DNA of 43,177 bases, taken from positions 1 through 43,177 of the IMG/VR virus record IMGVR_UViG_3300037452_000041. The stretch is one strand, 5' to 3'. Below, one piece after another: positions 1-43,177 of the stretch; positions within the stretch are counted from its first letter, which is position 1; every line of letters starts with the position of its first letter. This stretch comes from a virus. The position numbers and the translations under genes were made by a program. The notes beneath the pieces were generated by a model. That model did not search any database. It saw nothing but the letters and a program-made list of their open reading frames with translations, and was not told the DNA's origin.

Positions 1-24
1 TTTCGGTTCGCAAGTGAGACCGCG
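1..24. repeat. Left copy of imperfect terminal repeat
   Basis: The first 24 bases share TTTCGGTT and GAGACCGCG, at identical spacing, with the last 24 bases of the window (43154-43177); the middle seven bases differ. On a circular map the copies are directly tandem and lie between the HNH gene and terS. That is where cos sites of HNH/P27-type phages normally sit, so this may be part of cos or of a terminase-binding region. It could also be chance or an assembly-end effect. Confidence 0.45.
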
Positions 25-30
25 CCCCAG

Positions 31-441
31 TCATTTTTTCACGGTTAGGTTTTGGCCGCCGAGGCCGGGCCACAAATCGCCGAGGTGCGGCCAGACATCG
101 GCGCCGCTGGTGACGGTGTAAGTGACGGGGCCCGCCGGTTTGACCGGGTTGCCGAAACCGCCGTCGCGCGCCGCGGTTTTGCGGTCGTGGCAGGGTTTTG
201 TCATCGCCTGCAAATTATTCCAATCGTAGCGCAGCGCGTCGTCGCCGTTGTGCGCGATTTTGTGGTCGACGACTCTCGCCGGGCGACCGCAGCCACATTC
301 GCAGACCGGGTGCTCGGCGAGATATTTGGCGCGCAATTTTTTCCACCGCCAATCGTAACCGCGGCCGGGCCCGGAAAGGCGCCGACGTTCGACGATGATT
401 TGCGTCCCTATCGCGCGGTGAACAGGTCGGCGGTTTGGCAT
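31..441 (-). CDS. HNH endonuclease, packaging-associated
   Basis: This is a 136-residue HNH nuclease. The core runs VVDHKIAH (His60) through WNNLQ (Asn75/76) to the C-H of CHDRK (His85). A CECGC cluster at 47-51 with Cys84 probably holds a structural zinc. The start at 441 is chosen because GGAG lies 4 to 7 bases upstream and a terminator hairpin occupies the region of a longer reading. HNH proteins encoded beside cos and terS are needed for cos cleavage in HK97- and P27-type phages. Here the gene ends about 30 bp from the left edge, and on a circular map terS follows at once. The role in genome-end cutting is inferred from position and family. Confidence 0.85.
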   Translation of the reverse strand: MPNRRPVHRAIGTQIIVERRRLSGPGRGYDWRWKKLRAKYLAEHPVCECGCGRPARVVDHKIAHNGDDALRYDWNNLQAMTKPCHDRKTAARDGGFGNPVKPAGPVTYTVTSGADVWPHLGDLWPGLGGQNLTVKK

Positions 442-448
442 TTTCTCC

Positions 449-476
449 AAAAAAGACGGCCCCGAAAAAGGGGCCG
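449..476 (-). terminator. Rho-independent terminator upstream of HNH
   Basis: A perfect 7-bp stem (CGGCCCC at 457-463, GGGGCCG at 470-476) closes a GAAAAA-type loop. Read leftward, it is followed by TC and a run of six T. The T run directly abuts the Shine-Dalgarno of the HNH gene, so the hairpin can stop transcription just before the packaging operon. It might end the 3727-599 operon, or act as a gate that needs antitermination. Confidence 0.75.
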
Positions 477-523
477 CTAAGAATTTCGCCCTCACAGAGA
501 GACAATCCCCGCAAGGTAGTTAA

Positions 524-552
524 TTCGGTACGCCTGACAGACAAAACGTCAA
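524..552 (-). promoter_or_regulatory. Possible leftward late promoter
   Basis: On the minus strand TTGACG (552-547) is followed after 16 bases by TACCGA, a weak -10. It lies in the gap between the proline-rich gene and the HNH gene, about 50 bases upstream of the terminator hairpin. The -35 match is good and the -10 poor, so this is only a candidate. Confidence 0.25.
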
Positions 553-598
553 GGTTTTTTTTGTCTTCGCTGTATCAGCCGGCGGCGTTGCCGAGGGG

Positions 599-1030
599 TT
601 ACCGGCGCGTCGGGTCCACCTCCGGGCTGCCGCCCGGCCGTTGGGGAGGGCGCCCGCCGACACCCCCCGCAGGCGGCTCGGGAAGGGCGTCCATGTCGAC
701 CGAGAAATACCGCCAGCCGTAGCCCGGCACATGGGCGAGCACGATGAATTTGCCGTGTGCGTGCGGCGGTCGAGGCCAAATCGAGCCCGGCGGGAACCCG
801 GTGTCGGGGTGCTCGGGGCCGCCCGGAATTGGCTCGATCGGGTGCCCTGGTGTCGGGCCCGGCCAGATCCCCGGCGGTGGTTCCTCGGGCGGCTCGACCT
901 GCGGCGGCTCGCCCTCGTCGACGCCCCATCCGGGATCTGTCGGGCCACCGGGCCAGGGTAGACCATGACCGGGGCGGGCGAGGGCGCGCACGGAAATCGG
1001 CCCGTCGGACGTCACAAGGTAGCGCGGCAT
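599..1030 (-). CDS. Proline-rich hypothetical protein
   Basis: This is a 143-residue protein dominated by proline and glycine in its middle (about residues 20-100), with many PP and GP pairs. A conserved-looking block GKFIVLAHVPGYGWRYF precedes a proline-rich tail. The start at 1030 is supported by AAAGGAG upstream; a longer in-frame reading has no such site. It is the last gene of the leftward run before the terminator. I recall similar proline-rich proteins with a GKF-V-GWRY block in phages of rhizobia, but I know no function. There is no signal peptide or membrane segment. Confidence 0.7.
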   Translation of the reverse strand: MPRYLVTSDGPISVRALARPGHGLPWPGGPTDPGWGVDEGEPPQVEPPEEPPPGIWPGPTPGHPIEPIPGGPEHPDTGFPPGSIWPRPPHAHGKFIVLAHVPGYGWRYFSVDMDALPEPPAGGVGGRPPQRPGGSPEVDPTRR

Positions 1031-1034
1031 ATGA

Positions 1035-1511
1035 CTATTCTCCTTTGGTCGAGGTTGTGGAAAACACCCGCGCCAGCGCTTTGATCGCGAGCACGGTCCA
1101 GGCGCGCACGGTGCGCGGATCGACACCAAGGCAGCCCCCGAGGTGCTGCCAAGTGAAGTCAAAAATCAGGCAGGCCTCCAACAGCCCGCAGGCGAACGGC
1201 CCGAGCACCGCCTCGACGCGCCCCAATAGGGCGAGCTCGTCGTTGTAAGCCAGCATCGTGAGTTGCCCGGTGCCGCGGCGACGGCCGCCGGCGCCAAGCC
1301 AGATCGGCGGCGGCCATGCGGCAGCGGCGGCATGCTCGGCGGCGTGGCGGAACGCGAGGCCGCAGCCGTATTCAAACCGGGTGATCTGGCTGGCGTCATG
1401 CAACGCCCGCAAATGATCCGTCTTGCGCCAGGCCGGGCGATATTCCACCGCGTCGACGCGCGGCGCCTCGACCTGGTGGTGCTGGCGGTAGAACGGTGAG
1501 GGCGCCGGCAT
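1035..1511 (-). CDS. Helix-turn-helix protein, possible late regulator
   Basis: This is a 158-residue protein. The C-terminal third contains FTWQHLGGCLGVDPRTVRAWTVLA-type sequence, which looks like a sigma region 4 or phage late-activator helix-turn-helix: a helix, a GV turn, then a DPRTVRAW recognition helix. The N-terminus (HHQVEAPRVDAVEYRP) is not recognised. It sits 4 bp downstream of the zinc-finger gene and just upstream of the proline-rich gene and terminator. A role in switching on or antiterminating the packaging and structural operon is plausible, but inferred only from fold and position. Confidence 0.6.
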   Translation of the reverse strand: MPAPSPFYRQHHQVEAPRVDAVEYRPAWRKTDHLRALHDASQITRFEYGCGLAFRHAAEHAAAAAWPPPIWLGAGGRRRGTGQLTMLAYNDELALLGRVEAVLGPFACGLLEACLIFDFTWQHLGGCLGVDPRTVRAWTVLAIKALARVFSTTSTKGE

Positions 1512-1515
1512 TGCT

Positions 1516-1704
1516 TCACCCGCTCTCTTGGCGGCGGCGCCACGTCCGCATGTATTCGGCGTGACAATCCATGCACCAGCGTTGCTTCGGCTTGCGCGGC
1601 TCGACGCGGCATTTCGTGCATAGCTCGGTTTCCCGCAGCCGCTTTAATCCCCGCACCACACTCTCGGCGGCAGTAATCAATTCGGGCAAATTCGCATCGG
1701 TCAT
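1516..1704 (-). CDS. Small zinc-finger protein
   Basis: This is a 62-residue protein with two CxxC pairs (Cys29/Cys32 and Cys44/Cys47) separated by a basic stretch, then a basic C-terminal helix (YMRTWRRRQ). The layout fits a single four-cysteine zinc ribbon binding nucleic acid. Its start overlaps the stop of the RuvC-like gene as ATGA, so translation is probably coupled. Function unknown. Confidence 0.65.
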   Translation of the reverse strand: MTDANLPELITAAESVVRGLKRLRETELCTKCRVEPRKPKQRWCMDCHAEYMRTWRRRQESG

Positions 1705-2300
1705 GTGAAACGCGCCCGGTCACCGAGCGCGAACAAGGGCCCGGCGCTTCGGGGTTTCGGGAACAGCACCGCTTCGGCGTAAACCCAAAGCGCCAGCGCG
1801 TCGGCCTCGTCCTCGGTCACGTCGGGCCAGCCGTAAACCGCGCACATTTTCTGCGTCGCGGCTTTCTTGTTGGCGCGCCCGCCCCACGAGCCATTACCGG
1901 TGAAATGCCGGCAAATCACGTTGGATTGTTCCTCGCGACACGGAATCCCGTGCTCGTGCGCTACCATCTCGACCAGGCCGCACATGGCGAACAGCTTGCG
2001 GATGACCTTGATATCAATCGGTATTGCCGGGCCCGGTTCGGTCGAAACCACCCGCCCGGTTTTCGTGCGCACCCGTTTCGGTGCAAACCGCGGCACATAG
2101 GGCGCCTCAAATACGATCATCTGCGGCTCGGATTTGACGCACCAGCGGTCGAGCCAGCCGCGGAATTCGATCAAAACCTCGCCGAGTCCATCGCGCGGTT
2201 TGCCCGAGCGGAAACGGCCGAAAGCCGGCCGGTCGCCGGGCATGCCGTAGGCCCAGCCGGTCGTTGTTGCGACGTCGAGCGCGAACAAGCCGCCGCTCAC
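1701..2300 (-). CDS. RuvC-like Holliday junction resolvase
   Basis: This is a 199-residue protein with a RuvC/RNase H-like fold. The first strand carries GLFALDVATTTGWA (Asp9), the second acidic residue is Glu65 in IVFEAP, and the C-terminal acidic cluster is EDEADALAL (Asp164, Asp167). These match the expected metal-binding acids of phage and bacterial RuvC-type resolvases. It would cut branched DNA before packaging or during recombination. It is coupled to the GapR-like gene upstream and the zinc-finger gene downstream by four-base overlaps. Confidence 0.8.
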   Translation of the reverse strand: MSGGLFALDVATTTGWAYGMPGDRPAFGRFRSGKPRDGLGEVLIEFRGWLDRWCVKSEPQMIVFEAPYVPRFAPKRVRTKTGRVVSTEPGPAIPIDIKVIRKLFAMCGLVEMVAHEHGIPCREEQSNVICRHFTGNGSWGGRANKKAATQKMCAVYGWPDVTEDEADALALWVYAEAVLFPKPRSAGPLFALGDRARFT

Positions 2301-2800
2301 GCGGTGCCCGCCGGTTTTCCGCCGAGGTGCAGCCGCGCATCAGCCAAGGCGGTGCCGGCATCCTTGCGCGGGCGGCCGCGCGGCCGCCGCGGCGGTGAAA
2401 TCGGCTGCTCGGCGAAAGTGCGCGGCTTGCGGCCAGTCGCCTTTGCCATCGAGCCCTCGGCCCAAGCCTCGCCGTTCACCTCGCCCTCGGCCCGCATCGC
2501 GGCCTCGCCGAGTGGTGTGGTCACATAGTCGGAAAGCGCCGTGCGCAAATCCGCCATCCGGTCAAGTTGCGCCGTCAAGACGTCGGGCGGCATCAGCTGC
2601 TCGCGCGCCAGCCGACGGATCTCGCGCTTGCTGGCGATGCCCGCCTCGTCGCCTTGGGCGCAAATGTCCTTGATCTCGTCGGCGAGGGTCTTTTGCCCCT
2701 CCATCGCCCGCGCGACCTGGTCGACCAGGCTTTTCAGCGCGCCGGCGTTGATCGCCCCGCCGAATTTGTCGGCGACTTCACTCCGCAGCGTCTTTGCCAT
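2297..2800 (-). CDS. GapR/DUF2312-like DNA-binding protein with AT-hook
   Basis: This is a 167-residue protein. Residues about 21-65 (LKSLVDQVARAMEGQK, then LADEIKDIC, DEAGIASKREIRRL) follow the pattern of the DUF2312/GapR DNA-binding helix hairpin found in alphaproteobacteria. GapR itself clamps AT-rich, overtwisted DNA. Residues 139-147 (RPRGRPRKD) form a textbook AT-hook, with a second basic patch GRKPR at 123-127. Host GapR is about 90 residues and lacks this tail. It begins inside the end of the preceding gene (23-nt overlap) and overlaps the RuvC-like gene. Possible roles are phage chromosome organisation or marking replication or transcription sites. Confidence 0.7.
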   Translation of the reverse strand: MAKTLRSEVADKFGGAINAGALKSLVDQVARAMEGQKTLADEIKDICAQGDEAGIASKREIRRLAREQLMPPDVLTAQLDRMADLRTALSDYVTTPLGEAAMRAEGEVNGEAWAEGSMAKATGRKPRTFAEQPISPPRRPRGRPRKDAGTALADARLHLGGKPAGTA

Positions 2801-3248
2801 CCTCTGCCCCTCGTTTGATTTCGGTTGCGCTAAGCCCGAGCCCGGCTTGTATCGCCGCCAGGTCGCGCGGGTCCGCGGCGCGGGGCGCGAACGCCGCCCG
2901 GCTGCGGTCCTCGAGCGCCGCGACGCTGGCGCGGAATTCGGCGAGGCGCCGGTCGATATAGGCGATATCCTCGGGCGTCGGGTCCGGCCGGCGCGGCGGT
3001 GTCAGGCTGTATTTGCCGCCGGTCATCATCTCGACCGCCTTGTTGACGAAAAAGCCGTCGAACCAATCGCCGCGCGGGTCGCCGCCATACTTTTGCGAGA
3101 AATCGGCAAGGCGCACCCGGCGCCAGGCATAGCGGTAGGCGTGAAAATGGTATTTCTCGACGTCGTCTAGCGCAGCAAGGCCGCCGGCCTCGACTTTGGC
3201 GATCAGCGAGCGGCGATAATCCTCGCTCGGAAAGAAAAGATCGGTCAT
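2778..3248 (-). CDS. Hypothetical protein
   Basis: This is a 156-residue protein, acidic and basic mixed, with an aromatic-rich block (KYHFHAYRYAWRRV, then GDWFDGFFVNKAVEMM) around residues 30-75 and a helical C-terminus. The start at 3248 is chosen because ATG overlaps the stop of the upstream gene as ATGA; the longer reading has no reason to be preferred. No family recognised. It lies between the operon's first gene and the GapR-like gene, so it probably belongs to the same middle or late transcript. Confidence 0.6.
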   Translation of the reverse strand: MTDLFFPSEDYRRSLIAKVEAGGLAALDDVEKYHFHAYRYAWRRVRLADFSQKYGGDPRGDWFDGFFVNKAVEMMTGGKYSLTPPRRPDPTPEDIAYIDRRLAEFRASVAALEDRSRAAFAPRAADPRDLAAIQAGLGLSATEIKRGAEDGKDAAE

Positions 3249-3727
3249 GATGAAGCTACCGACGGGGGTGCCTTCCAACCGCGGATCTCTTCTCCCCATT
3301 TCTTAAGTTGCTCCCGGTGTTTTCCTAATCCGTTTTCTTTTGCGGCCAACTGATCAAGGTTCCACAGCCAGTCGGGCCGGGTCATCTTGTCGCGCAACAC
3401 ATAGCGCGGCTTTTTCCCTTGTTTGCGCGCTTTTGGGTAGCGGTCTTGAAGTTCCTCAAACCCCGGCAGAACTGGATTAGGCGCCTTACCGATGCGCGGT
3501 TTTCCGCGCATTTCTTGGCGCGTTACCTGCCGGAACATCAGCGCCGCCGCCATATAAATATATGGGAAGCCTTTACTGACCGTCCCGGCTGGATCGAGCC
3601 CATCAAGAACTTTTGTCGCGATATCTTCGGGTACGATTTCCGACTTATTCTTGATAGGTTCAGTAATGTTCCGCACGAGTTGCCGAAGGCGACTTTTTTC
3701 TGCTTTATCGCGCGTTGCCTTAGCCAT
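3245..3727 (-). CDS. Hypothetical protein, first gene of leftward operon
   Basis: This is a 160-residue basic protein. It has an N-terminal charged helix, a segment DGLDPAGTVSKGFPYIYMAAALMFRQ around residues 42-67, and a lysine/arginine-rich second half. GGAGGG lies at a good distance before ATG 3727. It is the promoter-proximal gene of the leftward run and starts immediately beside the TAAGACCG operator cluster. No family recognised. Confidence 0.65.
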   Translation of the reverse strand: MAKATRDKAEKSRLRQLVRNITEPIKNKSEIVPEDIATKVLDGLDPAGTVSKGFPYIYMAAALMFRQVTRQEMRGKPRIGKAPNPVLPGFEELQDRYPKARKQGKKPRYVLRDKMTRPDWLWNLDQLAAKENGLGKHREQLKKWGEEIRGWKAPPSVASS

Positions 3728-3740
3728 CGAACCCTCCGGT

Positions 3741-3808
3741 TAAGACCGGATAAGACCGATAGAAATGGCAGAACGGACACGGTATCGTGTCGGTCTTAAC
3801 CGGTCTTA
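3741..3808. promoter_or_regulatory. Divergent operator: four TAAGACCG boxes
   Basis: TAAGACCG occurs at 3741-3748 and 3751-3758 on the plus strand and, inverted, at 3791-3798 and 3801-3808. Within each pair the boxes are spaced exactly 10 bp, one helical turn. A central near-palindrome ACACGGTATCGTGT lies at 3777-3790. The array fills the gap between two divergent genes (starts 3727 and 3818), so it most likely binds a regulator of both promoters. Confidence 0.75.
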
Positions 3809-3817
3809 GGAATGCGG

Positions 3818-4099
3818 ATGTCGCGCGGTCACGGAAAGACGCAACGTGCAATTTTGGCCTGGCTAGCCCGCACCGGAGATATGAGCCTGCCCTATTTGGC
3901 CGGCTGTATTCATCAGACGCCCCAGGATGAATTATCGGTTCGGCAGCTAAAGAACATGCGGGATTCTCTGACCTTGCTAGTCCGTGAAGGAACCGTGTCA
4001 CACGGCGCCATTGACCCGTACGGCCGAGAAACGTGGAGGCTCTCTGGAAATGTCCGCAAGCGGCCGGCACGACCGCGGCGGCCGCGTCTGATCGAGTAG
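3818..4099 (+). CDS. Small winged-helix-like DNA-binding protein
   Basis: This is a 93-residue basic protein. The pattern GKTQRAILAWLART, then SLPYLAG, then LSVRQLKNMRDSLTLLVREGTV and a beta-strand WRL resembles a winged helix-turn-helix. The C-terminus is arginine/proline rich. The start at 3818 is preferred over ATG 3812 because the AGGA motif is then 6 bases away rather than abutting. It stands alone on the plus strand, divergent from the 3727 operon across the TAAGACCG array and convergent with the replication gene. It is the obvious candidate to bind those boxes, though this is inference. Confidence 0.65.
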   Translation: MSRGHGKTQRAILAWLARTGDMSLPYLAGCIHQTPQDELSVRQLKNMRDSLTLLVREGTVSHGAIDPYGRETWRLSGNVRKRPARPRRPRLIE

Positions 4100-4111
4100 C
4101 GCACGGCGCGT

Positions 4112-5029
4112 TCATGCCGCCGCGTTTCCCCAGCCGCCGGCCATTCGTCGTCGCGCCTCGTCGCGCTCGGCTTGTTCGCAGGCGAGCACCATGTCGCGGG
4201 TGAGCGGGCGCGCTCGGGCGCGCTTGTCGAGAAAGTCGAAAGCGCGCTTATCCTCGGCGTCGCGCTCGTCCCAGCGATCAAGCGCGGTTTCCGCCCGGCT
4301 CAACATCAACAGCCGGTGGATCTGCTCGTCTTTGTCGAGCACCCCGGCACAGCGAACCCAACGGCCGAGGGTCTTGATCAGGTTCGCGCGCTTCGCCCTG
4401 ACTTCGGCCGGCGACGGTCGCGCCGAGAGCGCGCAGCGCTGAGAAACCCCTTGCTCGTTTTTTGCGTGGTTTACTAAAGAGGAATCTGGTTCTCTCTCTT
4501 TCTCTTTCTCTGCGGCTGCGCAACTCGCTGAAATGGCTTGGGTTTTCGCGTCGGGAACATCGGGAACGCGTTCCGGGAACGCGGGAACACCTTCGGGAAC
4601 GCTTGCAGGTGTTCCCGCGATCGGTAGCAAGAGCTCGCCTTGCCGCTCGCGCTCGCGGTGTTTGCGGGTCCGCGGCGTTGACACCTTGCGGGCGATCTTG
4701 TTGACGTTGGCGGCGATCATGCCGACCGCGGCCGAGCCCTGGCGCTTCGCCCAATTGGCGATGGTGTCGCCGGCGAGGCGGCCAAACTTGCGCAAGCTGG
4801 CGATGATGCGCTCGACGGCCTCCGGTGCGATCCGCAGCCACGCGGCCCACACCCGCGGGTCGAAACCGGTGATCGAGCCCGTATCGGGCGCGTGCTCGGT
4901 TGTCCAGGTTAAGAGCTCGACAAAGGTTGCGCCGACGAGGCCGGGCGAGGTGCCGGCATCATCGGCGACCGCAAGCCACAGCGGGTCGGTTAGCGCATTC
5001 GGATAAAGCTTGCACCAGCGCTCGGCCAT
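4112..5029 (-). CDS. Putative replication initiator (O/DnaD-like)
   Basis: This is a 305-residue protein. The N-terminal 100 residues (WCKLYPNALTDPLWLAVA, then LLTWTTEHAPDTGSI, then IIASLRKFGRLA) look like the winged-helix N-domain of phage replisome organisers. A basic patch (TRKHRERERQ) and a low-complexity proline/valine linker (about 145-170) follow, then a charged helical C-domain. GAGG lies just upstream of ATG 5029. The linker-coding DNA holds direct repeats next to a pyrimidine tract, as in lambda O where the origin lies inside the gene. It would be read leftward from the promoter element near 5265. Family assignment is by resemblance only. Confidence 0.6.
   Translation of the reverse strand: MAERWCKLYPNALTDPLWLAVADDAGTSPGLVGATFVELLTWTTEHAPDTGSITGFDPRVWAAWLRIAPEAVERIIASLRKFGRLAGDTIANWAKRQGSAAVGMIAANVNKIARKVSTPRTRKHRERERQGELLLPIAGTPASVPEGVPAFPERVPDVPDAKTQAISASCAAAEKEKEREPDSSLVNHAKNEQGVSQRCALSARPSPAEVRAKRANLIKTLGRWVRCAGVLDKDEQIHRLLMLSRAETALDRWDERDAEDKRAFDFLDKRARARPLTRDMVLACEQAERDEARRRMAGGWGNAAA
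4490..4511. other. Pyrimidine tract beside iterons
   Basis: Twenty-two consecutive C/T bases on the plus strand, next to a locally AT-rich stretch (about 4455-4490) in otherwise GC-rich DNA. Strand-asymmetric, easily melted sequence next to iterons is what lambdoid origins show. It lies within the putative initiator gene and is proposed as the unwinding side of the origin. Confidence 0.45.
4552..4617. repeat. Iteron cluster, candidate replication origin
   Basis: CGGGAAC(A/G) occurs in direct orientation at 4552, 4561, 4574, 4582 and 4594, and inverted at 4610-4617. The third copy is also part of a near-palindrome GCGTTCCGGGAACGC (4568-4582). The repeats encode the VP-rich linker of the putative initiator, so protein repeat and DNA repeat cannot be fully separated. 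The adjoining pyrimidine tract and the location inside a replication gene favour an origin. Confidence 0.5.
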
Positions 5030-5153
5030 CGCATCCTCGCCGGGTCAGAGGTTGCGGGCAGGGCTGTCTTTAACAGCCGTAAACAATTCCCATTTTGTTC
5101 GATAGCCGGTCATATTTGGACCCCCGGATATAGGCTGGCGATGGTCGACCACA

Positions 5154-5178
5154 GCGCCCGGCCTCGACAGCCGGGCGC
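5154..5178. other. Perfect 9-bp hairpin
   Basis: GCGCCCGGC (5154-5162) and GCCGGGCGC (5170-5178) form a perfect stem with a 7-base loop. It lies in the leader of the leftward replication transcript. There is no T run on either side, so it is not an intrinsic terminator. It could be an RNA structure for antitermination or a protein site. Confidence 0.5.
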
Positions 5179-5216
5179 GTCGTCATCTCGGGGCGGTGGG
5201 CAAATTGGTCATCGGT

Positions 5217-5238
5217 GCGGCCCCCTTGAAGGGGTCGC
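5217..5238. promoter_or_regulatory. Third operator-like palindrome
   Basis: The core CCCCTTGAAGGGG (5222-5234) matches 11 of 13 bases of the operator core at 5919-5931. It is embedded in a longer imperfect palindrome (GCGG...TCGC). It falls where transcription starting from the TTGACC box would begin, a natural place for repression. Confidence 0.45.
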
Positions 5239-5262
5239 AGGGTTTCACCGACCAAAAACGAC

Positions 5263-5268
5263 GGTCAA
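5263..5268 (-). promoter_or_regulatory. -35 box of candidate PL promoter
   Basis: TTGACC lies on the minus strand exactly 14 bases beyond the GGGAA end of the operator at 5283-5301. The same 14-base distance separates the partner operator from TTGACA at 5948. The -10 region (AAACCC at 17-base spacing) is poor. It points toward the replication gene. Confidence 0.45.
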
Positions 5269-5282
5269 GCTGGTTTCCGCGG

Positions 5283-5301
5283 TTCCCTTTTCAGGGGAAA
5301 A
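5283..5301 (-). promoter_or_regulatory. Operator OL (TTTTCCCCTGAAAAGGGAA)
   Basis: This near-palindrome, read on the minus strand, matches the operator at 5915-5934 at 18 of 19 positions. The two copies are in inverted orientation on either side of the repressor gene and each faces away from it. It is the probable binding site of the repressor encoded between them. Confidence 0.7.
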
Positions 5302-5387
5302 TCATGCCGCGACCGACCCATCATTAAGTCATTCACAAGCTAACTGGTTTTACCCATGCCGACAATTTCAAGTGGAAAAATATTTTT

Positions 5388-5873
5388 TTAGCGCTGACGG
5401 TAATACAGGGTCGCGTAGACCCCGTCGTCACGCACTTCCAAATCGGCGAATTTGCCAGCCTTCGGATCATCGGGTTTCAACGTGATGCGCGGCGTTTCGG
5501 GATCGAGCAATCGCGGCAATAAATCGGCGCGGCCGACGGCATCCAATTGGCTCCATAACGCGGCGATCTGTTCGGCGATGGGCATCTCGGTGACTTCCGG
5601 GAAAAAATCCCAAGGGCGACATCCCAATGGTTTGGCGAGTCGATAGCAACGGTCTTGCGTCAAGGGTAGACCGCCATTTTCAAGGCGCGAGATCACCGAA
5701 ACGTCCACCGGCGGTTCATACGCCCTCGCAAGCTGCGTCTCGCTCATGCCGCGTAGCTGGCGCAACTCGCTAATCCGGTTTCGGTGCTGTGGGCCGCGGC
5801 CTTTAGGCATCTCTCGAACCCCTTCATCAAAATTCTTTTTTTCCACCACGGTTTGAGGGTAGCCGGTTTTCAT
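5388..5873 (-). CDS. Phage repressor (HTH_XRE/CI-like)
   Basis: This is a 161-residue protein. Residues about 33-80 form a Cro/C1-type helix-turn-helix: ISELRQLRGMSETQLARA, then VSVISRLENG, then CYRLAKPLGCRPWDFFP. The C-terminal half (EQIAALWSQLDAVGRADLL to DDGVYATLYY) may be a dimerisation part. There is no S24 peptidase Ser/Lys signature, so induction by RecA-style self-cleavage is not evident. GAGG precedes ATG 5873; ATG 5810 (MPKGRGPQ) is an alternative start. The gene is flanked by two near-identical operators and diverges from the Cro-like gene, which makes it the lysogeny repressor by context. Confidence 0.8.
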   Translation of the reverse strand: MKTGYPQTVVEKKNFDEGVREMPKGRGPQHRNRISELRQLRGMSETQLARAYEPPVDVSVISRLENGGLPLTQDRCYRLAKPLGCRPWDFFPEVTEMPIAEQIAALWSQLDAVGRADLLPRLLDPETPRITLKPDDPKAGKFADLEVRDDGVYATLYYRQR

Positions 5874-5914
5874 AAATCCTCACAGCGGGTTCGTGCCCAT
5901 CATCAATTTGCATA

Positions 5915-5934
5915 TTTTCCCCTTAAAAGGGAAA
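5915..5934 (+). promoter_or_regulatory. Operator OR (TTTTCCCCTTAAAAGGGAAA)
   Basis: A 20-bp near-palindrome in the gap between repressor and Cro-like gene; its inverted twin is at 5283-5301. Its centre is about 23 bases upstream of the TTGACA box, near -59 if that box is a real -35. That is more typical of an activator than of an occluding repressor, unless another promoter overlaps it. Confidence 0.7.
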
Positions 5935-5947
5935 CGGGAAATCGGTG

Positions 5948-5953
5948 TTGACA
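5948..5953 (+). promoter_or_regulatory. -35 box of candidate PR promoter
   Basis: A perfect TTGACA lies 14 bases after the operator. It is followed by a GACC-N8-GGTC dyad (5955-5970); the PL side has GACC-N9-GGTC. The -10 is weak: GCGCAA at 17 bases, or CAATAT at 20. It would drive the rightward early operon. Confidence 0.5.
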
Positions 5954-6003
5954 CGACCGCATGTTGGGTCGCGCAATATCGTGGTCATGGGAGAAAGCAC
6001 ACC

Positions 6004-6025
6004 AACCCTTTAGCACGAAAGGGTT
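6004..6025 (+). promoter_or_regulatory. Hairpin covering the cro ribosome-binding site
   Basis: AACCCTTT (6004-6011) and AAAGGGTT (6018-6025) are a perfect 8-bp inverted repeat with a 6-base spacer. The right arm contains AAAGGG, the only Shine-Dalgarno-like sequence for ATG 6031. As RNA it would hide that site; as DNA it could be an operator. Confidence 0.55.
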
Positions 6026-6030
6026 ATTCG

Positions 6031-6291
6031 ATGAGATTGCGGCCATGGTGCAGAGAGCGCGACCTGACGCTCAGCGATTTTGCCCGCCTTATTCGCTGCC
6101 GCCCGCAGGTCGTTCATAAATGGATTGAGGGATCAATTCCCGATCCGAAATATATGCGGCAAATTTATCGCGTGACGCAAGGGCAAGTCTGTCCAAACGA
6201 TTTTTATGCCCTGCCGAATTTAGACTTGGACAAGTTTGATGATGGATTGGGCGGGGAAATCGACGATAAGACTACGGAACGCGCCGAATGA
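6031..6291 (+). CDS. Cro-like DNA-binding protein
   Basis: This is an 86-residue protein. The N-terminal helix-turn-helix reads MRLRPWCRERDLTLSDFARL, then CRPQVVHKWIEGS, then MRQIYRVTQGQVCPNDFYAL, close to YdaS/Cro-type antirepressors. The acidic C-terminus is short. The in-frame GTG at 5893 would run through the operator and promoter, so the ATG at 6031 is chosen, with AAAGGG upstream. It is the first gene of the rightward operon and divergent from the repressor, hence the Cro role by position and fold. Confidence 0.75.
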   Translation: MRLRPWCRERDLTLSDFARLIRCRPQVVHKWIEGSIPDPKYMRQIYRVTQGQVCPNDFYALPNLDLDKFDDGLGGEIDDKTTERAE

Positions 6292-6533
6292 TCCGCTTTA
6301 TCATCGACGAGCCCGCCTTTCGCCGCCTGGTCGCTGGCCAGGTGGCTAATTTTCGGACCGCCGACGGGCATGACCTCGAGGGCATCCTTTCCGATATCGG
6401 CTGGCCGCGGATTTTGCGGGCGGTGCTCGACGGCATCGCGCCGGAACCGGGGCGGCCCAAGGGTCCGCCCGATCCGCCGCAAGCGGCCGAGCTCAATAGC
6501 GCGGTCTACCGCCAGCGCCGGGGCGGGTTATGA
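6288..6533 (+). CDS. Hypothetical protein
   Basis: This is an 81-residue protein, start coupled to the Cro-like stop as ATGA and stop coupled to the nuclease start in the same way. It has a mixed alpha/beta start (MIRFIIDEPAFRRLVAGQVA) and a proline-rich second half. No family recognised. The tight coupling on both sides supports it being real. Confidence 0.6.
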   Translation: MIRFIIDEPAFRRLVAGQVANFRTADGHDLEGILSDIGWPRILRAVLDGIAPEPGRPKGPPDPPQAAELNSAVYRQRRGGL

Positions 6534-7432
6534 CGGATATCGACAAACTGCCGATCTGGGAACAGCCGTCATCTGCCCCGATCATCATCCGGTGCTCGGC
6601 ATTGACCTGGTGGCCCGACTGCCCGCGTCGCGGTGCCGCGCGGCTGTTCTGGCGCGAGATCAGCGCCGCCGGGTTTCGCCTGCGCTCGAAACCGCGCGGC
6701 ATCGGCGCCGCGATCGGCTCGGCGGTGCACCGCGCGGCCGAGGTGATCCTTAAGGAAAAGGCCAAAAGCGGCAGTCTGCCGCCGTCAACGGTCGCCGCCG
6801 ATTGCGCCGCCGAGACATTGGCCGAGGGTGTGCGCCAGGGGGTCGACTTCGACCGCACGACCGCGAACAAAGTCGAGGCCGAGGTGCAGACGGTCGGCAT
6901 GACGCGCGCCTATCATCGGCACATTGCCCCCACGGTCAACGCGGTTTTGGTCGAGGAACGCCTCGAGGCCGAGGTTGCGCCCGGCATCGTTTTGTCGGGT
7001 CAGCCCGACGTCGTCGCCCGCGAACCGCACCGGGTGCGGGATCTCAAAACCTCGACCCGCACGGGCGCCACGCACGCGCCGCAGATCGGCGGTTACAGCC
7101 TGCTCGCGCGCTCGCACGGGCTCGATATCGCCGAGGCCGCGGTCGACAGCATCCGCCGGGTCGCAATCGGCAAGGCGCAGCCCGACCCGACGTCGAAACC
7201 GGTCGCGGTCGCCCTGGCGGAAAGTGCGGCGTCGAGCATCATCAAGCATATCGAGGGCGATCTGCGCACGTTTCGCAACGGCGACCCGGTGCGAAGGATC
7301 TTGCCCGGCGACCCGTGGGCGTTCCAGGCGAACCCCAGCTCGATCTTGTGCAGCCCGAAATACTGCCCGGCCTTCGGCACCGAATTCTGCCGCGAAGGCG
7401 ACCCGGCAAAAGAAAGGAATGGGGTGGGATGA
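6530..7432 (+). CDS. PD-(D/E)XK nuclease with Fe-S cysteines (Cas4/RecB-like)
   Basis: This is a 300-residue protein. Expected RecB-nuclease motifs appear in order: GSAVH (His67), VEERLEAE (Glu144), GQPDVV (Asp160), DLKTS (Asp171, Lys173) and QIGGYSLL (Gln185). Cysteines at 22/31 and at 274, 279 and 287 (CSPKYCPAFGTEFC) fit the one-plus-three arrangement of Cas4/AddB-type 4Fe-4S nucleases. It probably resects DNA ends for recombination with the annealing-like and SMC-like proteins downstream. Coupled by four-base overlaps to both neighbours. Confidence 0.8.
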   Translation: MTDIDKLPIWEQPSSAPIIIRCSALTWWPDCPRRGAARLFWREISAAGFRLRSKPRGIGAAIGSAVHRAAEVILKEKAKSGSLPPSTVAADCAAETLAEGVRQGVDFDRTTANKVEAEVQTVGMTRAYHRHIAPTVNAVLVEERLEAEVAPGIVLSGQPDVVAREPHRVRDLKTSTRTGATHAPQIGGYSLLARSHGLDIAEAAVDSIRRVAIGKAQPDPTSKPVAVALAESAASSIIKHIEGDLRTFRNGDPVRRILPGDPWAFQANPSSILCSPKYCPAFGTEFCREGDPAKERNGVG

Positions 7433-8460
7433 AAGATCAAAAGACCGAGCAATTTCTCGATCAAGGTGGCTACCGCTACGAATATCACCCGCATGTGGAT
7501 TTCTCGGAAATCGACCTCAAGGCGTCCTATGAAAACCCGGCCCGACTGTTGCGCCGCGTCGACGAGGATCGAGCGATCAGTTATGCGCTGGCAATGGAGG
7601 AAGGAACCGAATTCCCGGCAATTGTCTTACTGACGTATGACAGCAGCGGCACGCCGCCGGCCCATTATTTGATTGCGACAGGCGTTCACCGCACTGAAGC
7701 GGCGCAATTGGCAAAACGCACGGATTTTGACGCTTATATCGTAACCGAGGCCGATGTTTATCGTCGGGAATCGCTGATCCGCCGATTGAATACGATCGAA
7801 GGGCAAGGGGTGTCGATCCGTGATCGCATTTTGCAAGTCTTGCAGTTGCACGAAACTTATCCCGATCGTTCGTTAAGGCAACTTGCAAAAGAATGGAACC
7901 TCAAAGACGGGCAGGTCAAAGCCGCCTGGAATGAACAGCAAGCCATGATCCGTGGTCGGCACTTTGGCTTTGATTTCGCGAAAGCCAAGTTGTCGCGATC
8001 GAGCATCGTGGCATTGCACGGAATCCAAAACGACGTTGTATTCGGCAAAGCGGCGCAATTCGCCGTTCTCACCGGCGCTTCGACCGCGGAAGTCGACGAG
8101 CTCTGCAAAGAAGTTAAGAAAACCCGCGATGAAACGTCGGGGCTGGCGGCAGTCGAGCGAGCGACGCAAGACGCAGCGGCGCGCAAGATGCAGGTGCAAG
8201 CCAAACATGGCCGCATTTCACCGGCGCCGGCGACCAAATTCTTTGCGACAATTCGGGCCCTTAATAATTTGGCCGACAAAGGTATCGAGCAATTATATCT
8301 GTCCGCCTATTCGCGGCAGGATCTCGGGCGCCTGTTGTGCGAGAGCACTATTGACTTGCTAAAGCGGATTATCGCCGAGCTCGACCGGATCAAACGTCTG
8401 GAAACGCCGCCGCCACCGACCCTGCGTCGCGGCGTTGGCGGCGTGGAGTTGCATGCATAA
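7429..8460 (+). CDS. ParB/Srx-domain protein
   Basis: This is a 343-residue protein. Residues about 25-110 (EFPAIVLLTYD, then HYLIATGVHRTEAAQLA) match the ParB-like N-terminal pattern in which a strand-turn GxHR motif binds nucleotide. Residues 115-165 (RILQVLQLHETYPDRSLRQLAKEWNLKDGQVKAAW) are a ParB-type helix-turn-helix. The C-terminal half is helical and unassigned. The start at 7429 overlaps the nuclease stop; an upstream in-frame extension would lie entirely inside the nuclease gene. A replication or transcription-regulation role rather than partition is likely, as no ParA is present. Confidence 0.65.
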   Translation: MKDQKTEQFLDQGGYRYEYHPHVDFSEIDLKASYENPARLLRRVDEDRAISYALAMEEGTEFPAIVLLTYDSSGTPPAHYLIATGVHRTEAAQLAKRTDFDAYIVTEADVYRRESLIRRLNTIEGQGVSIRDRILQVLQLHETYPDRSLRQLAKEWNLKDGQVKAAWNEQQAMIRGRHFGFDFAKAKLSRSSIVALHGIQNDVVFGKAAQFAVLTGASTAEVDELCKEVKKTRDETSGLAAVERATQDAAARKMQVQAKHGRISPAPATKFFATIRALNNLADKGIEQLYLSAYSRQDLGRLLCESTIDLLKRIIAELDRIKRLETPPPPTLRRGVGGVELHA

Positions 8461-9170
8461 TGGGTTGGCAAGCCGCAGTCTTCGCCCGGTTGCGTGATCG
8501 CCAATGGCACAAGATCGGTGATCTGTTCGAGGCGGTCGAGCAGGAAATTCCACTGCATTACGCAATGCGGCATACGATGCAGCCGGGTCGCCGCCAACGC
8601 GCCGAAATGCCAGTGAATAGCGTTGCCCGCTGGGAATATTTCCTTAGCGTATTGTCGTCGATCGGCATCGAAGGCGATGGTGATCCGCACAAACGCAAAT
8701 GGAGTGACCACGCCCGGTTGCGCTATGTCGCCGACCGGGTGTGCGAGGCATGTGGCGGCCCGGTCATTAGGGCAACATGGACGGGAAAGCAGATCGCTTG
8801 CCTCGCCTGTGAGGCAGCCGCGGCGGTGCCGCGCGAATTTGCGCCGGCAAAGGAAGTTCAAATCGTTGTCGTGGATGATCCAGTGCGGCCGATTTCGGAA
8901 AAGGTGCAGGTGCCCGCGATTGCGATGCAGGCCCCAATGCCCGCACCAGGAAAGCCGTCGCTGGCGTGGGTCTATCGCCTCCGCAAAGCGTTCGCTGTCT
9001 ATCTAAAATTCAAACGGTTACCGTTTCTGTCGCCGACCAAAATTCAAAGGGAGTTGGTCCGCTACCACGACAGCGTGGATCAAGTGTGTTCGCGCTACGG
9101 CAGGCCTCCGCTTACGCAACCCGAGTTTAACGGGTGGCTGCAACACTACGTTCAGACGCATCCGCCTTAG
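8460..9170 (+). CDS. Hypothetical zinc-ribbon protein
   Basis: This is a 236-residue protein. Stop and start share an A (TAATG) with the upstream gene. A CEACG ... CLAC pair (around residues 95-120) forms a probable zinc ribbon, and the N-terminus (WQAAVFARLRDRQWHKIGDLFEAVE) is a possible winged helix. The C-terminal block (YRLRKAFAVYLKFKRLPFL) is basic. No family recognised. A DNA-binding role in replication or recombination fits the neighbourhood. Confidence 0.6.
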   Translation: MGWQAAVFARLRDRQWHKIGDLFEAVEQEIPLHYAMRHTMQPGRRQRAEMPVNSVARWEYFLSVLSSIGIEGDGDPHKRKWSDHARLRYVADRVCEACGGPVIRATWTGKQIACLACEAAAAVPREFAPAKEVQIVVVDDPVRPISEKVQVPAIAMQAPMPAPGKPSLAWVYRLRKAFAVYLKFKRLPFLSPTKIQRELVRYHDSVDQVCSRYGRPPLTQPEFNGWLQHYVQTHPP

Positions 9171-9220
9171 CGCCTCCGCAACCGATCAATTGCAACCAAA
9201 TGAGGAAGGGCAAAACGTAG

Positions 9221-10258
9221 ATGGCTGAAACCGCCCGCCCGCAGCTTGTCGCCCCGCGCCAGGTCGCGACGCTCGACGCAGTCCGCACAATGACGGGCGG
9301 CGGATTCGACATTGACGCCTGGCACGTCATGGAGGAGCGCGACAATGCGCTGATCGCCGACGAGGTGCTGCACGGGCCCGGATCGTCGAAATTTGTCTAT
9401 TCGTTCGACATTGCAGGCCAGCGCGACCCCGTCACGGGCATTTCGGTCATCGGCGCCCGGCATCTTGCGGCGCATTACAAGGGTCTAAAGCACCGCCTCG
9501 TCGCGGCAATGCAAAAGACGGGCTCACTGTTTGTTTTCACCAGTTACCCATCGGCCGATCAGCCAATGGCGGTCACCGCGTCAATCGTGCCCGAGCTCGC
9601 CGAGGAAGATGATTTTTATGCCGCAGTCGTCGAGGTGACCGATATCAAAACGGGCAACACGCTGCAAGTCGAGCGCCGTGAAGCACGCTATGAGGAACGG
9701 CGCAACGGCGGGTGGTTTGAACGGACGCACTACGCGACGATTGCGCAGTCGAAAGCCTATCGCAATGCAGTGCTCGCCCTGGTGCCGCAGGATATCGTGA
9801 TCCGTTGGAAGATCGACATGCTGCGGCTGAAAAAAGAGGAAATCATCACCGACTCGGTGATCGACCAGAAGCGCGCCAATGTCCTGCAATTCGCGGCACA
9901 GAAGGCAATCGCCCTCGATCGCCAGGCGATTGACCATCTGACACTCGACCAGATCGCCGGGCTTGGCGACGCGGCGCGCGAGGGTCAGTTGCCGGCGTTT
10001 GTCGAGGCGGCGCGAGCGCTCGGCCTCGAGGTGACGCAAGGGCAGGCGGCGGAACACGCCCCGCCGCCGCTCGCCGAGCCCCGTGAACGGCCGCGGCGCG
10101 GGCGACCACCCGGCCCGCGCAACACCGCCCCGGCGGGCCCGCCCGCGGGCGAGGAACCCCCGCCGCCGGGCGAGGCTGTCGCGCAGGAAACAACGGCGCA
10201 GGAAACAACATCACAGCCGGCGAAACCGCCGGCGCGGCAGGTGAAATTTGACGTCTGA
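9221..10258 (+). CDS. Possible single-strand annealing protein with AT-hook-like tail
   Basis: This is a 345-residue protein. The central region (FVYSFDIAGQRDPVTGISVIGARHLAAHY, residues 58-86) and QSKAYRNAVLALVPQDIV (176-193) recall RecT/ERF-type annealing proteins, which carry a conserved AxRNAL-like helix. I cannot assign the family with certainty. The tail is proline/alanine rich and includes RRGRPPGPR (292-300), an AT-hook-like core. Position between a RecB-like nuclease and a Rad50-like ATPase supports recombination. Its 3' end overlaps the next gene. Confidence 0.45.
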   Translation: MAETARPQLVAPRQVATLDAVRTMTGGGFDIDAWHVMEERDNALIADEVLHGPGSSKFVYSFDIAGQRDPVTGISVIGARHLAAHYKGLKHRLVAAMQKTGSLFVFTSYPSADQPMAVTASIVPELAEEDDFYAAVVEVTDIKTGNTLQVERREARYEERRNGGWFERTHYATIAQSKAYRNAVLALVPQDIVIRWKIDMLRLKKEEIITDSVIDQKRANVLQFAAQKAIALDRQAIDHLTLDQIAGLGDAAREGQLPAFVEAARALGLEVTQGQAAEHAPPPLAEPRERPRRGRPPGPRNTAPAGPPAGEEPPPPGEAVAQETTAQETTSQPAKPPARQVKFDV

Positions 10259-11936
10259 GATCCGCATCGAAGGCCGAGACTATCGCGGCTGCGAGCGCGC
10301 CTCGCTGAAGCTCGCCCCGATCGCCCTTGTCGCCGGGCGCAACGCGCAGGGCAAATCGTCACTCGCCCAAGGCGTCGGCGCGGTGCTGTGCGGCGACGTC
10401 ACCCCGGTTGCCGGCATCACCAAATCGGCGGCGGCGCAATTGGTCAAGACCGGCGCCGAGCACGGCTATATCGCAATCCAGGGCGAATCAGGAACGGCGC
10501 GGATCGACTGGCCCGGTTGCCAGGTGCGGGCCAACGGCGAGCCCCCGGCGGCAAGCGTCTATGCGGCAGGCCTGCAAAGCATCGTGACGCTGCCGGCGAA
10601 GGATCGAGCGCGCATTTTCGGCAGTTATTTGCACGCCGCGCCCGACCGCGCCGACCTGGCGGCGGCGATGGCCGATATAGGGCTTGGCGCCGATGCGGTC
10701 ACCGCGATTTGGCGGATCATCGAAGATAAAGGGTGGGATGGCGCGCACCAGGTGCGGCGCGACCGCGGCGTCGAATTGAAAGCCCGCTGGCGCCAGGTGA
10801 CCGGGCGCGATTACGGCTCGCGCATCGGTGCGGCGTGGCGCCCCGATCTCGACGACGACGAGGCGAACGAGAATGACCTGCTCGCCGCCCTGGCGCGCGC
10901 CAAGCACGAGCACGAGACGGCGATCGGCGCCGCCGCGGTGTCGAGCGCGGAACGCGACCGCCTGGCGGCCGCCGCCACGAAACTCGATCCGGCGAAGGAT
11001 TTGTTGCGCGGCGCCGAGCAATTCGCCGAGGGTGTCGCCGGGCGGCTCGACGAGGCCAAGGCCGCGCGGGCGGCGTTGCCGCCGGGATCCGTCGACCCCG
11101 GAATGGCGTGCCCGCATTGCGGCGCGTTTGTCGTCTTGCGCCGGGTCAACCTTGCCGAAACCCGGCTCGAGGCGGCCGAGGCGGCGCCGATCGCGACCGA
11201 GCTCAAAAAGCGCCGCGACGCAATCGCCGAGGCCGATGGCAACGTTAGCCGCTTGACCGGCGAGGTAGCCGAGGCGAACCGCGCCGTCGAGACGGCCCGG
11301 CACGCCCTGCAGAACGCCGCCGAGGCGGACAATTACCTTAAAGCGCTGCCGCCGGCAGTCGGCGCCGGCGCCGACGTCGCGACGGCGAAAACCGCCCTCG
11401 ATCGCGCCGAGAAACGGCTCGCCGGCTTTCGGGCGAAGCGCGAGGCCGACGACTTGCACGAGCGGATCGTAACCAACGAGGCGGTGCTCGACCTGCTCGC
11501 CCCCGACGGGCTGCGCGCCCGCAAATTGCTGCGCGTGCTCGACGCGTTCAATCGCACCTTGCTCGCCCACAGCGGGGCCGCCGGCTGGCGCGCGGTCACC
11601 GTCTCATTCGACATGAGTCCGGCCTATGACGGGCGCCCTTACGGGTTGTGCTCGACGAGCGAGCAATATCGGGTGCGCGCGGTGCTGCAAGTCGCGATGG
11701 CGGATCTTGATCATTCGGCGATGGTGGTGCTCGACGCGGCCGACGTGCTCGACGGCCCGACCCGCAGCGGGCTCTTTGCGCTGCTCGTCGAGGCCAGCAT
11801 GCCCGCCCTCGTGTGCATGACCTTGTCGCGCAAGGAACAGGTGCCCGATCTCGCGGCGGCCGAGCTCGGGGCGTCCTATTGGATCGAGGGCGGCGTCGCC
11901 CAGCCGCTGCACGAGCTCGCGGAGGCAGCAGCATGA
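10248..11936 (+). CDS. SMC/Rad50-like ATPase with zinc hook
   Basis: This is a 562-residue protein. Walker A is GRNAQGKSS (30-38). Two coiled-coil arms flank a CPHC zinc hook (288-291). The ABC signature region is LCSTSEQYR (467-475) and Walker B is AMVVLDAADVLD (491-502). Rad50/SMC proteins normally have a glutamate after the Walker B aspartate; here it is alanine (Asp496-Ala497), so hydrolysis may be weak. The start is TTG 10248, inside the end of the previous gene, with AGG upstream. It probably partners the PD-(D/E)XK nuclease in end processing. Confidence 0.8.
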   Translation: MTSEIRIEGRDYRGCERASLKLAPIALVAGRNAQGKSSLAQGVGAVLCGDVTPVAGITKSAAAQLVKTGAEHGYIAIQGESGTARIDWPGCQVRANGEPPAASVYAAGLQSIVTLPAKDRARIFGSYLHAAPDRADLAAAMADIGLGADAVTAIWRIIEDKGWDGAHQVRRDRGVELKARWRQVTGRDYGSRIGAAWRPDLDDDEANENDLLAALARAKHEHETAIGAAAVSSAERDRLAAAATKLDPAKDLLRGAEQFAEGVAGRLDEAKAARAALPPGSVDPGMACPHCGAFVVLRRVNLAETRLEAAEAAPIATELKKRRDAIAEADGNVSRLTGEVAEANRAVETARHALQNAAEADNYLKALPPAVGAGADVATAKTALDRAEKRLAGFRAKREADDLHERIVTNEAVLDLLAPDGLRARKLLRVLDAFNRTLLAHSGAAGWRAVTVSFDMSPAYDGRPYGLCSTSEQYRVRAVLQVAMADLDHSAMVVLDAADVLDGPTRSGLFALLVEASMPALVCMTLSRKEQVPDLAAAELGASYWIEGGVAQPLHELAEAAA

Positions 11937-12196
11937 TTGTCGAAGGCATCGAGCCGAAATCCGACCGACGGATAGCGACCATCTTCGTTTGGGTGGCGGT
12001 GCACCGCGACGGCGGCGAAGGCATCATTTCGGCCGATGTGCCGGGTTTGGTCATGGGCGAGACGCGCCACACGCCGCTCATGTCTTCGATCCGCACCGTC
12101 GCTGACGGGCTAGAACCACTGGCCAGCGAAGTCATCCGGCTATCGCGCCGCGCGGTGCGCGCTGAATTGCGCGAATTCCGCTGGGTCATGCCATGA
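11933..12196 (+). CDS. Hypothetical protein
   Basis: This is an 87-residue protein. GGAGG lies upstream and ATG overlaps the ATPase stop as ATGA. It starts with beta strands (ATIFVWVAVHRDGGEGIISADVPG) and ends in a basic helix (VIRLSRRAVRAELREFR). The strand pattern faintly recalls HicB-type domains, but there is no toxin partner. Function unknown. Confidence 0.6.
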   Translation: MIVEGIEPKSDRRIATIFVWVAVHRDGGEGIISADVPGLVMGETRHTPLMSSIRTVADGLEPLASEVIRLSRRAVRAELREFRWVMP

Positions 12197-12687
12197 CCCT
12201 CGACGATTGGCTCGCCGCGAATTGCCGCTACCTCGATGCGGCGGTCGAGGAACTGCCGGCAAAGGGCGATTTGCCGCCGTTTTTCGCGGCGATGAAGGAC
12301 GGTATGCCGATTGTCGTCGGACTCGATTTCCGATCACTCGACAAGGCTTTAGCGGTCAATCTGTTTCAGGCAGTCCTGAAACGCGCCGGCGCCGATCAGT
12401 ATGCGATCATCGCCGCCGCCTGGTATGTGAGGGTGCGCCACGACGAAAATGTCGGTGCCACATTTCGACAGCTTGACCGAGAAGGTACGGGCGGCGCCTA
12501 CAAAGATCAGCGGCGCGAGTGCTACCACGTCGTCGTCGGCGACCGCGAAAGATCGCTGACCGCCCTCTTTGACGTCGAGCGCGACTACAAAGGCAAAATC
12601 CGCCGCCTGATCCGGCAGCCGGGCACGCCCAACAATCATTTCGGCCGCATGGTCGACCTGCTCGTCGAACCCGGCGCGGTGCACTGA
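12193..12687 (+). CDS. Hypothetical protein
   Basis: This is a 164-residue alpha/beta protein coupled by ATGA to the previous gene and by TGATG to the next. Visible segments: PFFAAMKDGMPIVVGLDF, QYAIIAAAWYVRVRHDE, and ECYHVVVGDRERSLTALFDVERD. The last suggests a sensor- or enzyme-like beta sheet. No motif I can name. It belongs to the early operon by tight coupling. Confidence 0.6.
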   Translation: MTLDDWLAANCRYLDAAVEELPAKGDLPPFFAAMKDGMPIVVGLDFRSLDKALAVNLFQAVLKRAGADQYAIIAAAWYVRVRHDENVGATFRQLDREGTGGAYKDQRRECYHVVVGDRERSLTALFDVERDYKGKIRRLIRQPGTPNNHFGRMVDLLVEPGAVH

Positions 12688-12950
12688 TGGCGCAGACCGG
12701 CCCCGGCTTTTGGATGCACGAAACCTCGGGCGTGCTGCGGCCGGCGGTCGAGGCGTATCTCGGCGGCGGTGAGTTGTCGGCCGCGCACGTCGCAGCGCTG
12801 CGCGCCTATCTGCGCCAATGGATAGCGGCACCTTGGGCGGGTGGCGCGGATATCGAGGAATTGCGCGCCGGAATCGACGCCCTCACCAGCCGCGGGGCGA
12901 TTCATGCTTGGCTCGACCAGGCCTTTGCCGCCGGGATTGATCCGCTATGA
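12687..12950 (+). CDS. Hypothetical protein
   Basis: This is an 87-residue, mostly helical protein (MHETSGVLRPAVEAYL, AAHVAALRAYLRQWIAAP, EELRAGIDALTSRGAIHAWLDQA). It recalls small conserved proteins of rhizobial phages, though I know no function. Coupled at both ends. Confidence 0.6.
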   Translation: MAQTGPGFWMHETSGVLRPAVEAYLGGGELSAAHVAALRAYLRQWIAAPWAGGADIEELRAGIDALTSRGAIHAWLDQAFAAGIDPL

Positions 12951-13066
12951 CCGGCACGCCCCGGACTCGCGAAGTCACGAATGCCGTCGAGCGCATCAAG
13001 CCGCACCTGGCGGGCCGCTCGCCCGCGGTGGCGGTCAACGCCAAGATCCTCGGCACCGTGCCGTAA
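12947..13066 (+). CDS. 39-residue hypothetical protein
   Basis: A short frame from ATG 12947 to TAA 13066. Its start overlaps the upstream stop as ATGA and its stop overlaps the next start as TAATG, exactly the pattern of its neighbours. The peptide is basic (RTREVTNAVERIKPHLAGRS) and alanine/valine rich at the end. No family recognised; it is called on coupling alone. Confidence 0.5.
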   Translation: MTGTPRTREVTNAVERIKPHLAGRSPAVAVNAKILGTVP

Positions 13067-13335
13067 TGCCGCGCGAGCACGTCTTGCTTTCCTACGGGCT
13101 GACACCGCGGCTGTTGTCGCGCGAGCTGGCGGCCGAATATTGCGGCGTTTCGGTCGGGCTGTTCGACGAGACAATCGGCAAAAAGGTGCCGCCGATCGAG
13201 CTCAACACCCGCAAGCTATGGGACGTCCGCGCCCTCGACCATTATCTCGACCAGCAATCCGGGCTCGCCCCGCCTGCGCTGCGGCCGATCGAGGAAGGTA
13301 TCGCCCAACTTGGCGGAAAATCTGGCAAACGATAA
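13066..13335 (+). CDS. Excisionase / MerR-like helix-turn-helix
   Basis: This is an 89-residue protein. LLSRELAAEYCGVSVGLFDETIG, then PPIELNTRKLWDVRALDHYLDQ follows the winged helix-turn-helix of AlpA/Xis-type proteins (recognition helix, wing, then an xxxALDxYL helix). It lies just upstream of the integrase, and a tandem 16-bp repeat containing TGGCAAAC overlaps its stop. It should direct excision as Xis. The start overlaps the 39-residue gene. Confidence 0.7.
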   Translation: MPREHVLLSYGLTPRLLSRELAAEYCGVSVGLFDETIGKKVPPIELNTRKLWDVRALDHYLDQQSGLAPPALRPIEEGIAQLGGKSGKR

Positions 13336-13349
13336 ATCTGGCAAACGAT
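13318..13349. repeat. Tandem 16-bp repeat
   Basis: AAATCTGGCAAACGAT occurs twice back to back (13318-13333 and 13334-13349). Each copy contains TGGCAAAC, which recurs downstream of the integrase. These are likely integrase arm-type or excisionase sites. Confidence 0.6.
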
Positions 13350-13374
13350 GATCAGTCGGCTTATGTGTAGGGGC

Positions 13375-13409
13375 GAGGCACCGCGCCGTTGCTACCGGCG
13401 CGGCACCTC
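13375..13409. other. Strong hairpin before small coiled-coil gene
   Basis: CCGCGCCG (13381-13388) pairs with CGGCGCGG (13396-13403), extended after a 2-base mismatch by GAGG/CCTC. There is no T run. It lies in the 105-bp gap after xis and could cap or punctuate the early transcript before int. Confidence 0.45.
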
Positions 13410-13440
13410 TGACCACCAGTCGAGAGAAAGGGCTCGATCA

Positions 13441-13695
13441 ATGGCTGACAACAATCTAACAAATCGACTTCAACAACTGAACCAACGCGCCGACGAGTTA
13501 CAGCGAGCGCTCGCGCAAACCCGCTCCGAAATTCGATTGGTGCGAGAGCAATTGCGGGCGCAACGGCACGCTTACGAGATATCAGGTCGGCGCGCACCGC
13601 CGGGTGTAAAAGTAACTAGGGCGAAAGGGCGAGATTATTATTATGACCGCATAAGCGGTGATCGGATCGCGCGGCCCCGAGGATTTAGGGAGTAG
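13441..13695 (+). CDS. Small coiled-coil protein
   Basis: This is an 84-residue protein. Residues 6-42 form a strong coiled coil (NRLQQLNQRADELQRALAQ, TRSEIRLVREQLRAQ). A basic strand-rich end follows (GVKVTRAKGRDYYYDRISG). AAAGGG lies upstream of ATG 13441. It sits between xis and int, so it may be an accessory factor of the recombination switch, but nothing identifies it. Confidence 0.6.
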   Translation: MADNNLTNRLQQLNQRADELQRALAQTRSEIRLVREQLRAQRHAYEISGRRAPPGVKVTRAKGRDYYYDRISGDRIARPRGFRE

Positions 13696-13700
13696 ATCCG

Positions 13701-14741
13701 ATGATCACAAAAATTCGCGGCATCAAGCAAACGACAATCAACGGCCGCCGGTACTGCTACCACCGGGCGACGAAAAAGCGAATCCAGGCTCGCCCCAACA
13801 CCCCGGCTTTCATCCTCGAGATTGCCGAGCTCGACAAAGAGGCTGGCACGATGCCGCGGCGCGCGATCGTCCGCCGCCGGCCGCACGGGTCCGGTACGTG
13901 GGGTGCGCTCGTCGAGGCCTACCGGGCAAGCGCCAAATATACGTTGCTCGGCGAGCGGACAAAGAGCGATTACGAAAAGGTGTTGGCCTATCTCGCGACG
14001 CTCGACAACTTTGCGCTTATCCAATTCGACCCCGAGGCGTGCGAGAAAATCCGCGACAAGGCATTGCAGGATAAAAAACGGCGCTTTGCGAATTATGTCG
14101 TGCACATGCTGTCGCTGGTGCTCGGGTGGGGTAAGACCCGGCGCGAATTCGGGCATTATGAGAACGGCGCCGCCGGCCTCGAAAAGTTCGCGGCACCGGG
14201 CGACGCAAATCGTCCTTGGGGCGAGGATGAGTGCCGCATCGTGCTCGCCGAGGCGAAAGGCACGCTAAGGGCGGCGATTGCCCTCGGCATGTTCGCGAGC
14301 ATGCGCGGCGGCGACGTCGTGTGCGTGCGCTGGTCGGCTTACACCGGCACCGCGATCGGCTGGCAACAAAACAAAACCGCCGATCAGGTGTGGAAACCGG
14401 CGCGGCGCATGCTGCGCGAGATCCTCGACGCGGCGCCCCGTATCGGTGAGACAATCATCGCCGGGCCCGATGGCCGCCCTTGGGCAGAGGGTACGTTGCG
14501 GGCAAATTTCCGCGATCTGATCCGCCGGCTTGAAGGTGAGGGCAGGATCGCGAAAGGGCTCACGTTTCACGGGTTGCGCTCGACCAACGCGACGCGGCTC
14601 GCCGATGCCGGCGCCGACGTCCGCGCGATTCAGGCCGAGCTCGGGCAGCGCACGGCGGCGATGGCGTTGCATTACAGCCGCCGGGCAGACATGCGGCGGG
14701 CCGCCGAAACGGCGGTGCGCCTGCTCGACGACGAGGCTTGA
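13701..14741 (+). CDS. int: Tyrosine integrase
   Basis: This is a 346-residue protein. Catalytic residues visible: Arg202 (SMRGGD), Lys225 (QQNKT), His290 and Arg293 (FHGLRST), and Tyr325 (LHYSR). The position normally held by a second His/Trp (LGH) is Gln316 (LGQR). The N-terminus is basic, probably the arm-binding domain, followed by a SAM-like core-binding domain (65-160). GGGAG precedes ATG 13701. It would integrate and excise the genome together with the excisionase upstream. Confidence 0.9.
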   Translation: MITKIRGIKQTTINGRRYCYHRATKKRIQARPNTPAFILEIAELDKEAGTMPRRAIVRRRPHGSGTWGALVEAYRASAKYTLLGERTKSDYEKVLAYLATLDNFALIQFDPEACEKIRDKALQDKKRRFANYVVHMLSLVLGWGKTRREFGHYENGAAGLEKFAAPGDANRPWGEDECRIVLAEAKGTLRAAIALGMFASMRGGDVVCVRWSAYTGTAIGWQQNKTADQVWKPARRMLREILDAAPRIGETIIAGPDGRPWAEGTLRANFRDLIRRLEGEGRIAKGLTFHGLRSTNATRLADAGADVRAIQAELGQRTAAMALHYSRRADMRRAAETAVRLLDDEA

Positions 14742-14743
14742 AA

Positions 14744-14947
14744 ATGGCGTTGCAACTTGGCGCCCTGCGCGACGCCCTGCTTGATGCCGGCGCCAGCCCC
14801 GACAAGGCTGATAAAGCCGCCGAGGAATTGGCGAGTTATGAGAACCGGCTCGGCGGCATCGAAAGCCGGCTGGCGGTGCTCACTTGGATGGTCGGCTTCA
14901 ATCTGATCATGACCGCCGGCATTTCATGGCGGCTGTTGGCTCGCTAA
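14744..14947 (+). CDS. Small membrane protein with coiled coil
   Basis: This is a 67-residue protein. A helical, charged N-terminus (LRDALLDAGASPDKADKAAEEL, then ENRLGGIESRLAVL) resembles DUF1640-type coiled coils and leads into one C-terminal membrane helix (WMVGFNLIMTAGISWRLL). GAGG upstream supports ATG 14744, two bases after the integrase stop. The role is unknown; superinfection exclusion is conceivable for such proteins but not shown. Confidence 0.6.
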   Translation: MALQLGALRDALLDAGASPDKADKAAEELASYENRLGGIESRLAVLTWMVGFNLIMTAGISWRLLAR

Positions 14948-14956
14948 AATGCGAAC

Positions 14957-14989
14957 GGGGCCGGAACCCGTTTTGGCAAAACCGGCCCC
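14957..14989. other. GC-rich hairpin after integrase operon
   Basis: GGGGCCGG (14957-14964) and CCGGCCCC (14982-14989) pair, with an inner GTTTT/AAAAC pairing. It lies just after the last gene of the rightward operon and could slow transcription. There is no following T run. The loop contains a TGGCAAAAC box. Confidence 0.45.
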
Positions 14990-15174
14990 GATTGCAAAAA
15001 ATGGCAAAACTCTTGTTTGGAACTTCCAATGAAATCAACGCGGAAGAGCATCGGGGCCGGTGTCCCGCGCGGTCTTCAAAGCAGTTGGTCCCTATTGAAA
15101 ACATTAGGGAATTTCTGGCAAACCGGGTTTTTTGAGCAACCACGTTTCAATGACTTAGCGGAAAACTGGCAAAC
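14974..15174. other. Candidate attP region
   Basis: TGGCAAA(A)C boxes occur at 14974-14982, 15002-15010, 15116-15123 and 15167-15174, in addition to the two boxes at 13323 and 13339 upstream of int. Between them lies an inverted repeat TCCCTA (15089-15094) / TAGGGA (15105-15110) with a 10-base AT-rich spacer. Arm-type boxes around a core inverted repeat next to int are what a lambda-type attP looks like. The exact crossover site cannot be set without the host junctions. Confidence 0.5.
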
Positions 15175-15192
15175 TCAAATCGGGCTGTTCGC

Positions 15193-15861
15193 ATGACCGA
15201 CGAGCGCCCGGTTGAACGGGTCGAGGTCGACCGCCTCGACCAGCTGCGCCAGACGATTGAGCAGGCGGTCGAGGGCGGTGCGACCCGAATCCAGCTAGGC
15301 GAGGGCCCCGACGCGGTCATTCTCGCCGAGGGCGACCGGCGCCGCTGGCGCCAGTGCGGCGGCTGCACCTTGTGCTGCACCGTCGCCGGCGTGAACGAGC
15401 TCAAAAAGCCGCCGATGGTCGCGTGCCGCCATCTCGCCGGCAAGGGGTGCGGGATTCACGCGAGCAAGCCCGAGGCGTGCCGGCAATTCGCCTGCGGCTG
15501 GTTGCTCGGCAATTTCGACGAGCGCTTTCGCCCCGACAAGATCGGCGCCTATGCCGCGTTTTTTGTGACCGAGGCGCACGGCGTTTATGCCGTGGTGCAG
15601 TGCGACAGCCGGAAACTAAACCATAAGCGGCTGCGGCAGCTGCTCGCCAAGCTTTCGGCATGGGTGCCCGAGGTGCGGGTGATCGTCGACGACAAGCACG
15701 GGATGATTTTTCGTGCCGGCGAGGAAGGATCGCGCTTTCGCATCGTCAAGCGCGACCCCGGCGATTACGAAACGACCGTTTACATGGTCGAGGAAGTCAG
15801 CGCGGCCCTCGGCATTGACGATGCCGCGGTGGCGGTCAGGCGGGCGGCGGCCCCTCGATAA
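15193..15861 (+). CDS. YkgJ-type cysteine-cluster protein
   Basis: This is a 222-residue protein. CGGCTLCC (Cys55, 58, 61, 62) with further cysteines at 78, 86, 96 and 101 (ACRHLAGKGCGIHASKPEACRQFAC) is the eight-cysteine pattern of the YkgJ/UPF0153 family, thought to bind zinc or Fe-S. The N-terminal 50 residues and C-terminal half (VIVDDKHGMIFRAGEE) are extra. It stands apart from the early operon beyond the attP candidate and overlaps the lysin gene tail to tail by 26 bp. It could be a cargo (moron) gene. Confidence 0.7.
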   Translation: MTDERPVERVEVDRLDQLRQTIEQAVEGGATRIQLGEGPDAVILAEGDRRRWRQCGGCTLCCTVAGVNELKKPPMVACRHLAGKGCGIHASKPEACRQFACGWLLGNFDERFRPDKIGAYAAFFVTEAHGVYAVVQCDSRKLNHKRLRQLLAKLSAWVPEVRVIVDDKHGMIFRAGEEGSRFRIVKRDPGDYETTVYMVEEVSAALGIDDAAVAVRRAAAPR

Positions 15862-16213
15862 CGCAGAAAGCATCGGCGTCGTTTGACGCCTTGCCCTGCC
15901 CGCCATGCCACCGGATCGTCCGTTGCGCGACCGGGTGGCCCTTCCAACAATCCCACACCCGCAGCCCATCCGCCTGCTCGGCGACCAGAATCGCCGCGTG
16001 CGAGCGCCCGTCGGTGTGGTTGCCGTAAGTTCCGGCCGGGTCGAATGTCGCGATTGCCGTGCCGGGTGCCACCGGGTTGCCTCGGACTCTGGAACCCCGG
16101 CGCCACCTCGAGGTGTGCGGCGCACTCGCCGACTCCTGCACAAACCTGACACAATGCCCGGTGTCGACCACTTGGCCGGCATAGCGCGCCGGGTTCGGTG
16201 CTACCCACGCCAT
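15836..16213 (-). CDS. BPSL0067-family amidase-like endolysin
   Basis: This is a 125-residue protein. A catalytic-type Cys (GHCVRFV, Cys21), the block GTAIATFDPAGTYGN, then His72 (RSHAAILVAEQ) and VWDCW follow the BPSL0067 / NlpC-P60-like amidase family. Such proteins cleave cell-wall peptides. It is the last gene of the late operon, coupled by TGATG to the two-helix membrane gene, so endolysin is the natural role. ATG 16213 is chosen for that overlap. There is no signal peptide, so it would need a holin. Confidence 0.7.
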   Translation of the reverse strand: MAWVAPNPARYAGQVVDTGHCVRFVQESASAPHTSRWRRGSRVRGNPVAPGTAIATFDPAGTYGNHTDGRSHAAILVAEQADGLRVWDCWKGHPVAQRTIRWHGGQGKASNDADAFCVIEGPPPA

Positions 16214-16494
16214 CACGTCACCTCGTCGTCAGGCGGCGGTGCCGGCGGCGGCGGTCGCCCCGCCACCAACAGCGCCAGGATCGTTGTCAGGATCTCTGAC
16301 CAATAGTCGCGGATCAATTGGCCGATACCGATTTGGTTGCACGTGCCCGCCGCGAAACGTCCGGTTAGCGTGCCGACAACGCAGCCGGTAACCACCAGCG
16401 CGATAAGCCCCATCGTCACGATGACCAGCACCGCGAGCAGCCAAAAGGCGGCCCGCAGAATGTCGAACGGCGGCCGCGGCGGGCGCGGCGGCAT
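16213..16494 (-). CDS. Putative holin
   Basis: This is a 93-residue protein with one long hydrophobic segment (about 15-40, FWLLAVLVIVTMGLIALVV) and a second (about 67-79, EILTTILALLVAG), a proline/arginine-rich N-terminus and a proline/acidic tail. It directly precedes the lysin, which is typical of holins. The fold is not otherwise identifiable; a spanin component is an alternative. Confidence 0.6.
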   Translation of the reverse strand: MPPRPPRPPFDILRAAFWLLAVLVIVTMGLIALVVTGCVVGTLTGRFAAGTCNQIGIGQLIRDYWSEILTTILALLVAGRPPPPAPPPDDEVT

Positions 16495-16497
16495 CGC

Positions 16498-17745
16498 TCA
16501 TGCCGGCAGCGGCGCCGGGCGTCGCTCTAGCGCCTCGACCCGGTCGGCGAGCTCGCGCACCGCATTGACCAGCGCATACGATAGCGCGCCGGTGTTAAGC
16601 CCCTCGGTGGTGTCGCCCGCGTGGTCGGTAACGCGCGAAACCATTTCCGGCATCACCTCGCGGCAGTCGTCGAGCGCCAGGCCGACGAGGCGCCGCCGCT
16701 GGTCGTAAATCACTGGCGCCAGCTGCCGGATTTCCGCGAGCCCGCGCTCGTAAGGCTCGATTGCGTCATCGCCGGTAAGCAGAGGAACCCACGGATTGAC
16801 AATTGTGCCCTGGACTCGCAGATCGCCATAAACATCATGCGTGCCGACGGTTTGCACAAAGTTGCCGGCGAGGCGGATCAAGCCAACATTCCCGCGCGTG
16901 CCGGTTTGGCAGATATCAATCTGCCCGCCATTGCTCGAGAATGCCCCACCCGCGGTCAAAGCGAAGTCGCCGGCGCTATTGATCCACCCGACGTTACACT
17001 GTCCAGTGACATCGCAGCCGCCGGTTGACGTAAGCCAGCCAGCGCTAAGGCCGCCAACGATCTGCGCAATGCCAAAGACTCCGAGACTGCCAACGTTGGC
17101 GAGCCCCGAAACGTCTAGGGTTGTATGAAAACTGCCGGCGCCCGCAACACCGAGGGTGCCGTTGCAGTTGATTGCGCCCGTCGCGAAAAGGCTATTGCCG
17201 TTGATCGCGCCGCCGGCGTCGATCTGCCCGGCAGCCGAGAAATTGTTAGTTGCATAGGTTGTCGTCGCATTGAATTGGCAAAGCGCCAAATTGGCGCCGC
17301 CGGCGCCAGATATTCCGATATTGCCGTTGTCCGTCTTGACTATGTTCGCGGTTGCCCCGGTGAATTGAAGGTTGGCGTTGATTGCGACCGATTGTGTGAC
17401 CGTGACGCCCCCCGTCACATTGAGAGCCCCGCCGACGGTGAGATTGCCCGGATTCGACAGCGTGCCGCCCGACAATGGCAGGTAGGCCGACAGATCGGGG
17501 TTAGCACCGTAGGCGATTGCCTGTATTGCCTCGTAAAGCTGGGTATTCGACACCTTCGATAGCTGCAAGCCGGCGGCGAGCACGACGTTGGCGATTTCCT
17601 CTTGCACGGAATTGCACCAATCGTCGTCGACGCGGGTTGCGGCGACTCCCGTCGGCTTGTTGCCGCCGGTAAAAAAGCCGGGCGTGCCGATCGGCGCCGC
17701 CGCCGGCAAGGCCGCAACGGCGGTCGAGTTGTCAATGCGGTGCAT
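16498..17745 (-). CDS. Tail fibre with S74-like C-terminal chaperone domain
   Basis: This is a 415-residue protein. The N-terminus (about 1-90, VDDDWCNSVQEEIANVVL) is the attachment-type start of Mu-like fibres. The middle is a long run of glycine/asparagine/threonine-rich beta repeats (NLTVGGALNVTGGVTV and so on), as in trimeric beta-helical shafts. The C-terminus (ERGLAEIRQLAPVIYD, LVGLALDDCREVMPEMV, ALSYALVNAVRELADRVEAL) fits a peptidase S74 intramolecular chaperone. It is the probable host-binding fibre, placed between baseplate and lysis genes. Confidence 0.75.
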   Translation of the reverse strand: MHRIDNSTAVAALPAAAPIGTPGFFTGGNKPTGVAATRVDDDWCNSVQEEIANVVLAAGLQLSKVSNTQLYEAIQAIAYGANPDLSAYLPLSGGTLSNPGNLTVGGALNVTGGVTVTQSVAINANLQFTGATANIVKTDNGNIGISGAGGANLALCQFNATTTYATNNFSAAGQIDAGGAINGNSLFATGAINCNGTLGVAGAGSFHTTLDVSGLANVGSLGVFGIAQIVGGLSAGWLTSTGGCDVTGQCNVGWINSAGDFALTAGGAFSSNGGQIDICQTGTRGNVGLIRLAGNFVQTVGTHDVYGDLRVQGTIVNPWVPLLTGDDAIEPYERGLAEIRQLAPVIYDQRRRLVGLALDDCREVMPEMVSRVTDHAGDTTEGLNTGALSYALVNAVRELADRVEALERRPAPLPA

Positions 17746-17935
17746 CGGTCGCCTCGACGGTGTGGCCGGCGCCGTTCGGCTGTGGCGCTTGGCTTGCGAT
17801 CTGCGCGGTAATCGAGCGGATTAACGGGTCGGCCATTTCCCACGGCGCTTTGACCAGCGCCGCGATGACCCCGTTCCACTGCCCCGCGGCGAGCGTCACG
17901 GCGACCGGCGCGTCAGGCTCAAATTGCAATGCCAT
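17732..17935 (-). CDS. Small conserved-type protein beside tail fibre
   Basis: This is a 67-residue protein (LQFEPDAPVAVTLAAGQWN, VIAALVKAPWEMADPLIRSI). Its end overlaps the fibre start by 14 bp. The helical centre suggests a fibre-assembly or accessory protein, but there is no firm family. Confidence 0.6.
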   Translation of the reverse strand: MALQFEPDAPVAVTLAAGQWNGVIAALVKAPWEMADPLIRSITAQIASQAPQPNGAGHTVEATDAPH

Positions 17936-18199
17936 TTAATCCACCCTGAGATAAAGCCAGCGGTTGCCGTCATTGCCAGGGTCGGGCACGTCGACCATCA
18001 CGCGCCCGACCGGGTGCAGCACCCCGCTTTCGTCACGCCAGGCGAGCAACAGCGAGGTTTCCACCGGCGCCGCCGGGGCGTCGCTCACTCGCGCCTGCAA
18101 CGCGGTGAGCTCGGCTTTCGCGATACCGAAATTGTCGCGCACCGACTCGGTTGTCGGGCGGCCCTCGACCGGCACGGTGTCGTCGATCGCACTAGGCAT
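17936..18199 (-). CDS. Short fibre-type protein with MPSAID start
   Basis: This is an 87-residue protein. Its first 36 residues (MPSAIDDTVPVEGRP, then ESVRDNFGIAKAELTALQ) are clearly related to the start of the collagen-like fibre encoded at 29610-31409. The rest (VETSLLLAWRDESG, VGRVMVDVPDPG) is beta-rich. It looks like a stand-alone fibre attachment or adapter module, placed directly after the WD-repeat end of the baseplate gene. Confidence 0.65.
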   Translation of the reverse strand: MPSAIDDTVPVEGRPTTESVRDNFGIAKAELTALQARVSDAPAAPVETSLLLAWRDESGVLHPVGRVMVDVPDPGNDGNRWLYLRVD

Positions 18200-18202
18200 T
18201 TG

Positions 18203-18859
18203 TCAGGCATCCCACAGTGAAAAGCCGTCATCCCAAACCGCCAGCCCGTCATCCCACAGCGAGCCGACATAGCTGAAAAGCAAGATCGTGTGCGCCGGTT
18301 TGATGCGCTCAAAAACACATTCAAGTAGGCGGTTGCCCCACACCCGTAGCGGGTCGCCCGCGGTGCTCACGCCCGCCTCAAAATACCAGATGTGATCTTC
18401 GACTGCGGTTATCCGCCAGGTGTGCGCCCATGATTCGCCGTAAAGCGGCGAGCCGACAGACCAGCCGACGGTAAAGGGCGTGTATTCCGTGATCTGAATT
18501 ACAAAGCCAAGCGCTTCGGCGACCTGGCGGTAATACGTTTTCGACTGCCCGCCGCGGGCGGCGAACTTGGCGCACACCGCTTGCACCCGCTGTTGCACGG
18601 TGTCGAGCTCGCCGACGCACGCGTCAGGCAACCCGAGCGTCGCTTCCCACTCGGTCAAAAGCTCATAGGTCGAGCACGGAAAAATCTCGCCGATCAGCGC
18701 GTTAAGCCGGGCATGCAGCCGCGACCAGGTCGGCATGAGGGTAAGCAGATCGGCGTCCTGCACCCGCCCCCACCCGCGATGCCAGATCCGGCCGCGCGGC
18801 AATAGCCGCTGAAACTGCGCCAGGTAGTCGGCGGCGCCAAAAGCCGGCAGATCAGGCAT
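18203..18859 (-). CDS. DUF2313 / Mu gp48-like baseplate protein
   Basis: This is a 218-residue protein. AFGAADYLAQFQRLLPRGRIW at the N-terminus and STYELLTEWEATLGLPDACVGE match the DUF2313 (YmfQ, Mu gp48) family. The protein ends with three tandem WD units (LWDDG, VWDDG, LWDA), an addition not needed for the fold. It overlaps the gp47-like gene by 8 bp, in the Mu order. Confidence 0.8.
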   Translation of the reverse strand: MPDLPAFGAADYLAQFQRLLPRGRIWHRGWGRVQDADLLTLMPTWSRLHARLNALIGEIFPCSTYELLTEWEATLGLPDACVGELDTVQQRVQAVCAKFAARGGQSKTYYRQVAEALGFVIQITEYTPFTVGWSVGSPLYGESWAHTWRITAVEDHIWYFEAGVSTAGDPLRVWGNRLLECVFERIKPAHTILLFSYVGSLWDDGLAVWDDGFSLWDA

Positions 18860-19994
18860 CGCCGGGCGCCTCGACCACCGCGGGTGCCAGGAATTGCCCG
18901 AGCACCGGCAGGGCGCCGCCGGGTGCGGTGACCGGGCCCGCCGGCACGGTCATCGTGAACGTCCGAATTCCCGGTGTCGCGAGCACCGCCTCATAGAATT
19001 GCGACGGGTAGAGCGTGCCCGCCACCTCGCCCGAGAGCAGGAACAGGTCGCGCAACGACGCCTCGACGCCCTCGCGTATGTCCTCGGTGTTGGGGTCCAG
19101 GGCGATCAGCGTCACGTCGACCGGGTGCGGTAGCGGCGCGCAGACGATGACCAGGGCGGTGACCGGTTGCGGCCCCCAAATGTGATCGGCGACGAGCAGC
19201 TGATCGCCGGTCGCGGGCGCGGGCGCGCCGGTGCGGTGCTCGGCCGCCGACACCCCGTCTGTGCCCTGCGGGAACCCGCCATGTGCGTTGTCGTCAAACA
19301 TCGGGTAAACGATGACCGTGCCGGCGCCGGCACCAAGCGGTGCGGTCCACGACCGGGTGACGCCCGGCACCTCGAGCGCCCATTGCTGATAGTCATTGAA
19401 CGCCCCGCCCTGCGGCGGCTCGCGGTAACGCGCCAACATGCGCGAACGGGTTAGCGGCTTGGCTTCCTGGTCGGCGCCGCCGACCGTCTCGCCGACCGTC
19501 AACCCGCCCGAGTTGATGCCGGATATCGGCCGGGCGATCGACATCACCGTTTGCGGGTCGCAATTCGTGAACGCGCCCGGCACCAGCGCGAGGATTGGCA
19601 CCGTCACAAAGCCGTCGAGGCCAATATGCCCCTCGGCCGTCGTCTCGTATGGCGTGCCGTCGGCTCGCGTCAGCGGGGTTTGCGCCGGTAACAGGCGGTC
19701 GGGCACGCCCGAGAACAGCGCATTGCCGCGCGCCGGCGTGGCGTCGCTCGGGTTGATACCGACCAGCGCCGCCCACGCGTACATAAATTCATCTTCGGCG
19801 GTGAACGGGACGCCCATGCGGGCAATCCAGTCGGCATAGCCGTAAACCAGATAGGCGAGCCCCGCCATGCACCAGGCCAGCACCCGCAGCACCGCGTTGC
19901 GCAACAGCCCCGACAGCCCCGGCACGCCCGAGGCGGTAATGTCCTGAATCGCGTGGTCGCGTAGTTGCGTCAGGCTCGGGCGGGCGAACGGCAT
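18852..19994 (-). CDS. Baseplate J / Mu gp47-like wedge protein
   Basis: This is a 380-residue protein. PFARPSLTQLRDHAIQDI at the start, RMGVPFTAEDEFMYAWAALVGI, and the glycine-rich middle (GAGAGTVIVYPMFDDNAHGG) follow the baseplate J / gp47 family. These proteins form the wedge that couples baseplate opening to sheath contraction. Length is close to the family norm. It sits between gp46-like and gp48-like genes as in Mu. Confidence 0.85.
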   Translation of the reverse strand: MPFARPSLTQLRDHAIQDITASGVPGLSGLLRNAVLRVLAWCMAGLAYLVYGYADWIARMGVPFTAEDEFMYAWAALVGINPSDATPARGNALFSGVPDRLLPAQTPLTRADGTPYETTAEGHIGLDGFVTVPILALVPGAFTNCDPQTVMSIARPISGINSGGLTVGETVGGADQEAKPLTRSRMLARYREPPQGGAFNDYQQWALEVPGVTRSWTAPLGAGAGTVIVYPMFDDNAHGGFPQGTDGVSAAEHRTGAPAPATGDQLLVADHIWGPQPVTALVIVCAPLPHPVDVTLIALDPNTEDIREGVEASLRDLFLLSGEVAGTLYPSQFYEAVLATPGIRTFTMTVPAGPVTAPGGALPVLGQFLAPAVVEAPGDA

Positions 19995-20605
19995 TAGACG
20001 GCGACGAGCTCGGGTGGCGGCAAGGCGTCGTCGGGAAAGCGCACCGGCGAGCGCAGGGTCGCGAGCTCATCCCACGCCCACCCCCACCGGAAACGCACGA
20101 GGGCGCCGTTGGGGCGGACAATGCCGATGGCAATGCCGAGCATGTTGCCGGCAAGCCACATGGTGTTGCACAACACCGTGCGGGCGAGCCCGTCGTCGAT
20201 CAGCCATTGCAGCGCCGCGAGTGCCATTTGCCGCGCCTGGCCGAGCGTGGCGCGCGTTTTCTTCGCCCGCTCCAATTGCCACAGTCGCGAGCCGAGCGGC
20301 CGATCTTCGTACATATCGGCCCACCAGCCGCGCCGCTCGGTCGTGCCGTCGGTCGGCACAAAGTCGGGCGAGGCCAGCGCATCGGTGAACAGCGACACCA
20401 GGCAGGCGGTTTCCAGATCCTGCCCGGTTTCGACGTCGCCGAGGGCGAGCCCCCAATCGCCCATAGCCTCGGCGTTGTTCCACAGCACCCGGATATCGCC
20501 GGCCGGCACCGCGGCGGGCATGTCGCGCGGGATGCCGGGCAAGATCAGCCCCTCGTCCTCAATCCACCCCGGCGGCCGGGTGTCGAGCTCGGTGCGGGTT
20601 CTCAC
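19994..20605 (-). CDS. Mu gp46-like baseplate protein
   Basis: This is a 203-residue protein. LETACLVSLFTDALAS, RRGWWADMYEDRPLGSRLW, and KTRATLGQARQMALAALQWLIDDGLA are hallmarks of the GP46 family. GTG 20605 is chosen as start because it overlaps the stop of the gp45-like gene (GTGA). The role is baseplate wedge assembly by homology. Confidence 0.8.
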   Translation of the reverse strand: MRTRTELDTRPPGWIEDEGLILPGIPRDMPAAVPAGDIRVLWNNAEAMGDWGLALGDVETGQDLETACLVSLFTDALASPDFVPTDGTTERRGWWADMYEDRPLGSRLWQLERAKKTRATLGQARQMALAALQWLIDDGLARTVLCNTMWLAGNMLGIAIGIVRPNGALVRFRWGWAWDELATLRSPVRFPDDALPPPELVAV

Positions 20606-21078
20606 GGCACGTTTCCCACAATGTCGCCGGTACACTCCAAACGCGGCGCCTCGACCCGCATCTTATCCTCGGCGACCACCAGCGCCGTTTTGCAGCTGAT
20701 CTTGACCGTCTCGCCGGCCGAAACCTCGACGATGCGCCCGTCGAGGATCTTCACGTAATCGCCCTTGTCGGTGTAGAGCGCCACCTCGCCCGATTTCAGC
20801 CCGCGCAGCCGCGATTTTTGGTTGTTGGTGCCGACCACGACCGCATTTGAGCGCTGCCCGGCGACAAAAAACGCGGTCGCGTCGCTATTGACCGGGCAAT
20901 GCGCGGCGAACCCGTAAAATTGCATCACCGAAATGTCGTCTAGCACCTCGGGCGTGCCGTTGACTTCGATCTGCGCCCGGTGAATCGGCCCGCTGTCGTC
21001 GGTGGCGGTGATTTTGACCGGTGCAATCATCATCGAGGTTCGCCGGTGCAGCCGATCTAGTTGCCCTTGCTCGCTCAT
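20602..21078 (-). CDS. Mu gp45-like baseplate V / spike protein
   Basis: This is a 158-residue protein. The N-terminal region has an OB-like strand pattern (MMIAPVKITATD, HRAQIEVNG, VMQFYGFAAHCP). The C-terminus is a repetitive beta stretch (GEVALYTDKGDYVKI, TVKISCKTALVVAEDKMRV) typical of a spike helix. It fits the gp45 / baseplate assembly V family that pierces the outer membrane. ATG 21078, 7 bp after the upstream stop, is chosen as start. Confidence 0.8.
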   Translation of the reverse strand: MSEQGQLDRLHRRTSMMIAPVKITATDDSGPIHRAQIEVNGTPEVLDDISVMQFYGFAAHCPVNSDATAFFVAGQRSNAVVVGTNNQKSRLRGLKSGEVALYTDKGDYVKILDGRIVEVSAGETVKISCKTALVVAEDKMRVEAPRLECTGDIVGNVP

Positions 21079-21085
21079 GTCGCGG

Positions 21086-22228
21086 TCACCGTCCGGTGGC
21101 GTTGAAACGCTCGACATGCTCGACGAGAACGGGCGTTTGCTGCAACGCGACCGGCTCGGGGCTGAAAGCCTCGACCGGCATCATTGTAACCTTCGCGTGC
21201 TGGCCGTTCTCGTCGCGCAAATACTGTACCGAGGCGATCAGCCACGACGCATCGGGCAATTTGATCGCCGGGAAGCGGATCGGGGCGAGGTGGTTTGGCG
21301 CCCACAGCTGGCGCCGGGCGTCGCGCCAGGCGTCCGCGGTGATCTGCACCGCTTGGCTTCGCCCATAGCGCCGGTTGCGCTCCCAAACCGCCCGGTCGTG
21401 CGCGAGGAACTGCCCCATATGCGATTGTTCGCTGATGATGTAGCGGCGGCGAAAGCGCTTAACCCCCTCGTCGCGCACAATCTGCCCCTGGCGGGTGGCG
21501 CCGGTGCCGGTGTCGTTGCCAAAGACCCCGGTCGACAGCAAGTGCCCTTCATATTCCGAATAGCGCTGGTCGGCCGAGAACGTTACCGCGGCGAACTCGG
21601 CGTTTTCACCCTGTGCAAAGCCTGACGCCATCTTTTCGCTGCCGGCTTGCGCCATCACCACGCTGCCGTCGGGCAGATCGTAGGCGACCAGCTTGGAAAA
21701 CCGGGTGATCCGGTCGATTATCTCCCACGCGGTTTCGCCCAAATTGACATTGAACTGCGGAATGTCGGCGCCGGGCCCTGAAACCGAGGAAATCTCGACG
21801 TCGTAGGGCTTGGCGATCTGTTGGGCGATGCTAAGGGCGGTGCCGCCCTTGATCTGGAACGAGGGCGCATCGGGCGAGCCGACAAACGCCGCGCAGTCGA
21901 CCAAATCGGCCGACTTCGACCGCCCGGCAATGCGCACCGTGTGGTCGCCGGCGCTAATCTGCGAGGTGTATTGGTCAATGTAGCCGGTAATCACCAGGTC
22001 GCCGCCGATCTTGACCTGGCACGCGTCGCCCGGCACCACCGCAATGTCGGCCGTCCGCGGGTATTTCTCGGTGACTTGCACGGCGAACGCCGCCGGTACG
22101 GTGTCCATTGACCGGGTGACCGAGACGCGTTGCCAGCCCGCCCACGACCGCCCGCCGATGATGAGGGCGAGCTCGTCCTCGGCGCCGACCGGTTGCCCGC
22201 GCGTAACAGGCGCGCCAAAGCCGACCAT
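21086..22228 (-). CDS. Mu gp44-like baseplate hub protein
   Basis: This is a 380-residue protein. DELALIIGGRSWAGWQRVSVTRSMD at the start, GYIDQYTSQISAGDHTVRIAGRS, and TAWEIIDRITRFSKLVAYDLPDG match the gp44 / tail protein D (hub) family. It precedes the spike gene as in Mu. Its start overlaps the methyltransferase stop by one base (22228), so the enzyme gene is truly inside the operon. Confidence 0.85.
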   Translation of the reverse strand: MVGFGAPVTRGQPVGAEDELALIIGGRSWAGWQRVSVTRSMDTVPAAFAVQVTEKYPRTADIAVVPGDACQVKIGGDLVITGYIDQYTSQISAGDHTVRIAGRSKSADLVDCAAFVGSPDAPSFQIKGGTALSIAQQIAKPYDVEISSVSGPGADIPQFNVNLGETAWEIIDRITRFSKLVAYDLPDGSVVMAQAGSEKMASGFAQGENAEFAAVTFSADQRYSEYEGHLLSTGVFGNDTGTGATRQGQIVRDEGVKRFRRRYIISEQSHMGQFLAHDRAVWERNRRYGRSQAVQITADAWRDARRQLWAPNHLAPIRFPAIKLPDASWLIASVQYLRDENGQHAKVTMMPVEAFSPEPVALQQTPVLVEHVERFNATGR

Positions 22229-23409
22229 CAGTCGGCCGCCAGCTGCACCAGCAAGGGCGCGTCGCCGCGCACCCGCCCCTCGGCCATTGCCGCGTAATCC
22301 GCCGATAGCTCGATACCGATGCAGTCGCGGCCGAGGCGGTCGGCGACCAGCGCGGTTGTGCCGGATCCGAGGAAGGGGTCAAGCACTGTTGCGGGGATCG
22401 GCGCCTCGGCGGCACAGCGGCAGGTCGCGCGCCAGCCGAGGGTTTCGGCGGAAGGCTCACCAAAATTCCTTGCGGGACCGCGTGGCGCTGACTGCGGATA
22501 CGCGTATGCGGAACCCGTATAAACCAAAGCATCGGCTCTTTGGCCGTCATAATCGGTTATCTTCCTAAGCAACCGCGCCCACGGTGCGCCGCACTGCGCG
22601 CACACCCCGCGCTCGCTGGTGCCGGCGAGGATTGCGCGCCGCGGCACCTCGGGCGGGAACGTCGCGAAATGCGCTTCGGGAAAAGGTGCCGGGCCGAGCA
22701 GCCACCAGTTGCGCATGTTGCGCCGCTCGACAATCGCACGAAAAGCGGGTTGATCAGTGTTCGCGTGTTTTGCGTTGGCACTAAATCCGCCCTTTGGCAC
22801 CGAATAACCATTTTTTGCGCTGTCTTCGCTCGCATCTTCCTTGACCGCCTCGGCGTCGTAAAAGTAACGGGCGCTCTTCGTCAGCAGAAACACCTTCTCG
22901 GTGGCACTGGTCGGCCGGTCGGTGACGGACTCGGGCATCGGTGCCCGCTTCGCCCAAGTGATTTCAGATCGCAACCACCAGCCGTCATCGCGCAGCGCGA
23001 ACGCGAGCATCCACGGTATGCCGATCAGGTCTTTTGGTTTGAGGCCGGGCAACGGCATGCGGTTCGGTTGCGTTGTCCGCCCCTGCCAGGCTACACGCAT
23101 GTCACCGCCGGCAATGTTCGCCTTGCCGGCGCCGGTCGCGTAGCTGTCGCCGATATTGAGCCACAGCGTGCCGTCGCGGCGCAGCACCCGGCGCACCTCG
23201 CGGAATATCTCGACCAGGTGCGCGATGTAGAGCGCCGGCGCCGGCTCGAGGCCGAGCGCCCCCGCCCACCCGTCAGGCCACACTTGCGGCGGGATTTTGT
23301 AGTCGCGCAGCCCCCAATAGGGCGGCGAGGTGACCACGCAATGCACGCTGTTGTCAGGCAGATCGCGCAGCCGGTCGAGCACATGGCCGCGCATTATCCG
23401 CGTGGTCAT
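22228..23409 (-). CDS. DNA methyltransferase (beta-class N4/N6)
   Basis: This is a 393-residue protein. TSPPYW (27-32) comes first and DPFLGSGTT (344-352, the SAM-binding FxGxG) last, which is the beta-class order. The SPPY motif indicates amino methylation of cytosine N4 or adenine N6. A CxxC ... CxC set (Cys270, 273, 330, 332) probably binds zinc. The start at 23409 overlaps the upstream stop as ATGA. No restriction enzyme is nearby, so it is an orphan enzyme likely protecting phage DNA. Its position between circularization N and gp44 genes is unusual. Confidence 0.8.
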   Translation of the reverse strand: MTTRIMRGHVLDRLRDLPDNSVHCVVTSPPYWGLRDYKIPPQVWPDGWAGALGLEPAPALYIAHLVEIFREVRRVLRRDGTLWLNIGDSYATGAGKANIAGGDMRVAWQGRTTQPNRMPLPGLKPKDLIGIPWMLAFALRDDGWWLRSEITWAKRAPMPESVTDRPTSATEKVFLLTKSARYFYDAEAVKEDASEDSAKNGYSVPKGGFSANAKHANTDQPAFRAIVERRNMRNWWLLGPAPFPEAHFATFPPEVPRRAILAGTSERGVCAQCGAPWARLLRKITDYDGQRADALVYTGSAYAYPQSAPRGPARNFGEPSAETLGWRATCRCAAEAPIPATVLDPFLGSGTTALVADRLGRDCIGIELSADYAAMAEGRVRGDAPLLVQLAAD

Positions 23410-23966
23410 CGCGACAGCGCCGGGAACGCCACCGGCAGCCACAGCGGGTGCCGCGGGGCGGCCGAGGCGACGAGCTCGGGTTCGCGCGTGGTGTCGCCAT
23501 AGAGGGCCCACGCCTGCGCGAGCGAGGGTTGCGGCACGTAGGTTTGCACCTCGACCAGCGTTGCGAGATAGGCGCCGCGTATCGCCAGGTCATAGGCGAC
23601 CGCGGTGCGCAGATCGCGCAACGCCTGATAGGTCGCGTCGTTGCCCTGGTCGGCGTTGCGGATTGCCTCGGCGTCGAGGGCGCCGACCACCGCCAGGCGC
23701 AGCGATTGCGCATCCTGGTAAGACCGCGGCTGATAGAGGGCGGTCGCCCGCGCCAGCGCCGCGCAGGCGTCGCACCGCAGTTTCGCCGCCAGCGCGGCTT
23801 GCGCCAGGCGGATCGCCGCCGACAGCGGGCCCGTTCCGGGCAGGCGCGGCGGCACGTAAGAGCACAGCGGGAACAGTAGCCGTATCGCGTCGGCCGGGTC
23901 GCTGGTCGAGGCCAAAACCGCGGCCGCGAGGCGTTCCGAGGCCGCGGCGAAGTCGGGCACCGCCAT
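23406..23966 (-). CDS. DNA circularization protein, C-terminal half
   Basis: This is a 186-residue protein. SDPADAIRLLFPLCSYVP, ALARATALYQPRSYQDAQSLRLAVVGALD, then PSLAQAWALYGDTTREPELV and HPLWLP match what I recall as the C-terminal part of Mu N (gp43)-type proteins. These are usually one polypeptide of about 450-490 residues. Here the N-terminal half is a separate gene in another frame, 82 bp upstream. There is no strong ribosome site before ATG 23966. Baseplate or DNA-circularization role by family. Confidence 0.65.
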   Translation of the reverse strand: MAVPDFAAASERLAAAVLASTSDPADAIRLLFPLCSYVPPRLPGTGPLSAAIRLAQAALAAKLRCDACAALARATALYQPRSYQDAQSLRLAVVGALDAEAIRNADQGNDATYQALRDLRTAVAYDLAIRGAYLATLVEVQTYVPQPSLAQAWALYGDTTREPELVASAAPRHPLWLPVAFPALSR

Positions 23967-24012
23967 CAGCCGGGCGCCAGGGAAGCCGCCGCCTGATGCA
24001 CAGAACGCCCTC

Positions 24013-24031
24013 GGGTGCTGTCATAGCACCC
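24013..24031. other. Hairpin between the two N-protein halves
   Basis: GGGTGCT (24013-24019) and AGCACCC (24025-24031) form a perfect 7-bp stem with a 5-base loop. It lies in the 82-bp gap separating the N-terminal and C-terminal halves. There is no T run. It might mark an insertion scar or affect re-initiation. Confidence 0.4.
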
Positions 24032-24048
24032 CAAACGATTCACGCCGC

Positions 24049-24855
24049 TCACAGCGCCCCCGAGGCGGCGAGCAGCCCGTCGGCTGCGGCAAGCACCGCC
24101 GCCCGCGAGGCGATGCCGGCGGCGATCGCCGAGTCCACCGTCGCGGTCGAGGGCTGCAACGTCGCCCGGCTTCCGGCGGCGTAACGCCCATAGTAGCCTT
24201 GCAGCCCGGCGACCGCGTTTAGCGCGCGGGTCGGGTCGTCGACCGCCTCGACCGCGAGCTCGGCGAAGTCGGGCACAAACGCGGTGGCGCCGATCGGCAC
24301 GCTGCGCAGCTGGCCGAGGTTGCCCTCGAGCTCGGCGCCCGAGGCGCCATTGAGGGCGGCGGCGAATTGATTGATCAGGTTGCCCGAGGCGATGCCGGCC
24401 GCTGGGAACATCACGTCGCCGGCGAGCACGAATTGAAACGCGATTTCAACCATGCGCCCGCGCTCGCGCCGATCGGTGGTCGAGAAATCTATCAACACGC
24501 ATTGCAGGGTGCCGAGGGTCGGGTGAACGAGCGTGCCCTCGCCCGCCTGCTCGGCCGCGGCGATCATCGCATTGCGTTGCTGGTAGACGTCCTCGCCGAC
24601 GAGGAACGCTTGGAACGCAAAGCGCCGCGGCAATTTGCCGAGATCTTCGGGCCACACCGTGTCGCGGTACGGATATTCATGCAGGGCGATGCGGCGCCCG
24701 GCGACGGTCTGCGCGGCGTCCATCATGAACCCCACGCCCCGCCAGGAACCCGGCAAAAGCTGCTCATACCACCGGCTGTCGAGCCAGGTGTAAGGCCGGG
24801 TGTCGGCGGCAAGGTTGCGGCCGGCGACTTGTGCGAGCTCGCCCGGTGTCTGCAT
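24049..24855 (-). CDS. DNA circularization protein N, N-terminal half
   Basis: This is a 268-residue protein. SWRGVGFMMDAAQTVAGRRIALHEYPYRD, WPEDLGKLPRRFAFQAFLVGEDVY and HPTLGTLQCVLIDF are diagnostic for DNA_circ_N (Mu N). An alanine-rich helical end follows. It starts at the stop of the tape measure gene (one-base overlap). The remainder of the usual protein is encoded separately downstream. Confidence 0.8.
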   Translation of the reverse strand: MQTPGELAQVAGRNLAADTRPYTWLDSRWYEQLLPGSWRGVGFMMDAAQTVAGRRIALHEYPYRDTVWPEDLGKLPRRFAFQAFLVGEDVYQQRNAMIAAAEQAGEGTLVHPTLGTLQCVLIDFSTTDRRERGRMVEIAFQFVLAGDVMFPAAGIASGNLINQFAAALNGASGAELEGNLGQLRSVPIGATAFVPDFAELAVEAVDDPTRALNAVAGLQGYYGRYAAGSRATLQPSTATVDSAIAAGIASRAAVLAAADGLLAASGAL

Positions 24856-26936
24856 CAGCCGACGTTCGCGAGTTGCTGTTGCTCGGTGCGCGGTGCGCCG
24901 ACCGTGGCGTCGCCCGTCGCCGAGGCGGTCACCGTAGCACCGGGCGGCGGGTTCTTATGCGTGATCGTCACGTCGACGGCGCCGTTGACGGGCGGGCCGC
25001 CGGTCACCTCGGCGGGTGCACCTTGGGCGAGCTCCATTGCGCGTTGCCGCTTGATATTACCGCCCAAGCGGCCGCCAAAGCTCGCGGTCGCCGGGTTCGG
25101 CTCGATGCCGCCCGGTAGGCTTGTCCATTCCTCCCCAAGCTGCGCCTGGCCGCCGGGATGCAATTTGCCGCGCCGCAAGTCATCTTCAAGATTGCCGCCG
25201 CCGCCGGCGCGATAGCGTTCCTTGGCTTTCTCCCAAGCGGCAATATCCTGCGCTCGCGGGGTGCGCTTCAAAAAGTCCTCACGCAATTCGGGCATCTTGT
25301 CGATCAGGCCCTTTTTGGTTTTCTCCCCGCTTTTCGGGTCAATGCCGTGCACCAGGTCAAACCAGGTCGGGTTGATGAATTGATATCGCCCGTAAGCGGA
25401 ACTAGTCAGCCCCTTATTCGGCCCGCTTCTAATCGGAATACCTGGACTCCTGGCGCCCGGTTCTAGGTTTACATTGGTGCCGCCATAAAGCAGCGTGTAC
25501 GGATCTTTACCTTTGATATTCGACTCCGACCCGGCAATCGTATCGAGCAAGCCCCTTGCCTCGGCCGACAGCTTGGCCGATGGGTTGCCGCCACCGGGCG
25601 GCATGTTCTCGTTTGCCGGTGCCGTCGGCACGGTCGCTCCACGCGAGCCCTCGCCGCTGGCGGTCGCCGTTTCACCCCCGCCGCCGCCAAACAGACCGCC
25701 AATCCACCGCCCGACCACCCCGCCGCCACCTGACGCCGCGGCTTTGGCGTCGAGTTGCGCCTTTTGCGCCTGCCAGGCGGCACTGCCGCCGGCGAGCTCG
25801 GCGACCACGTCCTCGGGGCTGGTCGAGGGCGTCGGCGCCCGCGCTTCGCCGCCCCAAAATTTCGCCCAATCCTCTTTAAAAGACCGTATCCATTTGACCG
25901 CGTCCTTGACCAATTGGATTAGCTTTGTGATCTCGACCACTGTATCGCGCAGGAAGCCGAGCACGTAATCCCAATCAAGCCCCTCCAATAGTTCGCCGAA
26001 AGCGGTGGTCAGATCGTCGACTGCTTTCACCGTCGCCGGATCGCTGGCGAACTTGTCGAGCGCCACGACAAACGGTGTAAATGCGCTTGCCATGTTGGTG
26101 CCGACCCGCTGGCCGAGGGCGTCGACCGACACGCCAAGCGACGCCATCGCTTCCTTGTGCCGCTGCATTGCGGCGATCTGCTTATCGGTCAGCGGCGGGT
26201 ATTTCGCCGCCTGCTCGTTCACCCGGCGATAGGTATCGGCAAGGTTTTCGCCCGGCCGGCGCGCCGCTTCCAGCTGTTGCACCATGTCGCGCAACGCCGC
26301 CGAGCCGAAACCATTGGCCGCCGTCAAGCGGTCGGTCGGATCTTTAAGGCTCGATATGTATGTCAGCACCTCGGGCAGCAATTCCGTCGACGGTCGCAGC
26401 TGGCCGTTAAAATCTTCGAGGCTGATCTTGGCTTCGCGAAACCAGGTCGCCGCGTTGGCGTCGCCGCGGAACGCCGCCGCCGCGGTGTTGGTCAGATCCT
26501 TTAGCGTGCCGGTAACCTGTTCGGCCGACCCGCCCACCAGCGTAAACGCCCGTTGCAGCTGTTGCAGGGCTTGCGGCGTCGAGCCCCGGATAAAGTCGCT
26601 GTCGCGCTTCAATTGCGTCGCGAAACTCGCCCACTGCCGCCCGAGCCCGGCGAGGCCGGCGAGCGAGGCCACGCCGCCGATCGCGCCCATGACCGGCACC
26701 AGCCGCGACAGCGACGAGAACGCGGTCGCCGCCTGGCGGCCGATATCGCCGAAAGCGTCTGAAACCTTCCGCAGCCCTTGCGGGTTGATGAAATCTTGCG
26801 TGTCGCGGCGCATGCGGTCGATCGGTTCGCGCAGCTGCCGAATACGCCGCTGTATCGCGTCAATCGGCCCGGTTGCCTGGTCGACGACCGAAAAGGTGAC
26901 CGCATAGCCGCCGCGCCCTTGACTACCCTGCGCCAT
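24855..26936 (-). CDS. Tape measure protein with lysozyme-like domain
   Basis: This is a 693-residue protein. The N-terminal half is helical, with a hydrophobic glycine-rich stretch (82-100, VMGAIGGVASLAGLAGLG) and RRIRQLREPIDRMRRDT near the start, as in Mu-type tape measures. A glycine/proline linker (about 400-455) leads to a lysozyme/transglycosylase-like domain (458-590: LLDTIAGSES with candidate catalytic Glu471, YTLLYGGTNV, SSAYGRYQFINPTW). The enzyme part would open peptidoglycan during entry. A length of about 690 residues predicts a tail near 100 nm by the usual rule. Confidence 0.85.
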   Translation of the reverse strand: MAQGSQGRGGYAVTFSVVDQATGPIDAIQRRIRQLREPIDRMRRDTQDFINPQGLRKVSDAFGDIGRQAATAFSSLSRLVPVMGAIGGVASLAGLAGLGRQWASFATQLKRDSDFIRGSTPQALQQLQRAFTLVGGSAEQVTGTLKDLTNTAAAAFRGDANAATWFREAKISLEDFNGQLRPSTELLPEVLTYISSLKDPTDRLTAANGFGSAALRDMVQQLEAARRPGENLADTYRRVNEQAAKYPPLTDKQIAAMQRHKEAMASLGVSVDALGQRVGTNMASAFTPFVVALDKFASDPATVKAVDDLTTAFGELLEGLDWDYVLGFLRDTVVEITKLIQLVKDAVKWIRSFKEDWAKFWGGEARAPTPSTSPEDVVAELAGGSAAWQAQKAQLDAKAAASGGGGVVGRWIGGLFGGGGGETATASGEGSRGATVPTAPANENMPPGGGNPSAKLSAEARGLLDTIAGSESNIKGKDPYTLLYGGTNVNLEPGARSPGIPIRSGPNKGLTSSAYGRYQFINPTWFDLVHGIDPKSGEKTKKGLIDKMPELREDFLKRTPRAQDIAAWEKAKERYRAGGGGNLEDDLRRGKLHPGGQAQLGEEWTSLPGGIEPNPATASFGGRLGGNIKRQRAMELAQGAPAEVTGGPPVNGAVDVTITHKNPPPGATVTASATGDATVGAPRTEQQQLANVG

Positions 26937-27443
26937 TTAGGCTCGCCCGCTGCGCCGCTTCGCGCGCCTGAATCCGGTTCGCCTGCTCGCACCACCACAC
27001 GAGCTCGGTGCCGGTGAGCGACCACCCGTCATGCGGGCCCCAATGCCAGAAGCGCGTTAGGTCGGCGATCAGATTTGACCAATTGCCGGGCCATGTCCCG
27101 ACCAGCGCCGTAAAAAATTGTAGGCTTCCAACAACTGAGAAATGCGCATTTGCTCGATCGCACCGCGCGGGATGCCCGAGGCCAACTCCACCAGCTTGAT
27201 CTGAAAGTTGCGCTGATGATGCGGGCCATAGTCGCCGGTCAATTCCTGCTCGGCGGTGCGCACCATTTTCGCCGTTGGTTCTTCGAGGTGCATTTCGCCA
27301 TAGCTTTTGCCGTTCGACCAGTCGATCGGCGGGTCGAGCACCAGGTCGAGAGTACGCGGCGCCTGGTTTTCTTCGAGCCCGTTGGCGCCGCCCTCGACAT
27401 CGGCGCCGTTGCCGGTGCGGTCGAAAAATTCAACGCCCTGCAT
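26923..27443 (-). CDS. Frameshifted tail assembly chaperone (G-GT type)
   Basis: Reading the chaperone frame from ATG 27443 to the slippery heptamer and then shifting to -1 gives an open frame of 62 further codons ending at TAG 26925-26923. It contains WPGNWSNLIADL, FWHWGPHDGWSL and ELVWWCEQANRIQ. This tryptophan-rich block is the kind seen in the T/E' part of contractile-tail chaperones. The total is about 173 residues, and the end overlaps the tape measure start by 14 bp. The frame is not a separate gene because it has no start of its own. Confidence 0.8.
27069..27443 (-). CDS. Tail assembly chaperone, unshifted product (Mu gp41-like)
   Basis: This is a 124-residue protein from ATG 27443, one base after the tail tube stop. 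LDPPIDWSNGKSYGEMHLEEPTAK, VRTAEQEL and VELASGIPRGAIEQMRISQLLEAYNFL match the phage tail assembly protein family (Mu gp41, P2 E). It coats the tape measure during tail building. The region after NFL is replaced in the frameshift product. Confidence 0.8.
   Translation of the reverse strand: MQGVEFFDRTGNGADVEGGANGLEENQAPRTLDLVLDPPIDWSNGKSYGEMHLEEPTAKMVRTAEQELTGDYGPHHQRNFQIKLVELASGIPRGAIEQMRISQLLEAYNFLRRWSGHGPAIGQI
27111..27117 (-). other. -1 frameshift slippery heptamer T TTT TTA
   Basis: In the chaperone frame the codons are AAT TTT TTA, giving the canonical X XXY YYZ heptamer T TTT TTA. A -1 slip re-pairs both tRNAs and opens the tryptophan-rich extension. It lies 14 codons before the zero-frame stop. 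Confidence 0.8.
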
Positions 27444-27444
27444 G

Positions 27445-27804
27445 TCACTGCTCCCTGACATCAAGCCCGTCGAAGCGCACCGTAAACGTGCCCTCGGCGG
27501 CCCGCACCTCGAGCGCCGAGGTGTTCCACATGGAAGCGCCGCCGACAATCTTGCCGGTCGCGAGCGTCACCAGCACCTCGACATCGCGCATTTCGTTGAA
27601 GTCGCCGACACTAATCGCGCCACTGTCGCGCAACGTCGCCTCGACGTAGCCCTGTATCGGGGTTTCCGAGAACCCATGCACAAAGTCGAGGCCGACAAGT
27701 GTTTCTCGTTTCCATCTTGCCGGACTCCAAGTAACGTCGGAAACAACCATGTACGCGGTGCCATCTATAGTTAGGCCGGTTATACCGGCAAGACGTTCGG
27801 CCAT
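27445..27804 (-). CDS. Tail tube protein (Mu gp40-like)
   Basis: This is a 119-residue protein. GLTIDGTAYMVVSDVTWSP, ETLVGLDFVHGFSETPIQGYVEATL and VLVTLATGKIVGGASMWNTSALEV are typical of Mu M / gp40 tube proteins. It follows the sheath gene and precedes the chaperone, the expected order. The 97-bp gap upstream holds an imperfect hairpin around 27840-27868 (GCCAGG/CCTGGC), perhaps lying in the sheath-tube leader. Confidence 0.85.
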   Translation of the reverse strand: MAERLAGITGLTIDGTAYMVVSDVTWSPARWKRETLVGLDFVHGFSETPIQGYVEATLRDSGAISVGDFNEMRDVEVLVTLATGKIVGGASMWNTSALEVRAAEGTFTVRFDGLDVREQ

Positions 27805-27901
27805 AGCTTAAAACCTCCGGGTGTGATAAGCATGGTGTTGCCGAGGCCAGGCGTGGCACGCCTCGCCCTGGCACGGCACGGCATGGCAAGACGCGGCGTC
27901 G

Positions 27902-29377
27902 TCACGATTTACGGAATTGCAAAAGAATCGCGATCTGCCGCAGTTGATTTACAAGGTCGACCGGCGCGAGGATTTTCACCAATCCTCGCCCGGCGTTCTC
28001 GACCACGACGTCGCGCGCGAAGTTCTGCGCGTTCTGCACATGCCCGGTGTTCTCGAGCACGCGATATTCGGCGACGGTCGAGGCGCGGATCATCAGCGCG
28101 TTGACAGTGTTCGCGCCGGGCATGATTGGCGTTTGATCGCTCACCAACTTTTTGCGGGCGTATTTACTAATCAAGTGGCGGGCGAGATCGCGCGCCACAT
28201 ACATTAGCCCGTACATGGTTTCGACATCTAAATAGCTGTCGTCCTCGGTGCCGCTTAGGTTTTTCTGGTAAGTCGTCGCCATCCTTTCGACGATGACTTG
28301 CCCGTCGTCGTTGATGCGATAGCTCGACAGCCCCGAGTAGAGCAGCGTGTTGCGCTCGCCGATCGACCACCGGCTTTCGGTCGGCGGCCCCTTTAGGAAG
28401 GTGCCGATGTATTGCAGCGGCAAGCCAGGGTCGACCCGGAGCGAGGCCGCGGCCCGCGCGCCCATCTCGGCCGCCCATATCCAAGGCGGGTCGGGCGAAC
28501 CGTCGTAGGGCATGATCGACATATGTTGGTCATTGCGGCCGAGGCCGAAATTGACGCACTGCGAAAAGCTGCCGCGGTAGGCAGAGAACGCCCCGCCATA
28601 GAGCATTTGCTCCCACGACCATCGGCCGGTCGCATCGTCGAGGAACACCCGCAAGGCATTGAGGTTCGGGGTGTCGGTGTAGGGCGTGATGATGAAATCA
28701 AAATTCTGGTCGGACAGGTTCGCCAGTCCGTCGGCAATGATCGGGCTGGCAGTGCCGCCGGTCGGCTGCACAATCGTTATCGTCGGGCCCGCGGGCGTCC
28801 ATTCGCCGCCGCCGGCGCCGTAGTAATTGAGGCGCACGTCGATCTGATTGCCGTGCAAGCCGGCGTTCTTCGCGGTTAGCGTAATGACGCCCGCGAGCCT
28901 GGTGGCGGTGACCGGCAAGTCAAGATTGGCGTCGAGGGCGGCTTGCAGCCGCGTGGCAATCGCGACCGCGGTGTCGCCCTCCATGATCGCCGAGCGCACC
29001 AGCTGCCCGGCGACGTAGAGGTTGAGCGTGCCGTTGCTTTGCGCCACAGCGCCGGCGATTGTGAGCGTGCCCGAGGCCGCATTCCCGGCCGCCGCATCTT
29101 CAAATGGCAAAATCCACAGATCGCCGAATGTGTCGGTGCCGCGGTAGCGCTCGGCCATTGCGCCGAGCAGCGACCCGCGGCCGCATGCATCCCAAATCTG
29201 CGCCCGGCTCGATACCTGTATCGGGCGCAACGGGTCGGCCGCGCCGTCGTCGGTGATTTGGCCGAGCACAATCGAGCGCTGAAACGTCGTCGCCGTGTTG
29301 GCTTGCGACGGGTCCATTTCGACATAGACGCCAGGAACCCGGTTGCTTTCAGGGTAGAACGTGAAATTGATCGCCAT
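27902..29377 (-). CDS. Tail sheath protein (Mu gp39/L-like)
   Basis: This is a 491-residue protein. FTFYPESNRVPGVYVEMD at the start, NFDFIITPYTDTPNLNALRVFLDD in the middle, the LASDP-like region YIGTFLKGPPTESRWS, and the C-terminal VNQLRQIAILLQFRKS match Mu L. It makes the tail contractile. Its start shares one base with the DUF2635 stop. Confidence 0.9.
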   Translation of the reverse strand: MAINFTFYPESNRVPGVYVEMDPSQANTATTFQRSIVLGQITDDGAADPLRPIQVSSRAQIWDACGRGSLLGAMAERYRGTDTFGDLWILPFEDAAAGNAASGTLTIAGAVAQSNGTLNLYVAGQLVRSAIMEGDTAVAIATRLQAALDANLDLPVTATRLAGVITLTAKNAGLHGNQIDVRLNYYGAGGGEWTPAGPTITIVQPTGGTASPIIADGLANLSDQNFDFIITPYTDTPNLNALRVFLDDATGRWSWEQMLYGGAFSAYRGSFSQCVNFGLGRNDQHMSIMPYDGSPDPPWIWAAEMGARAAASLRVDPGLPLQYIGTFLKGPPTESRWSIGERNTLLYSGLSSYRINDDGQVIVERMATTYQKNLSGTEDDSYLDVETMYGLMYVARDLARHLISKYARKKLVSDQTPIMPGANTVNALMIRASTVAEYRVLENTGHVQNAQNFARDVVVENAGRGLVKILAPVDLVNQLRQIAILLQFRKS

Positions 29378-29613
29378 TACTCGGGCCCTCCGCGGCGCCC
29401 GTGCACCACTGGCCGCGCCGCGTCGGCGTGCGCGTGAGTTGGCAGGTGTTCCGCTGGCTTCGGTGCCGGCGCCTCGACCCGCACCACGTCGCCGTCGCGC
29501 AGCCGGCGCCGCCAGTATTGATTATCGGGCACGTCGGCGCCATCGAGGTCGAGCATGGTGAGCGTGCCCTCATAGGGGATTTTCACGTCGGGCTTAGTTG
29601 GTTTCACTCTCAT
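29377..29613 (-). CDS. DUF2635 / Mu gp38-like protein
   Basis: This is a 78-residue protein. [20 protein letters not shown], then [20 protein letters not shown] is the DUF2635 pattern seen just before the sheath gene in Mu-like phages. The tail after residue 50 is histidine/alanine rich. Role unknown in the family. In this phage it is separated from the gp37-like domain by a fibre gene. Confidence 0.8.
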
Positions 29614-31409
29614 GATATCGGCCCCATGTCGCTGATCGTGATCTGTGAGCGCAAGTTATTGCCGGCGCCTGCCATTGTGATGAAATTAGCCGGCGGTGTG
29701 AGCGGGTCGACGGTCGCGAGCTCGACCAAAATTAACGGATTGGCGGGAACGTCGAGGATAAAGGAAACTGTTGCCCCGCAAGCCGGCGTCGCGGCGCCCT
29801 GTTTGTAGATGAAAACCTGGCGTTGGAAATTGCCGGGGCTGATGCGTACGCCGCCGATTGCCAATGTCGTGCCGCCAATGTCTTGAATGTTGAGCGACAC
29901 CACGACCAGGATGCGCGACAGCCCGCCGCGGGTTAGTGCCGTATAGGTGCCCTGCCAATATTGCCCCCACGCCGCATTAGGCAGGGTCGTAAACGACCCC
30001 GGCTCGATAACAAGTGTGGCCGCGCGGCTGTCGAGCTCGTCGGTTAGGATGCGGTTGCGCAGCCCCGTCGAATTGTGCTCGGTGTAAATGTTATTCGTGC
30101 CGGCCGGGCGGCGCAGTGTCAAACCGGGATTGGCGCCTGTTCTGTAATCATAGATGACAATGCCGAGACCGTTCGGCCCGAGAGGGTCACGGAAAATAAC
30201 AGCGCTGCCCTCTGCGAGAAACAGCGAGGCGTCCATGTCATTCTGCCCGCCGACCCTAAGATAGCGGGCGTCGCCGAGCGCCTGGTCGATCACTGGCCGC
30301 GAATTGCTGCCGTCGTTGTCGGTGATGATCAGCGGATTGTTGCCCTGCCCTTTGGTTATGACCAGCGCATTAGCCGGCTCGCTCCACTGGATTCGTGCCA
30401 ACCGCACGCCAAAGTGCACCGCGGCGTCAACTTGCGGCCCGGTGGTGCCGATCATGTAAATATCGCCGGTCATCTGCCCGCCGTCGCGGCGCAGAAAAGC
30501 CGAGGTGTCGACTGCCGGCGGAATATCGGCCAAGCGCGCGGCATCGCTGGCGAGGGTCGGCACCCCGAGCGAGGTGATTTTGCGATTGCCCATATTGATA
30601 TCAGCCCCGGCGAACAGCGCCACCGGCGACAGAGTCCACAACAGCGCACCGCCCGCGCTCATCTGAATCATGTTGCCGCCCGACGGCACCAGAAACCCGG
30701 TGTTGTTCTCGCCGATCATCAGCCCCGGCACGTTGCCGGCGCCGCTGCCGACACAGAAAAGCGGCCCGGCCATCAGGCCAAAGTCGCGGCGCACATAGTC
30801 GGCGTCGAGCACCTCGGGCGGTGTCGCCGGGCCCTCGGGCCCTGGCGGTCCCGGCGGCCCAAGGTCGCCCCGCTCGCCCTCGTCGCCTTTCTCGCCGTCG
30901 GCACCCGGCGGCCCCTCGTCGCCTTGCAAGCCGGGCGGCCCTGGCGGGCCAATGTCGCCGCGCTCGCCCGGCGGGCCAGGATCGCCTTGCGGTCCTGGCG
31001 GGCCCTCGGGCCCCGGCGGCCCTTCGGGCCCTTCCTCGCCGCCGCCGCCCCCACCGCCCCCGTGCGCGTCCGCGTAGCGTTTGGTTGCCGCCTCGTCGTC
31101 ATTGACCGGGTCGCGCCACAGCCCGAGCGGCCCGACCATGTTGTCGCCGGTGCGCTGCACGGCGCGCGCGGCCGATATCGAGGCGTCGTTTGCCGACTGC
31201 GCCGCGGCTTGTGCGGCGAGCACCGCGGCGTTGGCCGCCGTCTCGGCCGCCGCCGCTGCCGCCGCCGCCTGCTCGGCGATCGTGCGCACCTGTGAAATGA
31301 GGCTCTGCAGGTCCAAGATTTCATCGCGAGCGGCTTGGAAGTTGTTGCGCACCTCACTGGTGCGCGCGAAGCGCTCGGGCGGGTATGACGGGTCAATGGC
31401 GCTAGGCAT
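29610..31409 (-). CDS. Collagen-like tail fibre
   Basis: This is a 599-residue protein. The N-terminal MPSAID...[16 protein letters not shown] module (1-36) is followed by an alanine-rich coiled coil (40-86), a glycine run (117-124) and about 23 Gly-X-Y triplets (127-195, [15 protein letters not shown] and similar). The beta-rich distal part includes DNMVGPLGL and [11 protein letters not shown] units, the short shaft repeats of phage fibres. It overlaps the upstream small gene. Its position between terminator and DUF2635 genes is not the Mu layout, so it looks inserted. Confidence 0.8.
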
Positions 31410-31638
31410 TGCTAGGCGGCTCTATGTAATCCCAGACGGTGCGGGCGTTATCCCAAACCGTCGGGCTGTTGGGGTTATCCCACACGGTCGGCGGCTGCAA
31501 ATTGGCGATGACCATACGGATTGCCGGGTCGGGGTGGCGCACCACCGGGGCGAGGTGAATATTCAACTGGATCTCTTGCAGATCCTCGGCGGGCCAAAGC
31601 CAGGTATCGCCGAGGTTTTCGGCGCCGTTATCCGGCAC
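31402..31638 (-). CDS. Small protein with tandem TVWDN repeats
   Basis: This is a 78-residue protein from GTG 31638, overlapping the end of the terminator fusion gene. Residues 1-48 ([20 protein letters not shown]) look like a small tail or fibre adapter. The end has three WD units (PTVWDN, PTVWDN, RTVWDY). The same kind of ending occurs in the gp48-like protein at 18203-18859, and both are followed by an MPSAID gene. Any longer reading would run antiparallel in frame through the terminator domain. Confidence 0.6.
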
Positions 31639-34033
31639 TGAACAGCTGCCAATCCAAGGCGAATTCCCACTGGTAGAACAGCCGCGCCCGGTTGAAGTCG
31701 AGCATGCGCCCGCCCGCCAGGTAGAACCCCTGATGGTTCGGCACCCGACCGGTGCCGGGCCCGCCGATCGCCGCCTGCGGTTGCCATAGCAACAATGCCC
31801 GGCAAAGCTGTTCCTGTATCTCGTCGTAGCGCATCGCCGGCGCCTGGCCGCGGCGATCGGCGACGGCGAATTCGACCACCACGCCAAAGGTGCGGGTCAC
31901 GATTTGCTCGAGGCCGACCATCACCAGGTTGCCGTTGGCTTCCTGGTCGAGCGGCAGCACGTAGCCCGCCGGCAGCGGCATCGTCGCATTGTCCGATTGA
32001 AGCGCTGTCACGTAGTCGGCGGCGCCGGCGATGCGCCCGCCGAGGGCGGGCACGGTGCGGCGCAAGTGTTCGATGGTCGCCGACAGCAGGCTCGACAGAT
32101 TGACCCGCACCGGCAGGCGCCCGACCGCGTCGAATGTCTGCGGGAACGCAATGAAGTGCATCGCGAGCGGGCGCGCATAGACCCGTGCGGCCAGCCGCCC
32201 GGTGGCGGCCAGCGGGTGCGCTACCGCGTCGAGGGCGAGCCCCGTCGGCCGCGCGACGATGCGCACCCCGAGCTCGGCCGCCAGGTGCAGCGGGAACGCC
32301 GCCGGGTCGAGGGCGAGGATAGGTGCTGCGGTGCCGAATATCTGCGCCGGCAGATCGCCGCGGGCGATGACCGGCGGGAACGTCGCCGGGTCGAGGGCGA
32401 CAATCGGAAACGCGCCCGAGAACACGTGCACCGGCAAGTCGCCGCGTACCGGCGCCACCGGGTGCACCGCGGCGTCGAGGGCGAGGGCGGTCGGCCGAGC
32501 GAAGACGCGCGCGGCGAGCATGCCCGAGGCGTGCACCGGCGCGTGCACGACCGGGGCGAGGTCGACCGCAACCGGTGCGGTCGGCGCCTCAACTTCAAAC
32601 GCCACCGCCAGGTGCACGATGCCGGTGCCGGGATAGCGGTTGCCTTGCTCGGTCGATATCGCATAGGCGCCGGCTGGAACCGCGCGGTTGCTGTCGAATA
32701 TTGCAGGCCGCCCCCACGGTCCCGGATTCGATCCCGGCGTAAAGCCGCCGGCGACGATGCGTAGCACGCATGAATCGTCTGCGGGCGCGGGCGGCGGTTC
32801 GGTAGGCGGGTCGGTGTTCTGATCGGTATAAAGAAATACCCAGCAAGGGCTGGTCGGGTCAATTTCAGTAGTGAAAGGCGCGTCTTGCGCATAGGGGAAA
32901 AAGTTCTGACGCCATGCGTTGATGCCGGTCAGCCGCGCGCCTCGGTAATCGGCGGCGGCGGCGGCGATAAAACTTTGCAGCGGCCCGCATTGTATTTCAA
33001 TTTGTCGAGTGCCGGGCAGCGGGTTTTCGAGATAATAAATATATCCCCACCGTTCATGTTCGGTAACTTCCGGCGGCCAGTCTTCGGGCGGCATTGTAAT
33101 CTTTGCCGCGAGCGACAGGTCTTGACTGCCCCACCGTACCCAAAGAACATCATCTACTGCCGGCAAGGGCTGCGAGGGTCGCGCCGGCAGTTGCGGCAGC
33201 GCCCCCGAAGTAAAGCCCCGCACCGGGTCGCCGACAAAGGCGACAAACAACAGATTGCTGCCGGCGCCGAGGGTGTAGGACGCCCGCAAGACCGGCGAAA
33301 TAAAATTGTTGTGCCCGAGATCGGCAGCGCGGTTGAACCCTGGCGCGGGTGGTGTGGAGTCAGCCGGCGCGAAGGCAATGGCAAGATGCAATATCCCCGG
33401 ATAGTTTTCGCCGGGCGGATCGCGATATGTGGTGAATTGGTAATCGCCAGCCGGGACGCCTGCTCCGCTATCGAAAAATGAAGGCGAGCCCCATTGCTCG
33501 CCGTGAGTCCGCGGCCCAACTACGCCAGGCCCAGCGCGCGCGACATCCTCGTCATACCCCGACTCCAGAAGCACAACCCAGCTGTTCGGCCGAATAACGT
33601 CAATCGTCGTGGTTAATTCTGTTGAGCCTTGAAGGGCGACATTCCTAATTACAGAAATATCCTCGGCTGTGGCACCGGAATAATCCATTGCCAACACTGC
33701 GAGGTAATGATTGCCCTCACATTCGGTAATTACATCATGAGTACCGGCAGGCGGATCGACCAATCCGTAAAGGTATAGGCATCGTTGATTATCTTCGATC
33801 TGCGGCACATATTTCGCCACCTCGATTAGCGCATAACCGCCATAGGTGACGCTGGTAATGTCGTCAACCGGCGGAAAGGCGCCCTCTACGGCGACGAATA
33901 TGGCATTGCTACCGGCCCCCAATGTATGAGGTGCTGTGTGTATCGCGCGCGGCCCAATGATCGGAGGGTCGGCGGCGATAAACGACAAGCCGTTGTTGCC
34001 GAGATCTGTGGCGTTGCCAAACGCGATCGGCAT
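31628..34033 (-). CDS. Tail terminator (gp37-like) fused to duplicated adhesin-like domains
   Basis: This is an 801-residue single frame. Residues 4-222 and 234-480 are two copies of a beta-rich domain (shared TLGAGSN, FVAV/FVAF, a VDD(I/V) stretch, a Gly-rich strand, YPG...HLA(I/V)AF). Residues about 500-645 hold five or six degenerate 25-30 residue repeats (GxLxARVFARP, ALDxxxHP). The last 155 residues (SSLLSATIEHLRRTVPALGG, then EQIVTRTFGVVVEF and NHQGFYLAGGRMLDFNRARLFYQWEF) match Mu gp37 / DUF1834-type terminators. Terminators are normally about 150-190 residues, so the fusion is odd. Confidence 0.75.
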   Translation of the reverse strand: MPIAFGNATDLGNNGLSFIAADPPIIGPRAIHTAPHTLGAGSNAIFVAVEGAFPPVDDITSVTYGGYALIEVAKYVPQIEDNQRCLYLYGLVDPPAGTHDVITECEGNHYLAVLAMDYSGATAEDISVIRNVALQGSTELTTTIDVIRPNSWVVLLESGYDEDVARAGPGVVGPRTHGEQWGSPSFFDSGAGVPAGDYQFTTYRDPPGENYPGILHLAIAFAPADSTPPAPGFNRAADLGHNNFISPVLRASYTLGAGSNLLFVAFVGDPVRGFTSGALPQLPARPSQPLPAVDDVLWVRWGSQDLSLAAKITMPPEDWPPEVTEHERWGYIYYLENPLPGTRQIEIQCGPLQSFIAAAAADYRGARLTGINAWRQNFFPYAQDAPFTTEIDPTSPCWVFLYTDQNTDPPTEPPPAPADDSCVLRIVAGGFTPGSNPGPWGRPAIFDSNRAVPAGAYAISTEQGNRYPGTGIVHLAVAFEVEAPTAPVAVDLAPVVHAPVHASGMLAARVFARPTALALDAAVHPVAPVRGDLPVHVFSGAFPIVALDPATFPPVIARGDLPAQIFGTAAPILALDPAAFPLHLAAELGVRIVARPTGLALDAVAHPLAATGRLAARVYARPLAMHFIAFPQTFDAVGRLPVRVNLSSLLSATIEHLRRTVPALGGRIAGAADYVTALQSDNATMPLPAGYVLPLDQEANGNLVMVGLEQIVTRTFGVVVEFAVADRRGQAPAMRYDEIQEQLCRALLLWQPQAAIGGPGTGRVPNHQGFYLAGGRMLDFNRARLFYQWEFALDWQLFSAG

Positions 34034-34034
34034 A

Positions 34035-34526
34035 TCAGCCGGTGGTCGTTACCGTGAAAGTCTGCGCGCCGATATCGGCCGAGGTGAGCTCGCGGGCGAG
34101 CACCAGATCGTCGCCCGCCATCTCGACCAGGTCGGCGGGTGCCGCGACGAGCCCGCCCGAATAATCCGACCCGTCCGACATCACCACCGCGACCGCGGCG
34201 ACATGCTGCCCGGCCGGCGCGTTGTCGGGCAACGATACGCTCGGCGGGTCGAATTCGACTGCCTCGGGCACCGGCACGATTTCGACAAGGAGATCCTGCG
34301 AAACCTGTATGCCGTCTTGCTCGGCGGTGACCGTCCAAGTGTCCTCGCCGCCGTCGGCTGGCACCAGGTCGCGGGCGAGCACCAGGTTGTTGCCGGCGAT
34401 CCGCACGACACTCGCCGGCTCGGCGTCGAGGTCGCCGACAAAGGTGCTGCCGTCCGACATGCTCACGCTCACCGCGGCGATGACTGTGCCGGCTTGTAAA
34501 TTGTCAGGTAGGGTTGCGTCGGCCAT
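34035..34526 (-). CDS. Two-domain Ig/cadherin-like protein
   Basis: This is a 163-residue protein made of two copies of one about 80-residue unit: MSDGS.F.GDL, P..VV.IAGNNLVLARDL, ADGGEDTWTVTA versus MSDGS.YSGGL, P..LVEMAGDDLVLAREL, ADIGAQTFTVTT. Such Ig-like repeats are common as surface decorations on virions. It ends 1 bp before the terminator fusion gene and may add further surface domains to it. Confidence 0.7.
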   Translation of the reverse strand: MADATLPDNLQAGTVIAAVSVSMSDGSTFVGDLDAEPASVVRIAGNNLVLARDLVPADGGEDTWTVTAEQDGIQVSQDLLVEIVPVPEAVEFDPPSVSLPDNAPAGQHVAAVAVVMSDGSDYSGGLVAAPADLVEMAGDDLVLARELTSADIGAQTFTVTTTG

Positions 34527-35066
34527 TCACTTGGTTTCCCGCCATTTGAGCCCTTGATCGAGGGCGAGGCGCACCCGCTTTTCCAATTCCGGCGCCTGCT
34601 CGGCCATGACGCGCGACAGAAACGGCCGCGCCAGCAACACGCGGGCGGCATAGGCGCCACGTCGACGAGCTCGGGCCCGCCGCGCATGCGCGGCGGTGCG
34701 GCCATGCGGGTTGCCGCCACCGCGGGCGCCCGCCTCGAGGAACAGCCCATAGAACGCGCGGGCGCGCACCGCGAACCCCTCGCCCGATTTGAACGGCTTG
34801 GCCGCGATCGACGCGGCGAGCGTGCCCGAGACTGATACCGGTGCGGCACCCGGTGCGCTCGCCCGATAGGCGCCGCGCCGATAGGCACCGCGATAGGCCG
34901 ACCCGCCGCCCCCCGAATAGAGGCGCCCGCCGCCGCCCTTGCGGGCGATTGCCTTGCGGGTCGCGGTGCGCACGGTGCCCGCGGCCGAGCGCATCAGGTT
35001 GCGCAGTTCGCGCTTGTCGAGTTCGACCGTGCCCCACGACGAGATAGTCAGGCGCAATGCGGTCAA
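34527..35066 (-). CDS. HK97 gp10-like tail completion protein
   Basis: This is a 179-residue protein. ELRNLMRSAAGTVRTATRKAIARKG at the start, SVSGTLAASIAAKPFKSGEGFAVRARAFYGLFLEAG, and RPFLSRVMAEQAPELEKRVR at the end fit HK97 gp10 / virion morphogenesis proteins at the head-tail junction. A glycine/tyrosine/arginine insertion (about 44-70) is unusual. It overlaps the joining-protein gene by four bases. Confidence 0.75.
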   Translation of the reverse strand: MTALRLTISSWGTVELDKRELRNLMRSAAGTVRTATRKAIARKGGGGRLYSGGGGSAYRGAYRRGAYRASAPGAAPVSVSGTLAASIAAKPFKSGEGFAVRARAFYGLFLEAGARGGGNPHGRTAAHARRARARRRGAYAARVLLARPFLSRVMAEQAPELEKRVRLALDQGLKWRETK

Positions 35067-35521
35067 TGCACCGCCGCCGGCGAGGGCGCCGGATTTTCGA
35101 GGAACCCGGCGAAGTCGGTTTCGTCCGCCATCGTCACGACCCGTTCGAGCTCGGCTTCCACCTCGGCGAAGCGCTTGCGGCCGCCCACCTCTTTAAGCCG
35201 GCGCACCCGGAAAATTTCGCCGCGCAAGGTGTCGTTATCAGGCCGCATGGTCGCCCGGATAATCACGTGCGTCAGAGGCAGGTAGTCGCACCAGCGCAGC
35301 CGGATCAAATGCGAGACGGGCGTTTCGACCATCGCCGAGTTGTAGAACGTCGAGGGGTAAGTCGGCTGTATGTCGGCGTGGACTCTTGCGAGCAGCACCA
35401 GGCTTTCGCTGATCGCGCCCTCGGGCCCCGGCGCCTGGCGTCGCTCGCAGAGGCTCACGGGCCAGCGTAGGGCGCCGATACCGCTGGCACCGGTCAATGC
35501 ACCAGACGGGTTGTCAGGCAT
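35063..35521 (-). CDS. Head-tail joining (head closure) protein
   Basis: This is a 152-residue protein. RWPVSLCERRQAPG, VETPVSHLIRLRWCDYLPLTHVII, and RGEIFRVRRLKEVGGRKRFAEVEAEL fit the head closure family (SPP1 gp16 / HK97 gp7-like). The order connector, closure, gp10-like is conserved. The start is upstream of ATGA coupling to gp10-like. Function by homology and position. Confidence 0.75.
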   Translation of the reverse strand: MPDNPSGALTGASGIGALRWPVSLCERRQAPGPEGAISESLVLLARVHADIQPTYPSTFYNSAMVETPVSHLIRLRWCDYLPLTHVIIRATMRPDNDTLRGEIFRVRRLKEVGGRKRFAEVEAELERVVTMADETDFAGFLENPAPSPAAVH

Positions 35522-35524
35522 CGT

Positions 35525-36154
35525 CTAGGGCGCCCCAAACGACCACAGACGGTGCGCGCCCATCACGTTGTAGGCCGCCTCGGGCAACGCCGCCTCGACG
35601 TCGCCCCGCTGCTCGTAAAGATGCGCGGTCAAGATCAGGATACCGGCGCGCACCAGGTCGGGGATCTGCTCGGGCGTTTCATAGCCCGCCTCGTATTCAA
35701 ACCGCACGCTCATCGCCGGCATCATCGGCACGAGCGAGGGCTGTATCATCACTTGCCCCGGCTCGACGCCAGCGTTGACGGTGTAAAGTTCCGCATCGGC
35801 GACTTTCATCTCGTCGACCGGGCCCCACGCCACCTCGGTCACCTTTTGTAGCGGCGCCCGCGGCAGTTCGATCGGCTTGCGGATTAAGGGCGGCCAGTTG
35901 AGCGGGAAAACGATCAGCGATTGCGGCACCAGCGGCGAGGCGGTCGGCGGCGGGCTGTTGGTGATGGTGTACCGAAACGACGTCGGGCACAGCGCCCGAT
36001 TGAGGTACGCCTCGGCCAATTGGCGGGCGGCCGAAAGGTAGAGTTTGAGCAGCCCGTCGTCATAGTCGTGGTCGATGCGGCAGTGCTTGCGCACGAGCTC
36101 GAGCTCGACCGGCTCGTCCGTCGGCGGTGTCACGACTTCAAGCCGGGCGAACAA
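35525..36154 (-). CDS. Head-tail connector (SPP1 gp15 / HK97 gp6-like)
   Basis: This is a 209-residue protein. VELELVRKHCRIDHDYDDGLLKLYLSAARQLAEAYLNR at the N-terminus is the gp6/gp15-like helical start. The C-terminal VRAGILILTAHLYEQRGDVE is equally typical. The middle is proline/beta rich. It forms the ring below the portal. Three base pairs separate it from the membrane protein gene upstream. Confidence 0.85.
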   Translation of the reverse strand: MFARLEVVTPPTDEPVELELVRKHCRIDHDYDDGLLKLYLSAARQLAEAYLNRALCPTSFRYTITNSPPPTASPLVPQSLIVFPLNWPPLIRKPIELPRAPLQKVTEVAWGPVDEMKVADAELYTVNAGVEPGQVMIQPSLVPMMPAMSVRFEYEAGYETPEQIPDLVRAGILILTAHLYEQRGDVEAALPEAAYNVMGAHRLWSFGAP

Positions 36155-36157
36155 GAC

Positions 36158-36346
36158 TCAGTAAACCAGGTGGTAGTAACCAAAGCGCCCGCCAAGCAAT
36201 GCCACGATGACCACCACTATCAGAATGATAACGAGGATGCCGCCGACACCGTAGGGCCCGCCTTGCTGGTAGTAACCGCCGCGGTAATAGCCGAAACCGC
36301 CGCCAAACAGCAGCACCAGCAAGATAATGATCAGGATCAGGTCCAT
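36158..36346 (-). CDS. DUF3309-like two-helix membrane protein
   Basis: This is a 62-residue protein with two hydrophobic helices (LILIIILLVLLFGGG and GGILVIILIVVVIVALLGG) flanking a glycine/tyrosine linker (YYRGGYYQQGGPYG). This is the pattern of small DUF3309 proteins of proteobacteria. It is tightly embedded between head genes, where a membrane protein is unexpected. It may act in host membrane attachment, exclusion or as a second holin-like protein. Confidence 0.7.
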   Translation of the reverse strand: MDLILIIILLVLLFGGGFGYYRGGYYQQGGPYGVGGILVIILIVVVIVALLGGRFGYYHLVY

Positions 36347-36622
36347 TTACAGCACGTCGTCATCGGGCCCGCCGCCCTCGCGGTAGGGCGGCGGCAAGGG
36401 CAGGCGCAACGCCCATTCCGCATCGGCGGGTGCGGGGTGCTGCTCGTCCTCGAGGTTCACCTCGATACGCTCGGCCCGCCCGGCGGCGATCAGGCGCCTT
36501 GCCATTGCCGCCGGAAACACGGCGCAATCGCCCGCCATGTACATTTGAAACGTGCGTATGAAGCGCACGTTATACGAGACGCCCGACTCGCGGTTCGGGC
36601 GCACCAGGTGCGAGCGTGCCAT
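36347..36622 (-). CDS. Hypothetical head-region protein
   Basis: This is a 91-residue protein directly adjoining the capsid gene stop. VSYNVRFIRTFQMYMAGDCAVFPAAMARRLIAAGRAERI suggests a small alpha/beta domain with a KOW- or gpFII-like flavour, then an acidic/proline tail. Small proteins in this slot are often head completion or connector factors. No firm family. Confidence 0.6.
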   Translation of the reverse strand: MARSHLVRPNRESGVSYNVRFIRTFQMYMAGDCAVFPAAMARRLIAAGRAERIEVNLEDEQHPAPADAEWALRLPLPPPYREGGGPDDDVL

Positions 36623-38554
36623 TTAGCGGCGCCGATGCGGTGCCGGCGCGCCGTTGTCAGGCGGCGTCTCGGGCCCCTCGGGTGCGGGTGGCGCATCGCC
36701 TGCGGGCGGCTCGTCGAGCGGCGGCACTATCGGCGGGTTGCCGCCTGGCCGATCAGTGAGCGGGCCCGCAAAGGCCGAGGTGTGCCCCATGCCCGCGACC
36801 ACCGGGCCGCCCGCGGGTGTCGTCGGCGGGCCCGGGATCCACAGCACCGGCGCCGGGTCGGGGTTTTGCGCATCGGCGGGCCATGCCGCCGGCGCCTGCG
36901 CCCATGTCCGGTTAAGCGGTTGCGTCGACCACGGCGAACTACCGCGCCGAGCCGTATTCAGGGCGGGCGGATACCACGCGGTTGTCAGGCCGATCGCCAG
37001 CGATTGAAGGTGGCGCATGTTGAAATCATGCTCGGAAATCACCCGGAACAGCGTTTGGTCGCGTTGGAACGTCGAGACGACAGCCCCGTCGGTGCCGTAA
37101 TAGGCCGCCACGTCCGAGGCATCGACCAGCACGTTTAAGGTGTCGGCAATGACGGTGTCGGCCATGTCGACGAGATAGATTTCGCTCGCGGTGCCGGGTG
37201 CGAGGTTAGCCGGGATCTGTTGCGTATAAGACCACGGGATACCTTCCAACGTGCCACCGGCGATTTCGTCCTTGTAGTAGAAATTTCCCACGCCATCGCG
37301 CCGGGTCGAGATAAAGCGCAAGGTCGCCGGGTTCATAAACCAGTGCGGCCGGATCATCCGCGACATGCCGTTGATAAGCGTCAGCATCAGCGCCGACAGC
37401 CCGTCGACGACGTTGTCAATGGTCGCCCCGGCAATCGTGATCAGGTTTTCCGGCAGCACCAACGACCGCCACCCAATCGGTGACTTTCCGGTGCCGTCGC
37501 CGCGGATAAACGCCAAATCTTCGCGCCGGGCGAGCGTCTGAATCAGGTCGTCGCGCACGATTTCCTCGACACCAATTGGCGCCCGGCGGATCAGGTCATT
37601 CGAGACTGGTACCATCGCGGTTAGCTTTTTCGCCGACAGGTTCAAGTCGTCGAACACTTCCTGAGTGAGCGTAATGTCGTCGAGCTCGCCTTGATAGCCC
37701 GCGGTCGCCCCACCGGCGAGGCGCGGCAGGGTCATGTTGCCCATCGGCATGCCGACCGTCATTGGCGAGGCGCCGCGCACGACAGTCGCCGCCCGCAACA
37801 GTTCAATCAGTTCGGCCATGAAGTCTTGCGGTATCAGCGCGCCGCCCTCGGCGACCACGCTGTAATTCAGCGCCTTGATCTCTTTGATAACATCAAGGTC
37901 TTTAAACTTATGGTAAAGAAATTCGCACGCTTTGTCTTCACCAAACCATTTCTTGTGCGCGATGCCGATCATAAACCGCGCGGCCTTGAACCCGCGGCCC
38001 TCAATCACCGCGGCTTTCGGCCGCGCCCACACCCGCAGCCCGCCGCGGGAATTTTCGCCGAGGAACGCCGCCGACCCGTCACCGCCAAGCTCGGCCGGCG
38101 CCCTATTCTGTGTACGCACGATGACACCTCCGAATGAAGCCTCGTCGCCGCTGCCGTTGCCGATTTCCTGGTCGTTTTCTTCGTTGTTCTCGGCGTTGTT
38201 GGCGTCGACCGTTAGCGCCGCCTCGAGCCGTTCCAGGCGCCCCGCCAGGTCGGCGATTTCCTGTTGCAGCACAGCAAATTCGGAAATCGCTTCCTCGGGC
38301 AGCGTGTCGCCCTCGGGCAATTCTTCCTCTTGCTTGGCGAGCTCTTTAAGGCGAGCGATCTTTTGCGCCCGCTGGTGCCTGATTTCCGCTAGACGCATAG
38401 TCTTGCCCTCCGGTTTGGCCGCACGCTCGCGAAACGTCGAATAACAAATCGCTGCCCGCTGTTCCTCGTCGTATTCCTGCATGCCCGCGTCGCCCATGCA
38501 GCGGCTGACAAAGTCTTGCTCGGACTCATCGCCCGAGGGTGTCGGAACAGGCAT
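36623..38554 (-). CDS. Major capsid protein (HK97 fold) with fused N-terminal motif
   Basis: This is a 643-residue protein. Residues 1-45 (SEQDFVSRCMGDAGMQ, QRAAICYSTFRER) are a motif I usually see on separate or protease proteins. Residues 53-115 form a coiled coil (scaffolding delta domain), then an acidic linker (118-138). The HK97 fold spans about 165-530 (VAEGGALIPQDFMAEL, AKKLTAMVPVSNDLI, EDLAFIRGDGTG). The last 100 residues are proline rich. GAGGTG supports ATG 38554, but GGAGGG also sits 8 bases before ATG 38398 (residue 53), so a 591-residue product is likely too. Confidence 0.85.
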   Translation of the reverse strand: MPVPTPSGDESEQDFVSRCMGDAGMQEYDEEQRAAICYSTFRERAAKPEGKTMRLAEIRHQRAQKIARLKELAKQEEELPEGDTLPEEAISEFAVLQQEIADLAGRLERLEAALTVDANNAENNEENDQEIGNGSGDEASFGGVIVRTQNRAPAELGGDGSAAFLGENSRGGLRVWARPKAAVIEGRGFKAARFMIGIAHKKWFGEDKACEFLYHKFKDLDVIKEIKALNYSVVAEGGALIPQDFMAELIELLRAATVVRGASPMTVGMPMGNMTLPRLAGGATAGYQGELDDITLTQEVFDDLNLSAKKLTAMVPVSNDLIRRAPIGVEEIVRDDLIQTLARREDLAFIRGDGTGKSPIGWRSLVLPENLITIAGATIDNVVDGLSALMLTLINGMSRMIRPHWFMNPATLRFISTRRDGVGNFYYKDEIAGGTLEGIPWSYTQQIPANLAPGTASEIYLVDMADTVIADTLNVLVDASDVAAYYGTDGAVVSTFQRDQTLFRVISEHDFNMRHLQSLAIGLTTAWYPPALNTARRGSSPWSTQPLNRTWAQAPAAWPADAQNPDPAPVLWIPGPPTTPAGGPVVAGMGHTSAFAGPLTDRPGGNPPIVPPLDEPPAGDAPPAPEGPETPPDNGAPAPHRRR

Positions 38555-38558
38555 CGGG

Positions 38559-39266
38559 TCACCTCAACATGCCCGCCGCTAATGCCGCACGTTGGCGCCG
38601 TGCACGCATTGCATTCCACCCAGGTCGGATTGCGGCATTTGTGACGCCCGCGGCCGGCGGTTCGATTGCCGGGCTGTCGCCCGCCTCGACGAGCTCGCCC
38701 GGTTCGATCAGCGCCTCGGGGTTCGCCGGCACGCAGCACAGCGAAAATTCCATCAACTCTTGTTCGTGAAAGTCGATCCCGGGCCACCAGCCGTCGCCGC
38801 CGCGCGCCTCGTCCTCGCTGAAATCCCAAGCGAGCGGGCGAAAGCCAACGCTGGTCGCCGAAAGCCAGCCGTCCCTTGATAAGCGGTAAACGGTGTCGGC
38901 AAAGTCGCTCGCCTCGCCGTAGCCCGAGGGTAGGAACTTAACCGCGCTCGACAGCCGGGCGCCGTCCGCCACCAGGTCGACCGCCTTGCCGATCGGCAGG
39001 CTGTAACTGTCGTGCGCCCACAACACCACGGGGTTGCGCATGTAGTCGTCGAGGTGCCAGCCCGCTTGATTGATCGAATCAAAGTCGCGGTCGACGATGC
39101 CGGTTGAAATCACGAAGCGTAGGGTGCGCTCGCCCTCGGGCTCGACCGTCTCGACGGTCAATTTGCGCACCCCGAAAGCGTCGGCCGGCGCCAGGCGCCG
39201 CACCAGGCGCCCGCCTCGAGGTTCGCCGTTCAACAGCTTAAAGTGCCGCGGCGAAACTATCCGCAT
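38559..39266 (-). CDS. HK97-type prohead protease
   Basis: This is a 235-residue protein. RFVISTGIVDRDFDSINQAGW, NPVVLWAHDS (His85), and GWLSATSVGFRP (candidate Ser136/Ser139) match the U35/HK97 protease family. It cleaves the capsid delta domain during maturation. The start at 39266 lies inside the portal gene end (29-nt overlap), with GGAGG upstream. Confidence 0.85.
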   Translation of the reverse strand: MRIVSPRHFKLLNGEPRGGRLVRRLAPADAFGVRKLTVETVEPEGERTLRFVISTGIVDRDFDSINQAGWHLDDYMRNPVVLWAHDSYSLPIGKAVDLVADGARLSSAVKFLPSGYGEASDFADTVYRLSRDGWLSATSVGFRPLAWDFSEDEARGGDGWWPGIDFHEQELMEFSLCCVPANPEALIEPGELVEAGDSPAIEPPAAGVTNAAIRPGWNAMRARRQRAALAAGMLR

Positions 39267-40608
39267 CCTCGTCGCCTCCGTTCGCCTCGCCGCCGCCCTC
39301 GGGCGGGATCATTTGCCCGATCGCCTCGGGGTGCATCGGGTCGCCGGTATTCAGCGGTACCCGGAATTCGTCGCCGCCCGGCACCGGGTTAAGCCCCTCG
39401 CGCATGCGCACCTCATTCCGGCTCAGAAAGCCGTTGTTGAGGGCGATTTGATAAGCCGTGAAGCGTTGGTTTGTGTCGCCCTGCAACATTGGGGTGTAAT
39501 CCCAATGCACCTGTAAGCGGTCGCGCTCGTCGTCAAAGAACAGCTGATCGCCCAAAAGTTCCTGCAACTGGTCGGTGTGCGACGTCAGGCAGTCGTCCCG
39601 GTATTGCTGTTGTGACTGTTGCAGGTTCGACCAGGTCGCACGCGAAAAGTCGGCGATCTTGTGCGGCGGCACGCGGAACAGCCGGCAAATGTCGAGCACC
39701 TGAAACTGCCGGGTCGCGAGAAACTGCGCATCCTCGTTTGTCATTGAAATCTTGTCGAATTTCATTCCTTCTTCTAAGATCGCGACGCGATGCGCGTTTT
39801 GTACGCCGCCATAAGTAGAGCGCCAACTTTCTGCTATGCGGTCGCTGGCTTCTTTTGATAATTTACCAGGATGCGAAACAACGCCGCTTACTTGCCCGCC
39901 TTGGCGGAACAGAATCGAGCCATGCTGTTGCGTTGCCAGTGCCAGGCCGACGACATCTTGCGCAACGGCGATCGGCGACAGCCCGAGATAACCGTCGACG
40001 CTGATATTTTTCATATGCAGCATGTCTTCGGGCGGCACCAACACCCCATAGCCGACATGCAAGCTGTTGACGCGATACCACAGATAGCCCGTCTCGGGGC
40101 TGATACGCACGGTCACCCGGTCAGGTGAAACGGGTATGAGCTCGACGGGCGTGCCAGCGAAATCGCGCTGAATCACAATAAACGCGTTACCTCTTAAACA
40201 GTAAGAGGTGAGCACATAACACCAGAATTGAAAGCGCGATTGAAACTTGTTCGGGTGCTTTAACAGCTTGTTTAGCGGGTGCCCCGCGTCGACCAGCCAA
40301 GCGTCGCCCGACTTGCGCCGGATCTGCGTTGGCAGGCCGGCGATATCCTCGGAAATACACTTGATGCACCCGTAAACCGCGGCCGATTGCAGCGCTGTCA
40401 ATGGCGTGACTGGCACGCCAGTATTCGAGGCATAACCGCCAAGCGCCGCGTAAAGCAGCGGCTGCGGGAACGCCAGGCTATTGACCGAGGATATCAGCGA
40501 GCCTTGCTTTGCCTCGGGCGAGGCGGCAGCTGTCGCCGGCATCAGCGGCTCGACCGGCAGAGGCGGCGGCGACGGGGCGGCACCCGTCAACCATCCCCAC
40601 AGGTTCAT
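39238..40608 (-). CDS. HK97-type portal protein
   Basis: This is a 456-residue protein. AVYGCIKCISEDIAGLPTQIRR, NKFQSRFQFWCYVLTSYCLRGNAFIVI, EDMLHMKNISVDGYLGLSPI and FRVPPHKIADF are standard HK97 portal features. The first 35 residues are proline/alanine rich. It is coupled by ATGA to terL. It forms the dodecameric DNA gate. Confidence 0.9.
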   Translation of the reverse strand: MNLWGWLTGAAPSPPPLPVEPLMPATAAASPEAKQGSLISSVNSLAFPQPLLYAALGGYASNTGVPVTPLTALQSAAVYGCIKCISEDIAGLPTQIRRKSGDAWLVDAGHPLNKLLKHPNKFQSRFQFWCYVLTSYCLRGNAFIVIQRDFAGTPVELIPVSPDRVTVRISPETGYLWYRVNSLHVGYGVLVPPEDMLHMKNISVDGYLGLSPIAVAQDVVGLALATQQHGSILFRQGGQVSGVVSHPGKLSKEASDRIAESWRSTYGGVQNAHRVAILEEGMKFDKISMTNEDAQFLATRQFQVLDICRLFRVPPHKIADFSRATWSNLQQSQQQYRDDCLTSHTDQLQELLGDQLFFDDERDRLQVHWDYTPMLQGDTNQRFTAYQIALNNGFLSRNEVRMREGLNPVPGGDEFRVPLNTGDPMHPEAIGQMIPPEGGGEANGGDEDADSFAAAL

Positions 40609-42308
40609 CCGAGCGACAGCACCCCGCGGGTTTCATAGACGCTCGGGCCCGGCTCGGTGGCGCACCGGGCGATTGCCATTATCGAGGCGACCGCGGCGTC
40701 GATCTTGTTCTCGGCCCGCGCCTTGCGCGGAAACACGTTGCCGCGGGCGTCGTAGTGGCCGACGACGTTGCCGATGCACCAGGCGAGCACCCCGTTGCCG
40801 TCGTGGCGCACCCGCCGCGAGCGCATCGCCGCGTCGAGCTCTTTGGTAGGCTCGCTGAAATTTTGCGTGGTCGAGCGGAATTCGACCATTGGCACGTTTT
40901 CGGCCGCCAGCCGTTGCGCCAGATAGGTCGAGGCCCACGGGTCATAGGCGATCGACACCACCTCGAAGCGCCGGCAGAATTCGAGGATATCGTCTTCAAT
41001 CGCCTGGTAGTCGGTTTCCTCGCCCGAGGTGACGACGAGATCGCCTTCGGCCGCCCATGCCGGATAGGACGCATGGCGCGCCTCTGCGACCGCCGCCTCG
41101 TTCAAGTAACAGCGGCAAAATATGGCGTAGCCGCCGCCCTCGGCTCGGGCAAACGGCAGTCCCTCGGGGAATACGATCGCCAGTGCCGCCAGGTCGGTTT
41201 TCGACGCCAGGTCGAGGGCGAGGTGACAGCGCCGCCCGGTGTAGTCGTCGAGGCTCAATTCATGGTCGGCGCAGGCGTTCCACGCGCGCATCAAAAACAG
41301 CTGCTCGTCGGCGCCTGCCCACACATTGAGGTGACGGGTGCGCGCCGCCGCCTCGCGCGCCGGGTTGTTGCGCGCAATGCGCATAATCGCCCGTATCCCG
41401 TCGGGCTGTACCGACTGCCCCCACCCCGGATTTGCCTTTATCCAAGTTTCCTCGGCCCACGGGTCATCGCCATCGTCGATCGAATAGACGAGCCCAAAGA
41501 AGCGATCATCATTCTGGTTTTGTAGCACAATGCGCAGTGCGTAATCCCATAGCTGCTTGCCGATACCGGCACTGTTGCTGGTGGCGGTGCTGATACTGAG
41601 TAGGAACGGCTGCGCCCTCTTGCCCATTGCCGTTGATAGCGCATCGTAAACCTCGCTGGTGCGGTGCGAGCCGATTTCGTCACAGATCGCGACATGCACG
41701 GACAAGCCGTCGAGCGCCTTGGCGTCGCTCGATATTGCGCTGAATTTCGAGGCGGTCGAATTCTGGTAGATCGCATGCGTCTGCGCCTCGACGCCCCATT
41801 CGCGGCGCATCTCGGGCGAGCGCTGCACCATGTGGTTCGCCACGTCGAACAAGATCCGCGCCTGGTCGCGGGTCACCGCCGCGGCATAGCCCTCGGCCCC
41901 GCCCTCGCCCTCGCCGAATGTCAGGTACATCGCCAATGGCGCGCAAATCGTCGTTTTGCCATTGCCGCGCGGCACGAAAACCGCCGCCTCGCGAAAGCGC
42001 CGCAGCCCGGTCGCCCGGCTCACAAAGCCAAACAGGTTTGCATACACAAATTTCTGCCAATCCATTAGCCGGATCGGCCGCCCCGCCTCGGGCCCCTTGA
42101 CGTTGCGCATGGTCGAGGCGAACAGCATTGCGCGCGTCGCCCGCTGCGGGTCGAATGTCCATTCGCCGCCGGGGTGCTGCGCCTCGTCCAGATCGCGCAA
42201 AAAACGTTGTGCCGCCAAGCGCGCGTGCTCGCTTGCCAGGGCTGGCGCCTCGGCGATCAGCACCGCATAACCTATTGCGTCAGGAACAAACCGCCCCGGT
42301 TCGCTCAC
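40605..42308 (-). CDS. Terminase large subunit
   Basis: This is a 567-residue protein. Walker A is PRGNGKTT (113-120), Walker B is VHVAICDE (204-211, Asp210/Glu211). Nuclease-domain acids appear in LALDLASKTDLAAL, VSIAYDPWAS and KIDAAVASIMA. GTG 42308 is chosen as start because it overlaps the stop of the small membrane peptide as GTGA; a longer frame reads through that peptide's DNA. It packages DNA and cuts the genome ends with terS and probably HNH. Confidence 0.9.
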   Translation of the reverse strand: MSEPGRFVPDAIGYAVLIAEAPALASEHARLAAQRFLRDLDEAQHPGGEWTFDPQRATRAMLFASTMRNVKGPEAGRPIRLMDWQKFVYANLFGFVSRATGLRRFREAAVFVPRGNGKTTICAPLAMYLTFGEGEGGAEGYAAAVTRDQARILFDVANHMVQRSPEMRREWGVEAQTHAIYQNSTASKFSAISSDAKALDGLSVHVAICDEIGSHRTSEVYDALSTAMGKRAQPFLLSISTATSNSAGIGKQLWDYALRIVLQNQNDDRFFGLVYSIDDGDDPWAEETWIKANPGWGQSVQPDGIRAIMRIARNNPAREAAARTRHLNVWAGADEQLFLMRAWNACADHELSLDDYTGRRCHLALDLASKTDLAALAIVFPEGLPFARAEGGGYAIFCRCYLNEAAVAEARHASYPAWAAEGDLVVTSGEETDYQAIEDDILEFCRRFEVVSIAYDPWASTYLAQRLAAENVPMVEFRSTTQNFSEPTKELDAAMRSRRVRHDGNGVLAWCIGNVVGHYDARGNVFPRKARAENKIDAAVASIMAIARCATEPGPSVYETRGVLSLG

Positions 42309-42406
42309 ACCAGGTGCAGCGCCTCCCAAATCAGCGCCCACAGCGCCGCCGACAATGGCAGGATCACAAACAAGCCTCGCCGCCGTGCGGCGTCGCGCTC
42401 GCTCAT
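42305..42406 (-). CDS. 33-residue membrane peptide before terL
   Basis: A short frame whose ATG overlaps the upstream stop (ATGA) and whose TGA overlaps the terL GTG (GTGA). It has a charged, basic N-terminus (SERDAARRR) followed by one hydrophobic helix (LFVILPLSAALWALIWEAL). The double coupling and classic positive-inside single-span layout argue that it is translated. Function unknown; because it follows an anti-defence candidate it might also act against host defences or membranes. Confidence 0.55.
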   Translation of the reverse strand: MSERDAARRRGLFVILPLSAALWALIWEALHLV

Positions 42407-42651
42407 TTCTTGAACGGTTCGCCCATCAGCCCTGGCGTGCCCTCGACCTGGTACAGCACGGCCCGCACGGCGCAGTCTTTGGCTTCCAACAACTTGCGCA
42501 AAGCCGCAGTGCGCTCGGGGTTGCGCGGCACCGTCTCGGCGATCTTGTGCGCCAGTTCCGAAAATGCGCGCGAGACGACTTGCAAGCGCTCGGGCAAATG
42601 CGCATAGGCGAAAAATTGTAGCATCGGCTCGGGATAAACGCGTTCGCTCAT
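42403..42651 (-). CDS. Acb2/Tad1-hairpin-like anti-CBASS protein
   Basis: This is an 82-residue protein. QVVSRAFSELAHKIAETVPRN, then PERTAALRKLLEAKDCAVRAV follows the helical hairpin signature I associate with Acb2-type sponges (PxxRER(S/T)xALxKLxEAxxxAxxA). These bind cyclic dinucleotides and trinucleotides and block CBASS. The match is by motif memory, not by search. ATG 42651 overlaps the terS stop as ATGA. It sits between terS and terL, a slot often used for accessory genes. It could instead be an uncharacterised packaging accessory of the same shape. Confidence 0.6.
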   Translation of the reverse strand: MSERVYPEPMLQFFAYAHLPERLQVVSRAFSELAHKIAETVPRNPERTAALRKLLEAKDCAVRAVLYQVEGTPGLMGEPFKK

Positions 42652-43112
42652 TCCGACCCCACCAGCCTTAGCGCCGACCACGGGTTCGCCTCGTCGTCTG
42701 TCTGTGGCGCCGGGTCGAGGTGTATGCGCGGCCGTGCCGCCGGACTAAACCCGAGCTCAGCGGCCAGCCGCACCAGCACCAGCGTATGACGGTTGAGCAG
42801 CTGATGACAGGCAAGCCACATGGAAGCCGTCATGCCGCTGTCGTGGTCGAGGCAGTATTGTATCTCATCCTTGCGGTCGAGGGTTTCGACCCACAGCCGC
42901 AGCACCTCGCGGTCGATCGCGAACAGTACGCCCTTCGGCGCATGCCGCACCGCGTAGCGCCAGGCCGAGCGCTGCCCCGGTGTCATGCCCGCCGGCATGG
43001 TCAAGCTGCCCTCGGCCCGCGCCTCGAGGGCGCGGTCGCGGCCGTGATCGGTCGGGTTGTACGTGCCTTGCAGCTTGTGCAGCACCGTCGGCTTGGGGCG
43101 CCGGCCGGGCAT
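42648..43112 (-). CDS. Terminase small subunit (P27 family)
   Basis: This is a 154-residue protein. PGRRPKPTVLHKLQGTYNPTDHGRD at the start is the P27-family signature (GRPPKPTxLKxLxGT). A helical middle (QRSAWRYAVRHAPKGVLF, then LRLWVETLDRKDEIQYCL) and an end after NPWSALRL follow. It recognises the packaging site. On the circular map the HNH gene lies just upstream. Confidence 0.8.
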   Translation of the reverse strand: MPGRRPKPTVLHKLQGTYNPTDHGRDRALEARAEGSLTMPAGMTPGQRSAWRYAVRHAPKGVLFAIDREVLRLWVETLDRKDEIQYCLDHDSGMTASMWLACHQLLNRHTLVLVRLAAELGFSPAARPRIHLDPAPQTDDEANPWSALRLVGSE

Positions 43113-43153
43113 GGGGTGCTACCTCATTGACGGCATAGGGGGTGCAGAACTTT

Positions 43154-43177
43154 TTTCGGTTGCGGATAGAGACCGCG
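43154..43177. repeat. Right copy of imperfect terminal repeat
   Basis: TTTCGGTT (43154-43161) and GAGACCGCG (43169-43177) repeat bases 1-8 and 16-24 of the window with the same 7-base spacing. It lies upstream of terS; together with the left copy it brackets the presumed cos junction. The dyad ACCG-N5-CGGT spans the join. Confidence 0.45.

Follow-up and report, generated by a model that had tools for sequence, protein, structure and literature searches.

In the virus record analysed here, a stretch of 43,177 bases referred to below as the window, a tail terminator probably uses its N-terminus as a mount for a surface appendage, encoded by a mobile and modular neck-arm cassette that would serve adhesion. 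At the level of sequence, display domains and a repeat stalk are fused in one frame to a terminator, the block that carries them behaves as an insertion, the stalk is reused on a second terminator family, and the display domain is exchanged between phages. A wider reading, to which we give even chances, holds that an Ig-like protein, a swappable adhesin and a stalk make up a horizontally mobile cassette, which can join the N-terminus of any terminator and provide otherwise unrelated phages with a second attachment organ at the neck.

The genes of a contractile tail (those for sheath, tube and tape measure, then further tail genes) are accompanied in the window by an HK97-like head region. On the minus strand, the order is terminase, portal, protease, capsid (named by reading their translations), connector, head closure and gp10/neck1, followed by the two-Ig protein, the 801-residue protein, a collagen-like fibre, DUF2635, sheath and tube. 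The features discussed below are the following:

34527-35066, minus strand: Neck1/HK97-gp10-like protein, which borders the cassette on its upstream side (phrog_5 'tail completion or Neck1 protein', E 6e-7)
32091-34526, minus strand: cassette of 2436 bp, comprising the Ig gene, the display domains and the stalk and bounded by the gp10 stop and terminator residue ~649
34035-34526, minus strand: two-Ig-like-domain protein of 163 aa, a cassette member that travels with the stalk and display parts
31628-34033, minus strand: fused gene of 801 aa, a single open frame with display domains, repeat stalk and tail terminator
33371-34021, minus strand: display domain 1, a beta-sandwich, residues ~5-221 (duplication, model strands, phrog_553 match)
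32597-33337, minus strand: display domain 2, residues ~233-479, a diverged copy of domain 1
32099-32572, minus strand: stalk, residues 488-645, six repeats of 26-28 residues and a partial one (self-alignment)
31631-32098, minus strand: tail terminator domain, residues 646-801 (PF23840, E 5.5e-14, and fold matches)
29610-31409, minus strand: collagen-like tail fibre gene, directly downstream and outside the cassette (Collagen, E 5e-10)
27902-29377, minus strand: contractile tail sheath (phrog_165, E 1e-157)

Elsewhere in the window, a phage integrase gene (13701-14741, plus strand; PF00589, E 5.6e-10) suggests that the phage is probably temperate. An N6/N4 DNA methylase gene (22228-23511, minus strand; PF01555, E 8e-38) lies in the tail operon between gpP-like and gpN-like genes, and beside it, on the strand opposite to the operon, is a tRNA-Ala (CGC) (23783-23853, plus strand). 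The head module also encodes a 62-residue hydrophobic, Gly/Tyr-rich peptide (36158-36346, minus strand; MDLxIIIILLVLLFGGG..YYRGGY..QQGGPYG). It recurs between sheath and tube in L007 (3667-3855), L008 (4245-4433) and L010 (8594-8782), phages otherwise unrelated to that of the window, and its location there is a different one.

The single 801-residue frame of the original prediction is confirmed and can be assigned to the minus strand, where it runs from an ATG at 34033 to a stop at 31628. That prediction had also raised the possibility of a sequencing error joining two genes. Such an error would fit the organisation of L004-type phages, where display part and stalk are encoded by two genes (a TGA, then an ATG after 1-3 nt). 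However, the same open frame is found in two further assemblies: L003, from another contig, differs from the window at 1 base in 2403, and L002 (~98% identity) carries 78 substitutions, distributed 12/7/59 by codon position. For L002, dN and dS are 0.011 and 0.099 over the whole frame, and 0.038 and 0.131 over the stalk alone, a pattern indicating that purifying selection acts on the fused frame, junction included. Moreover, L026 also has stalk and terminator fused, and so do L004, L007, L008 and L010, although their terminator is a different one. Since L002 and L003 keep the frame, with mostly third-position changes, the fusion is not an assembly artefact, and the chance that an error joined two genes is, in our estimation, negligible once the survey of terminator loci is also taken into account. 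Long genuine N-terminal extensions occur in 4 of ~80 loci surveyed, their types being that of the window, that of L026 and that of L055. The long extensions of L022-L025 were rejected because they represent gp10 read out of frame, the peptide matching an out-of-frame ORF at window 34504-35037; those of L061, L071, L094 and L096 are probably out-of-frame gp10 too.

The C-terminal domain is recognised as a terminator by both profile and fold. The PF23840 Phage_tail_terminator profile scores 52.7 bits over residues 651-796, against a cut-off of 27, and an AlphaFold2 model built from 61 rows reaches a pLDDT >70 for most of residues 646-797. This model displays the terminator fold (an N-terminal helix, then a beta-sheet, a further helix and C-terminal strands), and all of its probability-1.00 PDB matches in Foldseek are tail terminators or collar/cap equivalents; the fold matches include DT57C, Milano, T5 p142, the monocin cap, the R-pyocin collar/cap, Mu and lambda gpU. 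The doubt expressed at the outset, that a predicted structure might reveal something other than a terminator in the last 155 residues, is thereby removed. As for the gp37/DUF1834 type proposed initially, the terminator assignment stands and the family does not: the DUF1834/Mu gp37 Pfam model gives no match at E<=1, so the resemblance to Mu gp37 (TM 0.51) is one of fold only, and the Pfam family is PF23840. The gene occupies the position between neck1/gp10 and DUF2635-sheath, and the SfV terminator lies directly before gp38-like and sheath genes. PF23840 members are usually small and stand-alone, whereas 645 residues precede the domain here. Of note, phrog_209, labelled 'portal protein', matches the PF23840-type terminators of the window, L005, L006, L017, L026 and L055, and this label is probably wrong.

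The two beta-rich copies and the five or six repeats of 25-30 residues described from the sequence alone are both borne out, with the repeats now delimited. Residues 1-230 and 231-490 share 31% identity (BLASTP E 1e-26), with a local score of 234 compared with 36 +/- 6 (maximum 62) in 500 shuffles. The same 61-row AlphaFold2 approach yields, with moderate confidence, a beta-sandwich for the display domain. The minor tail protein family phrog_553 matches residues 4-123 (E 8.4e-6, partial coverage only) and the display copy of L004 (E 7.2e-8), and the display-domain matches among predicted viral structures (BFVD) are mycobacteriophage minor tail proteins; among the BFVD matches listed, no single target covers both the display and terminator parts. 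Searches that included Pfam recognised no ligand-binding family in the display domains. In the stalk, repeat units start at residues 506, 533, 561, 588, 614 and 640, with the partial unit at 488, and the self-alignment score is 100 compared with 35 +/- 6 (maximum 59) in 200 shuffles. The repeats are Pro-rich; single-chain models gave no confident stalk structure (pLDDT ~23), and this model of very low confidence contains no notable helix. The stalk of L026 is homologous, with 47% identity over residues 487-800, terminator included, as are those of L004 (34%) and L017 (44%).

Six arms of ~645 residues apiece would make for a bulky ring, and one may ask whether all rings bear them. The terminator might be freed by proteolysis or by an internal start, so that some or no rings would carry arms and the N-terminal part would be a by-product or act elsewhere; an internal ATG is indeed present at codon 625. 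However, reading by eye revealed no Shine-Dalgarno-like sequence before the in-frame starts between codons 560 and 690 (ATG, GTG or TTG), for which reason an internal start was rejected, and the corresponding stretch of L026 is devoid of Met. We regard a freed terminator as very unlikely, and favour an intact fusion in which the terminator bears the appendage.

Comparison with close relatives delimits the cassette. L022-L025 possess a plain terminator, 83-85% identical to that of the window. Their DNA is 94-98% identical to the window up to 34527, the end of gp10, and the similarity resumes at 83-87% from 32090; across the intervening block, nothing is alignable. Between the window and L024, protein identity is 94-98% for the sheath, DUF2635 and the connector. 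The block may be either a gain in the window lineage or a loss in L022-L025, because the more distant L026 has gp10, the Ig gene, and the stalk with its terminator but no display domain. The Ig gene accompanies the stalk or display parts in L004, L008, L010, L017 and L026, and is missing from L022 and L024. In two other records, the region in front of the terminator contains further genes: L125 (IMGVR_UViG_3300050821_003437) has at ~3910-5001 a frame resembling, on reading its sequence, a cytosine methyltransferase, located in the space that separates gp10 from the beginning of the Ig gene, and Komagataeibacter phage phiKM1 has a transposase and a KilA-N gene just before the terminator. The slot between gp10 and the terminator looks like an insertion hotspot.

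The neighbouring genes had been viewed as a surface-display cluster, of which the two-Ig gene does belong to the cassette. The collagen-like fibre is independent of it, since relatives without the cassette have this fibre too (66% identity in L024). This distribution bears on another possible role of the arms, namely that of whiskers holding or retracting other fibres, such as the adjacent collagen-like one, as T4 fibritin does with the long tail fibres. The fibre gene directly follows the fused gene, and its L017 counterpart is 51% identical over residues 310-598, which would suit such a partnership. However, cassette-less relatives keep the fibre and that of L004 matches weakly (33%), making a whisker function quite unlikely compared with arms that themselves carry adhesive domains.

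The same cassette is found in front of a second type of terminator. L004, L007, L008 and L010 are phages of a build different from that of the window; L004 has a capsid-E head, and the capsid gene of L010 is evidently homologous. In all four, a display gene is followed by one for a 349-residue protein, which combines repeats with another kind of C-terminal domain and whose frame runs up to the sheath gene. This domain folds as lambda gpU (Foldseek E 2.9e-6, TM 0.65-0.75). Profile comparison detected no similarity between the L004-type gpU-like terminator and PF23840, nor any homology of the PF23840 and gpU-type terminators, so that the likeness is one of fold. Two unrelated terminator genes are thus preceded, at their 5' end, by the same block, and each is in frame with its stalk. 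Between L004 and the window, the display gene is 84% identical, compared with ~40% for the sheath and ~34% for the tube, which indicates that the cassette moves independently; the Ig genes of L004, L008 and L010 are 65-66% identical to that of the window. Sister phages L104-L109 carry the L004-type terminator alone, without stalk, and this protein begins with MPPARRSLG, the first residues of the Ig gene in cassette carriers such as L004.

The display part of the cassette varies between phages. In the capsid-E group, it constitutes a gene of its own that ends in one shared repeat (...LDPATFPRVEISSR, followed by the stop), 1-3 nt before the stalk gene, and it encodes two domains in L004 (as in L017) and a single one in L007 and in L008; L010 has an unrelated domain of ~190 residues instead. 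In L026, the stalk and terminator come without any display domain. An independent parallel is provided by L055, where a PF23840 terminator bears a fused 249-residue array of unrelated repeats; the gene immediately preceding it is tail-fibre-like. In L017, the display part is 85% identical to that of the window and the cassette follows a stand-alone, plain PF23840 terminator; the stalk is a separate 193-aa protein without terminator. The fusion of stalk and terminator is therefore not essential, or was lost in L017. The unfused stalk protein of L017 (7497-8078) ends in GPEGRIEARFRLDN..., like the C-terminal tail of the L004 terminator (GPDGRIEVHGHFERP...), and may be a former stalk-terminator fusion minus its terminator. 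The display/stalk stop-start junctions (L004 7606-7613, L007 1070-1076, L010 5995-6003, L017 7495-7499) have varied spacers, consisting of an overlap or of 1, 2 or 3 nt, and in L010 the two parts are in frame with an intervening stop; this variation suggests repeated gene splitting or fusion at the joint.

These exchanges are relevant to the question of whether the arms are structural, wrapping or clamping the head-tail joint and strengthening it, as proposed for the XM1 collar spikes and the Milano collar, rather than binding outside targets. The cassette contains an Ig gene and two beta domains; in phage XM1, the Ig-like domain of gp40 binds the neck and the terminator and reinforces the joint (PMC10457771), and the collar protein of Milano contains a pair of jelly-roll domains (PMC10491603). 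However, one would expect a clamp to be conserved along with its neck, yet near-identical phages lack the whole cassette, and phages that keep the stalk have the display part replaced, reduced by half or absent. We consider a purely reinforcing role unlikely. Adhesion is favoured over reinforcement because the display part varies while the stalk and the Ig protein stay, and this is the strongest argument for it.

We infer a hexamer with outward stalks and adhesive display domains. According to this proposal, the cassette would insert just upstream of a terminator gene, the stalk becoming fused in frame to the resident terminator, and its display domain could then be exchanged. Six copies would assemble into the customary terminator ring that caps the tail tube and sheath. 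With a stalk of repeats and a pair of adhesin-like beta-sandwich domains on each copy, up to six arms would surround the neck like a crown. The neighbouring Ig-like protein would be a co-travelling neck component, helping there as the Ig-like domain of XM1 gp40 does. The likeliest use would be a secondary attachment to host surface glycans or to the surrounding matrix, raising the chance of infection. The strongest argument for a neck location is that two sequence-unrelated terminators are both fusion partners of the same stalk. This finding, together with the L055 parallel, gives strong independent support to the idea of arms near the neck put forward in the original prediction, while L017 indicates that stalk and terminator need not be fused. 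In phage 7-7-1, residues 10-12 of the terminator are in contact with the tail tube (PMC12796354), and arms attached to this end would have to find a way outward past the sheath.

Few phages are known to have neck appendages, which as a rule are proteins in their own right. In the present case, the appendage seems to be mounted on the terminator ring itself, with a module that recurs on two terminator families and bears different display domains. Among sequenced genomes, the whole protein had no match and the terminator profile hit only 8 loci; the nearest is a stand-alone terminator in an Acetobacteraceae MAG. Phage records matched significantly in the terminator part only, PDB sequence searches returned nothing meaningful, and a plasmid search returned no match. 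A search in a collection of openly available papers found no N-terminally extended terminator carrying an appendage. If the proposal is correct, the neck offers a natural site where extra domains are tolerated, neck appendages could be spotted in metagenomes by a sequence signature, and phages would have a second route, independent of tail fibres, to evolve binding to the host or matrix.

With regard to known systems, the display domain resembles mycobacteriophage minor tail proteins (phrog_553; for example those of Tourach and MrMiyagi) in fold and by a weak sequence match, but these are separate tail proteins without terminator fusion. The last 155 residues share the family (PF23840), the fold and the position before DUF2635 and sheath with SfV orf9, Mu gp37 and Milano gp18, which are small and stand-alone, whereas the window protein has 645 residues ahead of the domain. 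Similarly, lambda gpU has the fold of the L004-type terminator, but it is a stand-alone siphophage protein while the L004-type terminator is fused to a stalk. Neck structures proper include the Milano collar (PMC10491603) and the collar spike gp40 of Vibrio phage XM1, which is attached at the neck, touches the terminator ring and has a proposed host-sensing role (PMC10457771). XM1, like the phage of the window, is contractile-tailed, and it has an Ig-like domain and an appendage at the neck, where those of the window phage would also lie; gp40 differs in its separate gene, non-covalent attachment and coiled-coil plus tailspike architecture. The third case is the neck passage structure (NPS) of lactococcal 936 phages, and none of the three is fused to a terminator. 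In the 936 group, the NPS has a conserved anchor (first ~180 residues) and exchangeable binding domains, namely carbohydrate-binding modules (CBMs), and is present in ~2/3 of members; one neck CBM has been shown to bind host cells (PMC6669499). Pfam, PHROG, NCBIfam and PDB-sequence searches gave no match pointing to a relation with NPS or BppA-type CBM. The NPS is a separate protein with its conserved part N-terminal, in a siphophage of a Gram-positive host, whereas the terminator anchor of the window protein is C-terminal and its phage contractile-tailed. By function, the NPS is nevertheless the closest counterpart, both systems combining, putatively in our case, a large neck appendage with a conserved anchor and exchangeable binding domains.
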